NCBI RefSeq assembly: GCF_003383095.1
Contig: NZ_PSYW01000001.1
Span: forward strand, 620,001-684,000
Direction of reading: 5' to 3'
Length of the DNA: 64,000 nucleotides
DNA from: Haloferax sp. Atlit-12N
Lineage (GTDB): Archaea > Halobacteriota > Halobacteria > Halobacteriales > Haloferacaceae
Position 1 is the stretch's first letter. The number at the start of each line of letters is the position of its first letter. The notes beneath the pieces are model-generated. The model was not told where the DNA came from and ran no database searches. It saw only the letters and a list, made by a program, of their open reading frames with translations. A program made the translations under genes and the position numbers. Shown here piece by piece: positions 1-64,000 of this stretch.

Positions 1-750
1 GGCACCGACCCCGACAACACGTTCATGGTCGCCGGTATCGGCTGTTCCGGGAAAATCGGGACGTACATGCACTCGTACGCCATCCACGGCGTCCACGGGC
101 GCTCGCTCCCGGTCGCCGCCGGCGTCAAGCTGGCGAACCCCGACCTGACCGTCGTCGCCGCCGGCGGCGATGGTGACGGCTACTCCATCGGTGCGGGCCA
201 CTTCATCCACGCCGTCCGCCGCAACGTGGACATGGCCTACACCGTCATGGACAACCGCATCTATGGTCTCACGAAGGGGCAGGCCTCGCCGACCTCGCGA
301 GAGGACTTCGAGACCTCGACGACCCCCGAAGGGCCCCAGCAGCCCCCGGTCAACCCGCTCGCACTGTCGCTCGCGGCCGGTGGCACGTTCATCGCACAGT
401 CGTTCGCGACGGACCACAAGCGCCACGCGGAAATCGTCCAAGAGGCCATCGAACACGACGGCTTCGGCTTCGTGAACGTGTTCAGTCCGTGTGTCACGTT
501 CAACGACGTGGACACCTACGACTACTTCCGCGACAACCTCGTGGACCTCGCGGACACCGACCACGACCCGACCGACTACGACGCGGCCAAAGAGAAGATT
601 CTCGACTCGTCGAAGGAGTACGAGGGCGTCATCTACAAAGACGAAAGCTCCGTCTCCTACGAGCAGAAGTTCGGCGTCGACCAGGACATGTCGGACATCC
701 CGTCGGGCGCACCCGACGACGCGATGGACCTCGTCCGCGAGTTCTACTAA
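1..750 (+). CDS. korB: 2-oxoacid:ferredoxin oxidoreductase, beta subunit (C-terminal 249 residues)
   Basis: The reading frame is open from the first base, so the N-terminus lies outside the window. The visible part has the thiamine diphosphate binding core GGDGDG at visible residues 55-60, followed by IGAGH and a MDNRIYGLTKGQASPT segment, as in the beta subunits of pyruvate and 2-oxoglutarate:ferredoxin oxidoreductases. In the family this subunit binds TPP and passes electrons to ferredoxin, oxidising a 2-oxoacid to its acyl-CoA in the cytoplasm. The alpha subunit would be expected just upstream, out of view. The 2-oxoglutarate versus pyruvate preference cannot be settled from this fragment, so the symbol is provisional. 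Confidence 0.9.
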   Translation, partial: GTDPDNTFMVAGIGCSGKIGTYMHSYAIHGVHGRSLPVAAGVKLANPDLTVVAAGGDGDGYSIGAGHFIHAVRRNVDMAYTVMDNRIYGLTKGQASPTSREDFETSTTPEGPQQPPVNPLALSLAAGGTFIAQSFATDHKRHAEIVQEAIEHDGFGFVNVFSPCVTFNDVDTYDYFRDNLVDLADTDHDPTDYDAAKEKILDSSKEYEGVIYKDESSVSYEQKFGVDQDMSDIPSGAPDDAMDLVREFY

Positions 751-786
751 CACCGCCGAACTCGCGTTCGACGCCGCACCGACCGC

Positions 787-1497
787 TCACCGAACTTCGA
801 CCGTTCTTTCGACCGTCCCCGGATGCTCGACAGCGCCCGCGAGCGCCGCGACCGCCTCGCTCTCGTCCACGTCGGCCCCGTGGACCGCGAGGAGAACCAC
901 CACGTCACCGTCGTGTTCGACGGTCGCGAGGTGGAGTCTTACTTCGGCCGTCCCGCCCTCGTAGGCGACCGTCTCACCGTCGACGGCGGTCTCGCCGGCT
1001 TCGACCTCGACCGTGCCCGCGTAGGTGACGAGCTCCGTCTTCGAACCGAGCATCGTGACGTTCCGCGCGCCGACCTCGCGGACGCCGTTGACCTCGGGGA
1101 CGTTTCCGAGTGCCTGCGCGTCGGCCAGCAAGTCGAGGCCGGTCGCGACGAGCTCGCGGTTCCCGAGGTTCGAAAGCGGGTTGACCGACTGCCCGGCGAC
1201 CTCGGCGTTCGGCGACGAGACGACCACGAGGGCGGTGATATCGTCGTCGTCGGTCGTCTTCGAGTATCCGGACACCCAGACCTCCGCGCCGACGGAGCGA
1301 GAGGCGGGCCCGACGCCCACGTCGTACGAAAGCGGGACGACGGTGCTGTTGCCGTGGACGTAGCCGTGTGCCTCGTAGGCCGACGGGGGAATCGTCGCGG
1401 GCTGGGCCGCGAACGTGGTCGAACCGCCGAGCCCGCCGAGGCAACCGGCGAGGGCGACGATGAGCGCGAGCGCGAGGGCTGTGCGTAGTTGAGGCAT
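787..1497 (-). CDS. Haloarchaeal lipoprotein, possibly DUF6517 family
   Basis: 236 residues. The N-terminus is a short hydrophobic stretch ending in the lipobox LAGC (Cys about residue 19) and then glycines, so the product should be exported and lipid-anchored with its domain outside the cell. The start was chosen at the ATG directly before this signal; the frame stays open upstream but that translation is Arg-rich and has no signal peptide. The rest is rich in beta-strand-like segments with no catalytic motif I recognise. It is convergent with korB, about 36 bp away. Function unknown. Confidence 0.8.
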   Translation of the reverse strand: MPQLRTALALALIVALAGCLGGLGGSTTFAAQPATIPPSAYEAHGYVHGNSTVVPLSYDVGVGPASRSVGAEVWVSGYSKTTDDDDITALVVVSSPNAEVAGQSVNPLSNLGNRELVATGLDLLADAQALGNVPEVNGVREVGARNVTMLGSKTELVTYAGTVEVEAGETAVDGETVAYEGGTAEVRLHLATVEHDGDVVVLLAVHGADVDESEAVAALAGAVEHPGTVERTVEVR

Positions 1498-1601
1498 GCA
1501 CTCTAGAGGCGCGCAGAGAGCATGACAGTCTCGCCGCCGCGAAAAAGCGCCGAGCGACCGACCGAGTCGGACCGTCGCCGGGAGTCTCGCCGACGCGCTC
1601 G

Positions 1602-1799
1602 CTACGCCACCGTCTCGATGTTGAGCTGGTAGCGCGTCCCGCAATCGAGACACCGCGCGTTGTCGGACTCGATGAGTTCCGTCACCAGCACCTCGCCGAA
1701 CTCGCAGTTCGGACACTCGTAGACGAGCGAGTCACCCGCGATGCGGTGTGCGAACGCGTTCGTGTTCTCTTCTGTCAACGGCTCTGATGCGGACGACAT
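1602..1799 (-). CDS. Small zinc-ribbon protein
   Basis: 65 residues. Two Cys pairs, CPNC and CLDC, separated by about 20 residues make a typical four-Cys zinc ribbon, preceded by an acidic N-terminal tail. The start is the ATG giving MSSASEPLTEEN; upstream in-frame sequence is unlike protein. Such small ribbons are common in haloarchaea and may bind nucleic acid or a protein partner. It is divergent from the aldo/keto reductase. Specific function unknown. Confidence 0.75.
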   Translation of the reverse strand: MSSASEPLTEENTNAFAHRIAGDSLVYECPNCEFGEVLVTELIESDNARCLDCGTRYQLNIETVA

Positions 1800-1987
1800 T
1801 CCTGACCACCAGTCAGATATGCTACCACATGCCACATAAACCATCCGCCGCCGAACGTCGAGCGGCGTCAGATAGCATCGGGAATCAAGCCCCCGAGACG
1901 CCGTGTGACTCACCCTCAGGCCTCGAAAGCCGGAAATTCGCCCGCCCTTTCGGAACGTCTTTTCAACTCGCGGCCCACGATTCGTCC

Positions 1988-2818
1988 ATGACGGAGAACG
2001 CCGCTTCAGCAGACGACGCACCGCGGGCGAACGGGATGCCGATGCTCGGGCTCGGAACGTGGCAGAACACGAACGCCGACGAGTGTCGCAACGCGGTGCA
2101 GACGGCGCTGGAGATGGGCTACCGGCACATCGACACCGCCCAGGCGTACGAGAACGAAACGGAGGTCGGCGAGGGCATCGCCGCCGCCGACGTCGACCGC
2201 GACGAGGTGTTCCTCGCGACGAAGGTGTGGGCCGGCAAGCTGTCCCACGACGACGTCATCGAGAGCACCGAAGAGAGCCTCGAAAAGCTCGGGGTGGACT
2301 ACGTCGACCTCCTGTACGTCCACTGGCCGTCCCGCACGTACGACGCCGAAGAGACCCTCGCGGCGTTCGACGAACTCGTCGAACGCGGGCTGACAAAGCG
2401 CGTCGGCATCTCCAACTTCGAGCCCGAGCAGGTTCGCGAGGCCGTCGAACTGTCCGAGTCAGGTGCCTTCGCCAACCAAATCGAGATGCACCCGCTCCTC
2501 CAACAGGAGGAACTCCGCGAGGTCTGCGCCGAGGAGGACATCGAAATCGTCGCGTACTCGCCGCTGGCCCGCGGGAAGGTCTTCGATGTCGACGTGCTGT
2601 CCGACATCGCCGAGAAACACGACGCGAGCGAGGCGCAGGTGTCCTTGGCGTGGCTCCGCGAGAAGGGCGTCACCGCGATTCCGAAGGCGACGAGCGAGGG
2701 CCACATCCGCGACAACTGGGAGTCGCTCGCGCTCGAACTCGACGACGAAGACGTGGCCGCTATCGACGCCATCGAAACCGAAGAGCGCTGCATCGACCCC
2801 GACTTCGCGCCCTGGTAA
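1988..2818 (+). CDS. Aldo/keto reductase
   Basis: 276 residues, the usual size of an AKR (beta/alpha)8 barrel. The catalytic tetrad is visible: Asp49 and Tyr54 in HIDTAQAYENE, Lys79 in LATKVWAG and His112 in LLYVHWPS. The family uses NAD(P)H to reduce aldehydes and ketones in the cytoplasm. The closing region (SLAWLREKGVTAIPKAT) is the usual cofactor-binding part. I chose the ATG at 1988, which is followed by an acidic N-terminus typical of halophilic proteins, rather than in-frame codons inside the divergent promoter region. The natural substrate cannot be read from sequence. Confidence 0.9.
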   Translation: MTENAASADDAPRANGMPMLGLGTWQNTNADECRNAVQTALEMGYRHIDTAQAYENETEVGEGIAAADVDRDEVFLATKVWAGKLSHDDVIESTEESLEKLGVDYVDLLYVHWPSRTYDAEETLAAFDELVERGLTKRVGISNFEPEQVREAVELSESGAFANQIEMHPLLQQEELREVCAEEDIEIVAYSPLARGKVFDVDVLSDIAEKHDASEAQVSLAWLREKGVTAIPKATSEGHIRDNWESLALELDDEDVAAIDAIETEERCIDPDFAPW

Positions 2819-2906
2819 GCGACTGAACCCGCGTTTTTCCGGTTCGCCTCTCGATTCGCCGTCCGAAGCCGCAACGGATTTGTCGAACGAGTCCCGACAG
2901 AATCGC

Positions 2907-3098
2907 ATGGAGTTCGACCTCCCCAAGACAGTCGCGCTGCTCGTCGCGCTCGTCGTCGGCGGAACCGCAGCCCTCGTCGGGATGGGCGTGATGGCCACGA
3001 GTACGGTCCTGATGATGGTGACGCCCGCGATGCTCGTCTTCGGGGCCGTCTGTCTCGCCATCGGCGTCAAACACGGCGAGTACCGAGCGGCGAACTAA
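2907..3098 (+). CDS. Small two-helix membrane protein
   Basis: 63 residues, mostly two hydrophobic segments (about 10-30 and 33-53) with a short soluble tail GVKHGEYRAAN. It starts at the ATG giving MEFDLPKTVALL, 88 bp after the aldo/keto reductase and on the same strand. No catalytic motif is visible. It looks like one of the conserved haloarchaeal mini membrane proteins of unknown function. Confidence 0.65.
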   Translation: MEFDLPKTVALLVALVVGGTAALVGMGVMATSTVLMMVTPAMLVFGAVCLAIGVKHGEYRAAN

Positions 3099-3133
3099 CG
3101 GGCGGAACGAAGCAAAAAGCGGCACGGAAGACC

Positions 3134-4270
3134 TCAACTCTCGTTTTCTCGTGGGGTGTCGACCACGTCTTCGAGCGCGTCGTCCGAGACGCTCGCCGAG
3201 ATGCGGACGCCCACGGCGCTGACGACGATGCCGGCGACGATGAACATCGCCAGCCGCTGGACCGGCGTGAGCACGAGTCGCCCGAGCAGTTCGAGGTTCG
3301 CCAACTCTCCCTGTCGTTCGAGGAGGAACCCGGCGAACCCACGGACGACGAGCCCGATGGCGACGACGCCGAACGGGAGGTTCATGTACGACGTGGAGAC
3401 GCGTTCGCTCCCGATGAGTTCGTCCAAGAGACGGCCCGCGCTCGCGGTCAGCGCGGCGAGCGCCAGCCACGGGACGCTGTGGTAGACGAACAGGAGCGAC
3501 GGGACGAGTACCTCCTCACCTCCGCCGACGCCGGGCGACCGGACAGCAAGCGCGCCGAGGAACAGCCCAACGATGGCCAGCCCCGCAGCGACCGCGTAGG
3601 TGACGACCGACACCTGTCCAGAGTAGAGAGCGTCGCGAACCTGGTCGGGCGCGTCCGAGAGGAACTCGTCGATAGCGAGCCCCTTGTAGAGGAGCACCGC
3701 GCCCATGAGGGCGGCGAGACCCGCCATCGCGACGGCTGGGGTGAACTGGACGAGAAGCAGCGGGACGAGAAGCAGGCCGACGCCGAGCGGGACGAGTATC
3801 GTCGAGCGAAGCTCCTCGTCGCCGAGGAACTGCTTGAGCAGGTAGTACGTCGACTCGATGTCGTGGGCCTGTCGGACCACCACGCGGTCGACCGCGTCGA
3901 CCCGGAACCGGCTCTCGACGACGGGGACGAGCCGCTCGTCTTCCGCGCTGTCGATGACGACGACCGCGGACTCGACGTCGTAGCGCTCGGCGAGGTCGTC
4001 GAGCTGTCGCGCGACGGCGCGGTCGGCCCCGACGGGGCTATCGCTCGTTCCCGAGATGACCGCGATTTCGGCGTCCTCGCGCTCGTCTCTGAGTTCGCGC
4101 GTCGTCCGCAACGCCGCGAGAAGGCAGTTGACGCTCGAATCCTCGGGGTCCGCGAGACCCACGTCGGTGACGAGCGACCGGACCGCTTCCCAGCCGACGA
4201 CGGGCGTCGAGAGCCCGGTCTTGCGGCCGATGTCGTTCGCCCGGTCGACACAGAGGACGAGCGTTGTCAC
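3134..4270 (-). CDS. DUF373 family membrane protein
   Basis: 378 residues. The N-terminal 140 residues form a soluble alpha/beta domain beginning MTTLVLCVDRANDIGRKTG, the hallmark of the archaeal DUF373 family. The C-terminal half has about six hydrophobic segments starting near residue 157. The architecture suggests a cytosolic nucleotide- or ligand-binding domain fused to an integral membrane part. No transport or catalytic motif is known for the family. It is convergent with the small membrane protein and lies 43 bp downstream of the SppA-like gene on the same strand, so the two may be cotranscribed. Confidence 0.85.
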   Translation of the reverse strand: MTTLVLCVDRANDIGRKTGLSTPVVGWEAVRSLVTDVGLADPEDSSVNCLLAALRTTRELRDEREDAEIAVISGTSDSPVGADRAVARQLDDLAERYDVESAVVVIDSAEDERLVPVVESRFRVDAVDRVVVRQAHDIESTYYLLKQFLGDEELRSTILVPLGVGLLLVPLLLVQFTPAVAMAGLAALMGAVLLYKGLAIDEFLSDAPDQVRDALYSGQVSVVTYAVAAGLAIVGLFLGALAVRSPGVGGGEEVLVPSLLFVYHSVPWLALAALTASAGRLLDELIGSERVSTSYMNLPFGVVAIGLVVRGFAGFLLERQGELANLELLGRLVLTPVQRLAMFIVAGIVVSAVGVRISASVSDDALEDVVDTPRENES

Positions 4271-4313
4271 GTGGAAGACGAACGCGGGCGCGGGCTAAAA
4301 AGCCTCCCAGTCG

Positions 4314-5315
4314 TCAGAACCGAAACGAGAAGCCGTCGTCGGGGTCGACCGACGAGGCGAGTCCCGCGCCGAAGGCGTACGCCGCGCCCTCGACGCCGCC
4401 GCGGAGCCGGTCGGTGAGGCCGACCTCGGGGGTGAACTCCCGGACCGAAACCTCGTCGCGGCCGAGGAGTTCGGCGAGTCGGTCTTCCACGTCGTCGCGG
4501 GTGCCCAGCGAATCGACCAGCCCGAGTTCGTGGGCCTCCTCGCCGAGATAGACGCGGGCCTCCGTGTCGCGGACGACCTGCGGGTCCATGTCCCGACCCT
4601 CGGCGACGCGCTCGACGAAGTCGTCGTAGTAGTCGTCGATGAGGCCTTGGAGGTACTCGCGTTCGTCCTCGGTCGGCTCCTTGAGGGCCATCCCCGCGTC
4701 CTTGTACTTCCCCGCGGCGAACCGCTCGTAGGAGAGGCCGACTTTGTCGGCCAGTTCCGAGGCGTTGACCGACGAGCCGATGACGCCGATGGAGCCGACG
4801 ACGCTCACGTCGTGAGACCACAGTTCGTCGCAGCCACTGGCGATCCAGTAGCCGCCCGAGGCGCAGGTGTCCGTGGCGTAGGCGACCGTCGGGCCGTCGA
4901 AGTCGGCGGCGGCCCGGCGAATGTCGTCGCTCGGCAGGACCTCGCCGCCGGGCGTGTTCAGTTTGACGAGGAGCGCGTCGACGTTCTCGTCGTCGGCCGC
5001 GGCGTCGATCTGTTCGACGATGTCGTCGGCGGGCGTCCCGCTACCGCGACCCGGAACCGGGCCACCGCCGCCGTCGCGAGAAATCGGCCCCTCGACGGCG
5101 ACTTCGGCCACGTCGTAGTCGGGGAAGGCCGAGGCGGCGAGCCTGCCGCCGACGCGGAGCGCGGCGACGACGGTTCCAATGACCAAGAGGAGCCCCGCGA
5201 GGTCCGCGAGCGTGTCGGGAACGGAGTAGAACAGGACCCAGCCGACCGCCGCCGCGACGACGGCGAAGACGACCACGATAGCCAGCCGATAGATGCGCGT
5301 GAAGCTGTCGGTCAC
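4314..5315 (-). CDS. sppA: Signal peptide peptidase SppA-like protease (S49)
   Basis: 333 residues. Two N-terminal membrane segments (about 9-31 and 38-55) anchor a ClpP-fold S49 domain. The catalytic Ser is probably Ser153 in CASGGYW and the general base Lys205 in GKYKDAG, 52 residues later, as in short bacterial SppA enzymes. It would cleave residual signal peptides or membrane protein fragments. A Gly/Pro-rich linker lies at residues 80-95. The C-terminus of about 50 residues is poorly conserved in appearance. The DUF373 gene follows closely on the same strand. Confidence 0.88.
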   Translation of the reverse strand: MTDSFTRIYRLAIVVVFAVVAAAVGWVLFYSVPDTLADLAGLLLVIGTVVAALRVGGRLAASAFPDYDVAEVAVEGPISRDGGGGPVPGRGSGTPADDIVEQIDAAADDENVDALLVKLNTPGGEVLPSDDIRRAAADFDGPTVAYATDTCASGGYWIASGCDELWSHDVSVVGSIGVIGSSVNASELADKVGLSYERFAAGKYKDAGMALKEPTEDEREYLQGLIDDYYDDFVERVAEGRDMDPQVVRDTEARVYLGEEAHELGLVDSLGTRDDVEDRLAELLGRDEVSVREFTPEVGLTDRLRGGVEGAAYAFGAGLASSVDPDDGFSFRF

Positions 5316-5405
5316 GGTGAATCACTCATGGCTGTCGCTGGGGCTTCGAACGGGATAAAAATGATACGTCGCAACTGCGACGAAGAGAGAGAAAGTGACC
5401 GAAGT

Positions 5406-6329
5406 TTAGAGCAGACCGGACTTCTGGAGCTTCATCAGGTCCTCGGTCTCGAGGGTCTCGCCTTCCTTGAACTTCTGGTAGATTTCCTCGGCCTCGGCCT
5501 TGGCGGCTTCGCGCTCCTCGGCGCGGGAATCCTTGCGCTGGCGCTCTTCCTTCTTGTCCAGCTCGCGGAGGCGCTTCTGGACGCGGACAAAGTCCTCGTG
5601 GTGACGGTCGGCCGCTTCCTGGGCTTCGACGAAGAGCTCGTGCATCTCGTCGGCCTTGTCGCGGATGTCGTCGGCCTCGCGGTAGGCCTCGATCATCTGG
5701 TTGTGGTGTTCCTGGGCGTCGTCGGCCAGCTCGGTCACCTTCTGGTGGTGCTGGGACGCCTCGGAGCGGACCTCTTCTGCCTCTTCGATGAGTTCTTCGA
5801 GGTCACCGCTCTCTTCGACCTTGTCCTTTTTTTGGCGAAGTTCTTCGCGCTTGTTCTCGATCTTCTCGATGAGCTCGCGCTCGTCTTCTGTCGAGAGGAC
5901 TTCGGTCTGCTGGCGGAACTCGAGTTGCTCGATCTCCTCTTTGAGCTCGTCGATGTCCTTGCCGTCGTCGAGCTCGAGGTCGCTTTTCATCTCGTCGACC
6001 TCGTCGAAGAGCTCGTTGGCCTTCGCGTTGAGCTCGTTGCGGCTCTGCTTGTGTTCCTGCACCTGCGAGTTCATTTCGTCGCGCTTCTCGCGGTGCTTCT
6101 GGGCTTCGTCGACCTTCTCGCGAGTCATCGCGTTGAGGTCGTCGCGCTTGGATGCGCGCTCAGAAGCCATCTGGTTTAGTTCATTGCGGCGGTCACGGAG
6201 TTGACCGGCGAGTTTGATGAGTTCGCCTTTCGAGCCGCTCTCGAGCTTTTCGTCTGGGAGATCGATGTTTCGTGCCTCGTCGAGTTCCTGCACGTCGAAC
6301 TCGCTAAGTACTTCCTGCTTCGTTACCAT
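5406..6329 (-). CDS. Coiled-coil protein (archaeal COG1340-type)
   Basis: 307 residues, almost entirely charged heptad-like helix rich in Glu, Lys, Arg and Gln from about residue 35 to 285, with short non-helical ends. This is the look of the archaeal coiled-coil family sometimes misannotated as phosphoserine phosphatase; no HAD phosphatase motif (DxDxT/V) is present. The long coiled coil suggests a structural or SMC-like scaffolding role in the cytoplasm, but nothing in the sequence fixes a partner. The ATG at 6329 is preceded by a 299-bp intergenic region. Confidence 0.8.
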   Translation of the reverse strand: MVTKQEVLSEFDVQELDEARNIDLPDEKLESGSKGELIKLAGQLRDRRNELNQMASERASKRDDLNAMTREKVDEAQKHREKRDEMNSQVQEHKQSRNELNAKANELFDEVDEMKSDLELDDGKDIDELKEEIEQLEFRQQTEVLSTEDERELIEKIENKREELRQKKDKVEESGDLEELIEEAEEVRSEASQHHQKVTELADDAQEHHNQMIEAYREADDIRDKADEMHELFVEAQEAADRHHEDFVRVQKRLRELDKKEERQRKDSRAEEREAAKAEAEEIYQKFKEGETLETEDLMKLQKSGLL

Positions 6330-6572
6330 GCGTAATCAATCCTCGATACCATCACCACTCCGTGCGTGGCGGCTGCTCGTGGGAGTGCGACCGACCGTGG
6401 ATAAGAATTCCCGATCATTCTGCGTGCTATGCCGCCGGAACGCCGGAGGCGCTCAGGTACATACACATACAGGCGACCAGTTAATAAATACTTCGGTGGG
6501 AATTCGGGTGAAAACAGTTACCACACCGCTCGTATCGACCGTATTCACTATGTTAGTTTTTGCCATGGGAGC

Positions 6573-6580
6573 ATATAAAT
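6573..6580 (+). promoter_or_regulatory. TATA box for the DUF371 gene
   Basis: The octamer ATATAAAT is a good archaeal TATA element. Transcription would start about 26-28 bp later, near 6600, leaving a leader of under 30 nt before the ATG at 6629. This supports that start over the in-frame TTG/ATG codons that overlap the TATA box itself. The rest of the 6330-6628 gap shows an AT-rich stretch at 6478-6495 and no open frame I can support. Confidence 0.55.
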
Positions 6581-6628
6581 GGGATGCGAATCGAGGGGGC
6601 TAAACCGAGTCGGGTCGGATGCCACGCC

Positions 6629-7054
6629 ATGAGAGAGGTCATCCGCGCACGCGGTCACGAACACGTGCGCGCCGAGCACGCGAGCACGTTCGAGGTGACG
6701 ACAGACGACTGGCTCACCCCCGCGGGCGACTGCATCATCGGCGTCGATGCCGACCGCACGCCCGCCGACTTCGACCCGGCGTTCGTCGAGGCCTGCCAGT
6801 CCCACGACGCGACTATCGACGTGCACGTCCGCGTGGACGCGGGCGACGACGCTCACGAGCAGACCGTCCGCGCTCGCGGACACCCCGACCTCACTTTCGA
6901 GGGCGACCGCAGCGTCGTCTTCCGCACGAGCGACTACGTGGACGACCGGACGGGTGCGGTCGGCGCGGCCCACGCCGCTGCGGGCTTCGACCGCGACCTC
7001 GTCTCGGCGCTCGTCGACGGCGCGGAACTGACGGTCACCATCGAAGTCGAATAG
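6629..7054 (+). CDS. DUF371 domain protein
   Basis: 141 residues, beginning MREVIRARGHEHVRAEH and containing TTDDWLTPAGDCIIGVDAD, which I recognise as the archaeal DUF371 family. The protein is compact and soluble with alternating strand and helix segments. No catalytic role is established. The start is set by the TATA box at 6573-6580. The next gene, an Nth-type glycosylase, follows after 69 bp on the same strand but may have its own promoter. Confidence 0.8.
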   Translation: MREVIRARGHEHVRAEHASTFEVTTDDWLTPAGDCIIGVDADRTPADFDPAFVEACQSHDATIDVHVRVDAGDDAHEQTVRARGHPDLTFEGDRSVVFRTSDYVDDRTGAVGAAHAAAGFDRDLVSALVDGAELTVTIEVE

Positions 7055-7123
7055 TCCCGCGCGGGCGGCGAGCCGGTCGGCCGACGAGATGCGTTTTTCA
7101 CCGCGCGGTCGTAACCCTCGGAC

Positions 7124-7930
7124 ATGCCCGAAGAACCCTCCGAGAACATCAGCGGCGGCGCGAGCGGCGGCGGCCGAGAGTCGGCGTTCGACCCCGCAGA
7201 CCCCGAGACCGCGACGCGCGCCGAGGTCGTCGTCGACCGACTCGGCGAGCGCTACTGGCGGAAGGCCTACGGCGGGCAGGGCGGCTTCGAGTGTCTCGTC
7301 CGAACCATCCTGAGCCAGAACACGAGCGACAAGGCGAGTCAGCCAGCCCACGACGAACTCATGGCGCAGTACGGCGGCGGCGACCTCGCCGAGTCGCTGG
7401 CGGCGGCCGACCGCGAGGGTATCGTCGAGGCCATCCGCTCCGGCGGGCTCTACAACCAGAAGTCGAAGCTCATCCAAGGCGTCGCGGAGGAGGTGCTGGC
7501 CGACTTCGGGAGCGAGGCCGACTTCGACCGCTACGTCCGCGAGGAAGCCCCCGCGACGGTCCGCGACCGCCTCTTGGAGATGAAGGGCGTCGGCCCGAAG
7601 ACTGCCGACTGCGTCCTCCTCTTTGCGGGCGGGCGCGGCGGCGTTTTCCCCGTCGATACGCACGTCCACCGCATCGCTCGGCGAATCGGCCTCGCACCGG
7701 CCGACGCCGACCACGAAGGCGTTCGGGCGGCGCTCGAACGCGACATCCCCGACGAGAAGTGCGGCTTCGGCCACACCGCGATGATTCAGTTCGGCCGCGA
7801 GTTCTGCAAGGCGCGAAAGCCCGCATGTCTCGACGGCCCCGAAGCGTGCCCGATGGCCGACGTGTGCGACATGGTCGGCGTCGACGCGGCGGCACAGTCG
7901 GTCACCGACCCCGCGGCCGCGGACGACTGA
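7124..7930 (+). CDS. Endonuclease III-like DNA glycosylase (HhH-GPD, Fe-S)
   Basis: 268 residues. The helix-hairpin-helix GVGPKTADC with catalytic Lys159 and the Asp178 in VDTHVHR mark a bifunctional HhH-GPD DNA glycosylase/AP lyase that removes oxidised bases. A C-terminal Fe-S cluster site is seen as Cys228, 235, 242 and 248 (C-x6-C-x6-C-x5-C); the spacing differs from classic Nth (C-x6-C-x2-C-x5-C), which occurs in the second Nth at 44817-45500. A Gly-rich acidic tail precedes the domain. Substrate preference cannot be read from sequence; it may differ from canonical Nth. Confidence 0.88.
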   Translation: MPEEPSENISGGASGGGRESAFDPADPETATRAEVVVDRLGERYWRKAYGGQGGFECLVRTILSQNTSDKASQPAHDELMAQYGGGDLAESLAAADREGIVEAIRSGGLYNQKSKLIQGVAEEVLADFGSEADFDRYVREEAPATVRDRLLEMKGVGPKTADCVLLFAGGRGGVFPVDTHVHRIARRIGLAPADADHEGVRAALERDIPDEKCGFGHTAMIQFGREFCKARKPACLDGPEACPMADVCDMVGVDAAAQSVTDPAAADD

Positions 7931-8362
7931 CTAACAGGACTTTGTTTCGAGCCCGCTCACCGGCGACCCGTCGTCCTCGTAGTTCGATTCGATGCCCGAG
8001 TCGGCGAACATCGGGAGGTTCATCGAGTAGTCGTAGACGACGCTGAACCGCGAGAAGGGGTTCGAGAGGAACGCCGAGATGGGGCCGACGCCGTCGAACG
8101 CGACGCCCGCCCGGAGTTGGACGATGGAGTCGTTGCCGACGGAGCCGCCGGCTTCCATCCCGAAGCCGCCCTCGCCCCCGAGGTTCTCGAACATCGAGAG
8201 GAAGACGACGAGGTCGATGCCCGCGCCCTCGCCGCCGATGTCGAACTGGTGGCCCTCGCCGGGGAAACACGGCGAGGTCGGGCCGGTCGCGGCGGCGACC
8301 GGGGCGGTCGCGACGGTGAGAATCACGGCGAGCGTCAGGGACGCGTGGGTCGCGGCGTGCAT
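7931..8362 (-). CDS. Secreted haloarchaeal protein of unknown function
   Basis: 143 residues. The N-terminus MHAATHASLTLAVILTVATA is a Sec-type signal peptide ending at Ala-rich residues around 20-25. The remainder is Gly- and acidic-rich with two cysteines, one near residue 32 and one as the final residue, which could form a disulfide outside the cell. Its stop codon directly abuts the stop of the convergent glycosylase gene. No family function known to me. Confidence 0.65.
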   Translation of the reverse strand: MHAATHASLTLAVILTVATAPVAAATGPTSPCFPGEGHQFDIGGEGAGIDLVVFLSMFENLGGEGGFGMEAGGSVGNDSIVQLRAGVAFDGVGPISAFLSNPFSRFSVVYDYSMNLPMFADSGIESNYEDDGSPVSGLETKSC

Positions 8363-8482
8363 ACCGTCGCCTCCGGCGCGCTGCTAATTAAGGATACGCC
8401 GCGATTCTCAGGGGTGATACCACGGGTCGGCGGAAAACGAGACGAGAGACGCAGGGGCCCCAGCGGGGCGCTGACCCGGCGG

Positions 8483-8866
8483 TTACTCCTCGCCGTCGAG
8501 TTGTCGGATGAGTTCGTCGAGGACGGCGTCCGCGCTGGCGAGGTTTGTCGCCAGCGGCGTCTGGTGAACGTCGCAGATACGGAGCAGGGCGGTGATGTCC
8601 GGTTCGTGGGGCTGGGCGGTCAGCGGGTCGCGGAGGAAGATGACGCCGTCGCAGGTCTCGCTGGCGATCTCCGCGCCGATCTGCATGTCGCCGCCGAGCG
8701 GCCCGGACTGCTTGCGCTCGATGTCGAGGCCCGTGGCGTCGATGAGTCGCTGACCGGTCGTCCCCGTCGCCATGAGTTCGAAGCGTTCGAGGTCGGCCTG
8801 CCGCTCCTCGGCGAACGAGATGAGGTCCGGCTTCTTCTCGTCGTGCGCAATAAGTGCGAGACGCAT
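8483..8866 (-). CDS. mgsA: Methylglyoxal synthase
   Basis: 127 residues, close to the bacterial enzyme (about 150). The start [12 protein letters not shown] matches the phosphate-binding N-terminus of MgsA. The motifs [20 protein letters not shown] (phosphate binding and catalytic Asp) and [14 protein letters not shown] are all present. The enzyme turns dihydroxyacetone phosphate into methylglyoxal and phosphate, a cytoplasmic bypass that releases phosphate. It lies 112 bp downstream of fttA on the same strand. Confidence 0.93.
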
Positions 8867-8978
8867 AGCAAACACTCGTTCGAGCGTCGTGATTAATCTT
8901 CGCCCGGACGCCGTCCGTGAGAAATCGTTTCGCGGCGGCGATTGACGTGCCGGTGAGGGTCGCCGTGACTGCGAGTCG

Positions 8979-10901
8979 TTACTTGAAGCGGAACGTCTCG
9001 AGGTTCTTCGGCGCGAACGTCCGCATGTTGTAGTCGTGGTAGAGCGCCGACGAGAGGTCCTGCACGGAGCGCTCGTCGCCGTGGACGCACAGCACCTTCT
9101 CCGGGCGCGGATTCATCGTCTTGACGAAGTTCTCGAGGCCCTGCCGGTCGGCGTGACCGGAGAAGCCGTCGACCGTCTCGACGTCCATCTCGAGCTTCAG
9201 CGTGTCCGACCGCCCCATGCCGTCGCGGCCGTTGACCGGAATCTCGTCCCAGCCGTTCTGGATGCGGCGACCGAGCGTCCCCTGCGCCTGGTAGCCGACG
9301 AAGACCAGTCGGGACTTCGGGTCGGGGCCGACGTGGCGGAGCCACGACATGATGGGGCCGCCGGTGACCATCCCGGAGGTCGAGAGGATGATGGCCTGGT
9401 CGCCGTCGGCGACGTCCTGTCGCTCCTCTTCGCCGCCGTCGATGTGGTTGAACTCCTCGGCGAGGAACGGGTTTTCGTCCTCGTGGAAGATGCGGTCGCG
9501 GAGGTCGTCGCGGAGATACTCGGGGTAGGTCGTGTGGATGGCCGTCGCCTCCCAGATCATCCCGTCGAGGTGGACGGGCATCTTCGGAATCTTGCCCGAG
9601 CGCATCGCCTCTTCGAGGACGAGCATAATCTCCTGCGAGCGACCGACGGCGAACGCCGGGATGACGACCTTGCCGCCGCGGTCGTGCGTCTCGTTGATGA
9701 CCTCGATGAGGCGCTTTTCGGAGTCCTGCTGGTCGGTCTGGTAGTCGTTGCGACCGCCGTAGGTCGATTCGAGGACGAGCGTCTCGACGCGCGGGAAGTC
9801 GTTGACCGCGCCGTTGAACAGGCGGGTGTCCTCGTAGTGGATGTCGCCGGAGAACGCGACGTTGTAGAGGCCGTCGCCGATGTGGAAGTGCGAGACGGCG
9901 GAGCCGAGGATGTGACCCGCGTTGTGGAACGTGAGCTTCACGTCGGGCGCGATGTCGGTCACGTCGCCGTACTCCAGCGGGATGGTGTGCTTGATGGCCT
10001 CGCGGACCATCTCGGACTCGTACGGCGGGGTGCGGCCTTCCTTCGAGGCGACGTCGAGGTAGTCGAGCGTGAGCAGACCCATGAGGTCGCGGGTCGGCTC
10101 GGTCGTGTAGATGGGGCCGTCGTAGCCGTACTTGAACAGAAGCGGGATGAGCGCCGAGTGGTCGAGGTGAGCGTGGGTGAGGACGACCGCGTCGAGCGAG
10201 TTCGCGCCCGACCCGAGCGCCTCGGGGACCTGCAGATACGGCACGTCGTCGGAGCCGGGCTTGTCGCCGCAGTCGACGAGGATGCGGGTCTCCGGCGTCG
10301 AAACGATGAAGGACGCGCGGCCGACCTCGCGGCAGCAGCCGAGGGTCGTGATGCGGACCCACTCGTCGTCCGAGAGCTGTTCGCGGTGAATCTGCCGACC
10401 GGTCCGTTCGAGGATGCGGCGGCGGTCCTCCCGTTCCTGCTTCAGGAAGTTGCGGACGTTCGAGACCGTCGAGGACTCGATGGGCGGGGTGCGGACGACT
10501 TCGGGCGTCCAGCCGACTTTCTGCGTGATTTCGCGGAGCGTCGAGCCGTGGCGGCCGATGACCATGCCCGGTTTCTCGGCCTCGATGACGACTTCCCCGG
10601 TGTCGATATGGAAGTCGAGGTCGGTGACGCCGGCCTCTTCGGGGATGACGCTCAGAATCTTGGGTTCGGCCTCTCGGGGGTCGGACAGCACGTCCGGGTC
10701 CGGGCGAACCGTGATTCGCTTTCGGAGCTTACTCGCGAGTTTCCGGATAAGGTCGCCGTTCTGAGCGAACTTCTTCGGGTCGCGCGTGTAGACGACGAGT
10801 TCGGGACCCTCGTACTTGACGTCGGAAACCGAGATGTCGCGGGGGAGTTCGTTCGTAATCTCTGCCTTCAAATTCTCGAGTTGTTTATCTACGGAGCTCA
10901 T
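8979..10901 (-). CDS. fttA: Transcription termination factor / beta-CASP ribonuclease FttA (aCPSF1)
   Basis: 640 residues, the normal length for archaeal aCPSF1. The N-terminal 140 residues hold the archaea-specific KH region, including the GMVIGRHG loop at 112-119. The metallo-beta-lactamase core follows with the metal motif HAHLDH at 243-248, and further metal ligands in [20 protein letters not shown] and [11 protein letters not shown]. In archaea this enzyme cleaves nascent RNA 3' ends and drives transcription termination; the KH part recognises U-rich RNA. The ATG gives [15 protein letters not shown] 248-bp region separates it from the divergent gene at 11150. Confidence 0.95.
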
Positions 10902-11101
10902 AGTTACGAGCGACCCGTCCGGTCCTGCGCCGGCAGGTCTCGGGAACCCCTACCTCAGGAGCGTCGACACGAGACGGTCCACGTGTACGAGTGCCAGTCT
11001 CGGCCAACTGCGGAGAGAGCATAGTGAACTGAATACGGTGGTATCTCGACTGCGGGAAGAGGCAGGGAAAACCCGCTTACCCGACAGTACCATGTCGCCA
11101 G

Positions 11102-11109
11102 TATAAAAC
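11102..11109 (+). promoter_or_regulatory. TATA box for the gene at 11150
   Basis: TATAAAAC lies 48 bp upstream of the ATG at 11150, placing the transcription start near 11129 and leaving a short leader. It sits in the 248-bp divergent region between fttA and the gene at 11150, which holds no further open frame I can support. Confidence 0.5.
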
Positions 11110-11149
11110 CCTTCGCAAAGTCGAAGCGTCTCGGGGTCGACCGACGACC

Positions 11150-11629
11150 ATGGAACTCACACCGGCGGCCGTCTCGGCGGAGCACGACTGGGTCCGAGAC
11201 CGCGCGGACGTGGTCGTCCCGCTCATCAACGAGACGCGACGGCGACTCGGCGAGCAGTTCGACACCCGCGTCGGCGAGGTCGACGAGGCGACCTACCTCG
11301 ACGCGGTCGACGCGGTGTTCGCCGACGGGGAGGTCGGCGTCAACGTCGCGGCGTACGTGCGCATCCTCAAGCAGTTAGACGTGCAGGACGACTATCCGGG
11401 GTTCGTCGTGGACGAGGTGCTCGGCCGCGAACTCGCGGCGACCATCGCCGGCGGCGAGCCGCTCCGACTCCTCGCGCAGGCGACGTTCCACTTCGCGGAC
11501 GTGGCCGTCCACACCGACGGCCCCGCCGGACGCGACGACCTCGATGCCGCGCTCGCCGCGGGGTTTCAGACCCGCCTGCCGGGGTGGTCGTGGCGCGACG
11601 GCGACTCACCGTTCGACAGCCGGCGCTGA
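11150..11629 (+). CDS. Conserved haloarchaeal protein, unknown
   Basis: 159 residues, soluble, acidic and probably mainly helical. It has the codon bias of the neighbouring core genes and a good TATA box. I recognise no domain; the C-terminus GFQTRLPGWSWRDGDSPFDSRR is unusual in its Trp content. It is convergent with the gene at 11672. Function unknown. Confidence 0.7.
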   Translation: MELTPAAVSAEHDWVRDRADVVVPLINETRRRLGEQFDTRVGEVDEATYLDAVDAVFADGEVGVNVAAYVRILKQLDVQDDYPGFVVDEVLGRELAATIAGGEPLRLLAQATFHFADVAVHTDGPAGRDDLDAALAAGFQTRLPGWSWRDGDSPFDSRR

Positions 11630-11671
11630 CGACGGGACGGCGTCGCCGGAAAAAAACCGTGTTCGGACCGC

Positions 11672-12169
11672 TTACCACTCGATTCGGACGCGCTCCGACG
11701 ACTGCTCGGACTCGCGTTCGGCCTGCGAATCGAGGTCGCTGAGACGTCCGCGGAACGCGCCGATGCACTCCTCGCACGCGGTCACATGCGCGAGAACGCC
11801 ATTTTCGTACTCCGCCATGACCGCCCGCGGTGTCCGCCGCGTCGGTCGCTCCGGCCCCATCCGGCCGATGCCGCGCACCTCGGGGTCGCCTAACCCCGCC
11901 AAGCGCTCGCCGCGCGTCGCCGCCCACCGCGCGTACGACGCGAGTCGGTCGCGGGCGCGACGCTCGCGCGGGCTCAACTTCCCCGACAGGTCCACGAACC
12001 GGCCCCACGTCTCGACCGTGTACTCCGAGACGAGACCGCGTTCGACGATATCGTCCAGTCGCTCGATAACCGGTGTGAACTCCGCGCGCCGCCCGCTCGG
12101 AACCCACAGTTCGATTCGGACCGCCTCCTCCTGAGAAGTCGGTCGCTCGCCGCTCACAATTGTGTCCAT
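11672..12169 (-). CDS. Conserved haloarchaeal protein with CxxC segment, possibly DNA-binding
   Basis: 165 residues from the ATG giving MDTIVSGERP. The N-terminal part (VRIELWVPSG through VETWGRFVDL) resembles a haloarchaeal family in which a short alpha/beta domain precedes a helix-rich part. The C-terminal HVTACEECIGAF has His plus two Cys, like the zinc site of anti-sigma-type domains. An alternative ATG seven codons upstream exists; the AT-rich element near 12208-12217 (read leftward) fits a TATA box for the chosen start. Regulatory function is an inference. Confidence 0.55.
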   Translation of the reverse strand: MDTIVSGERPTSQEEAVRIELWVPSGRRAEFTPVIERLDDIVERGLVSEYTVETWGRFVDLSGKLSPRERRARDRLASYARWAATRGERLAGLGDPEVRGIGRMGPERPTRRTPRAVMAEYENGVLAHVTACEECIGAFRGRLSDLDSQAERESEQSSERVRIEW

Positions 12170-12300
12170 TGCTAACACGCCAACCACCACGCACAGGTAG
12201 GGCAGCCGACGATATGTATCTATGTGTCCGCCGGAACCGCCGAACGTCGTCGGCCGGAGACGGTCCGCACGGCGTGCCGGGACGCCGGCACCTTCGGGGC

Positions 12301-12310
12301 GTTTAAGGGT
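12301..12310 (+). promoter_or_regulatory. Promoter element of proS
   Basis: GTTTAAGGGT lies about 30 bp before the ATG at 12333, the normal TATA distance for a leaderless haloarchaeal transcript. It supports the MSDEQELG start over the frame that stays open upstream. Confidence 0.5.
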
Positions 12311-12332
12311 TCGCTACGGCTACCGATGGGCA

Positions 12333-13799
12333 ATGAGCGACGAGCAGGAACTCGGTATCACCGAGTCGAAGCAGTACAACACCGGCGAGTGGTACGCCGA
12401 GGTCGTCCAGAAGGCGGGCCTCGCGAACTACGGTCCGGAGGGGATGAGCGGCTTCATCGTGACTCGCCCGCGCGGCTACGCGCTGTGGGAGTCCATCCAG
12501 AACTACCTCGACGGCGAGTTCAAGAAGACGGGCGTCCAGAACGCGTACTTCCCGCTGTTTATCCCCGAGAGCTATCTCGAACGCGAGAAGGACATCGTCG
12601 AGGGCTTCGACCCCGAGGTCGCGTGGGTCACCCACGGCGGCCACGAGGAACTCGAAGAGCGCCTCGCCGTCCGTCCGACCTCCGAGTCCATCATCGCGCC
12701 CTACATGGCCCAGTGGGTCCGTAGCCACCGCGACCTCCCGCTCCGCGTGAACCAGTGGGCCTCCGTCGTGCGCTGGGAGGCGACTGAGACGAAGCCGTTC
12801 TTCCGAACCAAGGAGTTCCTCTGGCAGGAGGGCCACACGGCCCACGAGACCCGCGACGGCGCGTGGGACGAGACGATGACCCGCCTCTCGCAGTACCAGT
12901 CGCTCTACGAGGACGTGCTCGCCATCCCCGTGCTCCGCGGCGCGAAGCCGGAACACGACAAGTTCCCCGGCGCGGACACGACGACGACCGTCGAGGCGCT
13001 CATGCCCGACGGCAAGTCCGTGCAGGCCGGCACTTCCCACTACCTTGGCACCTCCTTCGCCGAGGCGTTCGACCTCACCTACACGACCGAAGACGAGGAC
13101 GAAGAGCCCGCCCACACGACCTCGTGGGGGCTGTCGTGGCGCTCGCTCGGCGCGCTCATCATGACGCACTCCGACGACCAGGGGCTCGTCCTGCCGCCGA
13201 CCATCGCGCCCGAGCAGGTCGTCATCGTCCCCATCTGGCAGGCCGACACGCAGGAGAAGGTCCTCGAGTACGCCGAGGACATCGCCGAAGACCTCGAAGA
13301 CGCCGGCGTCCGCGTCGAACTCGACGCCCGCGACGAGCGCAACCCCGGGTTCAAGTTCAACGAGTGGGAGCTCAAGGGCGTCCCTGTCCGCTTCGAAATC
13401 GGTCCGAACGAGGTCGACGACGAGGTCGTCACGGTCGTCCACCGCCCCGACGGCGAGTCAGTCGAACTCGACCGCGAGAACATCGCCGAGGCCGTCCAAG
13501 AGCAGTTCGACGAGGTGTACGCGAAGCTCTACGCCGCCGCCGAGGAGAACCTCGAAGAGAACGTCCGCGAGGCGTCCGCCCGAAACGAGATTCTCGGCAC
13601 TATCGGCCAGCACGGCGGCTACGTGAAAGCGCCGTGGTGCGGTGACGAGGCCTGCGAGGAGGAGATTAAAGACCAAATCGCCGCCGAAATCGTCATGGTT
13701 CCCCTGAACGACGAGGACGCGGAGATTCACGACGGCGAGGACTGTGCGGTCTGCGGCGACGATGCCGAGGAGACCGCGTACTTCGCGAAGTCCTACTGA
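12333..13799 (+). CDS. proS: Prolyl-tRNA synthetase
   Basis: 488 residues, the archaeal/eukaryotic-type ProRS without the bacterial editing insertion. Class II motif 2 is visible as VVRWEATETKPFFRTKEFLWQEGHTAH, and motif 3 probably in the TTSWGLSWRSLGALIMTHSDDQG segment. The anticodon-binding domain follows, then a C-terminal zinc-binding domain with Cys residues in WCGDEACEEEIKD and CAVCGDD, ending in the family-typical Tyr (KSY). It charges tRNA-Pro in the cytoplasm. Single-gene transcription is likely. Confidence 0.96.
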   Translation: MSDEQELGITESKQYNTGEWYAEVVQKAGLANYGPEGMSGFIVTRPRGYALWESIQNYLDGEFKKTGVQNAYFPLFIPESYLEREKDIVEGFDPEVAWVTHGGHEELEERLAVRPTSESIIAPYMAQWVRSHRDLPLRVNQWASVVRWEATETKPFFRTKEFLWQEGHTAHETRDGAWDETMTRLSQYQSLYEDVLAIPVLRGAKPEHDKFPGADTTTTVEALMPDGKSVQAGTSHYLGTSFAEAFDLTYTTEDEDEEPAHTTSWGLSWRSLGALIMTHSDDQGLVLPPTIAPEQVVIVPIWQADTQEKVLEYAEDIAEDLEDAGVRVELDARDERNPGFKFNEWELKGVPVRFEIGPNEVDDEVVTVVHRPDGESVELDRENIAEAVQEQFDEVYAKLYAAAEENLEENVREASARNEILGTIGQHGGYVKAPWCGDEACEEEIKDQIAAEIVMVPLNDEDAEIHDGEDCAVCGDDAEETAYFAKSY

Positions 13800-13873
13800 G
13801 CCGACCGCCGCGCGGTTCCACACGATTATTCATATTTTTCGTCGTGCGTCGAATCATCATTAGTCGACATACT

Positions 13874-13887
13874 ATGTATGGATACAT
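13874..13887. promoter_or_regulatory. Inverted repeat upstream of gltB
   Basis: ATGTAT-GG-ATACAT is a perfect 6-bp inverted repeat with a 2-bp spacer, about 45 bp upstream of the gltB TATA-like element. The position, in the AT-rich proS-gltB gap, fits an activator or repressor site for nitrogen control, though no regulator can be assigned. Confidence 0.35.
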
Positions 13888-13930
13888 CCTTATATGACAT
13901 TGTAACACCCTTATGGTTTCAGGAAAAGTT

Positions 13931-13938
13931 GCTTATGG
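13931..13938 (+). promoter_or_regulatory. TATA-like element of gltB
   Basis: GCTTATGG is centred about 26 bp before the gltB ATG at 13960, so the transcript is probably leaderless. The only other AT-rich element nearby is the CTTATATG around 13889-13896, which would give a leader of about 40 nt. Confidence 0.45.
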
Positions 13939-13959
13939 GGGTAGCTGTACCATTGGCGT

Positions 13960-16900
13960 ATGACCAAGCCACACATAGACGCACCCTTCGCTCAGGGCGG
14001 GTTAGCCGACCCGACCGACGAGCGGTCGAACTGCGGCGTTGGGGCCGTCGTAGACCTTGAAAACGGCGCCTCGCACCGCGTCGTCGCAGACAGCCTCGAA
14101 CTCCTTGAAAACCTCGAGCACCGCGGCACCACGGGCGCCGAGGAGAACACCGGAGACGGGGCGGGTATCCTGTTCCAGCGACCGGACGAATTCTTCGAAG
14201 CAGTCCTCGAAACCGAACTTCCGGACCTCTACGCGGCCGGTTCGGTGTTCATGCCGACCGACGACGAGGTCCGCGAGCGCGTTTCGGCGGTTGTCGAGGA
14301 TTCGCTGGCCGACCACGGGCTGTCCGTGTTCGACTGGCGCGACGTGCCGACCGACAACTCCGAACTCGGCGCGACCGCGCTCGAATCGGAACCCGACGTC
14401 TGGCAACTGTTCGTCGAGCCGGCCGACGAGATGACCGCAGACGAGTTCGACCGGGCGCTCTACCTCGCCCGTCGAGCCGCCGAGAAGGCGGTCGATACCC
14501 TCGCCATCGAGGGCGCAGGCCGGTTCTACGTCTGCTCGCTCGACCGCAAGACCATCGTCTACAAGGGGCTGCTCACGGCCGAACAGCTCCCGAACTACTT
14601 CCCCGACCTCGGCGACGAGCGGATGGTGACCGAGCTCGCGCTCGTTCACGCGCGCTTCTCTACCAACACGCTGGGCGCGTGGCACCTCGCCCACCCGTAC
14701 CGCCAGGTCATCCACAACGGCGAGATAAACACCATCCGCGGTAACGTCAACTGGATGCGCGCCCGCGAGACGGACCTCCAGCACGAGGCGTTCGGCGACG
14801 ACATCGAGACGCTCAGGCCCATCACGAAGGCCGACCAGTCCGACACCGCGAGCGTCGACAACGCGGTCGAACTGCTCCTCAAGGGCGGCCGCGAACTCCC
14901 GCACGTCCTGCGGATGCTCATCCCCGAGGCGTACCGCAACGACGACGCGATGGACCAGTCGCGCCGCGACTGGTACGACTTCCACGCCTCGCTGGTCGAG
15001 CCGTGGGACGGCCCCGCGCTCGTCGCGGCGACTGACGGCGACCGAATCGCCGCCGTCCTCGACCGCAACGGCCTCCGACCGTGCCGCTACGAGGTGACGA
15101 CCGACGGCCGCCTCATCGTCGCTAGCGAGGTCGGCGCGCTCGACACCGACCCCGCGGAAATCGAGTCCCGTGGCCGCCTCCAACCCGGCGAGATTTTCAT
15201 GGCCGACCCCGACGAGGGTCGCGTCATCCCCGACGCCGAGGTGTTCGACTCCCTCACGGACGAGAAGTACGGCGAGTGGCTCGACGAACAGCAGCGCCAC
15301 CTCGACGAGCTCGCCGGCGACGCGGACTCCACCTCGCGCGGACAGGTCGAGTCGCTTCGGGCGACACAGGCGGCGTTCGGCTACACGCACGACCAGCTCA
15401 ACCACATGATAGAGCCGATGGCCCGCGACGGCAAGGACCCCGTCGGCTCGATGGGCGACGACACGCCGCTTTCGGTGCTGTCGGACCTCAACCGCCCGCT
15501 TTTCACCTACTTCAAGCAGCTGTTCGCGCAGGTGTCGAACCCACCTATCGACTACATCCGCGAGAAGCTCGTGACGAGCCTGGAGTCGCGGCTCGGCTTC
15601 CAGCGTAACCTGCTCGACGAGTCGTCCGACCACGCGCGCCAACTCGTCCTCGACTCGCCGGTCCTCACGGACGCCGAGACGGCGGCCATCAAGGACCTCG
15701 ACGACGACATGCGCAGCGCCGTCGTCGACATCACCTACGAGCAGGGCGGCGACCTCCGCGAGGCCATCGAGGCCGTCCGCGACGAGGCCAAGGCGGTCAT
15801 CGAAGACGGCGCGGACATCGTCGTCCTCTCCGACCGCGACATCGGCTCCGACCGGGTCGCCATCCCGAGCCTGCTCGCGACGGGCGCGGTTCACCACAGC
15901 CTCGTCCGCAACGGCCTCCGGAACCACGCCGGCCTCGTCGTCGAGTCCGGCGACCCCCGTGAGGTCCACCACCTCGCCACGCTCGTCGGCTACGGCGCGG
16001 GCGCGGTGAACCCCTATCTCGCCTACCAGACCATCGAGGACGTCGTCGCCGGCCCCGACGGGGCCGACGAGGGCGAGGCCATCGACGCGTACGTTCACGC
16101 GCTCGAAGACGGCCTGCTCAAGACGATGGCGAAGATGGGCATCTCGACGGTCGAGAGCTACCGCGGCGCGCAGATTTTCGAAGCCGTCGGTCTCGACTCC
16201 GACTTCGTCGCCGAGTACTTCGAGGGCACCGAAATCCGCACCGAGGGTATCGGCCTCGACGTCATCGAAGAGGACCTGCTGACCCGCCACGCCGCCGCCT
16301 TCGGCGCGGACCCGAAGCTCGAACGGCAGGGCGAGTACGAGAACCGCTCGGCCGGCATCCACCACGGCTGGAACCCCCAGACCGTCGGCACGCTCCAGCA
16401 GTCCGTCCGCGCCGGCGACTACGAGAAGTACCAGGAGTTCGCCGAACTGGTCAACGACCAGTCGGAACAGCTGAAGGCGCTCCGCGGTCTCCTCGAGTTC
16501 GACTCCGACCGCGAGCCCGTGGACATCGACGAGGTCGAACCCGTCGAGGACATCGTCAAGCGCTTCTCGACGGCCGCGATGTCGCTCGGTAGCCTCTCGC
16601 CGGAAGCCCACGAGAACAACTCCATCGCGATGAACCGCATCGGTGGCAAGTCCAACTCCGGCGAAGGCGGCGAACCGCCGGAGCGCTTCGGCACCGAAAA
16701 GGAGTGTAACGTCAAGCAGGTCGCCTCCGGCCGCTTCGGCGTCACCTCTCACTACCTCTCGTCGGCCGACGAGATTCAGATCAAGATGGCGCAGGGCTCG
16801 AAGCCCGGCGAGGGCGGCCACCTCCCCGGTAAGAAGGTAAACGAGATGATTGCCCACGTCCGCTACGCGACGCCGGGCGTCGGCCTCATCTCGCCGCCGC

Positions 16901-18495
16901 CGCTGCACGACATCTACTCCATCGAGGACCTCAAACAGCTCATCTTCGACCTGAAGTCGGCCAACCCCGACGCCGACATCAACGTCAAGCTCGTCTCCGA
17001 GGCCGGCATCGGCACCATCGCCGCCGGCGTCTCGAAGGCGAAAGCCGACGTGGTCCACATCTCCGGCCACGACGGCGGCACCGGCGCGTCGCCGAAGACC
17101 TCCATCAAGAACGCGGGCCTCCCGTGGGAACTCGGCCTCGCCGAGGCCAACCAGATGCTCCGCGCGACCGGGCTTCGCTCCCGCATCCGCGTCTCCGTCG
17201 ACGGCGGCATGAAGACCGGCCGTGACGTCGCCATCGCCGCCCTCCTCGGCGGCGAGGAGTACATCTTCGGGACCGCGTCGCTCGTCACCTCGGGCTGTGT
17301 CATGGCCCGCCAGTGCCACGAGAACACCTGCCCGGTCGGCGTCGCCACGCAGGACGAGAACCTGCGCCGCCGCTTCCCCGGCGAGCCCGACCACGTCATC
17401 AACTACATGACGTTCATCGCGCAGGAACTCCGCGAGATTATGGCCGACCTCGGCTTCACCTCGCTCGACGAGATGATCGGTCGTCCCTCCCTGCTCCGGC
17501 AGGTCGAGACGGACCACGAGAAGGCCAAGCATCTCGACCTCTCGTCAGTGCTGGCCGAGCCCAAGACGGGTGCGCGCCGCAAGACCGAAGACCAAGTCCA
17601 CGCGGACATCGGGACGCACGTCGACCACAAGCTCATCGACGAGGCCGCGGAGGCAATCGAGGACCGCGAGCCGGTCGTCATCCGCCGCGACCTCTCGAAC
17701 GTCGACCGCGCGGTCGGCGCGATGCTCTCGAACCGGATCTCCAACGCCCACGGCGGCGAGGGCCTGCCGGACGACACCATCCGCTGCGAGTTCGACGGCA
17801 TCGCCGGCCAGACGTTCGGCGGCTTCCTCGCCCGCGGCGTCACGATGCGGCTCACCGGGGCCGCGAACGACTACGTCGGTAAGGGCCTCTCCGGCGGCCG
17901 CGTCATCGTCAACACGCCCGCCGAGGCCAACTACGAGGCCGCAGAGAACATCCTCATCGGCAACGTCGCCCTCTACGGCGCGACGCAGGGCGAATGTTAC
18001 GTCAACGGCCTCGCCGGCGAGCGCTTCGGCGTCCGCAACTCCGGCGTGAAGGCGGTCGTCGAGGGCGTCGGCGACCACGGCTGCGAGTACATGACCGGCG
18101 GCGTCGTCGCCGTCCTCGGCGAGACGGGCCGCAACTTCGCCGCGGGGATGTCCGGCGGCGTGGCGTACGTCTACGACCCCGACGACGAGTTCGCCGCGAA
18201 GGCGAACACCGAGATGGTGACGCTCGAAGACCACCTCGACGACAAGGACGAGGCGATGCTCACCCGCCTCGTCGAGAACCACCTCGCGTACACCGAGTCC
18301 GACCGCGCGGCCGAACTGCTCGACGACTGGCAGTCGGTACTCGGCGACTTCGTGAAGGTGATGCCCGACGCGTACGCCGAGGTCATCGCCGAGGACGGCC
18401 GCGAGGACGTCCGCAACGAACTCCCGGCGAAGGCGGGCGCAATCGTCGACGCCGGTACCGACAGAGTCGGCGCAGCGACGACGAGCGACGACTAA
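13960..18495 (+). CDS. gltB: Glutamate synthase, large (GltB-type) subunit
   Basis: 1511 residues, full length for the GltB / ferredoxin-GOGAT family. An N-terminal class II glutaminase domain has its presumed nucleophile at Cys25 (SNCGVGAVV); the preceding 24 residues would be a propeptide. A central linking domain, an FMN-binding synthase domain (STAAMSLGSLSPEAHE, GHDGGTGASPKTS) and the C-terminal beta-helix repeat domain follow. The 3Fe-4S ligands are Cys1113, 1119 and 1124. It makes two glutamates from glutamine and 2-oxoglutarate. No GltD small subunit is encoded nearby, so ferredoxin may be the electron donor; this is an inference. A hairpin terminator follows. Confidence 0.96.
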   Translation: MTKPHIDAPFAQGGLADPTDERSNCGVGAVVDLENGASHRVVADSLELLENLEHRGTTGAEENTGDGAGILFQRPDEFFEAVLETELPDLYAAGSVFMPTDDEVRERVSAVVEDSLADHGLSVFDWRDVPTDNSELGATALESEPDVWQLFVEPADEMTADEFDRALYLARRAAEKAVDTLAIEGAGRFYVCSLDRKTIVYKGLLTAEQLPNYFPDLGDERMVTELALVHARFSTNTLGAWHLAHPYRQVIHNGEINTIRGNVNWMRARETDLQHEAFGDDIETLRPITKADQSDTASVDNAVELLLKGGRELPHVLRMLIPEAYRNDDAMDQSRRDWYDFHASLVEPWDGPALVAATDGDRIAAVLDRNGLRPCRYEVTTDGRLIVASEVGALDTDPAEIESRGRLQPGEIFMADPDEGRVIPDAEVFDSLTDEKYGEWLDEQQRHLDELAGDADSTSRGQVESLRATQAAFGYTHDQLNHMIEPMARDGKDPVGSMGDDTPLSVLSDLNRPLFTYFKQLFAQVSNPPIDYIREKLVTSLESRLGFQRNLLDESSDHARQLVLDSPVLTDAETAAIKDLDDDMRSAVVDITYEQGGDLREAIEAVRDEAKAVIEDGADIVVLSDRDIGSDRVAIPSLLATGAVHHSLVRNGLRNHAGLVVESGDPREVHHLATLVGYGAGAVNPYLAYQTIEDVVAGPDGADEGEAIDAYVHALEDGLLKTMAKMGISTVESYRGAQIFEAVGLDSDFVAEYFEGTEIRTEGIGLDVIEEDLLTRHAAAFGADPKLERQGEYENRSAGIHHGWNPQTVGTLQQSVRAGDYEKYQEFAELVNDQSEQLKALRGLLEFDSDREPVDIDEVEPVEDIVKRFSTAAMSLGSLSPEAHENNSIAMNRIGGKSNSGEGGEPPERFGTEKECNVKQVASGRFGVTSHYLSSADEIQIKMAQGSKPGEGGHLPGKKVNEMIAHVRYATPGVGLISPPPLHDIYSIEDLKQLIFDLKSANPDADINVKLVSEAGIGTIAAGVSKAKADVVHISGHDGGTGASPKTSIKNAGLPWELGLAEANQMLRATGLRSRIRVSVDGGMKTGRDVAIAALLGGEEYIFGTASLVTSGCVMARQCHENTCPVGVATQDENLRRRFPGEPDHVINYMTFIAQELREIMADLGFTSLDEMIGRPSLLRQVETDHEKAKHLDLSSVLAEPKTGARRKTEDQVHADIGTHVDHKLIDEAAEAIEDREPVVIRRDLSNVDRAVGAMLSNRISNAHGGEGLPDDTIRCEFDGIAGQTFGGFLARGVTMRLTGAANDYVGKGLSGGRVIVNTPAEANYEAAENILIGNVALYGATQGECYVNGLAGERFGVRNSGVKAVVEGVGDHGCEYMTGGVVAVLGETGRNFAAGMSGGVAYVYDPDDEFAAKANTEMVTLEDHLDDKDEAMLTRLVENHLAYTESDRAAELLDDWQSVLGDFVKVMPDAYAEVIAEDGREDVRNELPAKAGAIVDAGTDRVGAATTSDD

Positions 18496-18506
18496 GGGCC
18501 GACTCA

Positions 18507-18568
18507 ACCGTCAGCGACTGACGGTCCGGTCGCAGTCCCGCGTTTTCTTGCTGTTCGGTGTGTTTTTT
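18507..18568 (+). terminator. Hairpin and T-tracts after gltB
   Basis: ACCGTCAG-CGA-CTGACGGT forms a perfect 8-bp stem with a 3-nt loop (18507-18525) starting 12 bp after the gltB stop. T-tracts follow at 18543-18546 and 18563-18568. Archaeal termination depends mainly on the T-tracts; the hairpin may protect the 3' end. Confidence 0.5.
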
Positions 18569-18634
18569 CGGACTGTTTCGTATCACTTACTGAACAGATA
18601 ATGATGTGCCGTCCGGGGCCATGTCGGCGTGGAC

Positions 18635-20389
18635 ATGACCCGAGATTACTCGCGGCGGACAGTCCTCGCCACGCTCGGTGCCCTCACGGCATCCGGCGTG
18701 GCCGGCACCTCGCTCGCGGACAGTCACTCGACGGCAGACTCGGACACGGTCACGACCGAGGATTGGTCGCAGTCTCGTGCCGAACCGGGACGCACCGGCG
18801 CAGTCGCTCCCGAATCGGCGCCCGACGACGAGTACGCCGCCCTGTCGTGGCTCGACGGAACGTGGCATAGGACCAGCGCGAACGAGGTACTCGTCGACGA
18901 CGGGGCCGTCTTCCAGACGTTCTACACCAACGACAGCACGTTCCGCGGGGGCGTCGTCGCCTACGAGGCCGACACCGGTGAGGAACGCTGGAAATACATC
19001 GCGCCGGAGTACGGAGCGTCAGAACCCGGAATCGGCCGAGTGACCGACACACCAGCAGTGGCAGAAGGGACGCTCTTCGTGACGAGCGAGGCAGGCTACA
19101 CCGATTCTGATGTCAAATACGGTGGTCTCCACGCGCTCGACCTGGATACCGGCGAAATTAATTGGCAGAAGACACCAGCGGACTACGCGAGCCCGGACGC
19201 CAAGTGGCTCGGGACGCCGCTCATCGCCGACGGCTCCCTCTACGTCCAACACCTGACAAACGCCAGCGCAGACCCGGACCAACAGGAATCGGTCGTCGTG
19301 GAACTCGACCCCGAGAGCGGCGAAGTCGTGTGGCGCTCCGACGCGTCGTACCGGTCCTATCCCTACATTGGCGACGACGAGACGCTCTACGGGATGGCGA
19401 CGTACACCGACGCGAAGAACGAACTCGTCGCGTGGAACGCGAACGACGGGAGCAGGCGGTGGACAGCGGTGCTGGAAGACGGTGTGAACTTCGCCGACTC
19501 GGCCCACAAAAACGGTCGTATCTACCGTTCCTCCGGGAATCGGTTCCGAACGGACGAGATAAACCGAGTCGTCGCACACAGCGACGAGGACGGGAGCATC
19601 GAGTGGGAGACGAGACTCACACCCGACGGCGAGGAGTCGGCGCGGTTCATCAGCGCACCGGCCGTCGCCGACGGAACCGTCTACGTCACCACCGCGCTCG
19701 ACGTGGACTCGGTGGCCGAGGAGGGTATCCTCTCGACGGTCTACGCGCTCGACGCCGACACCGGGGACACGCTGTGGACACACGACACGTCGACGGAATT
19801 CCACGGCGACCCGAGCGTCGCCGGCGACACCGTCTACCTCGGGGGGAGCGCCATCCCCAAGGCTATCGGAGACCTCGAACGCGAACGCCGACACCCCACG
19901 ATACACGCGCTCTCGACCGAAGACGGGTCCCAGCAGTGGTCCTATCTGGTTCGACACGAGCAGGACGCACCGTCCCGAAAAGCATCGACGCCGGCGCTCG
20001 CGGGCGGACGAATCCTCACGGGCTATCTGGAAGAAGAGTCCACCGAGCAAGCCGGGGTGTTCGCCCTCGAAGGGAGTCCAGAGGCCCCCGATTCGAGGAA
20101 TCTCCCGCGCTCCTCGGACGCCCCGGTCGCCCGAATCGTCACCGACCCCGAAGACGCCGACTCGACGGACCTCGATTCCGGGACCACCGTCGGTCTCGAC
20201 GGGACCGCCTCGACGGGCGAGGTAGCGACCTACGAGTGGCAGTTCGGCGAGGGCGCGTCGTTCGAGGCGCGCGGTTCGACGACGGAGATTACGCTCGACT
20301 TCTGTGGGACGCTCGACGTGACGCTCCGCGTGACGGGTCCCGACGGCAACCAGAGCACCGACAGGGTTCGTCTCTCCACCGACAGATAG
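18635..20389 (+). CDS. Tat-exported PQQ-like beta-propeller protein with C-terminal PKD-like domain
   Basis: 584 residues. The twin-arginine signal SRRTVLATLGALTASGVAG directs folded export. Repeated blade motifs with ALDLDTGEINW, ELDPESGEVVW and ALDADTGDTLW are those of PQQ-dehydrogenase-like (WD40-fold) propellers. The last 90 residues (VGLDGTASTGEVATYEWQFGEG onward) look like a PKD Ig-like domain, a cell-surface adhesion module. No dehydrogenase active-site loop is evident, so the propeller may be a scaffold rather than an enzyme. The ATG at 18635 was preferred over a GTG two codons upstream. Confidence 0.85.
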   Translation: MTRDYSRRTVLATLGALTASGVAGTSLADSHSTADSDTVTTEDWSQSRAEPGRTGAVAPESAPDDEYAALSWLDGTWHRTSANEVLVDDGAVFQTFYTNDSTFRGGVVAYEADTGEERWKYIAPEYGASEPGIGRVTDTPAVAEGTLFVTSEAGYTDSDVKYGGLHALDLDTGEINWQKTPADYASPDAKWLGTPLIADGSLYVQHLTNASADPDQQESVVVELDPESGEVVWRSDASYRSYPYIGDDETLYGMATYTDAKNELVAWNANDGSRRWTAVLEDGVNFADSAHKNGRIYRSSGNRFRTDEINRVVAHSDEDGSIEWETRLTPDGEESARFISAPAVADGTVYVTTALDVDSVAEEGILSTVYALDADTGDTLWTHDTSTEFHGDPSVAGDTVYLGGSAIPKAIGDLERERRHPTIHALSTEDGSQQWSYLVRHEQDAPSRKASTPALAGGRILTGYLEEESTEQAGVFALEGSPEAPDSRNLPRSSDAPVARIVTDPEDADSTDLDSGTTVGLDGTASTGEVATYEWQFGEGASFEARGSTTEITLDFCGTLDVTLRVTGPDGNQSTDRVRLSTDR

Positions 20390-20457
20390 TCGCACAAGCG
20401 GGACCGCGGCTTACCCCCGTCGCCCCATTTTTCCACCGGTCGTCCGAACTCGATGGT

Positions 20458-20769
20458 ATGCCCCGCGAGTACGACAAACTCGTCCGCGACGACATTCCCC
20501 GAATCGTCCGCGAGTCGGGCGAGACGCCGGTCGTCCACGCCGCCGACGACGAGGAGTTCGACCGCCGACTGCGCGAGAAACTGGTCGAAGAGGCCGAAGA
20601 GTTCGCCGAATCCGGACGCGTCGAAGAACTCGCAGACGTGTACGCCATCGTCGACGCGGTCCTCGACCGACGCGACGAGGATTGGGAGACGGTCCAGACG
20701 ACAGCACGAGAGAAAGCGGCCGAGCGCGGTGGATTCGAAGACGGCATCGTGCTCGAACGGGTGGAGTGA
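20458..20769 (+). CDS. MazG-like NTP pyrophosphohydrolase
   Basis: 103 residues starting MPREYDKLVRDDIPRIV, typical of the phosphoribosyl-ATP pyrophosphohydrolase-like all-alpha NTP pyrophosphatase family. The metal-binding Glu/Asp residues appear in KLVEEAEEF and EELADVYAIVDAV (ExxE ... ExxD pattern). Such enzymes hydrolyse nucleoside triphosphates, often damaged ones, to monophosphates. It follows the propeller gene by about 70 bp with its own ATG; not a his operon context, so house-cleaning is more likely than histidine synthesis. Confidence 0.82.
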   Translation: MPREYDKLVRDDIPRIVRESGETPVVHAADDEEFDRRLREKLVEEAEEFAESGRVEELADVYAIVDAVLDRRDEDWETVQTTAREKAAERGGFEDGIVLERVE

Positions 20770-20850
20770 GGGCTGCGCGGTCGAAGCGGGTTCCCGGCAC
20801 CCGCCACCGATTCTCCCACGTTTTTCACCGCGCGCGCCCTCGGCCGAGAC

Positions 20851-21840
20851 ATGGACAACGCACTCGTCATCGGCGGCACGCGATTCATTGGCCGCCACCT
20901 CGTCTCGGAACTCCTCGACAGCGGCTACGCCGTGACCATCTTCAACCGCGGCAACCACGACAACCCCTTCGAGGACGACCCGCGCGTCCAGCACGTCCAG
21001 GGCGACCGAACGGACGACGAGGCGCTCCGGACCGCGAAACTGACCGTCGACCCCGACGCCGTGTTCGACTGCGTGGCGTACAAGCCCGCCGAGGTCGCTT
21101 CGGCGGTCGACATCTTCGCCGACGTGGACGCCTACGTCTACATCTCCAGCGGCGCGGCCTACGGAAGCGAGGTCATCCCGAAGCGCGAAAACGAGACGCC
21201 GCTTTGCGACTGCACCGACGAGCAGGCGGCGGACGACTCGGGCGCGAGCTACGGCCCGCGGAAGGCCGAGGGCGACCGGGTCGTCTTCGAGGCGGCCTCG
21301 CGAGGTATCAACGCGATGTCCATCCGCCCCTGTATCGTCTACGGCCCGGAGGACTACACCGAGCGCCTCGACTACTGGATCGACCGCGTGCTAAACTACG
21401 ACCGCGTCGTCGTTCCCGGCGACGGGACGAACGTCTGGCACCGCGCCTACGTCGAGGACGTGGCGAGCGCGATGCGTGTCGTCGCCGAGGAGGGCGAGGC
21501 TGGCGAGGCCTACAACGTCGGCGACCGACGGCTCGTGACGCTCGAAGAGATGGTTCAGGTCATCGCCGACGCCGCGAGCACCGACGTCGAAGTCGTCCAC
21601 GCGGGCGAGCGCGAACTCGCCGCGGCGGGCCTCTCGATGGACGGTTTCATCCTCTACCGCGGCTACCCGCACGTCCTCGCGACGGACAAACTCGCCCGAC
21701 TCGGCTGGGAATCGACCCCCGTCGAGGAGGCGATGCGCCGGTCGGTCGCCGACCACCGCGACAGCGACCGCGACGGCTCCGAACACGACCCCGGCCGCGA
21801 GGCCGAAGAACGCGTGCTTTCGATTCTCGACACGCTCTGA
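20851..21840 (+). CDS. NAD-dependent epimerase/dehydratase (extended SDR)
   Basis: 329 residues. The Rossmann motif VIGGTRFIG at about 6-14 binds NAD(P). The catalytic region shows YISSGAAYG and a Tyr-x-x-x-Lys-like SYGPRKAEGD. The extended C-terminal half (YNVGDRRLVTLEEMVQVI) is the sugar-nucleotide binding region of UDP-sugar epimerase relatives. The exact substrate is unknown; chloroplast RNA-binding CSP41-like relatives share this look. Confidence 0.85.
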   Translation: MDNALVIGGTRFIGRHLVSELLDSGYAVTIFNRGNHDNPFEDDPRVQHVQGDRTDDEALRTAKLTVDPDAVFDCVAYKPAEVASAVDIFADVDAYVYISSGAAYGSEVIPKRENETPLCDCTDEQAADDSGASYGPRKAEGDRVVFEAASRGINAMSIRPCIVYGPEDYTERLDYWIDRVLNYDRVVVPGDGTNVWHRAYVEDVASAMRVVAEEGEAGEAYNVGDRRLVTLEEMVQVIADAASTDVEVVHAGERELAAAGLSMDGFILYRGYPHVLATDKLARLGWESTPVEEAMRRSVADHRDSDRDGSEHDPGREAEERVLSILDTL

Positions 21841-21852
21841 GAGCGCCGTCGC

Positions 21853-22542
21853 TCAGTTGAACTGGCCGTCGTGGTCCATCTCGGGGACCTCGTCTTCGAG
21901 CCACTCGCGGAACCACTTGACGCGCTTGAGCCGCTGGTGAGCGAAGCTCTGGGCCGTGTCGGTTTCGAGACGCTCTGAGGCGTCGCGGCCGCGCTCGAAG
22001 ACGCGCTCGACCATCTCGGCGGCGTCCATGTGCGTCCGCGCCTCGTAGCCCATCCGCAGGAGCATCAGCGCGGTGCCGTTCGCGCCGATTTTGTCGAGGA
22101 TGTCGGCCTCGATGAGACAGCGCGTCTCCAGCGACACGTCCGTCAGCGGCCCCTGATACGAGTGGTCGGAGACGACCTGACACACCTGTTCGAGGAAGGA
22201 CTCGGGGTAGTCGCCGTGGGTGCTGAGGAACTCGCGGGCGACGCGAGCGCCCTCCTCGGCGTGGACCTCCTGGTCCGCTTCGAGCTTCGAGATGTCGTGA
22301 AAGAGGGCGGCGACGCGGACGACGTCCACGTCCGCGCCCTCGCGGTCGGCGATGCGCGTCGCGAGGTCGACGACGTTGAGGATGTGGTTGAATCGGTACT
22401 CCGCGGAGTGCCACGGGTACCAGCGCATCCGCCCGCCGTCGTCTTCGTTTTCGACGCTCGCAGAGAGATAGTCCGAGACGAAGCGCTTCATATCCTCGAA
22501 CTCCGCGTCGGAGACGGCCGACTCTTTGATTTCAACGCCCAC
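21853..22542 (-). CDS. HD-domain hydrolase
   Basis: 229 residues. The HD superfamily metal site is complete in outline: His53 in RFNHILNV, His82-Asp83 in LFHDISKLE, later His residues (AEEGARV region and VVSDHSYQG), and the Asp in IEADILDKIG. The family hydrolyses phosphomonoesters or cyclic/modified nucleotides in the cytoplasm. It is convergent with the SDR gene, 12 bp apart, and divergent from alaX across a 195-bp gap with no supported open frame. Substrate unknown. Confidence 0.85.
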   Translation of the reverse strand: MGVEIKESAVSDAEFEDMKRFVSDYLSASVENEDDGGRMRWYPWHSAEYRFNHILNVVDLATRIADREGADVDVVRVAALFHDISKLEADQEVHAEEGARVAREFLSTHGDYPESFLEQVCQVVSDHSYQGPLTDVSLETRCLIEADILDKIGANGTALMLLRMGYEARTHMDAAEMVERVFERGRDASERLETDTAQSFAHQRLKRVKWFREWLEDEVPEMDHDGQFN

Positions 22543-22737
22543 GGCAGAACCTCCGTAGGTGTTGGCACGTGCGTATTCTCATTACACGGAATGAGGGTCG
22601 TTCCACTCTTAGGCGTTACGACCACCCTGAGTCGCGGGAACCGTGCTCTCGGGCGAACAGACCGGGTCTCGTGGGCGGCAGTGTGACTCGGTGCCACATC
22701 GACGGGAGTTAACTCGACCGACCGCGTCGTCCCCGCC

Positions 22738-23424
22738 GTGACCGAAGCACGATACCTCGACGACGCGACGACACACGAGTTCGAGGCGACCGTCGAGACA
22801 GTCCGCGGCAGCGACCGCGTCGTTCTCGACCGGACCTACTTCTACCCGACCGGCGGCGGCCAGCCGAACGACACGGGCACCCTATCGGAAGACGGCGAGG
22901 ACGGCGACGTCGAGACGTGGGACGTGACGGACGTACGGAAACGCGACCGAATCGAACACGTCGTCGCGGCGCGGCGGCGCGCCCACAGCCGCTACCACAC
23001 GGCTCAGCACCTCCTCTCTGCGGTCCTCCTCGACGAGTTCGACGCCGAGACGACCGGCAACCAACTGTACGCCGACCACGCGCACCTCGACTGCGCCTAC
23101 GGCCGCTTCGACGGCGACGACCTCCGGACCATCGAGACGCGCCTGAACGACCTCGTCGCGTCCGACCTCCCCGTCCGGTGGTACAGCCTCGACCGCGAGG
23201 AGGCCGAGGCGACGCTCGACCCCGAGCGAACCCGACTGCACCTGCTTCCGGACTCGATTCGGGAGGTCCGAATCGTCGAAATCGGCGACGCTGACGACCC
23301 CTTCGACCGGACCGCCTGCGCGGGGACGCACGTCTCGACGACGGGCGACATCGGCACGGTCTCCGTCACCGGCCGGACGACCCAAGGCTCGGCTCACGAG
23401 CGCGTGAACTTCGTCCTCGAATAG
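22738..23424 (+). CDS. alaX: Alanyl-tRNA editing protein AlaX
   Basis: 228 residues with a GTG start. The zinc-binding site of the AlaRS editing domain is visible: HTAQHLL near residue 83 and CAGTHVS near 195. The opening segment VLDRTYFYPTGGGQPNDTG is the conserved AlaX substrate loop. It is a free-standing trans-editing factor hydrolysing mischarged Ser- or Gly-tRNA-Ala. At this length it is an AlaX of the medium/large class without the C-Ala domain. Confidence 0.93.
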   Translation: MTEARYLDDATTHEFEATVETVRGSDRVVLDRTYFYPTGGGQPNDTGTLSEDGEDGDVETWDVTDVRKRDRIEHVVAARRRAHSRYHTAQHLLSAVLLDEFDAETTGNQLYADHAHLDCAYGRFDGDDLRTIETRLNDLVASDLPVRWYSLDREEAEATLDPERTRLHLLPDSIREVRIVEIGDADDPFDRTACAGTHVSTTGDIGTVSVTGRTTQGSAHERVNFVLE

Positions 23425-23463
23425 CCGATTCGGCCCCGGCTGAACCCGACTGACCCCCCGCGA

Positions 23464-24240
23464 CTACGCCGACTGGGGCGCTTCTGTCCGTGCTCGCGGC
23501 TCGCACACCCACCCTTCCTTGACCGGGACCAGTTCGTAGCCCGCCTCCCGGAGCAGGGCCTTCGCCGCCGCCTCGTCGTGGCTCCCGCGGGCGTCGTGCA
23601 GTTCGAAATACACCGTCGGCCGGTGCTCGCGGAGGACCGTTTCCGCCCCCCGGAGCACGTTCAGACCGAACCCCTCGACGTCTACCTTCAGGTGGTCCGG
23701 CGGCGGGATTCTCTCGGAATCGACGAGCGAGTCCAGCCGCCGCATCGACACCGACGCCGTGTCGACGACCCGCGCCTCCCACGCGCTCGCGTGGTCCCGC
23801 GAGAACGAGCCCAGTTCGTCGTAGCTCGACAGGTGGAACTCCCGAGATTCGTCGGCGTCACCGAGGCCGCAGTCGAGCAGGTCCACCTGGTCGTCGAAGT
23901 CGTTCACCTCGACGTTCGCCCGCAACTGGTCGACGACCTCGGGATGCGGTTCGACGGCGACCACCCGCGCGGAGGACTCACTGGCCGCGACCGCGAGCGT
24001 GTACGTCCCCGTGTTCGCGCCCACGTCGACCACCACGTCGCCGTCGTCGAGACCGAGCAACAGCGCCTGTAGGAGCACGTCGTTGCCGTGGCGGTTGTAC
24101 AGTTCGTAGCTCCTGAAACTCGTCCGCCCGACGTGTTTTTTCGTGGCGACGAGCTGTCGCTCGTAGTTCGCCCGAACGAGCGCGTAGTGGAGGGAGTACG
24201 CGAGGTGGCGAGCGGCCGATACCGGATGCAGCAGAGACAC
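23464..24240 (-). CDS. FkbM-family methyltransferase
   Basis: 258 residues. SAM-binding motif I is VVVDVGANTGTYT at about 69-81, followed by VVAVEPHPEVVDQLRANV (motif II). The later HLKVDVEGFGLNVLRGAE is the FkbM signature. Members O-methylate sugars or other small molecules, often for cell-surface glycans. The N-terminal 60 residues are basic and helical. It borders the AT-rich island, and its composition is like the core genome, so the island boundary lies just beyond its start. Confidence 0.88.
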   Translation of the reverse strand: MSLLHPVSAARHLAYSLHYALVRANYERQLVATKKHVGRTSFRSYELYNRHGNDVLLQALLLGLDDGDVVVDVGANTGTYTLAVAASESSARVVAVEPHPEVVDQLRANVEVNDFDDQVDLLDCGLGDADESREFHLSSYDELGSFSRDHASAWEARVVDTASVSMRRLDSLVDSERIPPPDHLKVDVEGFGLNVLRGAETVLREHRPTVYFELHDARGSHDEAAAKALLREAGYELVPVKEGWVCEPRARTEAPQSA

Positions 24241-24467
24241 GTTAGTATACTGTCATTGTGTGTCGATAAAAATCACTCGGCGGCGAAGTGACTCGGCGTG
24301 TCGTGTTTTTGAGTTGGAACTATACCGGGTAACCACCCATCTTCGAACTTCGTCATATATTTTCTTCACTGCATTTTTGCTGGCGAATCTGTCTTTTCAG
24401 AGCAGTAGACGAAAACGCTACATCAAAGAAGAAGCACAGAAACTAAACGCTCACACTTCACCTCGGT

Positions 24468-25115
24468 CTAATTTTCTCCGTCTTCTTTCTGGGTGAACTT
24501 ACGTAGGATTTTTCTGGCTTGTCTCTTACCAGGTGGAGTCAATTTGACTGTTGCAGAAGGTCCTCTCCCTGCTCTATTGAAGTATCGATCTCCTTCACCC
24601 TGGTACATATTTGCCATCCCCGAAGAGGGGATGCTAGATAATTCAAGCGCATCCTTGAGCTTTGATGACTTTACACGGTTTACCTCGTAGCACTCATGCC
24701 ACACATACAGCAGTATTAGTGAAGCGACCCGTTGTCGGTCTGTTTGTCTTTTTCCAATCTTCCCTAACTCTTCAGAATACAATACTGGCATCTCGTCGTC
24801 ATCAGGGTTTACATGGAGAAATCTCTCAAGTTGACTCTCAGGCACATGAAGTTGTGATGCAATTGAGTGTAATGGACCCGGTTCTGTATTCTCTTCTTCA
24901 GCTCTATTTTGAGCAAAAGATTCCAAAGAAGTGCTTTCAGTTTTATCTGATTCAATTTCTGGAGTCACTTGACCCCCATCGAATTCATTAAACTGGTCTT
25001 GATTATTCTCGATAAATCTCATGAGATCAAGGACCTCTTCTTGGTAATTCTCGTCGTTTAGAGCGTGTATCTCTACAGTCATCGGCCCATACTCGAATGT
25101 CACAGTAGTTTCCAT
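24468..25115 (-). CDS. Island protein with probable C-terminal winged helix, unknown
   Basis: 215 residues with AT-rich, non-halophile codon use. The N-terminus (FEYGPMTVEIHALND then a helix) looks like a small beta-beta-alpha unit. A polar linker of about 60 residues follows. Residues 135-205 read like a helical region and winged helix, with basic and Tyr-rich turns (NMYQGEGDRYFNRAGRG) and a basic tail. A DNA-binding role is inferred only from this pattern. The upstream in-frame stop lies nine codons before the ATG, so the start is well bounded. I do not recognise the family. Confidence 0.6.
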   Translation of the reverse strand: METTVTFEYGPMTVEIHALNDENYQEEVLDLMRFIENNQDQFNEFDGGQVTPEIESDKTESTSLESFAQNRAEEENTEPGPLHSIASQLHVPESQLERFLHVNPDDDEMPVLYSEELGKIGKRQTDRQRVASLILLYVWHECYEVNRVKSSKLKDALELSSIPSSGMANMYQGEGDRYFNRAGRGPSATVKLTPPGKRQARKILRKFTQKEDGEN

Positions 25116-25362
25116 TTCTACTTGAGACAGTCGGATTCTTCAGGCATAATTCTTTCCCAGGGATGAATAATATCTCCGCAGTTTTGGATTCAGGGATTTC
25201 CCAACCATGAACTATTCTCTTGTGTACCATGATTTGGGTGCCTAGTGGCGCAAAATCGTCCAATATTGGTACCGGGTTTGATTCGGTCAGAACTCCCAGG
25301 GATTGAGATATAGGTTTGAACTCTTTATTCTCGGAGTAACGCTTATGTGTCCCCACACGCAT
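25027..25362 (-). CDS. Doubtful small gene overlapping the start of the 24468-25115 gene
   Basis: 111 residues. The first 80 residues (from MRVGTHKRYSE to IPGKELCLKNP) have a plausible protein composition, while the last 28 overlap the next gene in another frame and read like shadow (Arg/Ser-rich). It may be a real short gene with an 89-bp overlap, or the 5' part of one longer gene broken by a frameshift near 25027-25115. No domain recognised. Confidence 0.3.
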   Translation of the reverse strand: MRVGTHKRYSENKEFKPISQSLGVLTESNPVPILDDFAPLGTQIMVHKRIVHGWEIPESKTAEILFIPGKELCLKNPTVSSRNGNYCDIRVWADDCRDTRSKRRELPRRGP

Positions 25363-25416
25363 GTTACATCAAACGTCGTAGTTCACGACCTAATCAATGT
25401 GAGAAACACAGTAAGT

Positions 25417-25454
25417 TCGGTCCGCGGAACCTGCCAGGGAACCGCGCGGACCGA
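25417..25454. repeat. 10-bp perfect inverted repeat in the island
   Basis: TCGGTCCGCG (25417-25426) and CGCGGACCGA (25445-25454) are exact inverse complements around an 18-nt spacer that itself carries direct repeats of GGAACC. A second shorter repeat, GGGAC-TTGGG-GTCCC, lies at 25490-25504. They occupy the 205-bp gap between divergent island genes, so operator or recombination-site roles are both possible. Confidence 0.45.
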
Positions 25455-25567
25455 TTGTGCAGCCCCTTCAACACCCCTATCTGGCCGAAGGGACTTGGGG
25501 TCCCTGCGACACGGTAGGCTATCAGGGCTTATCTATATCTAGATTAGCCTAAGCAAATAGTTTACCC

Positions 25568-26170
25568 ATGTCGCTATCGGTCGGATGCGGCACAATGAGC
25601 TCGACTACAGACTCAAACACAACCACCGACCATACGCCGTGGGACGAACTCACCCCGGCACGACAGCGAGTAGCAAAGACCGTTGCCTACGTCAACGGAC
25701 CTCAAACGTTCGAACGTCCAAACCTTCGCGACGACGTGAAGGAATCGACAGCCGTCGAGGATGTCATCGACGACAAAGACCGTGTACTCACCTCGCTGAA
25801 GTACACTCGGTTGCTGAACGACCTCGTCGACGACGGCTATCTCACCCTGGAATTTCAAGGGGGGACAAACCCCATCATCTTGGATGTCGAGTACGACTCG
25901 ACCCGAGACACCCGAAACTCAGCACCTTGGGGCGACGCAAGTGCTCTTCACACGCTAGTTAGTCAGGTGTGTGACCGCGAGGGTATCACACGAGACCTAC
26001 TCAGCGAGGTAGAGAATCCGTACGATGTCAACCAAGTCAGGCAGAAGGTGAACGAAGCTGTAGGCCGGACCGTGCTGCTCCCGTACGCCGACCCAAGTGA
26101 ATATCGCTTCACCAAAGAGACCTACTCACTCGTCAGTGAGAAGGTTCAGGCGGAGAAAGAAGAGCAGTAG
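25568..26170 (+). CDS. Island protein, unknown
   Basis: 200 residues from the first ATG; a second ATG at 25595 would give 191 residues. A Ser/Thr-rich acidic tail leads into a helical segment (ARQRVAKTVAYVNG ... RLLNDLVDDGYLTLEF) that could be a winged-helix-like unit, then GITRDLLSEVENPYDVNQVRQKVNEAV. The TATA-like TTATCTATATCTA about 25529-25541 fits the first ATG with a short leader. Its composition is intermediate between island and core. Function unknown. Confidence 0.6.
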   Translation: MSLSVGCGTMSSTTDSNTTTDHTPWDELTPARQRVAKTVAYVNGPQTFERPNLRDDVKESTAVEDVIDDKDRVLTSLKYTRLLNDLVDDGYLTLEFQGGTNPIILDVEYDSTRDTRNSAPWGDASALHTLVSQVCDREGITRDLLSEVENPYDVNQVRQKVNEAVGRTVLLPYADPSEYRFTKETYSLVSEKVQAEKEEQ

Positions 26171-26297
26171 GCTGCAGTTCTAGCCTCGGTTTACCTTTTT
26201 CTAGATTGTCAGTTGGCACTTACCACATCAAATCGGTGTGTCTATGCCTGTGTGGGCAACCCACTACAGACCTGAACTCGTAGGGTGTAGAACGGAC

Positions 26298-26326
26298 CGG
26301 TGACTGGACCACACCGGCACCAGTCA
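26298..26326. repeat. Nested inverted repeats 3' of tRNA-Gln
   Basis: Two overlapping inverted repeats share this stretch: CCGGTG/CACCGG (26298-26303 and 26312-26317) and TGACTGG/CCAGTCA (26301-26307 and 26320-26326). They lie just past the 3' end of the tRNA-Gln gene, where element attachment sites are normally found. They could instead shape the 3' trailer of the precursor tRNA. Confidence 0.35.
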
Positions 26327-26347
26327 GGATTAGAACGCTTGAAGTAG

Positions 26348-26451
26348 TAGTCCCGGGCGGATTCGAACCGCCGTCAGCGGCTGTCTTCTCGGCACGCAAT
26401 GAACCGTACCAATCCAAAGGCCGCTATGATTGGCCACTACACCACGGGACT
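26348..26451 (-). tRNA. tRNA-Gln (anticodon TTG) with a 31-nt intron
   Basis: The 5' AGTCCCG pairs with the 3' CGGGACT to form a full 7-bp acceptor stem, discriminator A, no encoded CCA. The T-arm is GGCGG-TTCGAAT-CCGCC. The anticodon stem GCGGC/GCCGC encloses the loop CTTTGG...A with anticodon TTG (Gln, CAA codons). A 31-nt intron (26383-26413) interrupts the loop after position 37, the canonical archaeal site for splicing by the tRNA endonuclease at a bulge-helix-bulge. Total length is 104 nt, 73 after splicing. Confidence 0.93.
26383..26413 (-). other. tRNA-Gln intron
   Basis: 31 nt between tRNA positions 37 and 38, starting ATTGG and ending AAGAC on the RNA strand. It restores a perfect 5-bp anticodon stem when removed. 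No C/D-box guide features are visible, unlike the much longer haloarchaeal tRNA-Trp intron. Confidence 0.88.
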
Positions 26452-26486
26452 GACATCTGAAATTGGGTGATGCCGGCACAATAACC

Positions 26487-27215
26487 TTACTTTTTGTCTC
26501 CACTTTCTACGAGTCGGTGACAAGAGCGACACAGAGAAACAACGTTGGACAGCGTGTGGGCGTTACTCGGGTCATCGAAGTCGCGAACCCGATTTAGATG
26601 ATGCACGTCTGGGTTCTGTCCCAGTTCTTCGCTATCCGCTCCGCATCGCTGGCAAGTGTAATTGTCTCGTTCTAGTGCCTTTCGACGAACTGGCCACCAA
26701 GACTCTCCATAAAAGAGGGTTCCGCCTTCCCATTGATGGTGGTTCGAGCCAACAATGTTGTTAGAGAGCCACTTCCCATAGCAGTCTAAGTCGCAGAATG
26801 ATCCGTATTCGTTCCCGTTAATCGACGAAGGGAGTCGTTCGAGTTGAGCCTCACAAAAGCTACACGCGGTTCTTATTAACTCAATTCGCTCTGCGGGGTT
26901 TTCAGGGAGTAGCCCTTCTGCCTCCTTGACACACTCCGAACAGTAAACACCCTGCTTATTTGATGGGTAGTAGGAAAACGTAGCATCGCAAACGCTGCAC
27001 GTCTCTGTTTCTTTACCCCCTCGCCAGTTACCGTTCTGATTTCCTTGCTCTGAATAACACTCTTCGCAGTAAACACGCTGAGACTTTGGGTCGTAAAACT
27101 CCTGATGGCAGCGTTTACAGACTCGGTTAGGCAGCGGTGTGTTGTGGACCTTTGTGTGGTGCTGCCGCATTCCCTGTTCTGTTGCTAGCTGTTTGCCACA
27201 GGACGGGCACTCCAT
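26487..27215 (-). CDS. HNH endonuclease with multiple zinc sites
   Basis: 242 residues. A C2H2-type finger opens the protein (Cys3, Cys6, His19/20, His24). Further Cys pairs follow at 33/36, 50/53, 73/76 and 92/95, then 118/121 and 141/145. The C-terminal 60 residues are an HNH nuclease: Cys188/Cys191, HH at 205-206, Asn224 in TLSNVVSLC, and Cys229/Cys232-His233. It resembles free-standing homing or phage-type HNH nucleases that bind DNA through serial zinc fingers. It lies 35 bp from the 5' end of tRNA-Gln, and composition marks it as acquired. Confidence 0.85.
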   Translation of the reverse strand: MECPSCGKQLATEQGMRQHHTKVHNTPLPNRVCKRCHQEFYDPKSQRVYCEECYSEQGNQNGNWRGGKETETCSVCDATFSYYPSNKQGVYCSECVKEAEGLLPENPAERIELIRTACSFCEAQLERLPSSINGNEYGSFCDLDCYGKWLSNNIVGSNHHQWEGGTLFYGESWWPVRRKALERDNYTCQRCGADSEELGQNPDVHHLNRVRDFDDPSNAHTLSNVVSLCRSCHRLVESGDKK

Positions 27216-27272
27216 AAAATAACATCACTACCGTGCTAGATAGTGATTCGGCAAGTAGAGTGTAAGTGAAAC

Positions 27273-27725
27273 TCAGTCCGCGACTTCCGTCTCCGTCTCG
27301 GGTTCCGCGCCGCACACCTCGAGATACTCGCAGGCGTCCGTCTCGGGGTCGAAACAGTCGGGACACTCGGAGTTACGGTCGATGATGGTGTCGAGGCGCT
27401 CCGCGATCATCCCGTCGATGACGGGTTCGAGTTCGCGGGCCTCCGCGCGGAACTCCTCGACGTCGAGGACGTTCGAGAGGAAGCGCTCGATGATGCAGTA
27501 GGTCTGGAGCGCGTCGCGAGCGCGGACGATTCCCTCGTCGGTGAGGGTGACGCCCTTGTACTTCTCGTGTTCGGCGAGGCCGCGGGATTCGAGTTTGCCA
27601 ATCATCTCGTTCGCGCTCGCCGGGCTCACCTCCATCATGTCCGCGAGCGCGCCGGTGGCCGCCGGGCCGTTCTCCATCTCCTGCAGCAGGTAAATCGCCT
27701 TGACGTATTGGTCTGCCGTGTTCAT
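27273..27725 (-). CDS. DtxR/SirR-type metal-dependent transcription regulator
   Basis: 150 residues. The N-terminal 65 residues are a DtxR winged helix (MNTADQYVKAIYLLQE ... VSPASANEMIGKLESRGLAEH). The dimerisation and metal-binding helices follow (CIIERFLSNVLDVEEFRAEARELE). Unlike short bacterial DtxR members it ends in an additional four-Cys cluster, Cys121, 124, 132 and 138, also seen in the MntR/SirR branch with an HPxCG-like region. It probably represses metal genes when loaded with Fe(II) or Mn(II). It sits 4 bp after the ferritin-like gene, so the two are likely cotranscribed. Confidence 0.87.
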   Translation of the reverse strand: MNTADQYVKAIYLLQEMENGPAATGALADMMEVSPASANEMIGKLESRGLAEHEKYKGVTLTDEGIVRARDALQTYCIIERFLSNVLDVEEFRAEARELEPVIDGMIAERLDTIIDRNSECPDCFDPETDACEYLEVCGAEPETETEVAD

Positions 27726-27729
27726 CGTT

Positions 27730-28221
27730 TCACTCGCGGTCTTCCATGATTCGCGTCACTTCTTCTACGCCCTCGGCTTCCTCCTCGCGAATCTCCGACA
27801 GCGTCGCGACGAGTTCCTCGCGGTCGATAGAGAACTGTGCGTCGCTCGCCTCGATAGCCTCGATAACGTCGTCGTAGAACTTGTAGGCGGTCTCCTCGTT
27901 ACAGAGTTGGTCGTAGAGAACGCCGTCGAAGTCCTCGGGTTTCGTCTGGCCGTACTGGGCTTCGACCAGCGCCTCTATCTCCTCGAAGGGGACGCTGTCG
28001 ACCTCCAGCCGGTCGATGACGGCTTCGAGGCGTTCGCGGTGGTCCGCGGACTCCTCGGCGGCGTGCGAAAGCAGGGCTCGAATCTCCTCGTCGAGCGTGT
28101 CTTCGCCGAGTTCCTCGTGGTGGTGGTAGGCGCGCGCCTCCACGACCTCTTCGAGGACGATACCGATCTGGAGGAGTCGGGCGAGTTGGTGGTCCGAGGT
28201 GACCTGATACCCGACGCTCAT
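27730..28221 (-). CDS. Ferritin-like domain protein
   Basis: 163 residues, a four-helix bundle. Metal-ligand motifs are plausible in ILEEVVEARAYHHHEEL, HAAEESADHRERLE, and the C-terminal EETAYKFYDDVIEAIE, the E/ExxH pattern of rubrerythrin/ferritin relatives. It may store or detoxify iron, or protect against peroxide. The start is the ATG giving MSVGYQVTSDHQL. Immediate linkage to a DtxR-type regulator and to the Suf genes strengthens the iron interpretation. Confidence 0.75.
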   Translation of the reverse strand: MSVGYQVTSDHQLARLLQIGIVLEEVVEARAYHHHEELGEDTLDEEIRALLSHAAEESADHRERLEAVIDRLEVDSVPFEEIEALVEAQYGQTKPEDFDGVLYDQLCNEETAYKFYDDVIEAIEASDAQFSIDREELVATLSEIREEEAEGVEEVTRIMEDRE

Positions 28222-28369
28222 GGACTCGTCCCCCTCGACGTTCGAAGACACGGTCCCGCGACGTACATACACACCTCTCCGGGAGTAACCGACTTAAGCG
28301 GTTCCCTCGCGGGTCGGCGAGAAAGAGAGATAAAAACCGTCGTCGGTGCCGCGCCGCGGAGCGGTCTGC

Positions 28370-29578
28370 CTACCGCAGGCGGGCCGCGATGAGTTCCTCG
28401 AGGTCGTCGCGGAACTCGTCGACTGCAATCTCTTCGAGGACGGGGACGAAGAAGCCCTCCACGAGCATGTTACGGGCCTGTTCTTCCGGGATGGACCGAG
28501 AGACCATGTAGAAGAGGTCCTCGGCGTCCACCTGCCCGACGGAGGCGGCGTGGGACGCCTCAGTGTCGTGGTTGTTGATGATGAGCTTCGGCGACGCGTC
28601 GGCCTCGGACTGGTCCGAGAGCATCAGCGTGTTCTCGCGCTGGTAGGAGTTCGTACTCCACGCGTCGCGGCCGACGTCCTGGACACCCTCGTACACCGAG
28701 CGTGCCTCGTCGTCGAGGACGCCGCGGGTCACGAGGTCGGCCGTCGTGTTCTCGGCTTTGTGCCAGACGCGGGCGTTCACGTCGAGGTGCTGGTCGTCGT
28801 GACCGAAGAACGCGCCGACGATTTTCGTCTCCGACGCCTCGCCGTTGAGTTCGGTCTCGACGTCGCTGCGGGTGAGCCGCGAGCCGAGGTTCCCCTCGAT
28901 CCAGTTGACGGTCGAGTAGGTGTCGGCGTCGGCGCGCTTGAGCGAGTACGTGTACGTCTCCTCGTCGAGGTTCTGCAGGGAGCCGTACTGGACGTACGAG
29001 TTCTCGCCCGCGTCGATTTCGACGAGGTTCGAGAAGTACCGCGCGTCGTCGACGCTGTCACCAGACTCGACGGCTTCGAGGATGGTGACCGACGACGACT
29101 TCTCGGTGACGACGAGCGTGTGGCTGAACAGCGACCGAGAGTTCATCTCGGCGCGAATCTTCACGTCCTCGGCGTCGACGCCCTCGGGGACGTAGATGAA
29201 CGTGCCCGTCGTGAACAGCGCCGCCGAGAGGGCGGTGAGGTAGTTCGACTCGGGGGCGACGACGGAGCCGAAGCGCTCCTCGATGAGGTCGCCGTACTCG
29301 GAGAGTGCCTCCGTGAAGGGGAGGACGACGACACCCTCGGGCGACTCGCGGGTCGTCTCGTCGGCCTGGTTCAGCGGGTCGACGAGCGACTCGAAGTCGA
29401 GCGCTTCGAGGTTCGTCCAGCGGCGACCGGGCGTCTGGATGACGTCCGGCAGTTCGAGCTCGTCGAGTGCTTCGAGGGATTCGAGGCGGGCCTCGAGGAG
29501 CCACTCCGGCTCGTCCCGTGCGTCCGAAATCTCTCGTACCGTCTCTGCGGACAGGTTTGCGGGAAGTTGCGCACTCAT
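28370..29578 (-). CDS. sufD: Fe-S cluster assembly protein SufD
   Basis: 402 residues. A beta-helix core of the SufB/SufD family occupies residues 130-370 (SVTILEAVESGDSVDDARYFSN, AFFGHDDQHLDVNARVWHKAENT, DQSEADASPKLIINNHDTEASHAASVGQVD). The His in DTEASHAASVG is the conserved SufD residue. With SufB and SufC it forms the ATP-driven scaffold that builds Fe-S clusters in the cytoplasm. It follows sufB by 3 bp on the same strand. Confidence 0.92.
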   Translation of the reverse strand: MSAQLPANLSAETVREISDARDEPEWLLEARLESLEALDELELPDVIQTPGRRWTNLEALDFESLVDPLNQADETTRESPEGVVVLPFTEALSEYGDLIEERFGSVVAPESNYLTALSAALFTTGTFIYVPEGVDAEDVKIRAEMNSRSLFSHTLVVTEKSSSVTILEAVESGDSVDDARYFSNLVEIDAGENSYVQYGSLQNLDEETYTYSLKRADADTYSTVNWIEGNLGSRLTRSDVETELNGEASETKIVGAFFGHDDQHLDVNARVWHKAENTTADLVTRGVLDDEARSVYEGVQDVGRDAWSTNSYQRENTLMLSDQSEADASPKLIINNHDTEASHAASVGQVDAEDLFYMVSRSIPEEQARNMLVEGFFVPVLEEIAVDEFRDDLEELIAARLR

Positions 29579-29581
29579 TGG

Positions 29582-31012
29582 TTATCCGAGGCTACCCTCC
29601 ATCTCGAGTTCGACGAGTCGGTTGAGTTCGACTGCGTACTCGATGGGCAGTTCCTCCGTGATGGGTTCGATAAACCCGGAGACGATCATCTGCTTCGCGT
29701 CGTCGTCGTCGAGACCGCGCGACTGGAGGTAGAAGATGTCCTCGTCGCCGATCTTGCCGACGGTCGCCTCGTGGGCGACGTCCACCGTGGACTCGTTGAT
29801 CTCCATGTACGGCATCGTGTCCGAGGTGGACTCGTTGTCGAACATGAGCGCGTCACACTCGACCGCAGTCGAGGAGTTCTTCGCGCCGTTGGCGATGTGG
29901 ACGAGACCGCGGTAGTTCGTGCGGCCGCCGTCCTTCGAGATGGACTTCGACTCGATGGTCGACTTCGTCTCGGGGGCGTTGTGGTACACCTTCGCGCCGG
30001 TGTCGATGTTCTGGCCCTCGCCCGCAAAGGCGATGGTGATGTGGTTGTCGGAGGCGCCGCGGCCCTTCAGAATCGAGGCCGGGTACAGCATGGTGGCCTT
30101 CGAGCCCATCGAGCCCGAAATCCACTCCATGCGGCCGCCCTTCTCGACGATGGCGCGCTTGGTGTTGAGGTTGTAGGTGTTCTTCGACCAGTTCTGGACG
30201 GTTGAGTACTGGACGTGGGCGTCCTCTCCGACGAACACTTCGACGCCGCCGGAGTGGAGGTTGAACGCGGAGTACTTGGGGGCCGAACAGCCCTCGATGT
30301 AGTGGACTTCGGAGCCCTTCTCCGCGACGATGAGCGTATGCTCGAACTGGCCCATGCCCTCGGAGTTCATGCGGAAGTACGCCTGCACCGGCATCTCGAC
30401 CGTCACGTCCTCGGGGACGTAGACGAACGAGCCGCCGGACCAGATCGCGCCGTGGAGCGCGGCGAACTTGTTGTCGCTCGGGGGGACGCACTTCGTCATG
30501 AAGTACTCCTTGACGATGTCTTCGTGCTCCTGGACCGCCTGGTCCATGTTCATGAAGACGACGCCTTTCTCCTCCCAGCGCTCCTGCATGTTCTGGTAGA
30601 CGACTTCGGACTCGTACTGGGCGCCGACGCCCGAGAGGGCGTTCTTCTCGGCTTCCGGGATTCCCAGCTTGTCGAAGGTGTCCTTGATGTCGTCCGGCAG
30701 GTCGCGCCAGTCGTCGACGCCGCCGCGGACTTCCACGTCGGGTCGGATGTACGGGACGATTTCGTCCACGTTGACCTCGGAGAGGTCAGGCTGGCCGGGC
30801 CAGTCGGTCGGCATCGGCATCTTCTGGTACTGCTTGAGCGCGCGAAGGCGGCGCTCGAGCATCCATTCGGGCTCGTCTTTGTCCTCCGAGATGACGCGGA
30901 TGGTCTCTTCGGTGAGACCCTTCTCGGCCACGAACGCGGCCTTCTGCTCCTTCTTGAACTCGAAGCGAGCTTCCGTGTCTGTCTCTTTGAGGTGGTCTTG
31001 GTCGGAACTCAT
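29582..31012 (-). CDS. sufB: Fe-S cluster assembly protein SufB
   Basis: 476 residues, full length. The family core is clear: EYESEVVYQNMQERWEEKGV, FVYVPEDVTVEMPVQAYFRMN, EGCSAPKYSAFNLHSGGVEVFV with the conserved Cys of the EGCSAP motif, and ECDALMFDNESTSDTMPYMEIN. It is the scaffold subunit on which clusters are assembled. It lies between sufC (12 bp upstream) and sufD (3 bp downstream), a compact sufCBD operon. Confidence 0.96.
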   Translation of the reverse strand: MSSDQDHLKETDTEARFEFKKEQKAAFVAEKGLTEETIRVISEDKDEPEWMLERRLRALKQYQKMPMPTDWPGQPDLSEVNVDEIVPYIRPDVEVRGGVDDWRDLPDDIKDTFDKLGIPEAEKNALSGVGAQYESEVVYQNMQERWEEKGVVFMNMDQAVQEHEDIVKEYFMTKCVPPSDNKFAALHGAIWSGGSFVYVPEDVTVEMPVQAYFRMNSEGMGQFEHTLIVAEKGSEVHYIEGCSAPKYSAFNLHSGGVEVFVGEDAHVQYSTVQNWSKNTYNLNTKRAIVEKGGRMEWISGSMGSKATMLYPASILKGRGASDNHITIAFAGEGQNIDTGAKVYHNAPETKSTIESKSISKDGGRTNYRGLVHIANGAKNSSTAVECDALMFDNESTSDTMPYMEINESTVDVAHEATVGKIGDEDIFYLQSRGLDDDDAKQMIVSGFIEPITEELPIEYAVELNRLVELEMEGSLG

Positions 31013-31024
31013 GATGTTGGGGGA

Positions 31025-31930
31025 TTACGCGGCTTCGTACACTTCCTCACGGACCCAGTCGTAGCCCTTGTCTTCGAGTTCGGACGCGAGCGACGCGTCG
31101 CCGCTCTTGACGACCTTACCGTCCAGCATGATGTGGACGTGGTCCGGCTCGACGTATTCGAGGATACGCTGGTAGTGAGTGATCTGGAGGATACCCGTGC
31201 CCTGCTCGTCGCGCAGCGCGTTGATACCCTTCGAGACGTCCTGCAGGCGGTCGATGTCGAGACCGGAGTCGATCTCGTCGAGCACCGCAATCGAGGGCTC
31301 GAGAATCGCGGCCTGAAGGACCTCGTTTTGTTTCTTCTCGCCGCCGGAGAAGCCGGCGTTGAGGTAGCGTTGCATGAACTTCTCGTCCATGTCGAGGAGG
31401 TCCATCTTCTCTTTGAGGAGCTTCTGGAACTCGGCGACACCGACTTCGCCGTCGTCGACGTTACCCTCCATCGGGGAGGTATCGTAGCCGGCTTCCTCTT
31501 CTTCTTCCTCGTCGTCCTCGCCGAAGAGGAGCTCCTCGCGCTCGTCGATCTTTGCGTTGAGCGCGGTGCGGAGGAAGTTCGTCATGGTGACGCCCTCGAT
31601 TTCCGCGGGGTACTGGAAGCCGAGGAAGATACCGAGCGCGGCGCGCTCGTTCGGTTCCAGTTCCAGAAGGTTCCACGTGCGGGCGTCGTCCGGAATTTCG
31701 AGGTCGCCGAAGTCGTCGTCCTCCAGGTGGAGGAGGATTTCGCCGTCGGTTACCTCGTAGGCGGGGTGGCCGGCGATGATTTTAGAAGTCGTAGACTTGC
31801 CGGACCCGTTGGGACCCATCAGTGCGTGGATCTCGCCGGATTTGACTTCCAGGTCGACACCTCGCAGAATCTGCTCACCGTCTTCCTCCGCGACTCGTGC
31901 GTGGAGGTTCTTGATCTCGAGAGTTGCCAT
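31025..31930 (-). CDS. sufC: Fe-S cluster assembly ATPase SufC, with acidic insertion
   Basis: 301 residues against about 250 for bacterial SufC. Walker A GPNGSGKST (39-47), ABC signature FSGGEKKQNE, and Walker B AVLDEIDSGLD are intact; the Lys in EKKQNE is the SufC-specific variant of the signature. The extra length is partly an acidic segment at about 131-165 (with a run of Glu/Asp) after the Q-loop. It powers SufBD rearrangement. The ATG at 31930 directly precedes MATLEIKNLHAR; upstream in-frame sequence lies in the promoter region. Confidence 0.95.
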   Translation of the reverse strand: MATLEIKNLHARVAEEDGEQILRGVDLEVKSGEIHALMGPNGSGKSTTSKIIAGHPAYEVTDGEILLHLEDDDFGDLEIPDDARTWNLLELEPNERAALGIFLGFQYPAEIEGVTMTNFLRTALNAKIDEREELLFGEDDEEEEEEAGYDTSPMEGNVDDGEVGVAEFQKLLKEKMDLLDMDEKFMQRYLNAGFSGGEKKQNEVLQAAILEPSIAVLDEIDSGLDIDRLQDVSKGINALRDEQGTGILQITHYQRILEYVEPDHVHIMLDGKVVKSGDASLASELEDKGYDWVREEVYEAA

Positions 31931-32107
31931 CGTTGGTTCGTTGCCTCGTACTCGAAGGGTGGGGAGTATCGCCCATAATGCTTGCGCATTCACCCCCGCC
32001 ACCTTTTGTAGAAAGAAAATTTGTTTTCAAAACCGCAAAGAATCTCGGCAGTTCGGAACGCTCGTCCGGGTTTTGGACAGCCGAACAACGTTACGGTCCC
32101 ATCGCCT

Positions 32108-32154
32108 ATGTAACCGAATATAGTTTCATTACTCGGTGATACGGCCGGTTACAT
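32108..32154. repeat. 9-bp inverted repeat at the 3' end of polB
   Basis: ATGTAACCG (32108-32116) and CGGTTACAT (32146-32154) are exact inverse complements with a 29-nt spacer; the second arm overlaps the last codons of polB. A nested pair ACCGA/TCGGT lies inside (32113-32117, 32133-32137). It may end polB transcription or serve the sufCBD promoter region downstream (31931-32107). Confidence 0.35.
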
Positions 32155-35100
32155 GAAGCTCCCGAGGCCGGTCTGTTCCTGTCCGCTTTTCACCTCGTCC
32201 CACGACATCCCGAGCGCCTCGATGACGCGGGAGATGGGCCCTTCGAGCGTCTTGGTGAGCATCGTGTCCCAGTCGACTTCGAACGCCTCGGGAATCTGGT
32301 CTGCGTACTCGAAGCAGATGACGTCGGGGTCGCGCTTGAACTCGCGGTAGAGGTCGTCGACCTGCGGGTCGAACTCGCCGGTCTCCATCTCGCGGAACCA
32401 CGACGGGTGGACTTTCTTGAGGTAGACCCGCTTCGGCTTCGACCCGCGGCCGAAGTTCGTCCCGAGGAAGGCGTTGGCGTACTGCGCGCCGCGGACGTGC
32501 GCGGTCGGCGTCTCGTACGCCGAGAGGCGTTTACCGATGCCGCCGGGGATGCCGGCCTGTTCGAGCGGCAGGTTCCCCGACTCGAAGTCGGTGATGATGT
32601 CGTGGAGGTAGTCTTTGATGACTTCCGTCTCCTCGCCGTGGACGATCATGTCGATGACGTTCTTCTGGACTTCTTTGGTTATCTGTGCGATGTCCGACCG
32701 TTTGTACTCGAAGCCCGTGATGTCGATGTCGTCGACGTCTTTGCCCTCCTTCCAGACGATGTGGCCCGCGTAGCGCTTCTTTTTCCCCGCCTGGAAGAAC
32801 CGCCGGTAGAGCTTCTCGAACTCGATTTGGAAGCGGTGTTCGTCCGCGCCCAACTCGTCGCGCGCGAAGTCGTCGTAGGCGGCGTTGATGTGCTCCTCGA
32901 TGTCGAACGACTGCTCGATGGCTTCTTCTTTCGACACGTCGGGGCCGAGTTCGAGCATGACGCTGTCGGTGTTGTGAAGGACAATACCTCCAACACCGTC
33001 GACGAAGTTTTCGTTTTCTTCGACGCTCAGGTCGTACACGTAGCCGTCGTGGTCGACTTCGGTCAGCACGGGGTCTCGGCCTTCCCGGAAGGAGCTACAC
33101 GTCCGAATAGTGTACGAGTCTTTGCTGTCCCGATACTTGAGCGAGTGTTTTTGCCCCCGTTGCGTGAGCAACATCGAGAGACCGGCAGCAAGTTCTCGGC
33201 TCGTCGTCTCGAAGTCGAAGTTTCGCTGTGCGTACGCTTCGGTGTATCGTGGGAATTCGCGAGACCCATCGCCTTCGACGAGCAACGTCAGGAACAAGTC
33301 TTGCTTCTCCTCAGGAAGGTGGAAGACGAATGAGGGGATCCGTTTACCACGCGACGTCTGCCCTGCGAACTCGCGGAAGAACACAGCAGCGAGTTCGTTC
33401 ATCATCTGCAGTTTCAGCGTCTCGTCATTGTACGTGACCGACGCACCGCCTGTGTCCGTTTGATACTCGACGGTTCGCTCCGCTCGTCGGTCGCTCGTAA
33501 TGATACCGGCGGACGTGTTCTCGAACAGTCGAGAGTAATCTCGCTGGAGTTGGGCTAGCCACTCACGGTCGGATTCAGCGATACTTGCCCCGAATTTCGA
33601 CGTCGCCGTCTCGCCAGTGGATGCGCTTCCTTCAGGGACGTACGCACCGAGGAGCCGAATGAGTGCTGCACCATCTTCGCTGTCGATATCGACGAACCGT
33701 TTGACTTTGACGGTCGAGTCGACGTCTCGGTGGTGCTCGTGGCCGAACCAGACATACTCGTCGTCCGCGTGGATTTGTTTCCGCTTCGTTATCGAATTAT
33801 CGCTCCCGACGCTCCGTCCGTCCTCGTACTCGCGTTCGTACCCACGAAGGACCTCGTAGACGTCGACCTGCTCGACAGGCTCGACATCGGGTACCCCGGA
33901 GACGCGATACGGCTCCGCCACGTCGTCCGGAGAGACAGTTGTGAGGCCGTCTTCACCGGGGACGACGTACGAGTGGTCTCTCGTCGTCGTCGACTCACCG
34001 AACTTGTGTTGGAGGTTCACCACCGGTTTGTCCGTTTTATGGCGAATCGCCTGCGCAATCGGTTGCCACTCCGCCTCTCCAGCTTCGTTCACAGAGAGGG
34101 CGTCCCACCCGTCGAGCGCTCGGCGAGTCTTCCCGGGAGTGGCACTTGCGACGACGTCCCCGTCGGCAGCGATGAGTACCTCAGATTCAGTCGTTCCGCG
34201 GGCAAACAAGTCCTCGATAGGAAGGATTCGAACAGTCCCACCGGGGTCTCTGACGACGACCGGGCGATCTCCCGTCACGCTGTCGCCGTAGGCCACGTCG
34301 TAGCCGATTTGGTTCGCGGCCTGCTCCGTGAACTCGATGACTTTCCGGCCGGTCGCCGTCACCGCCGCGCCCATCTCCTTGTCGTAGAGGCGGAAGCGGT
34401 CCCAGCCCAGCACGCCGTACAGCGAGTTCATGATGACCTTCACCGCGGCCTGCTGGCGGTCGAACTGCTCGTACTCCGACGAGCCGGGGTCGTGGGAGTT
34501 CCGCAGCGACTTCTTTTCCTCACGCTCGGTGAGGAGTTCGTCGACCATCTCTCGAATCATGCCGTCCGGTTCCTGCTGGAAGTGCGTCCCGTTGGGCGCG
34601 CGGAACATCTCGCCGTCGTAGCTTTCGGGGTCGACCTTCGTCTCCGGCGACGCGTTGATAGTCACCATACACATCGGGTACAGCGACTTCAGGTCGAGCA
34701 CCGTGACGTTCTCCTTGACGCCGGTGATGGGGTCGAAGACGGCTCCGCCCTCGTAGTCCTCCGACTCCTGTTTCCCCTTCGAGGGGAGCGCGAACTCGCC
34801 GTGGACCTTGTGGAGCACGTAGATGTCGACGGTGTCGCCGGGCGTCGGCGCGTCTTCGAGCTTACAGCCGACGAACGTCCGCACCTCGTCCCAGAAGGCG
34901 ATGATGTCCTGTTTCCGGTCGATTTCGACGCACAGTTCCACGTCGCGGAGGTTGTATTCGAGCAGGCGCTCGGGGTCTTCCTCCCAGAGGTCGCCGATGT
35001 CGCCCGAGTAGCGCTCTTTGCCCGCGTCGAGTTCGAGTTCGCCCACCGCGTCGAGACGGTAGGATTCGAGTTCGGTGAACTGGGTGCGCTTGTAGGCGTA

Positions 35101-36156
35101 CAGCAGGTCGAAGACGACGCGCCCTTTGATGTCCGGGCCGCCCCAGCCGCCGCGCCAGACCTCGCCGAGCCGCGACATGCGGTTGTAGTCGAGGTTCAGG
35201 TCGGTCGTCCTGTCGACTTCCTCCAACCGGTCGAGGAAGTACGGCGCGTCGAAGTCCTCGAAGTTCCACCCGGTGAGGATGTCGGGGTCGGTCTCCTCGA
35301 TGTACGTGAGGAAGGCGTCGAGCATCTCTGCCTCCTCGTCGAACGTCCTGACCTCCACGTCTCCGTCCTCACCGAGGAACTCGTAGTTCGGCAGCGAGTC
35401 GGGGCGCTTGCCGAGGCCCTCTTCGGCGACGGCGTGCCAGACGACGTACTCGTCGCGGTAGGAGTCGTGGCTGGTGAGACAGATAATCGGCTCTTCGCCA
35501 TCCTCGGGGAAGCCGTTCCGGTCGTTGACCTCGATGTCGAAGGTGTTCACCCGAAGGCTCGCGTCGACGTCCGCGGGGGCAACCTCCTGGTGGGGAATCT
35601 GAATCGTCCCGTCGTCGAGGCGGCGCTCGGGGACGCGGACGCCGCTCTTGATGTCCTTGTCGATGAGCAGGCGGTTCGGAAAGAGGATGTCCGCCTCGTA
35701 GTGGTCGAACTCGTCGCGAATCTGGCCGACGTCGCGGGGGGTGCGACCGAAAATCTTCGTTAGCTCCTCGCCGCGGATGCTCTCGTAGCCATCCTCGGTG
35801 CCGGTGATAACGTCCTTGTCGAGCGCGTCGTCGTCGAGGCCGTCTGTGGGCGCGTAGAAGTACGGCCGGAAGCCGAGCACGCGGACGTGTTCGGTCTCGT
35901 CGTTCGCCGTCCGACCGAAGATGTGAATCACCGGGTACTCGTCTCGGCCCGCGCCCTCGATGGTGTAGTCGACCTGCGTGACGGCCAGTTCGACCGTCCC
36001 GTCCGGGTCGGGAAACCGCACCTCGTCCGTGTCGATGACGTCGGAGACGTGCTGGCCGGCGTCGCCGGCGACGATGGCGGCCTCCTCGTCAGGCCGCGCG
36101 TCGCCCGCGCCGTCGGCGTCGTTCTCCCCGAAGTCGGTCAGACCCGTCTGCGTCAT
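32149..36156 (-). CDS. polB: Family B DNA polymerase, intein-containing precursor
   Basis: 1335 codons; 898 residues after intein removal. The N-terminal exonuclease domain has the Exo I motif NTFDIEV and Exo II-type WNFEDFDAPYF. Polymerase motif A is DLKSLYPMCM, motif B KVIMNSLYGVLG, and motif C YGDTDS is split by the intein. The C-terminus QTGLGSFM resembles a PCNA-interacting PIP box. It is the replicative/repair polymerase of the nucleus-free cytoplasm, expected to work with PCNA. The start MTQTGLTDFGEN was chosen because upstream codons read as non-acidic and lie over the promoter. Confidence 0.96.
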   Translation of the reverse strand: MTQTGLTDFGENDADGAGDARPDEEAAIVAGDAGQHVSDVIDTDEVRFPDPDGTVELAVTQVDYTIEGAGRDEYPVIHIFGRTANDETEHVRVLGFRPYFYAPTDGLDDDALDKDVITGTEDGYESIRGEELTKIFGRTPRDVGQIRDEFDHYEADILFPNRLLIDKDIKSGVRVPERRLDDGTIQIPHQEVAPADVDASLRVNTFDIEVNDRNGFPEDGEEPIICLTSHDSYRDEYVVWHAVAEEGLGKRPDSLPNYEFLGEDGDVEVRTFDEEAEMLDAFLTYIEETDPDILTGWNFEDFDAPYFLDRLEEVDRTTDLNLDYNRMSRLGEVWRGGWGGPDIKGRVVFDLLYAYKRTQFTELESYRLDAVGELELDAGKERYSGDIGDLWEEDPERLLEYNLRDVELCVEIDRKQDIIAFWDEVRTFVGCKLEDAPTPGDTVDIYVLHKVHGEFALPSKGKQESEDYEGGAVFDPITGVKENVTVLDLKSLYPMCMVTINASPETKVDPESYDGEMFRAPNGTHFQQEPDGMIREMVDELLTEREEKKSLRNSHDPGSSEYEQFDRQQAAVKVIMNSLYGVLGWDRFRLYDKEMGAAVTATGRKVIEFTEQAANQIGYDVAYGDSVTGDRPVVVRDPGGTVRILPIEDLFARGTTESEVLIAADGDVVASATPGKTRRALDGWDALSVNEAGEAEWQPIAQAIRHKTDKPVVNLQHKFGESTTTRDHSYVVPGEDGLTTVSPDDVAEPYRVSGVPDVEPVEQVDVYEVLRGYEREYEDGRSVGSDNSITKRKQIHADDEYVWFGHEHHRDVDSTVKVKRFVDIDSEDGAALIRLLGAYVPEGSASTGETATSKFGASIAESDREWLAQLQRDYSRLFENTSAGIITSDRRAERTVEYQTDTGGASVTYNDETLKLQMMNELAAVFFREFAGQTSRGKRIPSFVFHLPEEKQDLFLTLLVEGDGSREFPRYTEAYAQRNFDFETTSRELAAGLSMLLTQRGQKHSLKYRDSKDSYTIRTCSSFREGRDPVLTEVDHDGYVYDLSVEENENFVDGVGGIVLHNTDSVMLELGPDVSKEEAIEQSFDIEEHINAAYDDFARDELGADEHRFQIEFEKLYRRFFQAGKKKRYAGHIVWKEGKDVDDIDITGFEYKRSDIAQITKEVQKNVIDMIVHGEETEVIKDYLHDIITDFESGNLPLEQAGIPGGIGKRLSAYETPTAHVRGAQYANAFLGTNFGRGSKPKRVYLKKVHPSWFREMETGEFDPQVDDLYREFKRDPDVICFEYADQIPEAFEVDWDTMLTKTLEGPISRVIEALGMSWDEVKSGQEQTGLGSFM
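32971..34281 (-). mobile_element. Intein of PolB with LAGLIDADG homing endonuclease
   Basis: 437 residues (1311 bp), beginning with Ser right after YGD and ending HN before Thr+1, so splicing restores the motif-C sequence YGDTDS. Splicing blocks are visible: block B TTTRDHSYVV, block F VYDLSVEENENFVDG and block G IVLHN. Two LAGLIDADG-like motifs, LLGAYVPEGS and LLVEGDGSRE, indicate a potentially active homing endonuclease that would cut intein-free polB alleles. Composition is less GC-rich than the exteins, consistent with separate origin. It is a selfish element in an essential gene. Confidence 0.95.
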
Positions 36157-36225
36157 GCCAGTCGCTTCGATGGCGCGGCTAAAAACCCCGGCGTTTCCAC
36201 GAACCGCAACCCGAACCACGGAAAG

Positions 36226-36258
36226 ACATATATCCGTGTGTGACATTCCTTGTCACAC
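36226..36258 (+). promoter_or_regulatory. TATA box and palindromic operator before the gene at 36262
   Basis: An AT-rich TATA element (ACATATATC, 36226-36234) is followed by the perfect 8-bp inverted repeat GTGTGACA-TTCCT-TGTCACAC (36238-36258), ending 3 bp before the ATG at 36262. It lies between TATA box and start, where a bound protein would block initiation. The TATATA core is symmetrical, so it could also serve the divergent polB. Confidence 0.55.
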
Positions 36259-36261
36259 GAT

Positions 36262-36447
36262 ATGACCGACCACGCAACTCCGGAGCGGTGGGATGGCACG
36301 ATCGACGGCGACGGACCGGCTGGTCCGACGGGAGCCGAAACGGTCGAATCCTACGATATCGACGGTGGCGTGGTGTTCTACGACGCGGAGAACCCACTCG
36401 CGTGGGTCGAGGCCTCGCGCTCGATGCGCCTCGACGACTGCGCCTGA
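36262..36447 (+). CDS. Small conserved haloarchaeal protein
   Basis: 61 residues, acidic, with a GGVVFYDAENPLAWVEASRSMRL core. Probably leaderless, as the TATA box is under 40 bp from the ATG. The recurring haloarchaeal pattern of DAENPLAWIxSD-type small proteins suggests a conserved family of unknown function. It is divergent from polB. Confidence 0.7.
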   Translation: MTDHATPERWDGTIDGDGPAGPTGAETVESYDIDGGVVFYDAENPLAWVEASRSMRLDDCA

Positions 36448-36495
36448 CTCGGCCGAAACGGACACTTTTTCTCGGCACGGCGTCTCGACGCGAGC

Positions 36496-37086
36496 GTGAC
36501 GGACGACGAGCGACGCGAGGGGACGCCCGCCGACGCGACCGACGGGGACGACGACGCGGAGCGTCCCTCGTCGGACATGGCCTCGAAGATCGACCCCGAA
36601 AAACGGTGGGGCGACCCCGAGGCCCGCTGGGGCGACCCGGAAGCCCGCTGGGGCAATCCCGAGAAGGAGCTCCCGACGATTCCCCGCGTTCGCATCCCCG
36701 GTGAAGACGCCGACGACGGCGGCGACGACCCGGAGGATGACGGCGACAACGCACCAGAGTTCTCCCCCGACGTGAACCCCGAGGTCGCCCGGTTATTCTG
36801 GGCGAGCGTCGTACTGGCGAACGTCGGCCTCGCGGGAGTCACGGTTGGCCCGATGCTCGTCTACTTCCGCGGCGACACGCTCCTCGGCGGCGGTCTGTTT
36901 CTGTTCGGCGCGGTCGTGCTCGTCCGCGTCTACTCCATCTACCGGGAGTTCAAGCGAGGGGAGTGGCAGGACGACGAGGACGACGTAGACGGGTCGGACG
37001 ACGCAGACGACAAGGACGATGCAGATGGTGTGGACGCCGATGACGTAAGCGACACCGACGAAGACGCTCCCGAGCGCAACCGCTAA
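36496..37086 (+). CDS. Membrane protein with triple RWGDPEA repeat
   Basis: 196 residues, GTG start. An acidic N-terminal region carries three tandem heptads (RWGDPEA, RWGDPEA, RWGNPEK, residues 37-57). Two membrane segments follow (about 97-118 and 123-141). The C-terminus is strongly acidic with Asp-rich repeats. It is probably a membrane protein with both tails on one side. Function unknown; it is followed by the gene at 37114 after 27 bp. Confidence 0.65.
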   Translation: MTDDERREGTPADATDGDDDAERPSSDMASKIDPEKRWGDPEARWGDPEARWGNPEKELPTIPRVRIPGEDADDGGDDPEDDGDNAPEFSPDVNPEVARLFWASVVLANVGLAGVTVGPMLVYFRGDTLLGGGLFLFGAVVLVRVYSIYREFKRGEWQDDEDDVDGSDDADDKDDADGVDADDVSDTDEDAPERNR

Positions 37087-37113
37087 CAGTCGCCGCGCCC
37101 TTCGCCGAGACAT

Positions 37114-37542
37114 ATGCGAACCGTCCGCGGGCCAGACGGCCGGACGTACCTCCTCGTCAAGCAGTCGAGCGACGCCAGCCGCGTCCGCGACCCCAAGACC
37201 GGCGAGGAGCGGTACCTGCCGAACGACGACCTCGAAGCCGTGAGCGGCGAGTCCCCGCTCGAAACCGCCGCGCGCGCCGTCCCCGAACCGGTCCGGAAAA
37301 TCCTCGTCGCGGTCCCGACCGAGCGCGGACTGGGCCTTCTGGTTGACCTCGTCGACCGCGGTCCGCTTCCCGTGGTCGACCTCCTCGGGGCCTACGACCT
37401 CTGCGAGAGCGACCTCCACGGCCTCCTGACCGAGTTCCGGGTCGCCGGTCTCGTCGACGAGACCACGGTCTACGGGGAACGCGGCTACGAGGCAACCGAC
37501 GCCGCGAAAGAAGGGGTCGAATTACTGCGGGCGAGCGAATAG
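37114..37542 (+). CDS. Conserved haloarchaeal protein with winged-helix-like C-terminus
   Basis: 142 residues. The first 50 (MRTVRGPDGRTYLLVKQSSDASRVRDPKTGEERYLPNDDL) are a beta-rich module. The C-terminal 75 (VPTERGLGLLVDLVDRGPLPVVDLLGAYDLCESDLHGLLTEFRVAGLVDE) have the spacing of a winged helix-turn-helix. DNA binding is an inference. Convergent with rad50, ending 25 bp apart. Confidence 0.65.
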   Translation: MRTVRGPDGRTYLLVKQSSDASRVRDPKTGEERYLPNDDLEAVSGESPLETAARAVPEPVRKILVAVPTERGLGLLVDLVDRGPLPVVDLLGAYDLCESDLHGLLTEFRVAGLVDETTVYGERGYEATDAAKEGVELLRASE

Positions 37543-37567
37543 AGTATCGCGGCGGACGCGAGCGACC

Positions 37568-40249
37568 TCAGTCGTCCGCGAGCACGCTCTCGACGGTCGG
37601 CGCGTCAGTCCGCTCAACCGTCGAGCGGTTCGTCGTCGGGTTCTTCTCCACGCGGACGAGGTCGTCGGCCGCGCCGACCAGTTCGTCGTCGTGGCTGACG
37701 ATGAGAATCTGCTTGACGCCGCGGTTCTGCATGTCCTCGACGAGATCGACCAGCCGCGAGACGTGGCCGTCGTCGAGGAAGACCGTCGGCTCGTCGAGGA
37801 TGAGCGGGGGGAGCGGGGCCGCGCCGTCGATACCCTCGGCGAGGAGCCGGTAGATGGCACACCGGAGGCTGAGGTTGAACAGGGCGCGCTCGCCGCCCGA
37901 GAGCTGTTCGGGTTCGAGCGCGGTGCCGTCCTTCTGGAACACCGTCAAGCCGTACTCGCCGTCGAGTCGGATGCGCGAGTAGGCGTCGTTGGCGTAGACG
38001 AGGTCGAACGTCTCGTTGAGCATCCGTTCGAGCACCTCGACGTTGCGCTGGCGAAGCTCCGCCCGGAGGTCGCCGTAGGTCGATTCGAGCGTCGACACCT
38101 CCTCGTGGACCGATTCGAGGGCGTCGACGCGCTCGGAGAGGTGTTCACGGCGCTCCCGGAGGCCGTCCAACTGTTCGAGTTCGGCCTCGATACCGCCGAC
38201 GCGGCTCTGGAGTTCGTCGCGCTTGTCTCGTAGTTCGGGCAACACCTCGTCTTCGACCCGCTCGAGGTACTCCGCGGCGTTCTCCTTGCGCTGTCTCGCC
38301 CCCTCGACCACCTCCTCGTCGACCGTCTCGCGGAGTTCGTCGCGGCGCTCGCGACGCTCTCGGAGGTGTTCGCGGCGCTCGCGGTTCACCTCGGCGAGCG
38401 TCTCGCGCTTCTCGCGGAGCCGGTCCCGGGCGTCGATTTTCTCGGCCCGCGTATCGACCAGCGATTCGACGCGGTCGAGCCGGTCGCGCCGCTCGTCGAG
38501 GGATTTGAGGTCTGCTTCGAGCGATTCGACCGTCTCAGCGACTTCCTCGGCCCGCTCGGCCTGCGTCGTCGCGGCCTCGCGTTTCTCCTCGGCTTCGGCT
38601 TCGAGTTCCGCGGCGGCCTCGCGCTTTTCTTCGGCTGCCTCGCGGCGGCTCTCGACGGTCTCCTCGCGGTCGGCGATGCGTTCTTCCACGAGGTCGAGTT
38701 TGTCGCGCTGAGAGCTCGCGTGGTTCTCGACTTGGACCAGTGTCTCGGCCGCCTCGACGGCCGCCGAGTGCGACTCGACGGCCGATTCGAGCGATGCGCG
38801 GTCGGCCTCCAGCGACTCGACCGCAGCCTCGCGCTCGCTGATGGCGTCGACGTGGGGCGAGCCCTCCACCGGCTGCCCGCACTCGGGGCACTTGCCCGCG
38901 TCGCGGAGGCGCTCGGCCTCGGCGAGGCGCTCGCGCGCGTTCTTCAGTTCGGTCTCCGTCTCCGCGAGCGACTCGCGGGCGTCGGACCGCGCCTCCCGTC
39001 GTTGTTCGAGGAGTTCGGCTGCCTCGCCGAGTTCGACGGGGGCGTCTTCGAACCGTGCTTCGGCGTCGTCGAGCGACGACCGAAGCTCCGCGCGCGTCTC
39101 GCGGAACGATTCGAGCTCCTGCTCGGCGTCGGCGGCGGTCTCCGCGTCGGCGTCGGCGGCCTCGCGTTTCTCCTCGGCGCGCGATTCGAGGTCGTCGGCG
39201 CGTTCGGCGAGCCGCTCGGCTTGCGTCTCGAACGCCTGCGCCCGCGTCCGCGCCTCGGAGAGGTCGTCACGCAGTTCTGATTCGCGCTCCGAAAGCGCCT
39301 CCCGCGCGTCGGCTATCGCCTCGTCGCTCGCGTCGTCGAGGTCGGCCCGGTCGAGGGCGTCGTCGATGTCGGATTCGAGGTCGTCGATGGCGGCGTCGAG
39401 TTCGCGGACGCGCTCCGAGAGGTCGTCGCGCTTCGTCTCGTCTGCGGAGATTTTCGCGGTCAGGTCCTCGATTGCCGACTCGACCTCATCGAGTCGTTCC
39501 CGCTTTTCGGCGTGCTCGTCGAGCGTCGCCTCCGCGGCGTCGAGCGCCGCCTTCGCCTTGTCGCGTTGGCCCTCGTAGTTCGAAATCTCCTCGTCGAGGG
39601 AGTCGAGTTCGGATTCGAGCGCGTTGAGCGTCGCGTGGAGGTCCGCCTCCTCTTTGGCCTCGATTTGCGACTCGACGTCTTCGAGGACGCTCCGCTTTTT
39701 CGTCAGCACGTCTTCGACCCCGAGGCGGGCGTTGCCGGCCCGTTCGCGGTACGTCTCGAGCTTTCCGAGTTGGAGGAGGTCGTCTATCATGTCCTGGCGC
39801 TGGCTCGGCGTCGCGTTGATGAGCTTGTTGACCTCGCCCTGCTGGACGTACGCGCAGTTCACGAACGCCTCGGCGTCCATCCGCAGGAGCGACGCGACGT
39901 GCCGGCGAACGTCTCGCGCGCCCTCGACGGTTCCCTCGGGGCCTTCGAGGACGCATTTGGCGGTGGTCGCGCGGTCGCCGGAGACGCGAATCCGGCGGTC
40001 GATGCGGTACTCGCCACCGTCGTGAACGAATTCGAGCGCGATTTCAGCGTCGTCCGCGCCCGTGGTCACCACGTCTTCGAGCGTCCCCGCGAGCGCCTTC
40101 GAGCCGTAGAGCGCGAAGAAACATGCTTCGAGGAGCGACGACTTGCCGCTGCCGTTGACGCCGTGGATGACCGTAACGCCGTCTCGGAGGTCGAGTTCGG
40201 CGTCCTCGTAGGGTTTGAAGTTCCGGATGGCGATGCGGGTGAACCTCAC
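37568..40249 (-). CDS. rad50: DNA double-strand break repair ATPase Rad50
   Basis: 893 residues with a GTG start overlapping the mre11 stop. Walker A is [13 protein letters not shown] near residue 32, a long coiled coil spans about 170-750, the zinc hook CPECG is at about 452-456 in the middle, and the signature [14 protein letters not shown] and Walker [13 protein letters not shown] are near the C-terminus. With Mre11 it forms the MR complex that binds and processes DNA ends. It is the last gene of the operon. Confidence 0.96.
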
Positions 40250-41559
40250 GCGAAATCACCCAGCGAGCTGTCGCGGTTCGCCGCCGGGTCCGCGGCGGCC
40301 TCCGAGTCGGATTCGGTCGTCGTTTCAGCGGTGGTCTCGGCCGCGTCTTCGGCGGCTTCCACGTCCGCAGCGTCCGCCGCGTTCTCGGCGGCCTCCGAAT
40401 TTCTGTCCTTGTTCTCGTCCTCGGCGTCGCTCTCGCGCTCGGCGGCGACGAAGGCTCCGGGGTCGTCCGAAAGCAGCGATTCGACGCGCTCGCGGACCTC
40501 GTCGCGGACGTTCGAGTCGGCGACCTTGCTCGCGCGGACCGTCTCGTCCACGTCGAGCGCGGCGCTCGACAGGCCCATCTCGCGGACCCGCTCGCGCACC
40601 GCGTCGTCGGGGTCGGCGAAGGTCACGTCGGTCGCCAGTTCGCCGTCGTCGTCGATGTCGCGCTTGTCGTTGACGCGGGCGACGAGCGCGCCCTCCTCGA
40701 CGGCGAACGACTCGACCGCCGCGGGCGTGACGCTCTCGCCCTCGCCTCGCAGTTCGACGATGACGACCGCGTCTTCGAGGTCGAACTCGCGGACGCGCTG
40801 GCGGACGCGCTCGATGCCCTCGTCGCCGGCGAGGTCGACCTCGACGAAGGCGAACGGGCGCGTTTCGAGGGTGCGACGGCGGATGTCGACCTCGTCGGGC
40901 GCGAACTGAACGAGGTTGTATCCGCGCGGGTCGCGCTCGCTCGCGCTCGCGCGCTCGGTCGACCCGCAGTAGGTCACCCACGTCCCGTCGAGTTCGGCGG
41001 TGTCGGGGACGTGGTTGTCGCCGAGGAGGACCGCGTCGAAGTCGACGTTCGATTCGGCGAGGACGGTTTCGGTCTCCCAGTCGGCGTGCGCGAAGGGCGT
41101 GAACAGACCGTGGGCGACGAGCACCGCGCGCTCGGCGTCGTGCGGTTCGAACTGGTAGTCAAGTTCGTCGCGTCGGGAGCGCGGGACGTGGTCGAGCCCG
41201 TAGAAGGCCACGTCGCCGACGACGTGCGGGTCGCGCCCGAGTCTCGTCGCCAGTCCGAGGCGCTCGAAGAGGTCGAGCCACTGGCCCCCGCGGGTCGACT
41301 CGTGGTTGCCGACGATGGCGAGGAAGGGAATCCCGGCGTCGTCGAGGCGGCGGAGCGCGGCGAGCGTCCCAAGGAGGTCGGGGAGTTCGGGACGGCGGTC
41401 GTGGTAGAGGTCGCCGGCGTGGACGACGGCGTCCACGTCTCCGTCGAGCGCGTCCGCGACGACCCGCTCGAAGGCGTCGAGGAAGTCCTGTCGGCGCTCC
41501 GGCGAGTGGTACTGCTGATACCCGATGTGGGTGTCGCCGGTGTGTATCACCCGTGTCAT
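40246..41559 (-). CDS. mre11: DNA double-strand break repair nuclease Mre11
   Basis: 437 residues. The calcineurin-like phosphoesterase motifs are present: [37 protein letters not shown] and [12 protein letters not shown]. The C-terminal 60 residues are low-complexity Glu/Ala/Thr, probably a flexible tail after the Rad50-binding region. It is a Mn-dependent nuclease for DNA ends. It overlaps the neighbouring genes by 4 bp on both sides, giving strong translational coupling with rad50. Confidence 0.95.
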
Positions 41560-41960
41560 CTATCAACCGGTTCGCCACCGCCGCTGAAAACGGTTGTGCG
41601 ACCGGAGCGAAAGTGGTCTGCGTCCCGCGGTCGTCCCCGAGCGACGCAGGAGCCCCGGTCCGACTCGTCGGCCGGGTCGCCGAGCGCGCCGCGTAGACGG
41701 TCGAGGTCCGCGAGGAGCGTCCGCCCGGTGCGCGCGCAGTCGTGATGTCCGCGGCGGGCGGCCTCACCGACCGCTCGGCGGAGCGTTAGTTCGCCTCCGT
41801 CGGAGAGAAACCGGGCGGCAGAGTGGAGCGACTCGAAGGCGGTTCGCGCCTCGGCGACGACTTCGGCGGACGGGCGCGACTCGTAGTCACAGGAACCGGC
41901 ATCGGTGTCGGCGAGCGCGGAGAGCGCGCGGCCGACGGCATCGGGAGCGGGCGAAGACAT
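41556..41960 (-). CDS. Conserved haloarchaeal protein in the mre11-rad50 operon
   Basis: 134 residues from the ATG at 41960, giving MSSPAPDAVGRALSAL. Mainly helical with several His and Cys residues (ARRGHHDCARTGRTLLADLDRLRG). Its last 4 bp overlap the mre11 start codon region, which argues for a role linked to Mre11-Rad50. No family function known to me. Confidence 0.75.
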   Translation of the reverse strand: MSSPAPDAVGRALSALADTDAGSCDYESRPSAEVVAEARTAFESLHSAARFLSDGGELTLRRAVGEAARRGHHDCARTGRTLLADLDRLRGALGDPADESDRGSCVARGRPRDADHFRSGRTTVFSGGGEPVDR

Positions 41961-41986
41961 GCGACGACGTGGCCGCGCGTTCGGAT

Positions 41987-42256
41987 TTAAATGTTGAGCG
42001 TGTAGAGGCGCTTGCGCGCGTCGGAGAACGAAAATCGGGAGTCGACCGCGCCCTCGTCTTCCAGTCGGGAGAGCGCGTAGCGGACGGTACGCGGGGGCAG
42101 AAGCGATTCTTCGGCGATTTGACTCTGGGTGAGCGTGTCCTCGTAGTCGAGAATCTTCGCGACCAACTTCGCGCTCGGGGGCATGTCTCGAACCGATTCC
42201 CACCGGTCGTCTGACTGGGGCTCGGACTCGCGTTCGACTGCTTCCGTGGTGCTCAT
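41987..42256 (-). CDS. Winged-helix transcription regulator heading the mre11-rad50 operon
   Basis: 89 residues. The sequence SAKLVAKILDYEDTLTQSQIAEESLLPPRTVRYALSRLEDEGAV is a clear winged helix-turn-helix of the MarR/TrmB-like haloarchaeal class. It starts at the ATG giving MSTTEAVERES, with 26 bp to the next gene. A near-palindrome overlaps its presumed promoter, which suggests autoregulation. It is divergent from panA, so it could control both. Confidence 0.82.
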   Translation of the reverse strand: MSTTEAVERESEPQSDDRWESVRDMPPSAKLVAKILDYEDTLTQSQIAEESLLPPRTVRYALSRLEDEGAVDSRFSFSDARKRLYTLNI

Positions 42257-42281
42257 CGTACGAGACACCATGCAATGCTAT

Positions 42282-42297
42282 TAGATAATATTTTCTA
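42282..42297. promoter_or_regulatory. AT-rich near-palindrome over the regulator promoter
   Basis: TAGATAATATTTTCTA matches its own reverse complement at 14 of 16 positions. It lies 26-41 bp upstream of the regulator start at 42256, where a TATA box for the leftward operon is expected. It is in the 168-bp gap shared with panA. Confidence 0.45.
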
Positions 42298-42395
42298 TCC
42301 AGATTTATTACTGGTAGAAATTTATGTGACGTGTGTCAGACTCGTCATCCGGGCGGGAGACGCCCCCTAGGCGGCGAATCCCTCACACACCCGAA

Positions 42396-42405
42396 GCCTC
42401 TTATG
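42396..42405 (+). promoter_or_regulatory. TATA-like element of panA
   Basis: GCCTCTTATGA-type sequence sits about 25 bp before the panA ATG at 42425, giving a leaderless or nearly leaderless transcript. Confidence 0.45.
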
Positions 42406-42424
42406 AACCTGCACCCTATGCCGG

Positions 42425-43645
42425 ATGATGACCGATACTGTGGACGACGTCGATCTCCCCTACGATAAGGACTCGGCGTCGCAGCAGGAGAAGATCACCG
42501 CCCTTCAAGAGCGGCTCGAAGTTCTCGAAACGCAGAACGAGGAGATGCGCGACAAGCTCCTCGACACGAACGCCGAGAACAACAAGTATCAACAGAAGCT
42601 CGAGCGGCTTACCCACGAGAACAAGAAGCTCAAGCAGTCGCCGCTCTTCGTTGCGACGGTTCAGGAAATCACCGACGAGGGGGTCATCATCAAGCAGCAC
42701 GGTAACAACCAAGAGGCCCTCACCGAAGTGACAGACGAGATGCGCGAGGAGCTCGAACCCGACGCGCGCGTCGCCGTGAACAACTCCCTCTCTATCGTCA
42801 AGCGACTCGACAAGGAGACGGACGTCCGGGCTCGCGTGATGCAGGTCGAACACAGCCCCGACGTGACCTACGAGGACATCGGTGGACTCGAAGAGCAGAT
42901 GCAGGAGGTCCGCGAGACGGTCGAGATGCCGCTCGACCGCCCCGAGATGTTCGAGAAGGTGGGCATCGACCCGCCGTCCGGCGTGCTCCTCTACGGCCCG
43001 CCGGGCACGGGCAAGACGATGCTCGCAAAGGCTGTCGCCAACCAGACGAACGCCTCGTTCATCAAGATGGCCGGCTCCGAGCTGGTGCACAAGTTCATCG
43101 GCGAGGGCGCGAAGCTCGTCCGCGACCTGTTCGAGGTCGCCCGTGAGAACGAGCCCGCCGTCATCTTCATCGACGAGATTGACGCTATCGCCTCGAAGCG
43201 CACGGACTCGAAGACCTCCGGCGACGCCGAGGTCCAGCGCACGATGATGCAGCTGCTCGCCGAGATGGACGGCTTCGACGAGCGCGGCAACATCCGCATC
43301 ATCGCGGCGACCAACCGCTTCGACATGCTCGACCCCGCGATTCTCCGCCCCGGCCGGTTCGACCGCCTCATCGAGGTGCCCAAGCCGAACGAGGACGGCC
43401 GCGAGATAATCTTCCAGATTCACACCCGGAAGATGAACGTCTCCGACGACGTGGACTTCGTCGAACTCGCCGAGATGGCCGACAACGCCTCCGGTGCCGA
43501 CATCAAGGCCGTCTGTACGGAGGCGGGGATGTTCGCCATCCGCGACGACCGCACGGAGATATACATGCAGGACTTCCTCGACGCCTGGGAGAAGATTCAG
43601 CAGGAAGCTTCGGACGAGACGGAAGTCTCCCGCGCGTTCGCGTAA
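42425..43645 (+). CDS. panA: Proteasome-activating nucleotidase PAN
   Basis: 406 residues. An N-terminal coiled coil (about 18-72) precedes the OB domain, then the AAA+ ATPase with Walker A GPPGTGKT (191-198), Walker B FIDEID (248-253) and arginine-finger region NRFDMLDPAILRPGRFDR. The C-terminus ends Ala-Phe-Ala rather than the strict hydrophobic-Tyr-X docking motif. The hexameric ring unfolds proteins and feeds them into the 20S proteasome. Two adjacent ATG codons open the frame; either could be used. Confidence 0.95.
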   Translation: MMTDTVDDVDLPYDKDSASQQEKITALQERLEVLETQNEEMRDKLLDTNAENNKYQQKLERLTHENKKLKQSPLFVATVQEITDEGVIIKQHGNNQEALTEVTDEMREELEPDARVAVNNSLSIVKRLDKETDVRARVMQVEHSPDVTYEDIGGLEEQMQEVRETVEMPLDRPEMFEKVGIDPPSGVLLYGPPGTGKTMLAKAVANQTNASFIKMAGSELVHKFIGEGAKLVRDLFEVARENEPAVIFIDEIDAIASKRTDSKTSGDAEVQRTMMQLLAEMDGFDERGNIRIIAATNRFDMLDPAILRPGRFDRLIEVPKPNEDGREIIFQIHTRKMNVSDDVDFVELAEMADNASGADIKAVCTEAGMFAIRDDRTEIYMQDFLDAWEKIQQEASDETEVSRAFA

Positions 43646-43722
43646 CGACGCGAGTCGCGGTTCGCTCCGTTTCAGCGTTCGATTCCGTCTTCACTTTTCG
43701 CGCGACGCCGGCCGCCGAGTGA

Positions 43723-43857
43723 CTACGCGGCGAACGCGAAGTACGGCAGGACGAACAGCGCGAGGAACATCGCGGCGAGGATGAGACCGTACCCGCCGAG
43801 CGTCGCGGCCGCGGTCAACCACGATTCGCGCCGGCCGGGGAGTTCGAGCGCGGACAT
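43723..43857 (-). CDS. Mini membrane protein (44 aa)
   Basis: Reads MSALELPGRRESWLTAAA, then a single long hydrophobic stretch (GGYGLILAAMFLALFVLPYF) and ends FAFAA. One or two short membrane helices. Codon use agrees with neighbours, and an ATG and stop bound it cleanly. It is too short for homology-free confirmation. Convergent with panA. Confidence 0.5.
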   Translation of the reverse strand: MSALELPGRRESWLTAAATLGGYGLILAAMFLALFVLPYFAFAA

Positions 43858-43919
43858 ACTCGGTCGGTCGCGGTCGTGAATGATAAATCGTCGGTATTCG
43901 AGTAACCGAATCGGGAGTG

Positions 43920-44681
43920 TCAGCGGGAGCCGGGCGTGTTTGCGGGCGCGGAGTCGGTCGGGTCAACGGAACCGGTCTCCGGCGCGGCCCCCATTAGGTA
44001 GCCGCCGAACCCGATGAACCACAGGAGCACCGGGTAGGCGACGTAGCGCTCGATACCACCCGCGCCGAGGAACGAAAGCGGATGCGAGACGCCGAGGAGG
44101 CCGAACGCGAAGATACTCACCAAGAGGGCGAGGACGAACCCGCCCACCGCGACCGAGAGATACCGGAACGGCGTCTCGATGACCCGCGCGGCGACGACCG
44201 CAGAGACGCCGCCGGCGAAGAACGTCAGGAGCGCGAACAGCCCGTGCATCGGGGCTTCGCTCCCGTCGAAGATGCCCACGCCGAGGACGCCGAGGCCGAG
44301 GGCGGCGACGGCGGCGGTGACGACGCGGTCGCGGAACGCCCGGTGTGCGAAATAGCTCGCGCCGAGGACCAACAGCCCCGAAAGTATCATCGTCGCGTTG
44401 AAAATCGTCGCCGACGGCTGGAGGATGACGCTGTTGGGCGGCCTCGTCGCGCCGAGGTCGCTTATCTCCTGTACGCCCGCGTTGTAGCCGGGGTAGAACG
44501 CCTCGGCGGTGATGATTCCCATGAGCGCGAGCAGGCCGAACGCGAACAGCATCGCGCCGGCGACGTACCGCTCGCGCTGGGAGCCGTGTGCGCCCGGCGT
44601 CTCAGTAGTTCGTTCGGTTCGCGTCTCGGTCGGCGGACTGCCATCCCGTCGGGAGTCGGTGGTCGGTGTCATCGTACTCAC
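43920..44681 (-). CDS. DUF998 family membrane protein
   Basis: 253 residues. A soluble 37-residue Thr/Arg-rich N-terminus precedes six hydrophobic segments. The first loop EAFYPGYNAGVQEISDLGATR is the DUF998 signature. A sixth segment ends near residue 230 and is followed by a short polar tail. Location: cytoplasmic membrane. Role unknown. It may start at the second Met three codons in. Divergent from nth at 44817 with 135 bp between. Confidence 0.82.
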   Translation of the reverse strand: MSTMTPTTDSRRDGSPPTETRTERTTETPGAHGSQRERYVAGAMLFAFGLLALMGIITAEAFYPGYNAGVQEISDLGATRPPNSVILQPSATIFNATMILSGLLVLGASYFAHRAFRDRVVTAAVAALGLGVLGVGIFDGSEAPMHGLFALLTFFAGGVSAVVAARVIETPFRYLSVAVGGFVLALLVSIFAFGLLGVSHPLSFLGAGGIERYVAYPVLLWFIGFGGYLMGAAPETGSVDPTDSAPANTPGSR

Positions 44682-44816
44682 TCCGTTCTTTGAGACGCTT
44701 GACGCGTCGATAACACCGACCGCTGGCTCTTAGACCGCGAGAATCCGGATAGTCAGGAATCCGAACCCCTCGCCCCAACCCGAACGACTGAAACCGACCG
44801 GGTCGCACCCACAGAT

Positions 44817-45500
44817 ATGGGCACGCCACTCGAAAGCCGCGAGGCGCAAGCCGAGGAGGTCCTCGACCGACTGTACGAGGAGTACCCCGACACCACCATC
44901 TCGCTTTCCTACTCGAACCGCCTCGAACTGCTCATCGCCGTCATGCTTTCGGCGCAGTGTACCGACGAGCGCGTCAACAAAGTCACCGCGGAGCTGTTCG
45001 AGAAGTACGACGACGCCGCGGACTACGCCGCCGCCGACCAGGAGGAGTTGGCCGACGACATCAGCTCCATCACCTACTACAACAACAAGGCGAAGTACAT
45101 CCGCTCCGCGTGCGCGGACATCATCGAGAAGCACGACGGCGAGGTTCCGGACACCATGTCGGCGCTGACCGACCTCGCCGGCGTCGGCCGGAAGACCGCG
45201 AACGTCGTCCTCCAGCACGGTCACGACATCGTGGAGGGCATCGTCGTCGACACCCACGTCCAGCGGCTCTCGCGTCGACTCGGTCTGACAGAGGAGGAGT
45301 ACCCCGAGCGAATCGAAGAGGACCTGATGCCAGTCGTTCCCGAGCGAGACTGGCAGCAGTTTACGCATCTGTTCATCAGCCACGGCCGGGCCGTCTGCGA
45401 CGCTCGAAACCCCGACTGCGACGCGTGCGTGCTCGAAGACGTCTGTCCCTCGTCGAAACTCGACCACGACATCGACCTCGCCAGCGGCGAGGCGTGGTGA
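44817..45500 (+). CDS. nth: Endonuclease III
   Basis: 227 residues. The helix-hairpin-helix LAGVGRKTANVVL carries catalytic Lys126, and VDTHVQR the Asp145. The [4Fe-4S] cluster site is Cys194, 201, 204 and 210 (C-x6-C-x2-C-x5-C), the canonical pattern. It removes oxidised pyrimidines and cleaves abasic sites. It has a standard length and is convergent with the gene at 45505, only 4 bp apart. Confidence 0.95.
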   Translation: MGTPLESREAQAEEVLDRLYEEYPDTTISLSYSNRLELLIAVMLSAQCTDERVNKVTAELFEKYDDAADYAAADQEELADDISSITYYNNKAKYIRSACADIIEKHDGEVPDTMSALTDLAGVGRKTANVVLQHGHDIVEGIVVDTHVQRLSRRLGLTEEEYPERIEEDLMPVVPERDWQQFTHLFISHGRAVCDARNPDCDACVLEDVCPSSKLDHDIDLASGEAW

Positions 45501-45504
45501 GCGC

Positions 45505-45987
45505 TCAGACGAACACGTAGCCGCTCAGGTAGCGGTAGATACCGAGTAGCCACGCGAACACCCAGAAGATGACGTAGCCGAAGACGCCGACGCGGAGGCG
45601 ACCGCGCCACGCGCCCATGTTCTCGTGGAGGTCGTCGAGTGACAGGTCCTGGTCCGGGTCGCGGTAGAGGTCGGCCTCCCACTTGGCCTGGAAGATGCGG
45701 ACGATTCCTGTGAGCGCGAAGACGAGCATCGCGTACGCCTGCAGGCCGAGAATCGCATGGAGGGCGCTGAGGCCGTTGAGCTGCTGAAAAAGCCGGGGGA
45801 TCATCCACGTGACGACCGGGACCGTGTTCAACACGAGCCCGGGGAAGATGATTTTGAGGTGGTAGACGAGCACATCCCACGACACCGTTTCGGCGTCGAT
45901 CATTATCCACGCGCCGTAGATGTAAAACGGGAAGCTGGCCGTGACGGTAATCGCGGCGAGCGTGGCGAGCGTGGTCTCGTCTGCCAT
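45505..45987 (-). CDS. Four-helix membrane protein beside the respiratory cluster
   Basis: 160 residues with four hydrophobic segments (about 9-29, 41-62, 80-97 and 133-153). His residues occur near membrane ends (VYHLKIIF, LSALHAILG), so haem or quinone ligation is conceivable but unproven. It is encoded opposite to and near the bc-type cluster. No family function known to me. A Sec signal is not apparent. Confidence 0.7.
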   Translation of the reverse strand: MADETTLATLAAITVTASFPFYIYGAWIMIDAETVSWDVLVYHLKIIFPGLVLNTVPVVTWMIPRLFQQLNGLSALHAILGLQAYAMLVFALTGIVRIFQAKWEADLYRDPDQDLSLDDLHENMGAWRGRLRVGVFGYVIFWVFAWLLGIYRYLSGYVFV

Positions 45988-46227
45988 CGCACGGCGTTAG
46001 GACCCGGTTGGCCTAAAGGGACCGATGCGCGGCGTCCCGTTCGAGCGCTAGACCACGCGGCGGCCCCCGAACGTCGGTCACGACGCCTCGAATTCGAGTT
46101 TCGAACTACACTTTCGAGCGCCGGACCAACCGGACTCGCGTTTCGGAGCGTCACGCGGCGAGTCGCCCGTGGCGGGTGCGGTTCGGGGTCGGAACACGTT
46201 TACCGGCGTGGACCCTACTCCGGGGCG

Positions 46228-47058
46228 ATGTCAGACTCGTCTTCCGCCCCGGCCGACGACGGCTCGTCACCGGATGCGGACGCCGACGCCGCGATGTCCG
46301 ACGCGGAACTCGCGGCCCTCCGCGAGGAGGTCGAAGCCAAGTACGACTTCGAGAACTTCGGCCCGGCCGACATGGCGAAGATGACCCCCGAAGAGTGGGA
46401 CGCCGCGTTCGACCCCGATTCGTGGGTCGTCGGCGAGGAGTTGCTCAACCGCGTCGAACAGGAGCTCCGCTACCGGGTCGCGATTCGCGAGGTGTTTGCC
46501 GTCCTCGAACGCGTGACCGAAGACGGCGAGCCCCGGATTCTCGCGTACTCAGACGAGGGCTACGCCGTCGTCTACCCGGACGGGAGCGTCGAGGGCGAGG
46601 GGACTGTCCTCCGCGACGTGAAACCGACCGTCGCGCTCTGTTCGATGGAGGACTTCGAGGTGAACGACGCGCCCGAGACCGTCAGGCTCCCCGAACCCGA
46701 AGAGGTCGCACAGGGGACCGGCGACTTCGGGAATCGGATGCTCCAAATCGTCGCGTTCGGCCAGTTGCTTGGCGGGTTCGCGCTCATCGGCGCGTGGCTC
46801 GTCCTCCCCGACCTCGAATCGATTATCGCGCCGCTGGCCGGCCTGGGCTTTCTCGTCATCGGCTTTTTCCTCTTCGTCGTCGTGGCCAACGCCCGGCTCT
46901 CGGACCGCTTCCGCGCCGAGGAGTACCGAGACAGGCTCCGCGTCATGGGTCTCGAAGGCGGGTCGCGCCCCGAGTTCGTCCCGACGTTCGACGGGGACGA
47001 GAACGTCGCGTCCCTGGTCGAACCTCCCGAGGGAGACGACCACAGTTCTGAGGGTTGA
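46228..47058 (+). CDS. Conserved haloarchaeal membrane protein upstream of the respiratory cluster
   Basis: 276 residues. The first 165 are soluble and acidic, including a KYDFENFGPADMAKMTPEEWDAAFDPDSWVVG segment. Two membrane helices follow (about 174-193 and 200-220), then a soluble tail. The start is the ATG giving MSDSSSAPADDG. It lies 86 bp before the halocyanin and may belong to the same functional group. Function unknown. Confidence 0.75.
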   Translation: MSDSSSAPADDGSSPDADADAAMSDAELAALREEVEAKYDFENFGPADMAKMTPEEWDAAFDPDSWVVGEELLNRVEQELRYRVAIREVFAVLERVTEDGEPRILAYSDEGYAVVYPDGSVEGEGTVLRDVKPTVALCSMEDFEVNDAPETVRLPEPEEVAQGTGDFGNRMLQIVAFGQLLGGFALIGAWLVLPDLESIIAPLAGLGFLVIGFFLFVVVANARLSDRFRAEEYRDRLRVMGLEGGSRPEFVPTFDGDENVASLVEPPEGDDHSSEG

Positions 47059-47110
47059 AAGCGGCGGTCGACCACCTCGCGAAACACCCTCCGTGACGGC
47101 ATAGTCGGTG

Positions 47111-47118
47111 GGTTTAAG
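47111..47118 (+). promoter_or_regulatory. TATA-like element of the halocyanin-cytochrome b cluster
   Basis: GGTTTAAG lies about 30 bp before the halocyanin ATG at 47145, a typical haloarchaeal position. It probably drives the whole run of genes to 49745. Confidence 0.5.
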
Positions 47119-47144
47119 CGCATCCCATCCTGACGAACGACCGT

Positions 47145-47783
47145 ATGAAAAGGCGGGAGTTTCTCCGAACGGCTGGCGGTGCGACAGCCGCCGCGACCGC
47201 TGCCGCCGGGACCGCTGCTGCGGCGGAAAGCGGCGGTGGAGCGCAGGTTCAACCCGACTTCGGTGGCTACCTCGACGGCATCGACGGAGGCTACGAAGAC
47301 CTCCGCGGTCAGAGTGAGGTCACCATCGAAGTTGGTGCGTCCGGCAACGGAGGTAACCTTGCGTTCGCACCGGCTGGCATCTGGATCGACCCCGGCACGA
47401 CCGTGACGTGGGAGTGGACCGGCGAAGGCGGCGGGCACAACGTCGTCGCGAGCGAGGGTGCGTCGCTCGACTCCGGCGCGGCCGTCTCCGAGGCCGGAAC
47501 CACCTACGAGTTCACGTTCGAGAACGGTGGCATCACGAAGTACCACTGTGTGCCGCACGAGGCGCTCGGCATGCTCGGCGCGGTCGCCGTCGGCGACGAC
47601 GTGGCGACTATCAGCACCGGCGGTGGCGGCGAGAAGGAACTGCACGAACTCGGCGTCCCGATTCAGGCCCACTGGGTCGGCTCGGCGACGATTCTGGGTA
47701 TCCTCGTCACCATCATCTACACGTTCTTCATCTTGAAGTACGGCGAGTCCCCAAATACGGGTAACACCGGAGGTGGCGAATAA
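47145..47783 (+). CDS. hcp: Halocyanin, membrane-anchored blue copper protein
   Basis: 212 residues. A Tat signal (MKRREFLRTAGGATAAATA) exports the protein. The cupredoxin domain has copper ligands His98, Cys135, His138 and Met143 (GHNVV, YHCVPHEALGM). One C-terminal membrane segment at 180-198 anchors it facing outward. It is expected to carry electrons in place of a c-type cytochrome. Its stop overlaps the next ATG by 1 bp, and a cytochrome b gene follows. A close paralogue is at 62095-62718. Confidence 0.92.
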   Translation: MKRREFLRTAGGATAAATAAAGTAAAAESGGGAQVQPDFGGYLDGIDGGYEDLRGQSEVTIEVGASGNGGNLAFAPAGIWIDPGTTVTWEWTGEGGGHNVVASEGASLDSGAAVSEAGTTYEFTFENGGITKYHCVPHEALGMLGAVAVGDDVATISTGGGGEKELHELGVPIQAHWVGSATILGILVTIIYTFFILKYGESPNTGNTGGGE

Positions 47784-48172
47784 TGTCTTCGACCGGCAGC
47801 ACATACGGCGATATTCACCGATACGAACCGGCGCGAGAGAGCACCGCAGCGGCCATCGCAATCGTCCTCCTGACGATTATCGAGGTCGTGTTCGTGTTCC
47901 TCTTCACCTACGGCTTCGTCTCGGGCTGGGGTCTGACGGACACGGGGAACATGTTCCTCGGCGGCGTCCTCGCCGTCATCTTCGTGGACCTCGCGTTCAT
48001 CCTCGCGCTGTACCGCAAGGAGTTCCTCCCCGACGTGATGATCGTCAAAAAGCGGCGTCGCAAGTGGGAAGACCTCTACGTCCGCGAGGAGGACGTCGAC
48101 GGTGTCACCTTCAGCAGCGATGACGCGTGGGAACAGGTCAAACGCGCGGTGTACCCCTACTACAAGCGATAA
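47783..48172 (+). CDS. Small two-helix subunit-like protein of the bc-type cluster
   Basis: 129 residues with two hydrophobic segments (about 23-47 and 57-77) and a basic soluble C-terminus (KKRRRKWEDLYVREED). Overlaps the halocyanin stop and is 3 bp from cytochrome b, so it is probably a structural subunit of the same complex. No cofactor motif visible. Confidence 0.8.
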   Translation: MSSTGSTYGDIHRYEPARESTAAAIAIVLLTIIEVVFVFLFTYGFVSGWGLTDTGNMFLGGVLAVIFVDLAFILALYRKEFLPDVMIVKKRRRKWEDLYVREEDVDGVTFSSDDAWEQVKRAVYPYYKR

Positions 48173-48175
48173 ACC

Positions 48176-48970
48176 ATGAGTCTCGAACGCAAAGACGACT
48201 ACGACCACAAGGCCTGGATGAAAAAGAAGGACCTCACCCCGGTCGAGGCCACCTTCCTCACCACGCTCATCTGGCTGGATAAGCGACTCCGCATCGTCGA
48301 TTATCTGGAACTTCTGGAGACACTCTACTACCGAGTTAATCTCCAGATGCCGAAGAGCCACACCGAGCAGTACAACCTCGACAACAAGTTCTGGTACTGG
48401 TACCCCCTGTACACGCTCGGCTTGTTCTCGACGCTCGCGTACGTCGTCGCGGCGATCAGTGGTGCCCTTCTCGGGTTCTACTACTCCCCGGCGACGACCG
48501 GTGACCCCACGACGGCCTACAGCAGTATCGAATTCATCATGCGCGACCTGCAGTTCGGCTTCATGCTCCGCTCCGTCCACCGTTGGGCGGCGCAGGTCAT
48601 GGTCGCGGCCGTGTTCTTGCACATGCTCCGTGTCTACTTCACGGGGTCGTACAAGGAACCCCGCGAGCTGAACTGGCTTCTCGGCATCGTCCTGATCAGC
48701 CTGACGATGGTGTTCGGGTACACCGGATACCTTCTCCCGTGGGACCAGCTAGCCTACTGGGCGGGGCAGATCGGCGTCGAGATGTCGCTGTCGGTCCCGC
48801 TCGCCGGTGAGTGGGTCGCACAGCTCCTGTTCGGCGGCTTCTCGCTGAGCCAGTCGACGCTACAGCGCATGTACATCATCCACGTGTTCCTGCTCCCGTT
48901 CGTCGTGACGACGCTCATCGCGATCCACATCGGCATCGTGTGGGTGCAGGGCATCGCGGAGCCGCACTGA
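48176..48970 (+). CDS. petB: Cytochrome b, N-terminal haem-binding subunit
   Basis: 264 residues, four-helix cytochrome b6-like. Haem ligands appear as two His pairs: HRWAA and HMLR on one helix, HVFLLP and HIGIVWV on another. The Q-site segment FGYTGYLLPWDQLAYWA is typical. It forms the quinol-oxidising core of a bc-type complex in the membrane. Starts 3 bp after the small subunit and is followed by the C-terminal cytochrome b half. Confidence 0.95.
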   Translation: MSLERKDDYDHKAWMKKKDLTPVEATFLTTLIWLDKRLRIVDYLELLETLYYRVNLQMPKSHTEQYNLDNKFWYWYPLYTLGLFSTLAYVVAAISGALLGFYYSPATTGDPTTAYSSIEFIMRDLQFGFMLRSVHRWAAQVMVAAVFLHMLRVYFTGSYKEPRELNWLLGIVLISLTMVFGYTGYLLPWDQLAYWAGQIGVEMSLSVPLAGEWVAQLLFGGFSLSQSTLQRMYIIHVFLLPFVVTTLIAIHIGIVWVQGIAEPH

Positions 48971-48980
48971 GGTGACAATC

Positions 48981-49745
48981 ATGAGCGACAACGAACCCGA
49001 AAACGAGGAGATTCGATCCGACGGCGCGGGCATCGTGGCCCCGGACGACGAGACGCCCACGTGGAGCGAGCGCAAGGCTCGCAAGACGGGGCTCTCCCGG
49101 CTCACCTACGAGTACTTCGAGCGCGCACGTCGTGAAGACCAGGACCTCCGCACGGAGTCCGACTACGTCGAACGCGACGTGCTGGCGTTCCCCACGTGGC
49201 CCCACGAGACCGTTCGTAACCTCTCGATTGCGTCGTTCTTCGTCGGGATGATTCTGTTCCTCTCGGCGACCATGCCGCCGCACATCGGCAACCCCGCGAA
49301 TCCGTCGAGTACCCCGGCGATTATCCTGCCCGACTGGTATCTCTACTGGTCGTTCGGCCTGCTCAAGCTCAACCCGCTGAACCCCGAACTGGCCATCCTC
49401 GGCGGACAGAAGCTGATGGCCGACCGTACCTACGGCGTGCTGGCGAACGGCGTCGTCGTCGGCTTCATCGCCATCGTGCCCTTCCTCAACAAGGGCTCGG
49501 CCCGGCGACCCGTCGAGCAGCCGTTCTGGTCCGCAGTCGGCGTCTTCGGCGTGGTGTTCGCGATGACCATCTCGCTTCTGGCCATCAAGAACCTCATGCC
49601 GATGAACGTCGACCTGCTGTTCGACCTGACGTTCCTGCTCCCGTTCGTCTTCGGGACCATCACCTACGCGATACTGAAGACGATGCGCGAGGGGTACATG
49701 TACAACCTCAACCGCCGCTACTACCGGCTTCGCCCGCCGAAATAG
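48981..49745 (+). CDS. petD: Cytochrome b, C-terminal (subunit IV-like) protein
   Basis: 254 residues. The quinol-site motif appears as PDWYLYWSFGLLK, the variant of PEWY. An acidic soluble N-terminus of about 75 residues precedes the first of three or more membrane helices. Together with the preceding gene it makes a split cytochrome b as in b6f-type complexes. The ATG at 48981 was taken; a GTG nine bases upstream is possible. Confidence 0.92.
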   Translation: MSDNEPENEEIRSDGAGIVAPDDETPTWSERKARKTGLSRLTYEYFERARREDQDLRTESDYVERDVLAFPTWPHETVRNLSIASFFVGMILFLSATMPPHIGNPANPSSTPAIILPDWYLYWSFGLLKLNPLNPELAILGGQKLMADRTYGVLANGVVVGFIAIVPFLNKGSARRPVEQPFWSAVGVFGVVFAMTISLLAIKNLMPMNVDLLFDLTFLLPFVFGTITYAILKTMREGYMYNLNRRYYRLRPPK

Positions 49746-49784
49746 AGCGGAACCACTACCAACCGTCCCTTCTTAGCGTCACTA

Positions 49785-50174
49785 ATGACAGATAGCGACG
49801 CAACCGGTCGAACCGGCGACGCCGACGGAGCGCGGCGCGGACGCCGCGGCCGGCGCGACATCGTCGTCCCCATGCGGCTCTACAAGACGATTACCGTCTT
49901 CTCGACGCTCATCGCCGTCGTCAGCGTGGTCCTCGGCTTCGTCTTCCTCGACGCCGCGACGCTCCAAGTGAGTGCCCTCCGGGCGGTCATCGCCGGCGTG
50001 CTGGGCGCGCTCGGAATCGGCGTCGCCGACGGTTTGCTGAGCACGGCCCTCGCGGTCTTCGGACTCGGCATCATCGCGTTCGGCGCGGTCGTCTACACGC
50101 TCGGCACCCGGTTTCGCGCCCAAGGAATGGGAAAGTCTCAAGAGGACTCCGGCGAAGACTCGAACAATGGCTGA
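49785..50174 (+). CDS. Small membrane protein of the respiratory cluster
   Basis: 129 residues. An Arg/Gly-rich start (ARRGRRGRRDIV) is followed by three hydrophobic segments (about 35-53, 62-80 and 87-105). It overlaps the next gene by 8 bp, showing cotranscription. No cofactor motif. Confidence 0.75.
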   Translation: MTDSDATGRTGDADGARRGRRGRRDIVVPMRLYKTITVFSTLIAVVSVVLGFVFLDAATLQVSALRAVIAGVLGALGIGVADGLLSTALAVFGLGIIAFGAVVYTLGTRFRAQGMGKSQEDSGEDSNNG

Positions 50175-50448
50175 CGAATTCATCAAGGGTCTGGGTATCC
50201 TGACCGGGTCCGGACTCGCGTGGCTGGTGCTCGCGTCGTGGTACCGGACGAGCAGTTTCGAGAGCACACAACAGCTCATCGAGCCGCTGTCGTCCGGCGC
50301 GACCGAGGGACTGTTCAACATCATCGCCGTCACGCTGATGGACGTGTTCCTCTGGTTCGCGCTCCTCGGCGCGCTCACCTTCTGGGTGCTCATCCCTGCG
50401 GGCCACCAGATTATGTCCGCGCTCGAAGAGCGCCGCAACGCGCAGTAA
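50167..50448 (+). CDS. Small two-helix membrane protein of the respiratory cluster
   Basis: 93 residues with two membrane helices (about 8-26 and 48-75). It contains no Cys and only a single His. It overlaps the previous gene by 8 bp. Likely accessory subunit or assembly factor; unproven. Confidence 0.72.
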   Translation: MADEFIKGLGILTGSGLAWLVLASWYRTSSFESTQQLIEPLSSGATEGLFNIIAVTLMDVFLWFALLGALTFWVLIPAGHQIMSALEERRNAQ

Positions 50449-50585
50449 GCCGACGCGGCGCGGGCCGTTCTCCTCTCATCTCGATTCGAATCGCCGAAAC
50501 GTCCCTCACGATAGCGGGTGCACTCCCCGCCGCGCCCCGCGTCGGATTGGAAAAACTCTAATGAGTCTCGCTCCGACGGTCCTGT

Positions 50586-51029
50586 ATGCACCCACTACAG
50601 TTCCTCGTTCCGCTCGACCAGTTGGCGGCGGTCGAACCGGTCGTCCCGCACGTGGCGCTCGTGCTCGTGCTTGCGAACTTCGCGACGCGCTTCCTCGGTC
50701 ACCGGTCGCACGTCAAACAGGCCGAGGAAGGCGGTGAGGAGGCCATCTCCCGATACCTCCCGCACTCGATTAGTTCGGGCGCGCTCGTCCTGACCTCGTT
50801 CCTCTACCTGCTCGTCGAGCCGCACGGCGGCATGGTGCTGACCGTGCTGGTCGTCGGGATGTTCGTCACCGACTTCTTCGAGTTCGAAGCGCGCAAGGTC
50901 GAAGCCCGCACCGACAAGCCGCTCGAACGCCCGAACGGCTCGCTCGTCGCTGCAACGCTCGTGCTCCTGTACGCGGCGTTCCAGAGCCTCTTCTTCCTCG
51001 TCGCGGACTACTGGAACCTCATCGTCTAA
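50586..51029 (+). CDS. Membrane protein, last gene of the respiratory cluster
   Basis: 147 residues with four hydrophobic segments. A cytoplasmic or external loop carries HRSHVKQAEEGGEEAISRYLPHS. 137 bp separate it from the previous gene, so it may have its own promoter. Function unknown. Confidence 0.7.
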   Translation: MHPLQFLVPLDQLAAVEPVVPHVALVLVLANFATRFLGHRSHVKQAEEGGEEAISRYLPHSISSGALVLTSFLYLLVEPHGGMVLTVLVVGMFVTDFFEFEARKVEARTDKPLERPNGSLVAATLVLLYAAFQSLFFLVADYWNLIV

Positions 51030-51145
51030 GCTCGCGGCGCTTTCTTCTCCGCGTCGCCGCGTTCGCACCGCTCACGAGGAACACGTATTTTCGACGACGC
51101 CGAGCGCCGCTGCTCGGGGTCCGGAATCACGGCCGAGCGAGGCGC

Positions 51146-51877
51146 TCACTCGACGAGAAGCGGAACGCTCCCGTCGCGGTCGATGACAACCGACTCCGAC
51201 GGGTGGACTTCCCGGACGACCTCGTCGTCGGCGACGAGCGAGACGGGCGCGTCGTCGCGTTCGACCGATAGTCGGACGGGCGGCTGGAGGACCCACGAGT
51301 TCGTCTGGGTCGCGTACGGTGAGACGGGCACGACGGCGAGTCCAGCGGCGGGACCGACGACCGCGCCGCCAGCGGCGCGCGCGTAGCCGGAACTCCCGAG
51401 CGGCGTGGCGACGACGACGCCGTCGGCGCGGAACTCGTCGACCGGCGTCCAGCGCGCCGCCGCGCGCGACTCGTCGGTCGGTTCGGACGAGAAGGGGACC
51501 GCGGCCTCCGCGTGGGCGACGCCGTACTCGGAGATATGCGCCGGTTCGCTCGTGACGAGCATCGCGTCGAGGAGCGCGCGACCCGCCGCGTCGCCGCCGA
51601 CGCGGAGCGAGAGCGTCGGGTGGTCGACGACCCGACCGTCACCCGCGGCGACCGTGGACAGTCGCGATTCGAGGTCGCGGCGCGGGGTCGACCACGGCGC
51701 GCCGCAGTCGACGGGGACGACCGGGCACGACCACTCGGAGCCGAGGGCGACCGCCGAGAGCGCCGCCTCGCCGACGGCGACGACGGCGTCCGCGTCGGCC
51801 GGCTCCGGTTCGACCGACGCACCGGCCGCTCTGACGGCGGTGGCGACCGAGTCGTCACCGACGATACCGAATCTCAT
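51146..51877 (-). CDS. NAD kinase-like protein lacking the GGDGT motif
   Basis: 243 residues. The C-terminal half matches the NAD kinase fold: DGVVVATPLGSSGYARAAGG corresponds to the usual ATPTGSTAY loop, then a beta-sandwich with LQPPVRLSV. The position that should hold the catalytic GGDGT instead reads AVVAVGEAALSAVA (32-45), so the phosphate/metal loop is missing. It could be a non-catalytic or altered-specificity paralogue, as another full NAD kinase is expected in the genome. Confidence 0.75.
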   Translation of the reverse strand: MRFGIVGDDSVATAVRAAGASVEPEPADADAVVAVGEAALSAVALGSEWSCPVVPVDCGAPWSTPRRDLESRLSTVAAGDGRVVDHPTLSLRVGGDAAGRALLDAMLVTSEPAHISEYGVAHAEAAVPFSSEPTDESRAAARWTPVDEFRADGVVVATPLGSSGYARAAGGAVVGPAAGLAVVPVSPYATQTNSWVLQPPVRLSVERDDAPVSLVADDEVVREVHPSESVVIDRDGSVPLLVE

Positions 51878-51972
51878 CGTCGTCCACCTGCGGCGAGCCC
51901 CCGTAGCATCGTCCCGTGCTACGCCGCGGCGAATAAAAGCCCTCGTGGTTCGGTCCGGCGATGGGCGACGCA

Positions 51973-51999
51973 GGCCGGACGGGCCGGACGGGCCGGACG
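51973..51999. repeat. 9-bp tandem repeat, three copies
   Basis: GGCCGGACG is repeated three times exactly, between the NAD-kinase-like gene and the peptidase gene. No coding use is evident; copy number may vary between strains. Confidence 0.6.
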
Positions 52000-52021
52000 A
52001 GTACTGTGAGTCGCCGACGCC

Positions 52022-53329
52022 TCAGAACGGCCAGTCGCCGGTGACTTTCATGCCTTCCGCTTGGTCTTCGGCTTCGAGCGCCGCCGCGATGTCCGCGGGG
52101 TCGGCGTGGGGTATCTCGCGGTCTGCGTCGGCGAGTTCGACGGTCAGTTCCGTCAGGAGAATCGCCTGCTCTCGGAGCGTCCGCGACTCCAGTTTCTCGA
52201 TGGTGTCGGCGTGGGTGTGGCCCCAGCCGCGGCCGCGGCCTTCCTTCTCGCTCCCGACCATGTACGCCGGGACGCCGTGGGCGACGAACGGCCAGTGGTC
52301 GCTGTGTGGGAGCTGTTCGGGGAGCGACGAAACGTCGTGGTCGAACCGCTCGGCAACCGTCTCGGCGGCGGTTCCGAGTTCGTCGAAGCCGTGAGTCGTG
52401 AGCTTGAGCGTCCGCCCGGCGACGACGCCGTCGTTGTTGACGATGGCCTTCACGTTTGCCCGGTCGTCGCCGAGGCGGTCGGCCTCGTACTCGGAGCCGA
52501 CGAGGCCGACTTCCTCCGCGCCGAAGCAGACGAAGCGGACGCGCGTGTCGAGTTCGTCCTCGCGGGCGGCGAGCGCGCGGGCGACCTCGACCACCATCGC
52601 GGTGCCCGCGCCGTTGTCCATCGCGCCCTCGGCGATGTCGTGGGCGTCGAGGTGGCTCGTGACGAGTACCTCCTCGTCAGTGTCGGGACCGAGTTCGGCG
52701 TGGACGTTCCCGCTTTCGGCCGCGGGCACTTCGCAGGTCACGTCGACGGTCACCTCGTCACCGTCGAACCGGCGGCGGAGGCGCGCGCCGACCTCTTTGC
52801 TCACGCCGACCGCGGGGATGTCGCCGATGGGGGCCTCTGCGGTACCGACGCTCCCCGTGGGCGGGAGTTGGCCGGGGACGTGGTTGGCGAAGACGAACGC
52901 GGCCGCGCCGGCCTCGACGGCGTAGTAGTACTTCTCGCGGCGGTGGATGAAGCGGTCGTAGTGGTCGGGCACCGTCGTGGAGACGACGACGACCTTCCCC
53001 GAGAGGTCGCGGTCGAAGTCCTCGGGCAGGCCGTAACCGAGGTCGACCAGTTCGCCGCTCGCGGTGCCGGCGGGACTGCGCGGGAGTGCGATGCAGTCCT
53101 GCGTGGTGTCGGCGGCGTAGAGGGCGCTGTCGCCGCGTTCCCAGCCCTGAATCTCGAAGGGGTCGATGCGGGCGTTGCGCGCGCCGACGCGTTCGAGTGC
53201 GTCGCGGGTCGCCTCCATCGCCTCGCGCTCGCCGGGTGAACCGGCCATTCGGTTGCCGATGTCGACGAGCGTCTCCAGGTGGTTCCAGCCGACCTCGCTG
53301 GTGAACGTGTCGCCTATCCAGTCACTCAT
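52022..53329 (-). CDS. M28 family zinc aminopeptidase
   Basis: 435 residues. Zinc ligands of the M28 family are visible: SHLDAH, the Asp of AMDNGAGTAM, the Glu pair in CFGAEEVGLVGSEY, the Asp in NNDGV and the His in GWGHTHADT. A PA-domain-like insertion (EAGAAAFVFANHVPGQLPPTGSV) lies at about 135-200. It lacks a signal peptide, so it probably acts in the cytoplasm on peptides. Start at the ATG giving MSDWIGDTFTSE. Confidence 0.9.
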   Translation of the reverse strand: MSDWIGDTFTSEVGWNHLETLVDIGNRMAGSPGEREAMEATRDALERVGARNARIDPFEIQGWERGDSALYAADTTQDCIALPRSPAGTASGELVDLGYGLPEDFDRDLSGKVVVVSTTVPDHYDRFIHRREKYYYAVEAGAAAFVFANHVPGQLPPTGSVGTAEAPIGDIPAVGVSKEVGARLRRRFDGDEVTVDVTCEVPAAESGNVHAELGPDTDEEVLVTSHLDAHDIAEGAMDNGAGTAMVVEVARALAAREDELDTRVRFVCFGAEEVGLVGSEYEADRLGDDRANVKAIVNNDGVVAGRTLKLTTHGFDELGTAAETVAERFDHDVSSLPEQLPHSDHWPFVAHGVPAYMVGSEKEGRGRGWGHTHADTIEKLESRTLREQAILLTELTVELADADREIPHADPADIAAALEAEDQAEGMKVTGDWPF

Positions 53330-53530
53330 AGTGGACCGTCTCGCGGGGCCGTGGTAACCGTTGCGATGGGGCGAAAACGCGGCGGTGGCGAGGCGGAAAA
53401 ATCGGCCGACATCGGCGAGGCACTCACCTCAGGGCGTCGCGGCCGCGACGGCGAACAAGCGGGGCCGAACCGCGACGCGACCCACGGGCGAACGGCAGGT
53501 TCAAGGACCATCTATCACGTACGTTCATTC

Positions 53531-54697
53531 ATGACTGACGTGCGAATCGCCGGGGTCGGACTGACGAAGTTCGGCAGCCACCCCGAGCGAACCGGCCGCG
53601 ACCTGTTCGCGGAGGCCGCCCTCGCCGCCCGTGAGGACGCCGGCGTCTCCCGCGACGACTACGAGGAAATCTTCTACGGCAACTTCATGGGCGAACTCGC
53701 CGAGAAGCAGGGCCATCAGGGGCCGGTCATGGCCGAGGCCGCCGGCCTCGACTGCCCCGCGACCCGCTACGAGCAGGCCTGTGCCTCCGCGGGCGTCGCC
53801 TTCCGGCAGGCCGTCGCGACGATTCGGAGTGGCGCGGCCGACGTGGTCCTCGCCGGCGGCATGGAACGCATGAACAACCTCGGGACCGCCGAGGTGACCC
53901 AGTCGCTCGCCATCGCCGCGGACGAACTGTTCGAGGTCCGTGCGGGCGTCACGTTCCCCGGCGCGTACGCGCTCATGGCCCGCGCGTACTTCGACGCCTT
54001 CGGCGGCGACAACGAGGACCTCGCGCACATCGCGGTGAAGAACCACGCCAACGCGATGCAGAACGACTACGCGCAGTTCCACCGCGAAATTACCGTCGAG
54101 GACGCGCTCGAGAGCCCCGTCGTCGCCGACCCGCTCACACTCTACGACGCCTGTCCCATCACCGACGGCGCGAGCGCGGTCGTCCTCGTCAGCGACGACT
54201 ACGCCGAGCGACACGACCTCGACGCGCCCGTCTCCGTCACCGGGTCGGGACAGGGCGGCGACAAGGCGGCGCTCCAAGACAGGCCCCACCTCGCGCGGAC
54301 GCCCGCCGCGACGAAGGCCGCCGACGCCGCCTACGCGGACGCCGGCATCGGTCCCGACGACGTGGACGTGGCCGAGGTCCACGACTGCTTCACCATCGCC
54401 GAGGTGCTCGCGCTCGAGTCGCTCGGCCTCTACGACCACGGCGAGGGAGTCGGCGCGGCCGCCCGCGGCGAGACGACCCGCGACGGCGACCTTCCGGTGA
54501 ACCTCTCGGGCGGTCTCAAGGCGAAGGGCCACCCCGTCGGCGCGACGGGGACCGCCCAAATCGTCGAGATGACGAAGCTCCTCCGCGGCGACCACGGCAA
54601 CAGCGACGCCGTCCCCGACGCTCGGGTCGGCGTCACCCACAACGCGGGTGGCACCGTCGCCAGCGCGGTCGTCCACGTCCTGGAGGTGGACCGATGA
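53531..54697 (+). CDS. Thiolase (SCP-x/acetyl-CoA C-acetyltransferase type)
   Basis: 388 residues. The nucleophile is Cys84 in QACASAG, and the second active-site region is VHDCFTIAE and GGLKAKGHPVGATG. The archaeal thiolases of this subgroup work with a DUF35 partner, which is exactly the next gene and overlaps by 4 bp. They condense or cleave acyl-CoAs, for example acetoacetyl-CoA in isoprenoid synthesis. The start was set at the ATG giving MTDVRIAGVG. Confidence 0.9.
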   Translation: MTDVRIAGVGLTKFGSHPERTGRDLFAEAALAAREDAGVSRDDYEEIFYGNFMGELAEKQGHQGPVMAEAAGLDCPATRYEQACASAGVAFRQAVATIRSGAADVVLAGGMERMNNLGTAEVTQSLAIAADELFEVRAGVTFPGAYALMARAYFDAFGGDNEDLAHIAVKNHANAMQNDYAQFHREITVEDALESPVVADPLTLYDACPITDGASAVVLVSDDYAERHDLDAPVSVTGSGQGGDKAALQDRPHLARTPAATKAADAAYADAGIGPDDVDVAEVHDCFTIAEVLALESLGLYDHGEGVGAAARGETTRDGDLPVNLSGGLKAKGHPVGATGTAQIVEMTKLLRGDHGNSDAVPDARVGVTHNAGGTVASAVVHVLEVDR

Positions 54698-55074
54698 CCG
54701 ACACCGGCTACGACGAGTGGCTGGCCGCAATCGCGGACGGGGAGGGCTGCTATCTCGCGTGTCCGGACGGCCACGGCTCGCTCCCGCCGCGGCGCTCCTG
54801 TCCGCATTGCGGCGCGGCCGAGTTGACGGCGGAACCGCTCCCGGAGACGGGCGAGATACGCACCTTCACCGAGGTACACGTCCCCGCGCCGAACTTCGCC
54901 GACGAAGCGCCCTACGTGACGGCAATCGCGTCGTTCGGTCCCGTCAAACTCACGGGCGTCGTCCGCGACCTCCCCGCCGACGAGGTCGACCTCGGCACGA
55001 CCGTCTCGATAGACGTGGGCGAGAACGCGACGACCGACGAGCGGTTGCTCGTGTTCCGGCCCGCGAGCGAGTAG
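54694..55074 (+). CDS. DUF35 OB-fold/zinc-ribbon partner of thiolase
   Basis: 126 residues. A rubredoxin-like zinc ribbon (CPDG near residue 23 and CPHC near 36) is followed by an OB fold (GEIRTFTEVHVPAPNF ... GVVRDL). DUF35 proteins bind CoA substrates and bridge thiolases in acyl-CoA complexes. ATGA overlap with thiolase indicates one translational unit. Confidence 0.9.
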   Translation: MTDTGYDEWLAAIADGEGCYLACPDGHGSLPPRRSCPHCGAAELTAEPLPETGEIRTFTEVHVPAPNFADEAPYVTAIASFGPVKLTGVVRDLPADEVDLGTTVSIDVGENATTDERLLVFRPASE

Positions 55075-55092
55075 CGCCGCGCTCGCCGCACG

Positions 55093-55236
55093 TTATTTCT
55101 CGCGCGCCTCGACGGCCTCCAGCGGTGAGCGCCAGCCGAAGACGTACGAACCGAGGAGCCACGCCCAGAAGCCGGCCGCGAGGAGCCCGATAGCTCCGTA
55201 CAGGAACAGCGAGAACAGAGAGAGGGAGTCGAACAT
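55093..55236 (-). CDS. Mini membrane protein (47 aa)
   Basis: Reads MFDSLSLFSLFLYGAIGL, has a single membrane segment and ends EAVEAREK. An intact start and stop and consistent codon use support it. It is 41 bp downstream of the hydrolase gene on the same strand. Unknown function. Confidence 0.5.
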   Translation of the reverse strand: MFDSLSLFSLFLYGAIGLLAAGFWAWLLGSYVFGWRSPLEAVEAREK

Positions 55237-55277
55237 CGCTTCAAATCACGGATTGTGTTGCGGCCGGGACGCGTCGC

Positions 55278-56204
55278 TCAGTCGAGGGCGTCGCGGACGG
55301 TATCGACGAAGGCGTTCGGGAACTCGACGTGCGGGAGCAACATCGCGTCGTCGAAGACGACGAGCGTGCAGTCGGCCGCGTCCGCGAGGTCGCGCCCCCG
55401 CTTCAGCGGCGTGATGTCGCTCTCGCGGCCCCAGACGAGCGTCGTCGGCACGTCGAGCGCCGACAGCGCCTCGCCGAGGTCAATGTCGGTGTTGAGGTAG
55501 CCGGAGATGAACGACGCCGGCGCGAAGCGCGCGCCCTCCTGATGGGCGGTGCGCCACTCGTACTCCTGCCACTCCTCGCCCGCCTTCTCGGGGTCGTAGT
55601 AGCCGTGGTCGGCGTTGAAGTAGCGAATCGACGGCCGGGAGGCGATGACGTTGAACAGCGCCTCGCCGACGACCGGCGCGCGGACGAGTTCGCGGAGCCA
55701 CTCCTTCGGGTCGGGCCCGCCGCGCGACGTGGGACAGACGAGGACGAACCGCGAGACCGACACGTCGTCTCGCTCCGCGGCGGCGACGGCGTAGGCTGCG
55801 GTGAGCGACGAGGCGACGACCGCGGGGTCGTCGTACTCGGCGAGGAAGTCGCCGACGAAGTCCTCGTAGAGCGCGGGCGAGTAGTACAGCGCCGGCCGGT
55901 CCGAAAGCCCGAACCCGGGGAGGTCGGGCGCGACGACGTGGTAGTCCTCGGCGAGGGCCGAGAACACCTCGCGGAACTCGCCGGACGACCCCGCGGCGTT
56001 GATGCCGTGGAGGAGGACGAGCGTCGGGTCGTCCTCGTCGCCGGCTTCGACGTACGACACGTCCATGCCGCGCCAGCGATACGTCCCGTGGTTTCCGGAG
56101 AGCGGCGGTTCGAGAGGCCCTACGCGTTTCGAGAGGGCGGCGTTGGTCGCGGCGGCGAGACCGACGCCCGCTGCGGCCAGTCCGATGGCTCGTCGGAGTT
56201 TCAT
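55278..56204 (-). CDS. Alpha/beta hydrolase, membrane-anchored
   Basis: 308 residues. An N-terminal hydrophobic stretch (IGLAAAGVGLAAATNAAL) suggests anchoring. The oxyanion segment LVLLHGINAAGSS and the later LVWGRESDITP with Asp fit the hydrolase fold. The nucleophile elbow reads VVASSLTAAY rather than G-x-S-x-G, so Ser is plausible but the glycines are lost. The final His lies in LLPHVEFP. Substrate unknown. Confidence 0.8.
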   Translation of the reverse strand: MKLRRAIGLAAAGVGLAAATNAALSKRVGPLEPPLSGNHGTYRWRGMDVSYVEAGDEDDPTLVLLHGINAAGSSGEFREVFSALAEDYHVVAPDLPGFGLSDRPALYYSPALYEDFVGDFLAEYDDPAVVASSLTAAYAVAAAERDDVSVSRFVLVCPTSRGGPDPKEWLRELVRAPVVGEALFNVIASRPSIRYFNADHGYYDPEKAGEEWQEYEWRTAHQEGARFAPASFISGYLNTDIDLGEALSALDVPTTLVWGRESDITPLKRGRDLADAADCTLVVFDDAMLLPHVEFPNAFVDTVRDALD

Positions 56205-56325
56205 GTCACGTAGATGGTGCGCGGTGGCCTTAATTCGCCCGCCCGTGGCGGGGTGACGGGCGACGGGCAACGGGCGGAACGCAGCACGCGGCGAGCGACC
56301 CGCCCGAGTCGCGGTCGTCTCAGCG

Positions 56326-57411
56326 TTAGTCGTCTCGACCGTCCAGACACTCCCGGAACGGTTCGAGCACGTCTTCTGCGACTGCGTAGGGGTCGGTCTC
56401 CTTTTCGACGACGGCCTCGGCGAACTCCTCGACCCCGCCGCGTCGGTCGAGTTCGGCTTCGAGGAGTCGGTTCACGTCGCTTCGGAGGAGCTGTCGAATC
56501 TCCTCTCCCGCGCGCTTGCGAGCCTTCTCCGCCAACTCGCCGGAGGCGTCGAGGTAGTCGCGGTGCTCGTCCAACATCTCGACCAACTCGTCGATTCCCT
56601 CGCCGGTCGTGGCGACGGTTTCGAGGACCTGCGGCGTCCAGACTGGCGGTTCGTCGGCGTCGGCGTCGGCGTCGTCGGGACCGTGGCCGTCTGCCGCGTC
56701 CGGCCCGTCGTCGAACGCGTCGGCCCCGTGGTGGCCCGTATCGAGGTTCGCCCGCGGGTCGTCGCGGAGGTGAATCATCTCCTGCAGTTCGGCGACGGTA
56801 CGCGACGCGCCCTCCATGTCGGCCTTGTTGACGACGAACAGGTCGCCGATTTCGAGGATGCCCGCCTTGAGCATCTGCACGTCGTCGCCGCTGCCGGGCT
56901 GGACGAGGACGACGACCGTGTCCGCGGTCTTCACCACGTCAACCTCGTTTTGCCCCGCGCCGACCGTCTCGATGATGATGCGGTCTTTCCCGAAGGCGTC
57001 GAGCGCCTTCACGGCGTCCGCGGTGGCGGTCGAGAGGCCGCCGAGCTGGCCGCGAGCGCTCATCGACCGGAAGAACACGTCCATGTCGCCGACGTTCGAG
57101 GCCATTCGGATGCGGTCGCCGAGGACGGCCCCGCCGGTGTACGGCGAGGAGGGATCCACGGCGATGACGCCGACCGTCTCGCCCTGGTCGCGGTAGTGCT
57201 TCGCCAGTTTGTCCACGAGCGTCGATTTGCCGGCACCCGGACTGCCCGTGATGCCGACGACGGACGCGTCGCCCGTGTGCGCGTGGAGTTCCGAGACGAT
57301 GTCTCGGTAGCCCGGCGACTGCGACTCGATTTTCGTGATGGCCCGCGCGAGCGCCCGGTGCTCGCCGTCGAGGAGTCGCTTGACGAGGTCGGATTCGACC
57401 GCCCGACTCAT
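56326..57411 (-). CDS. meaB: Methylmalonyl-CoA mutase-associated GTPase MeaB
   Basis: 361 residues. G1 is GITGSPGAGKSTL, G3 region DRIIIETVGAGQNEVDV, and the guanine motif NKAD. It contains an acidic His/Asp-rich insertion (about 250-280: DTGHHGADAFDDGPDAADGHGPDDADADADE) in a G-domain loop absent from bacterial MeaB. It guards methylmalonyl-CoA mutase against cofactor loss. The B12-binding subunit lies just upstream on the same strand, 2 bp away. Confidence 0.93.
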   Translation of the reverse strand: MSRAVESDLVKRLLDGEHRALARAITKIESQSPGYRDIVSELHAHTGDASVVGITGSPGAGKSTLVDKLAKHYRDQGETVGVIAVDPSSPYTGGAVLGDRIRMASNVGDMDVFFRSMSARGQLGGLSTATADAVKALDAFGKDRIIIETVGAGQNEVDVVKTADTVVVLVQPGSGDDVQMLKAGILEIGDLFVVNKADMEGASRTVAELQEMIHLRDDPRANLDTGHHGADAFDDGPDAADGHGPDDADADADEPPVWTPQVLETVATTGEGIDELVEMLDEHRDYLDASGELAEKARKRAGEEIRQLLRSDVNRLLEAELDRRGGVEEFAEAVVEKETDPYAVAEDVLEPFRECLDGRDD

Positions 57412-57413
57412 CG

Positions 57414-57833
57414 TCACGGTCGCTCGGGCGCGTTTTCCTTCACGAAGTCGATGGTCTCCTGCATCGGCGTCCCGGGACCGAAGATGGCGTCGACGCCCTG
57501 TTCGAGGAGCCCCGGCCGGTCTTCTTCGGGGATGATGCCGCCGACGATGACGAGCGTGTCGTCGAGCGCGCCGTACTCTTCGAGGCCGGCCATCACCTTC
57601 GGAACGAGCGTGTTGTGCGCGCCGGAGAGGATAGAGATGCCCAGCACGTCCACGTCCTCTTGGACCGTTGCCTGGATAATCTCGTCCGGGGCCCGGTGTA
57701 GCCCCGAGTAGATGACTTCGAATCCCGCGTCGCGGAAGGCGCGAGAGATGACGTGTGCACCGCGGTCGTGGCCGTCCAGTCCCACCTTGGCGATGAGACA
57801 CCGGATCGTTCGCTGTTCGGAGTCCGCGCTCAT
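57414..57833 (-). CDS. mcmA2: Methylmalonyl-CoA mutase, B12-binding subunit
   Basis: 139 residues. The B12 motif DGHDRGA with the cobalt-ligating His, then SILSGAHNTL and GGIIP, are typical of the cobalamin-binding domain. As a free-standing small subunit it must join a separate catalytic subunit not in this window. With MeaB next to it, it forms the mutase repair pair. Confidence 0.94.
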   Translation of the reverse strand: MSADSEQRTIRCLIAKVGLDGHDRGAHVISRAFRDAGFEVIYSGLHRAPDEIIQATVQEDVDVLGISILSGAHNTLVPKVMAGLEEYGALDDTLVIVGGIIPEEDRPGLLEQGVDAIFGPGTPMQETIDFVKENAPERP

Positions 57834-57891
57834 AGACGGGGATTCGATGTCCCGCGCTTTGACTCTAACGGAAAATAAGGCAGGTCCGAGT

Positions 57892-59718
57892 TCAGTCGTC
57901 CGCGGCGGGCGCGCTCCGGACGTACTCGTCGAGGAAGTCGGCTATCTGGGAGTATGCCTCGATGCGGTTCTCCAGTTTGGAGAAGCCGTGGCCCTCGTCG
58001 TCGAAGATGAGTTCCCGGACGTGGGCGTGTTCCCTCGCCTCCTCGACGAGCTGGTGGGCCTCGCTGACCGGCACCCGCGGGTCGTTCTCGCCGTGGAGGA
58101 CGAAAAGCGGCGCGCGAATCTTCTCGACGTTGTTGATGGGCGAGATGGATTCGAGGAACTCGCGGTCGTCTTCGAGCGACCCGTACTCCGCCTCGCGGAG
58201 TTCGCGCCGCCAATCGCCCGTGTTTTCGAGGAACGTCACGAAGTTGGCGATGCCGACGATATCGACGCCGGCGGCCCAGAGGTCTGGGTACTCGGTCATC
58301 GCCGCGAGCACCATGAATCCGCCGTACGAGCCGCCCATGGCGACGATTTCGTCCGGGTCGACAGCCGGGTGGTCGTGGAGCCACTCGACGGCCGCCTCGA
58401 TGTCGGCGACGGAGTCCATCCGGTTTTCCACGTCGTCGAGGTGGCCGTAGGCCTTCCCGTAGCCCGCGGAGCCGCGGACGTTCGGCTCGAAGTAGGCGTA
58501 GCCCCGCGAGAGGAAGTACTGCTTGACCGACGAGAACGACGGCCGGCGCTGGGACTCGGGTCCGCCGTGGATGTCCACGATGACGGGGGTCTCGCCCTCG
58601 GGCGACTCCTCGGGGAGCGTGAAGAACGCCGGGATGTCGCGGCCGTCGAACGTCGGGTACCGGACGAGTTCGGGCGGGACGAACGTATCGCGGGGGATGC
58701 CCGCCGTCGCCGCGAGCGTCCACCTTTCGGCGTCGCCCGTGGCCAACTCGACCACGTAGACGTTGGCGGTGTCGGCGCTAGCCGTGACGGTGACCGCGGC
58801 GCGCTCGCCGTCCGGGGAGAACGAGACGCCGCCGGCGACGCCGTTCGGCAGGTCAGGCTGGGGGAGCGCGTCGATGCGGTCGGGCGCGGTGAGTTCGCCG
58901 AAGGTGAGTTCGGTGTACCCCTCGACGTTCCGCGAGTAGACGAGTCGCCGCGAGTCGTGGTCGATGCTGATGCCCTCCAGTTCGTGGTCGCCGCCGGTCT
59001 CGACGGTCGTGAACTCCCCGGAGGCGAGTTCGTATCGGACGAGTTCGAGCGTGTCGCTCCCGCGGTCGGTCACCATGTAGACGTTCTCGCCGTCGGGACC
59101 CCACTCGGGACTCTGGAAGCGGACTGTCCCCTGATGCGGCGTGAGGTGGGTCAACTCGCCCGTGGCGAGGTCGAGGACCGACACGTCCTGGTCGAAGTTC
59201 GAGTACGCCTCCTGGACGATGAGCTTCGAGTCGTCGGGCGAGAAGCCGCCGACGGTGAGCCAGCCGTCGCCCTCGTGGACGAGTTCGGCGTCGGTGCCGC
59301 TCCCGTCTCGGGCCTGCACGTACACGTCGAAGACGGCGTTGTCGCGGCGGTTCGAGGTGAACGCGAACCGCTCGCCGTCGTGGCTCCAGCCGCCCCAGCG
59401 GTGCTTGGCGTCCGGGTGTTCGGTCAGGTTCTCGATGACGCCGGTGTCGGGTTCGAGTCGGAACAACTGCGCGCGCTCGTTGCCGCCTTTGTCCATGCCG
59501 AAGGCGAGTTCGGGGCGCTCGGGCGACCACGAGGCGAAGGTGACGCGCTCCTCGTAGAACGTCCGCTGTTCGGGCCACGCGCCGGGCGAATCGACCGTCC
59601 AGACCTGCGGGACGCCCGTCGTGTCCATGAGGAACGACAGGCGCTCGCCGTCGGCCGAGAAGGACGCGCCGTAGGCGCTCCTGATGTTCAGGTAGCGCTC
59701 GATGTCGTACGTTCGCAT
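57892..59718 (-). CDS. S9 family prolyl oligopeptidase-like serine peptidase
   Basis: 608 residues. An N-terminal seven-bladed beta-propeller (repeated WSPDGERLAF-like units such as GWSHDGERFAF and FSPDDSKLIV) covers the C-terminal alpha/beta hydrolase. The nucleophile is in GGSYGGFM, Asp in LHGENDPRVP and His in DEGHGF. It cleaves short peptides. There is no signal peptide, so cytoplasmic. Divergent partners absent; it follows the GIY-YIG-like gene on the same strand. Confidence 0.92.
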   Translation of the reverse strand: MRTYDIERYLNIRSAYGASFSADGERLSFLMDTTGVPQVWTVDSPGAWPEQRTFYEERVTFASWSPERPELAFGMDKGGNERAQLFRLEPDTGVIENLTEHPDAKHRWGGWSHDGERFAFTSNRRDNAVFDVYVQARDGSGTDAELVHEGDGWLTVGGFSPDDSKLIVQEAYSNFDQDVSVLDLATGELTHLTPHQGTVRFQSPEWGPDGENVYMVTDRGSDTLELVRYELASGEFTTVETGGDHELEGISIDHDSRRLVYSRNVEGYTELTFGELTAPDRIDALPQPDLPNGVAGGVSFSPDGERAAVTVTASADTANVYVVELATGDAERWTLAATAGIPRDTFVPPELVRYPTFDGRDIPAFFTLPEESPEGETPVIVDIHGGPESQRRPSFSSVKQYFLSRGYAYFEPNVRGSAGYGKAYGHLDDVENRMDSVADIEAAVEWLHDHPAVDPDEIVAMGGSYGGFMVLAAMTEYPDLWAAGVDIVGIANFVTFLENTGDWRRELREAEYGSLEDDREFLESISPINNVEKIRAPLFVLHGENDPRVPVSEAHQLVEEAREHAHVRELIFDDEGHGFSKLENRIEAYSQIADFLDEYVRSAPAADD

Positions 59719-59757
59719 ACCTCGAATTGCCCCGGCGACGAGAAATCGGTTTGGGTG

Positions 59758-60480
59758 TCAGAAGTCCGAAAGTCGGGTGTCCTCGCGGTCGGTCCAGCCG
59801 CGCATCTTCGCGTAGGCCTCGGGATTCGTCGGCACGCCCTCGGTGTTGAGCAGGCGCTCGGGGTACAGTTCGAAGGCGATGCCGATGAGTTGGTACTCCA
59901 GTTCTTCGAGGTACGGCCGCGTGTCGGGGTACGGCCCCTCGGTGCCGACCGCCCACGGTTCGACCCAGAAGTACACCGGTTCGCGGAGCCGCGGCGGGTC
60001 GGTTGAAGCGAACAGCGCGTCCAGCCAGCGGTCGTACTTCCCCGGCCCGTCGTCGCGGAAGGCGGCCGACGAGAGGTCGCCGAAGTGGTAGTAGTTCCCG
60101 TAGCCCCAGCGCGCGAGTTTGCCGTCGTTGGTATCGACGTTCTTCAGGTTACTGTTGAGGTCGGTGCCGGACGCGCCGAACTTCCCGCATTTGCCGAGGT
60201 ATCGGGGGACGACCTCGTCGCCGTCGAGGGTGTACATCATGTAGACGAGGCCCTCGTAGCGGCCCTCGCGTCGGTCGTAGTCGGCGACGACGCGGCCGCC
60301 GGCCTCGCGGAGTCGCCGCTCCATGCGCTCGCCGCGGCAGAGTGTCCGCCGGCCGGAACGGCCGTACGCGATGGTCTCGACGGTCCCGTCGGCGTCGGTC
60401 TCGAAAAGTGAAATCGGGTCCGCGGCGCCGACGAACCGGTCGACGAAGCGGTCCCAGAGCGCGCGTTTCGTCTCGGTCAC
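59758..60480 (-). CDS. Putative GIY-YIG nuclease-like protein
   Basis: 240 residues. The segment GLVYMMY (77-83) and YLGK (94-97) imitate the GIY-YIG core, Arg124 follows, and LEELEYQLIG (191-200) with a later ASN (LLN, 211-212) matches the Glu-helix and closing Asn of that fold. The N-terminal 70 residues contain a Cys-Arg segment of unknown role. The family assignment is by motif only, with no known homologue in mind. If right, it would nick or cut DNA with Mg2+. It lies 39 bp upstream of the S9 peptidase. Confidence 0.5.
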   Translation of the reverse strand: MTETKRALWDRFVDRFVGAADPISLFETDADGTVETIAYGRSGRRTLCRGERMERRLREAGGRVVADYDRREGRYEGLVYMMYTLDGDEVVPRYLGKCGKFGASGTDLNSNLKNVDTNDGKLARWGYGNYYHFGDLSSAAFRDDGPGKYDRWLDALFASTDPPRLREPVYFWVEPWAVGTEGPYPDTRPYLEELEYQLIGIAFELYPERLLNTEGVPTNPEAYAKMRGWTDREDTRLSDF

Positions 60481-60493
60481 GCGACGACCGAAC

Positions 60494-60751
60494 TCAGATC
60501 ATGTCTTCGGCCTTGAGGCCGGCGATGATGTCGTCGACGAGGCTCTCGGGGTCCTCGTACGGGAAGTCCTGGTGCTTGCCGAGCTTGGCGGCCAGCTCCA
60601 TCGCCGTGATGGTCACGTCGTCGGCCTTGAACTTCGTGCCCGGACCGTTCGGGAGCGCGGGGACGAGAGACATCTGGTTCTTCACGGGGAAGTCGGCGTT
60701 CGCGAAGGCGTCCATGAACTGCTCGCGGAGCTGAGATTCGGTGTCGGACAT
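60494..60751 (-). CDS. MTH865 family protein
   Basis: 85 residues, acidic helix-loop protein beginning MSDTESQLREQFMDAF, with NGPGTKFKADDVTITAMELA typical of the EF-hand-like MTH865 family. A metal- or partner-binding role is suspected but undefined. It follows a 152-bp intergenic stretch with an AT-rich element near 60795. Confidence 0.85.
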   Translation of the reverse strand: MSDTESQLREQFMDAFANADFPVKNQMSLVPALPNGPGTKFKADDVTITAMELAAKLGKHQDFPYEDPESLVDDIIAGLKAEDMI

Positions 60752-60903
60752 ACCGTGTACCTACGTAGAGAGGTGGAAAAGGGTTCCGGAACAATAATGA
60801 ATATATTTAGAGTTCTTTGCGAGACGGCGCGGCGGGCGGTCGAGTGTCGGCACGGTCGCCCGGGACTGATGGACTTATCTACAACGGCAATTCATGCACT
60901 CGC

Positions 60904-61950
60904 ATGGACTTCGACTTCGACCGCCTGAAGCAGCTCACGGAGACCAGCGGCGTCCCCGGCTACGAGGACCGAATCCGCGCGCTCGTCCGCGAGGACCTCG
61001 AAGAGACGACAGACACCGTCCGGGTCGACGCGATGGGCAACGTCGTCGGCACCATCGAGGGCGAGGGCGACTACGAGGTCGCCGTCGCCGCCCACATGGA
61101 CGAAATCGGCTTCATGGTCCGCCACGTCAACGACGAGGGCTTCCTGCAACTCGACGCCCTCGGCGGCTGGGACCCCCGCGTCCTGAAGGCCCAGCGCGTG
61201 ACCGTCCACGCCGAAGACGAGGACCTCACCGGCGTCATCGGCTCTGTTCCCCCGCACACGCTGACTGAAGAGCAGAAAAAGAAGGAGCCGAAGGTCGAGG
61301 ACGTGTACGTCGACCTCGGCCTGCCCGCCGAGACCGTCGAGGAGACCGTCTCCGTCGGCGACCTCGTGACGATGGAACAGACGACCGTCCGCATGGGGAA
61401 CCACGTGACGGGCAAGGCCATCGACGACCGCGTCTGCCTGTTCGCCATGCTGGAGGCCGCCCGGCGCATCGAGAACCCCGAGGTGACCGTCCACTTCGCC
61501 GCGACGGTCCAAGAGGAAGTCGGCCTCCGCGGCGCGCAGGCGCTCGGCGTCGACCTCGACCCAGACCTCGCACTCGGTCTCGACACCACCGTCGCCAACG
61601 ACGTGCCCGGCTTCGACCCCGCGGACCACGTCACGAAACTCGGCGAGGGCGCGGGCATCAAGCTCAAGGACTCAAGCGCCATCGCCAACCCGAAGGTCCA
61701 CCGCCGCCTCCGCGCCGTGGCCGAGGACAACGACATCGCCTACCAGATGGAACTGCTCCCCGCGGGCGGCACCGACACTGGCGGCTTCCAGAACAGTTAC
61801 GGCGCGAAGCCCGTCGGCGCGATTTCGATGCCGACGCGCTACCTCCACACCGTCACCGAGAGCGTCCACGAGGACGACGTGGTCGCCTACATCGACCTCC
61901 TGACGGCGTTCTTGGAGAGCGAGACGGGCGAGTTCGACTACACGCTGTAA
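60904..61950 (+). CDS. M42 family metallo-aminopeptidase (tetrahedral TET type)
   Basis: 348 residues. Metal-site motifs are clear: AAHMDEIGFM, KAIDDRVCL, ATVQEEVGLRG and GLDTT, and PTRYLHTVTE near the C-terminus, as in the TET aminopeptidases and endoglucanase-M-like relatives. They assemble into dodecamers that finish peptide degradation downstream of the proteasome. ATG at 60904 gives MDFDFDRLKQL. Confidence 0.93.
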   Translation: MDFDFDRLKQLTETSGVPGYEDRIRALVREDLEETTDTVRVDAMGNVVGTIEGEGDYEVAVAAHMDEIGFMVRHVNDEGFLQLDALGGWDPRVLKAQRVTVHAEDEDLTGVIGSVPPHTLTEEQKKKEPKVEDVYVDLGLPAETVEETVSVGDLVTMEQTTVRMGNHVTGKAIDDRVCLFAMLEAARRIENPEVTVHFAATVQEEVGLRGAQALGVDLDPDLALGLDTTVANDVPGFDPADHVTKLGEGAGIKLKDSSAIANPKVHRRLRAVAEDNDIAYQMELLPAGGTDTGGFQNSYGAKPVGAISMPTRYLHTVTESVHEDDVVAYIDLLTAFLESETGEFDYTL

Positions 61951-62094
61951 GCGACCCCCGAAGACGACCACGGGAGGCGACCCCCAGCGGCGCGCCCGAC
62001 ATCGGGTGGACACCCCCCTATATCGAGGCGCGGCACCCCCGACCGGCGGACGAGAACCAAAGTATTCACTACAGGCCCACACCAAGCGGCGGAC

Positions 62095-62718
62095 ATGACC
62101 GACGGCAACGCGGATATGTCTCGGCGGGCGTTCCTCGGGGCGGCCGCTGGCGGCGCGGCGGTCGCCGCCACTTCCGGCACGGCCGCGGCGCAGACGGAAG
62201 AACCAGACTTCGGCGGCTACCTCGACGGCATCGACGGAGGCATCGAAGACCTCCGTGGCCAGAGCGAGGTCACCATCGAAGTGGGCGCAGAAGGTAACGG
62301 CGGCGCACTCGCGTTCGCCCCGGCTGGCGTCTGGATAGACACTGGAACGACCGTGACGTGGGAGTGGACCGGCGAAGGCGGCGGACACAACGTCGTCGCG
62401 AGCGAGGGCGCGTCGCTCGACTCCGGCGCGGCCGTCTCCGAGGCCGGCAGCACCTACGAGTACACCTTCGAAGAGGGCGACGCGGGCATCACGAAGTACC
62501 ACTGCGCGCCCCACGAGGCGCTCGGCATGCTCGGCGCGGTCGCCGTCGGCGGCGACGTGCCGACCGTCACCACCGGCGGTGGCGGCGGTTCGAACCTCCC
62601 GCAGGTTCCGGACAGCGCGAAGTCCCTCGGCGTGGCGACGACGTTCGCGATGGTCGCGACGCTCGGCCTCGCGTACTTTTTCATGAAGTACGGCGGCGAC
62701 TACGACGTTCAGGACTGA
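62095..62718 (+). CDS. hcp: Halocyanin, second copy
   Basis: 207 residues, same plan as the protein at 47145-47783: Tat signal (SRRAFLGAAAGG), cupredoxin with His98, Cys137, His140 and Met145, and one C-terminal membrane helix (about 178-197). A 101-nt tract inside the cupredoxin domain differs at only 2 bases from the first copy (47397-47497 versus 62347-62447), whereas flanking parts are less alike. It stands alone and is probably a paralogous electron carrier. Confidence 0.92.
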   Translation: MTDGNADMSRRAFLGAAAGGAAVAATSGTAAAQTEEPDFGGYLDGIDGGIEDLRGQSEVTIEVGAEGNGGALAFAPAGVWIDTGTTVTWEWTGEGGGHNVVASEGASLDSGAAVSEAGSTYEYTFEEGDAGITKYHCAPHEALGMLGAVAVGGDVPTVTTGGGGGSNLPQVPDSAKSLGVATTFAMVATLGLAYFFMKYGGDYDVQD

Positions 62719-62809
62719 CGCGGTCGTCACTCCTCTCGATTTTTACCAGTCGCGAGCGGCCGCACTCGCCGCCTCGGCCGCCGCGACAGCCGCCGGCACG
62801 GTGGCCGAG

Positions 62810-63868
62810 TCAGAAGAAGCCGTAGTCGTCGCGCTCGGTCTCGTACACCGACTCGTACTGTTCGATGACACGCCGGTAGTCGTAGCTCGCGAAGTCGTCG
62901 TCGACCGTCTCGTGGTCGTACCTGCGGGCGGCGACGATTTCGTCCGCGAGTTCCTGCGGACTCGTGACGAGCGACCCGCGCTCACGGCCCTCGACGAGTT
63001 CGTGGGCCGACGAGCGGGCCTGATACTCGACGATGGAGACACAACCGCAGGCGAGCGCCCACAGCAGATTCGTCGCGAAAGGTTCGACCGTCGCCGTCTG
63101 CGCGAAGACGTGCGCGCCCTTCATGATGGGTACCGCCTCGTCCGCGGGGAGTTCGCCGAGGAACTCCACGCGGTCGTCGATGCGGAGGTCGCGGGCGGTC
63201 TGTTCGGCCGTCGAGCGCTCCGGGCCGTCGCCGATGACGGCGGCGGACCAGTCCTTGTCTCGGAGTTCCGCGAGCGCGAGGAGGAAGCTCTCGACGTTCG
63301 CGTGCTCGTCGAGGTCGCGGGCGTACACCACGTCCGCGCGCTCCTCGGCGTCGGCGCTCCGGACGAGGTCCATGCTAATCGGTTCGGGGACGAGGTGGGT
63401 CGCGTCGACCGACGCGCCGAGTTCGCGGACCTGCGTGCGGACCATCTCGGAGGGGACCAAGACGGCGTTCGGGGCCTTCGCCGCCCGCCGGTAGGCCCGC
63501 GAGCCGCCGCGGTCGTCGCGGGACCACCAGTCGGCGACGACCGGCGTCCGGAGGAACCGCGCCGCGGTCCTGACCGCCGCGACGTGCGACGGCGGGTAGC
63601 TCGCGACCTGAATCACGTCGGGAGAAACCTCGCGGAGGGCGAAGGGAACGCGGGAGGCGAAGCCGCCGACGGAGGGCGCGTCGGTCACGCGGTGATAGGT
63701 CACCTCGTCCTGTTTGAACTCGACAACGTCGCCGTCCCACCACTTCGCACAGAGCACCGTGACCTCGTGGTCGCGCTCGGCGAGGAGTTCGGCCGTCCGT
63801 CGGAGCCGTCTGGTCGCTCCCGTCTCCTCGTGGTGCGTCGTGTACATCGAGACGAGCGCGACTCGCAT
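62810..63868 (-). CDS. GT4-type glycosyltransferase
   Basis: 352 residues of the GT-B fold. The N-terminal half begins MRVALVSMYTTHHEETGATRRLRRTAELL and the C-terminal half carries VIGDGPER and the donor-site segment VEPFATNLLWALACGCVSIVEY (E-x7-E-like). It transfers a sugar from a nucleotide donor, probably to a surface glycan or lipid. The start was moved to this ATG because upstream residues are not part of the Rossmann strand. It is convergent with the halocyanin. Confidence 0.88.
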   Translation of the reverse strand: MRVALVSMYTTHHEETGATRRLRRTAELLAERDHEVTVLCAKWWDGDVVEFKQDEVTYHRVTDAPSVGGFASRVPFALREVSPDVIQVASYPPSHVAAVRTAARFLRTPVVADWWSRDDRGGSRAYRRAAKAPNAVLVPSEMVRTQVRELGASVDATHLVPEPISMDLVRSADAEERADVVYARDLDEHANVESFLLALAELRDKDWSAAVIGDGPERSTAEQTARDLRIDDRVEFLGELPADEAVPIMKGAHVFAQTATVEPFATNLLWALACGCVSIVEYQARSSAHELVEGRERGSLVTSPQELADEIVAARRYDHETVDDDFASYDYRRVIEQYESVYETERDDYGFF

Positions 63869-63973
63869 ATTCGCCGCCACTACGCCGCGCAATAAAAATC
63901 CACAGTTTTCGAGGACGCGACGCGGGCGGCCGCCGGAGCGTCGAGGGAACGGGGCGCGGTCCGGCGACGCGAT

Positions 63974-64000
63974 TCAGAACCCGACGGCGGGGGCGACGAG
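63974..64000 (-). CDS. C-terminal end of a further gene (fragment)
   Basis: The last bases read, on the minus strand, LVAPAVGF followed by TGA at 63974-63976. Only eight codons are visible; the hydrophobic ending hints at a membrane protein. The 105 bp before it hold no gene I can support. Confidence 0.25.
   Translation of the reverse strand, partial: LVAPAVGF

Follow-up and report, generated by a model that had tools for sequence, protein, structure and literature searches.

Two separate acquisitions around an intact Haloferax tRNA-Gln gene and a probable tRNA-linked homing endonuclease family

What has entered a haloarchaeal chromosome where its composition breaks on both sides of an intact tRNA gene? 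Within the window analysed here, a stretch of 64,000 nucleotides from Haloferax sp. Atlit-12N, G+C dips to 0.45-0.54 at about 24.0-27.2 kb, against 0.61-0.70 in neighbouring sequence, and the dip encloses a tRNA-Gln(UUG) gene. An earlier note on this DNA had read the region as one integrated element at a tRNA gene, either a remnant or moved by another mechanism, for example by the HNH protein that it encodes. The observations behind this reading were borne out. The composition break is real, the intron-bearing tRNA gene is unbroken according to Rfam and to ARAGORN with introns allowed (without the intron option ARAGORN misses it), and in a profile search the HNH gene gave the sole Pfam match among the island genes.

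Two blocks on either side of tRNA-Gln

We aligned 15 genomes of the genus, the window's own (G000) and 14 congeners, via the dtxR-like neighbouring gene. This comparison, which the earlier note had proposed, yielded the ends of two blocks with a host-like tRNA in between (Table 1). In congeners lacking both the HNH gene and the genes of the left block (A and B), short spacers alone flank the tRNA on both sides wherever the context is kept. In the window, the 3'-side spacer gives way to a 2.0-kb block carrying A and B, and the 5'-side spacer to a 0.8-kb block carrying the HNH gene. On the latter side, homology with the congeners ends at the tRNA 5' end and restarts at the end of the dtxR-like gene. 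The same genes are not found in all relatives, a pattern that would have spoken against mobility: A and B occur in two of the 15 genomes (the window's and G004, hence in none of the other 13 congeners), and the HNH gene lies at tRNA-Gln in one, being absent at the site in all 14 congeners.

Table 1 Features of the AT-rich island, in window coordinates
Feature	Position	Strand	Basis or remark
Left block on the 3' side of tRNA, integrative-element remnant	24305..26345		absent in congeners except G004; in G078 and G143 an integrase adjoins A/B
Gene A (215 aa), outside described families	24468..25115	-	no match in Pfam, NCBIfam, PHROGs, PADLOC
Palindrome in the A/B interval	25417..25454		kept in G078 and G143: 92-95% identity over 38 bp, inverted orientation
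Gene B, 191 aa counted from the start shared with relatives	25595..26170	+	open frame from 25568 = 200 aa; no match in Pfam, NCBIfam, PHROGs, PADLOC
tRNA-Gln(UUG), intact	26348..26451	-	Rfam tRNA 50.2 bits; ARAGORN with introns allowed
tRNA-Gln intron, 31 nt, at the anticodon loop	about 26383-26413	-	ARAGORN tRNA-Gln(ttg); intronless G011 aligns as two exons
Right block, replacing the congeners' ordinary tRNA/dtxR intergenic region	26452..27276		homology stops at 26451, resumes at 27277
Motif AAGTAANNNTATTGTG, promoter-like, upstream of tRNA and reaching into the HNH gene end	26477..26492	-	sequence comparison; promoter function inferred
Zinc-finger/HNH nuclease of 242 aa, probably a free-standing homing endonuclease	26487..27215	-	Pfam HNH 3e-06; tRNA-linked family

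The two blocks are independent of each other, because G004 carries the left one (A 94% and B 99% identical) beside an ordinary right side. Judged by this comparison of genomes, the AT-rich island is two independent acquisitions flanking an intact tRNA-Gln(UUG). A single island that brought in HNH and A/B together would account for the shared AT-richness of the blocks and their position around one tRNA, but it is contradicted by G004 unless that genome lost the right block precisely, and the relatives of A/B and of the HNH protein are found in different contexts. We consequently reject the one-island reading as very improbable. The earlier note was right that mobile DNA lies at the tRNA gene, and wrong that it forms one island; what looks like a tRNA island can consist of unrelated insertions at opposite ends of one tRNA gene. 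We hold it fairly likely that two unrelated mobile features meet here, the remnant of an integrase element on the left and a free-standing homing endonuclease gene on the right.

Origin of the left block

Genes A and B co-occur in G078 and G143, which belong to two other genera. The relative order A(-), B(+), tRNA(-) is the same in G143 and mirrored in G078. In both genomes, A is directly adjoined by a tyrosine integrase of 340-342 aa (PF00589, with a SAM-like N-terminal domain), and A/B lie within elements of ~7-8 kb integrated at tRNA-Phe, the tRNA gene standing some 4-5 kb past B. Copies of the tRNA-Phe end (32 bp in G078, 21-28 bp in G143) are located just beyond the integrase, which places A/B in small elements integrated at tRNA 3' ends. 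These relatives resemble archaeal tyrosine-integrase elements of tRNA 3' ends, such as the SNJ2 type (PMC8371274), both in the PF00589 and SAM-like N-terminal domains and in the tRNA end copies beyond the integrase. Unlike SNJ2-type elements, the window copy is without integrase, middle part and outer attachment site, and A and B match no described family.

As the earlier note had stated, no integrase or second attachment site is visible in the window. Searches by tblastn with the two relatives' integrases gave no significant trace left of A, either in the window or in G004, and the best ungapped match to a second copy of the tRNA-Gln end in the window island covers 7-8 bases. On these two grounds the left block of the window is a gutted remnant; with integrase, middle part and outer att copy gone, it would be unable to move by itself. 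The comparison with G078 and G143 shows it to be kin of tyrosine-integrase elements that target a tRNA 3' end; A, B and the palindrome survive of it. From its position and orientation, we infer that it entered at this very tRNA-Gln. Of the two possibilities raised by the earlier note, a remnant thus describes the left part, given the integrase and att copies in other genera, and another mechanism may apply to the HNH gene, but the HNH protein is rejected as the mover of A/B, because their relatives travel with an integrase.

The repeat of the tRNA 3' end that the earlier note had sought is absent from the window and present in congeners: copies of the tRNA-Gln 3' end lie next to tRNA-Gln in G001, G002, G010 and G011, so this gene is a repeated integration target. 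We found no A or B in phages; plasmid matches comprised two records for B and one for A. The predicted structure of A has a mean pLDDT of 69.

A zinc-finger/HNH family linked to two tRNA genes

The protein of the right block consists of several Cys/His zinc-binding modules followed by a C-terminal HNH domain. Its match to PF01844 is above the cut-off, and residues D203, H205, H206, N224 and H233, together with the zinc cysteines, are invariant in 33 relatives. The predicted model (mean pLDDT = 79.5, pTM = 0.40) shows confident modules that are loosely placed. Profile and fold searches point toward zinc-finger arrays and HNH nucleases. A Foldseek search with the model returned no match below E 0.001; its top entries, EcoKMcrA and zinc-finger arrays, are suggestive only. 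A role in a defence system was considered and dropped, the matches being just weak HNH-domain ones to ZorE and DpdF.

Among non-cellular sequences, tailed viruses of haloarchaea (HVTV-1, HCTV-5, BLv36 and others) supply the nearest relatives, HNH endonucleases with 26-38% identity to the window protein over most of its length. An abundance of homing endonuclease genes has been noted in HVTV-1 and HCTV-5 (PMC3950731). Unlike the window gene, these genes sit in viral genomes and not at chromosomal tRNA genes, and their identity is below the 36-67% seen within the tRNA-linked family.

Cellular relatives were gathered by protein and alignment searches in which genomic position was not used. They are spread across Halobacteriales, and in a sample of the phylum all matches fall in that order. 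A tRNA lies within 300 bp at 72 of 74 named loci, and 40 further loci, all of those read, are likewise next to the tRNA-Gln 5' end or the tRNA-His 3' end. After pooling and de-duplication, the set comprised 142 distinct members, of which 136 had one of these two ends no more than 400 bp away: 61 at the 5' side of tRNA-Gln(UUG), on the same strand, and 75 at the 3' side of tRNA-His (60 on the same strand, 15 on the opposite one). For some of the tRNA-Gln genes the intron led to a wrong call (Glu, Lys, Pro or Stop); by sequence they are tRNA-Gln. The six exceptions include one member 466 bp from tRNA-His (L177, a partial alignment) and three without a detected tRNA; for the other two, ARAGORN called a 5' 'tRNA-Gln' that fails the sequence check and a 'tRNA-Ser'. 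Among weaker HNH relatives, 13 of 15 had no tRNA within 400 bp. Members at tRNA-Gln and members at tRNA-His form two clades, separated by one change on the tree. Our literature search, which reached few subscription journals, found no report of this family.

Several observations bear on how the gene spreads, patchy presence and horizontal spread being judged between species. In the tree, the window protein is sister to one from Halospeciosus, a member of another family. Approximately unbiased (AU) tests rejected monophyly of the Haloferacaceae members of the tRNA-His group (p = 0.0007), as well as a grouping of the window protein with Haloplanus (p = 0.035). In Haloarcula and its relatives, loci with and without the HNH gene diverge immediately past the tRNA-His end, and some gene-free tRNA-His loci retain pieces of the HNH reading frame that are recognisable on reading the sequences. 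Stops or split frames are common among HNH copies, and nine intact pairs show purifying selection (dN/dS 0.06-0.19). Taken together, the patchy distribution, the gene-free sites and decayed copies, the purifying selection and the conflict in the trees fit a free-standing homing endonuclease.

The genes flanking tRNA-His are often conserved, so part of the pattern would reflect vertical descent. This raises the alternative of a long-established resident: the HNH gene would serve the host in some way, have passed down by vertical descent at tRNA-Gln and tRNA-His with many losses, and owe its place beside them to frozen synteny. The shared tRNA-His flanks, the strong purifying selection and the confinement to Halobacteriales in the phylum sample agree with such a history, but the gene's presence at this tRNA in a single genome of the genus, the sister protein from another family and the AU rejections of family-wise descent do not. 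Nor do the two different genomic contexts in which tRNA-Gln copies occur, or the G+C content of the window gene (50.8%, against 66% for the genome). We judge a resident gene unlikely.

Alternatively, an integrase-type element at the tRNA end could have carried the gene as cargo, which would make the window copy a second remnant. A few tRNA-His loci indeed have, past the HNH gene, a copy of the tRNA end that measures 21-22 bp in L165 and L177, such copies also flank tRNA-His in some HNH-free genomes, and pTN3-like archaeal integrases can use the tRNA 5' half (PMC8371274). Against this, a far-side copy of the tRNA end scored above shuffles at just 4 of 72 HNH loci, for which reason we rejected end duplication as a rule. 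In addition, the HNH gene is the sole gene shared by the family loci, 40-200 bp from the tRNA, and the two strict clades each have a fixed tRNA and a fixed side. Carriage as cargo is therefore quite improbable.

For the homing endonuclease that we favour, a pathway can be proposed. Recognition of the tRNA gene end, its flank or both would fall to the zinc-binding modules, and cleavage of an allele without the gene to the C-terminal HNH domain. In repair from a donor carrying tRNA, HNH gene and flank, homologous sequence in the tRNA and in the adjacent gene would then let the HNH gene be copied in by gene conversion, with the tRNA left intact. Immunity would come from the separation of the tRNA from its native flank and, in one subclade, perhaps from the tRNA intron.

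Free-standing homing endonucleases are documented in T-even phages, among them the HNH enzyme MobE and SegB, whose gene is inserted between those for tRNA-Arg and tRNA-Ile, along with collaborative and trans homing (PMC2988022). Like those of SegB and MobE, the genes studied here stand alone between host genes, next to a presumed target; SegB also targets a tRNA region, MobE is likewise of the HNH type, and the intron link described below recalls collaborative homing. In contrast to the phage enzymes, the family resides in archaeal cellular chromosomes, is fixed to two single tRNA genes and joins a zinc-finger array to HNH, its cleavage activity being putative. The intron beside its genes, a protein-spliced archaeal tRNA intron of 30-34 nt, also differs from the T-even case.

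The familiar settings of homing nucleases are introns, inteins and phages. If our reading is right, an entire archaeal order has a homing-endonuclease lineage of its own at chromosomal tRNA genes, fixed to tRNA-Gln and tRNA-His.

The tRNA-Gln intron and flank

A 31-nt intron in tRNA-Gln(TTG) has been reported for Haloferax (PMC7714728). The window intron is native, being identical to that of the HNH-free congener G014; the nuclease thus appears to have arrived in a host that already had it. Within subclade Q1, which includes the window gene and was assigned from match length and score, every tRNA-Gln read beside an HNH gene has an intron of 30-33 nt. Across the same 392 genomes, the intronless tRNA-Gln pattern occurs in 0 of 54 with a Q1-type gene versus 177 of 338 others. 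The product of exact probabilities within ten genera is 4e-9, a value that assumes exchangeability within each genus and comes from an after-the-fact test. Members of subclade Q2 adjoin an intronless tRNA-Gln in 14 of 23 cases; the intron is therefore not a general requirement, and we rejected the proposal that all tRNA-Gln HNH genes need it.

Given this association, the tRNA-Gln intron in Q1 probably acts by making the host compatible or immune. That the window intron is native and predates the nuclease favours compatibility or immunity over joint movement, and falls short of proof. Collaborative homing would entail linkage of the nuclease to the intron-bearing allele, which is seen in Q1 and not in Q2, and transfer of the intron with the nuclease gene, of which the window shows no sign, its intron being that of G014. 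A broader proposal, which we consider doubtful yet worth stating, is that the zinc-finger/HNH family polices two essential haloarchaeal tRNA genes: Q1 enzymes would cut intronless tRNA-Gln(UUG), the 30-34 nt intron would serve as an immunity mark, and the nuclease would select for its retention. If true, this would be one reason for the persistence of short archaeal tRNA introns, an old question that the Q1-intron link makes testable in Haloferax.

The promoter-like motif AAGTAANNNTATTGTG directly upstream of the tRNA is common to the window and to HNH-bearing loci of Halospeciosus and Natrialbaceae, and is missing in intron-bearing HNH-free congeners. This distribution would fit a flank that moves together with the HNH gene. 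The motif is also found upstream of tRNA-Gln in intronless HNH-free congeners, which weakens it as an element-specific mark.

Copies of tRNA-Gln and tRNA-His 3' ends

Four congeners of Atlit-12N carry a copy of the tRNA-Gln 3' end ~75-110 bp off the intact gene (L006 in G001, L008 in G010, L009 in G002 and L013 in G011). These copies are traces left by separate integrations into this tRNA gene. Similarly, tRNA-His 3'-end copies were observed downstream of tRNA-His in genomes G014 (L321) and G289 (L324). Since neither genome has the HNH nuclease gene at this position, the copies indicate that tRNA-His is also an integration target.

Intron and upstream leader of tRNA-Gln

Comparison of tRNA-Gln across 15 genomes of the genus revealed the intron in 8 and its absence from 7 (L188-L194 versus L013, L221, L222 and L229-L232). 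A compensated acceptor-stem change (AGTCCCATGG...CCTGGGACT) accompanies the intronless form in the genus. Directly upstream of tRNA-Gln, a leader of ~60-68 nt was observed at L188 (G014) and L193 (G001), and also at L111, L114-L116, L118, L121, L123, L126, L221, L229 and L230; it is absent in the window. This leader opens with the sequence of the tRNA-Gln 5' end (AGTCCCGTGGTGG), and its fold comprises an acceptor-like stem and a hairpin. Covariation was strong, with 95% of cells paired, both sides changed in 7 pairs, and a score of 0.376 versus 0.221 for shuffled and <0.08 for slid versions. An Rfam search with the leader matched nothing besides the tRNA itself.

Palindrome and HNH-associated motif

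The spacer between genes A and B of the left-block remnant contains a palindrome (see table), which we regard as a candidate origin, operator or RNA structure. Unlike the palindrome, the surrounding spacer is not conserved in G078 and G143, genomes of two other genera.

Palindromic feature of the window
Feature	Window position	Location	Conservation in G078 and G143
G+C-rich palindrome	25417-25454	between genes A and B	92-95%

Two HNH genes, one at tRNA-Gln and one at tRNA-His, occur together in single genomes of Halovivax sp. KZCA124 (L120 with L159) and Natronoglomus mannanivorans (L119 with L162). Between tRNA-His and HNH, a motif resembling TTTCACTTTCACCCCGG recurs upstream of many of the HNH genes located at tRNA-His (L132, L133, L139, L141, L142, L146, L150, L151, L153, L158 and L176), where it is perhaps their promoter.
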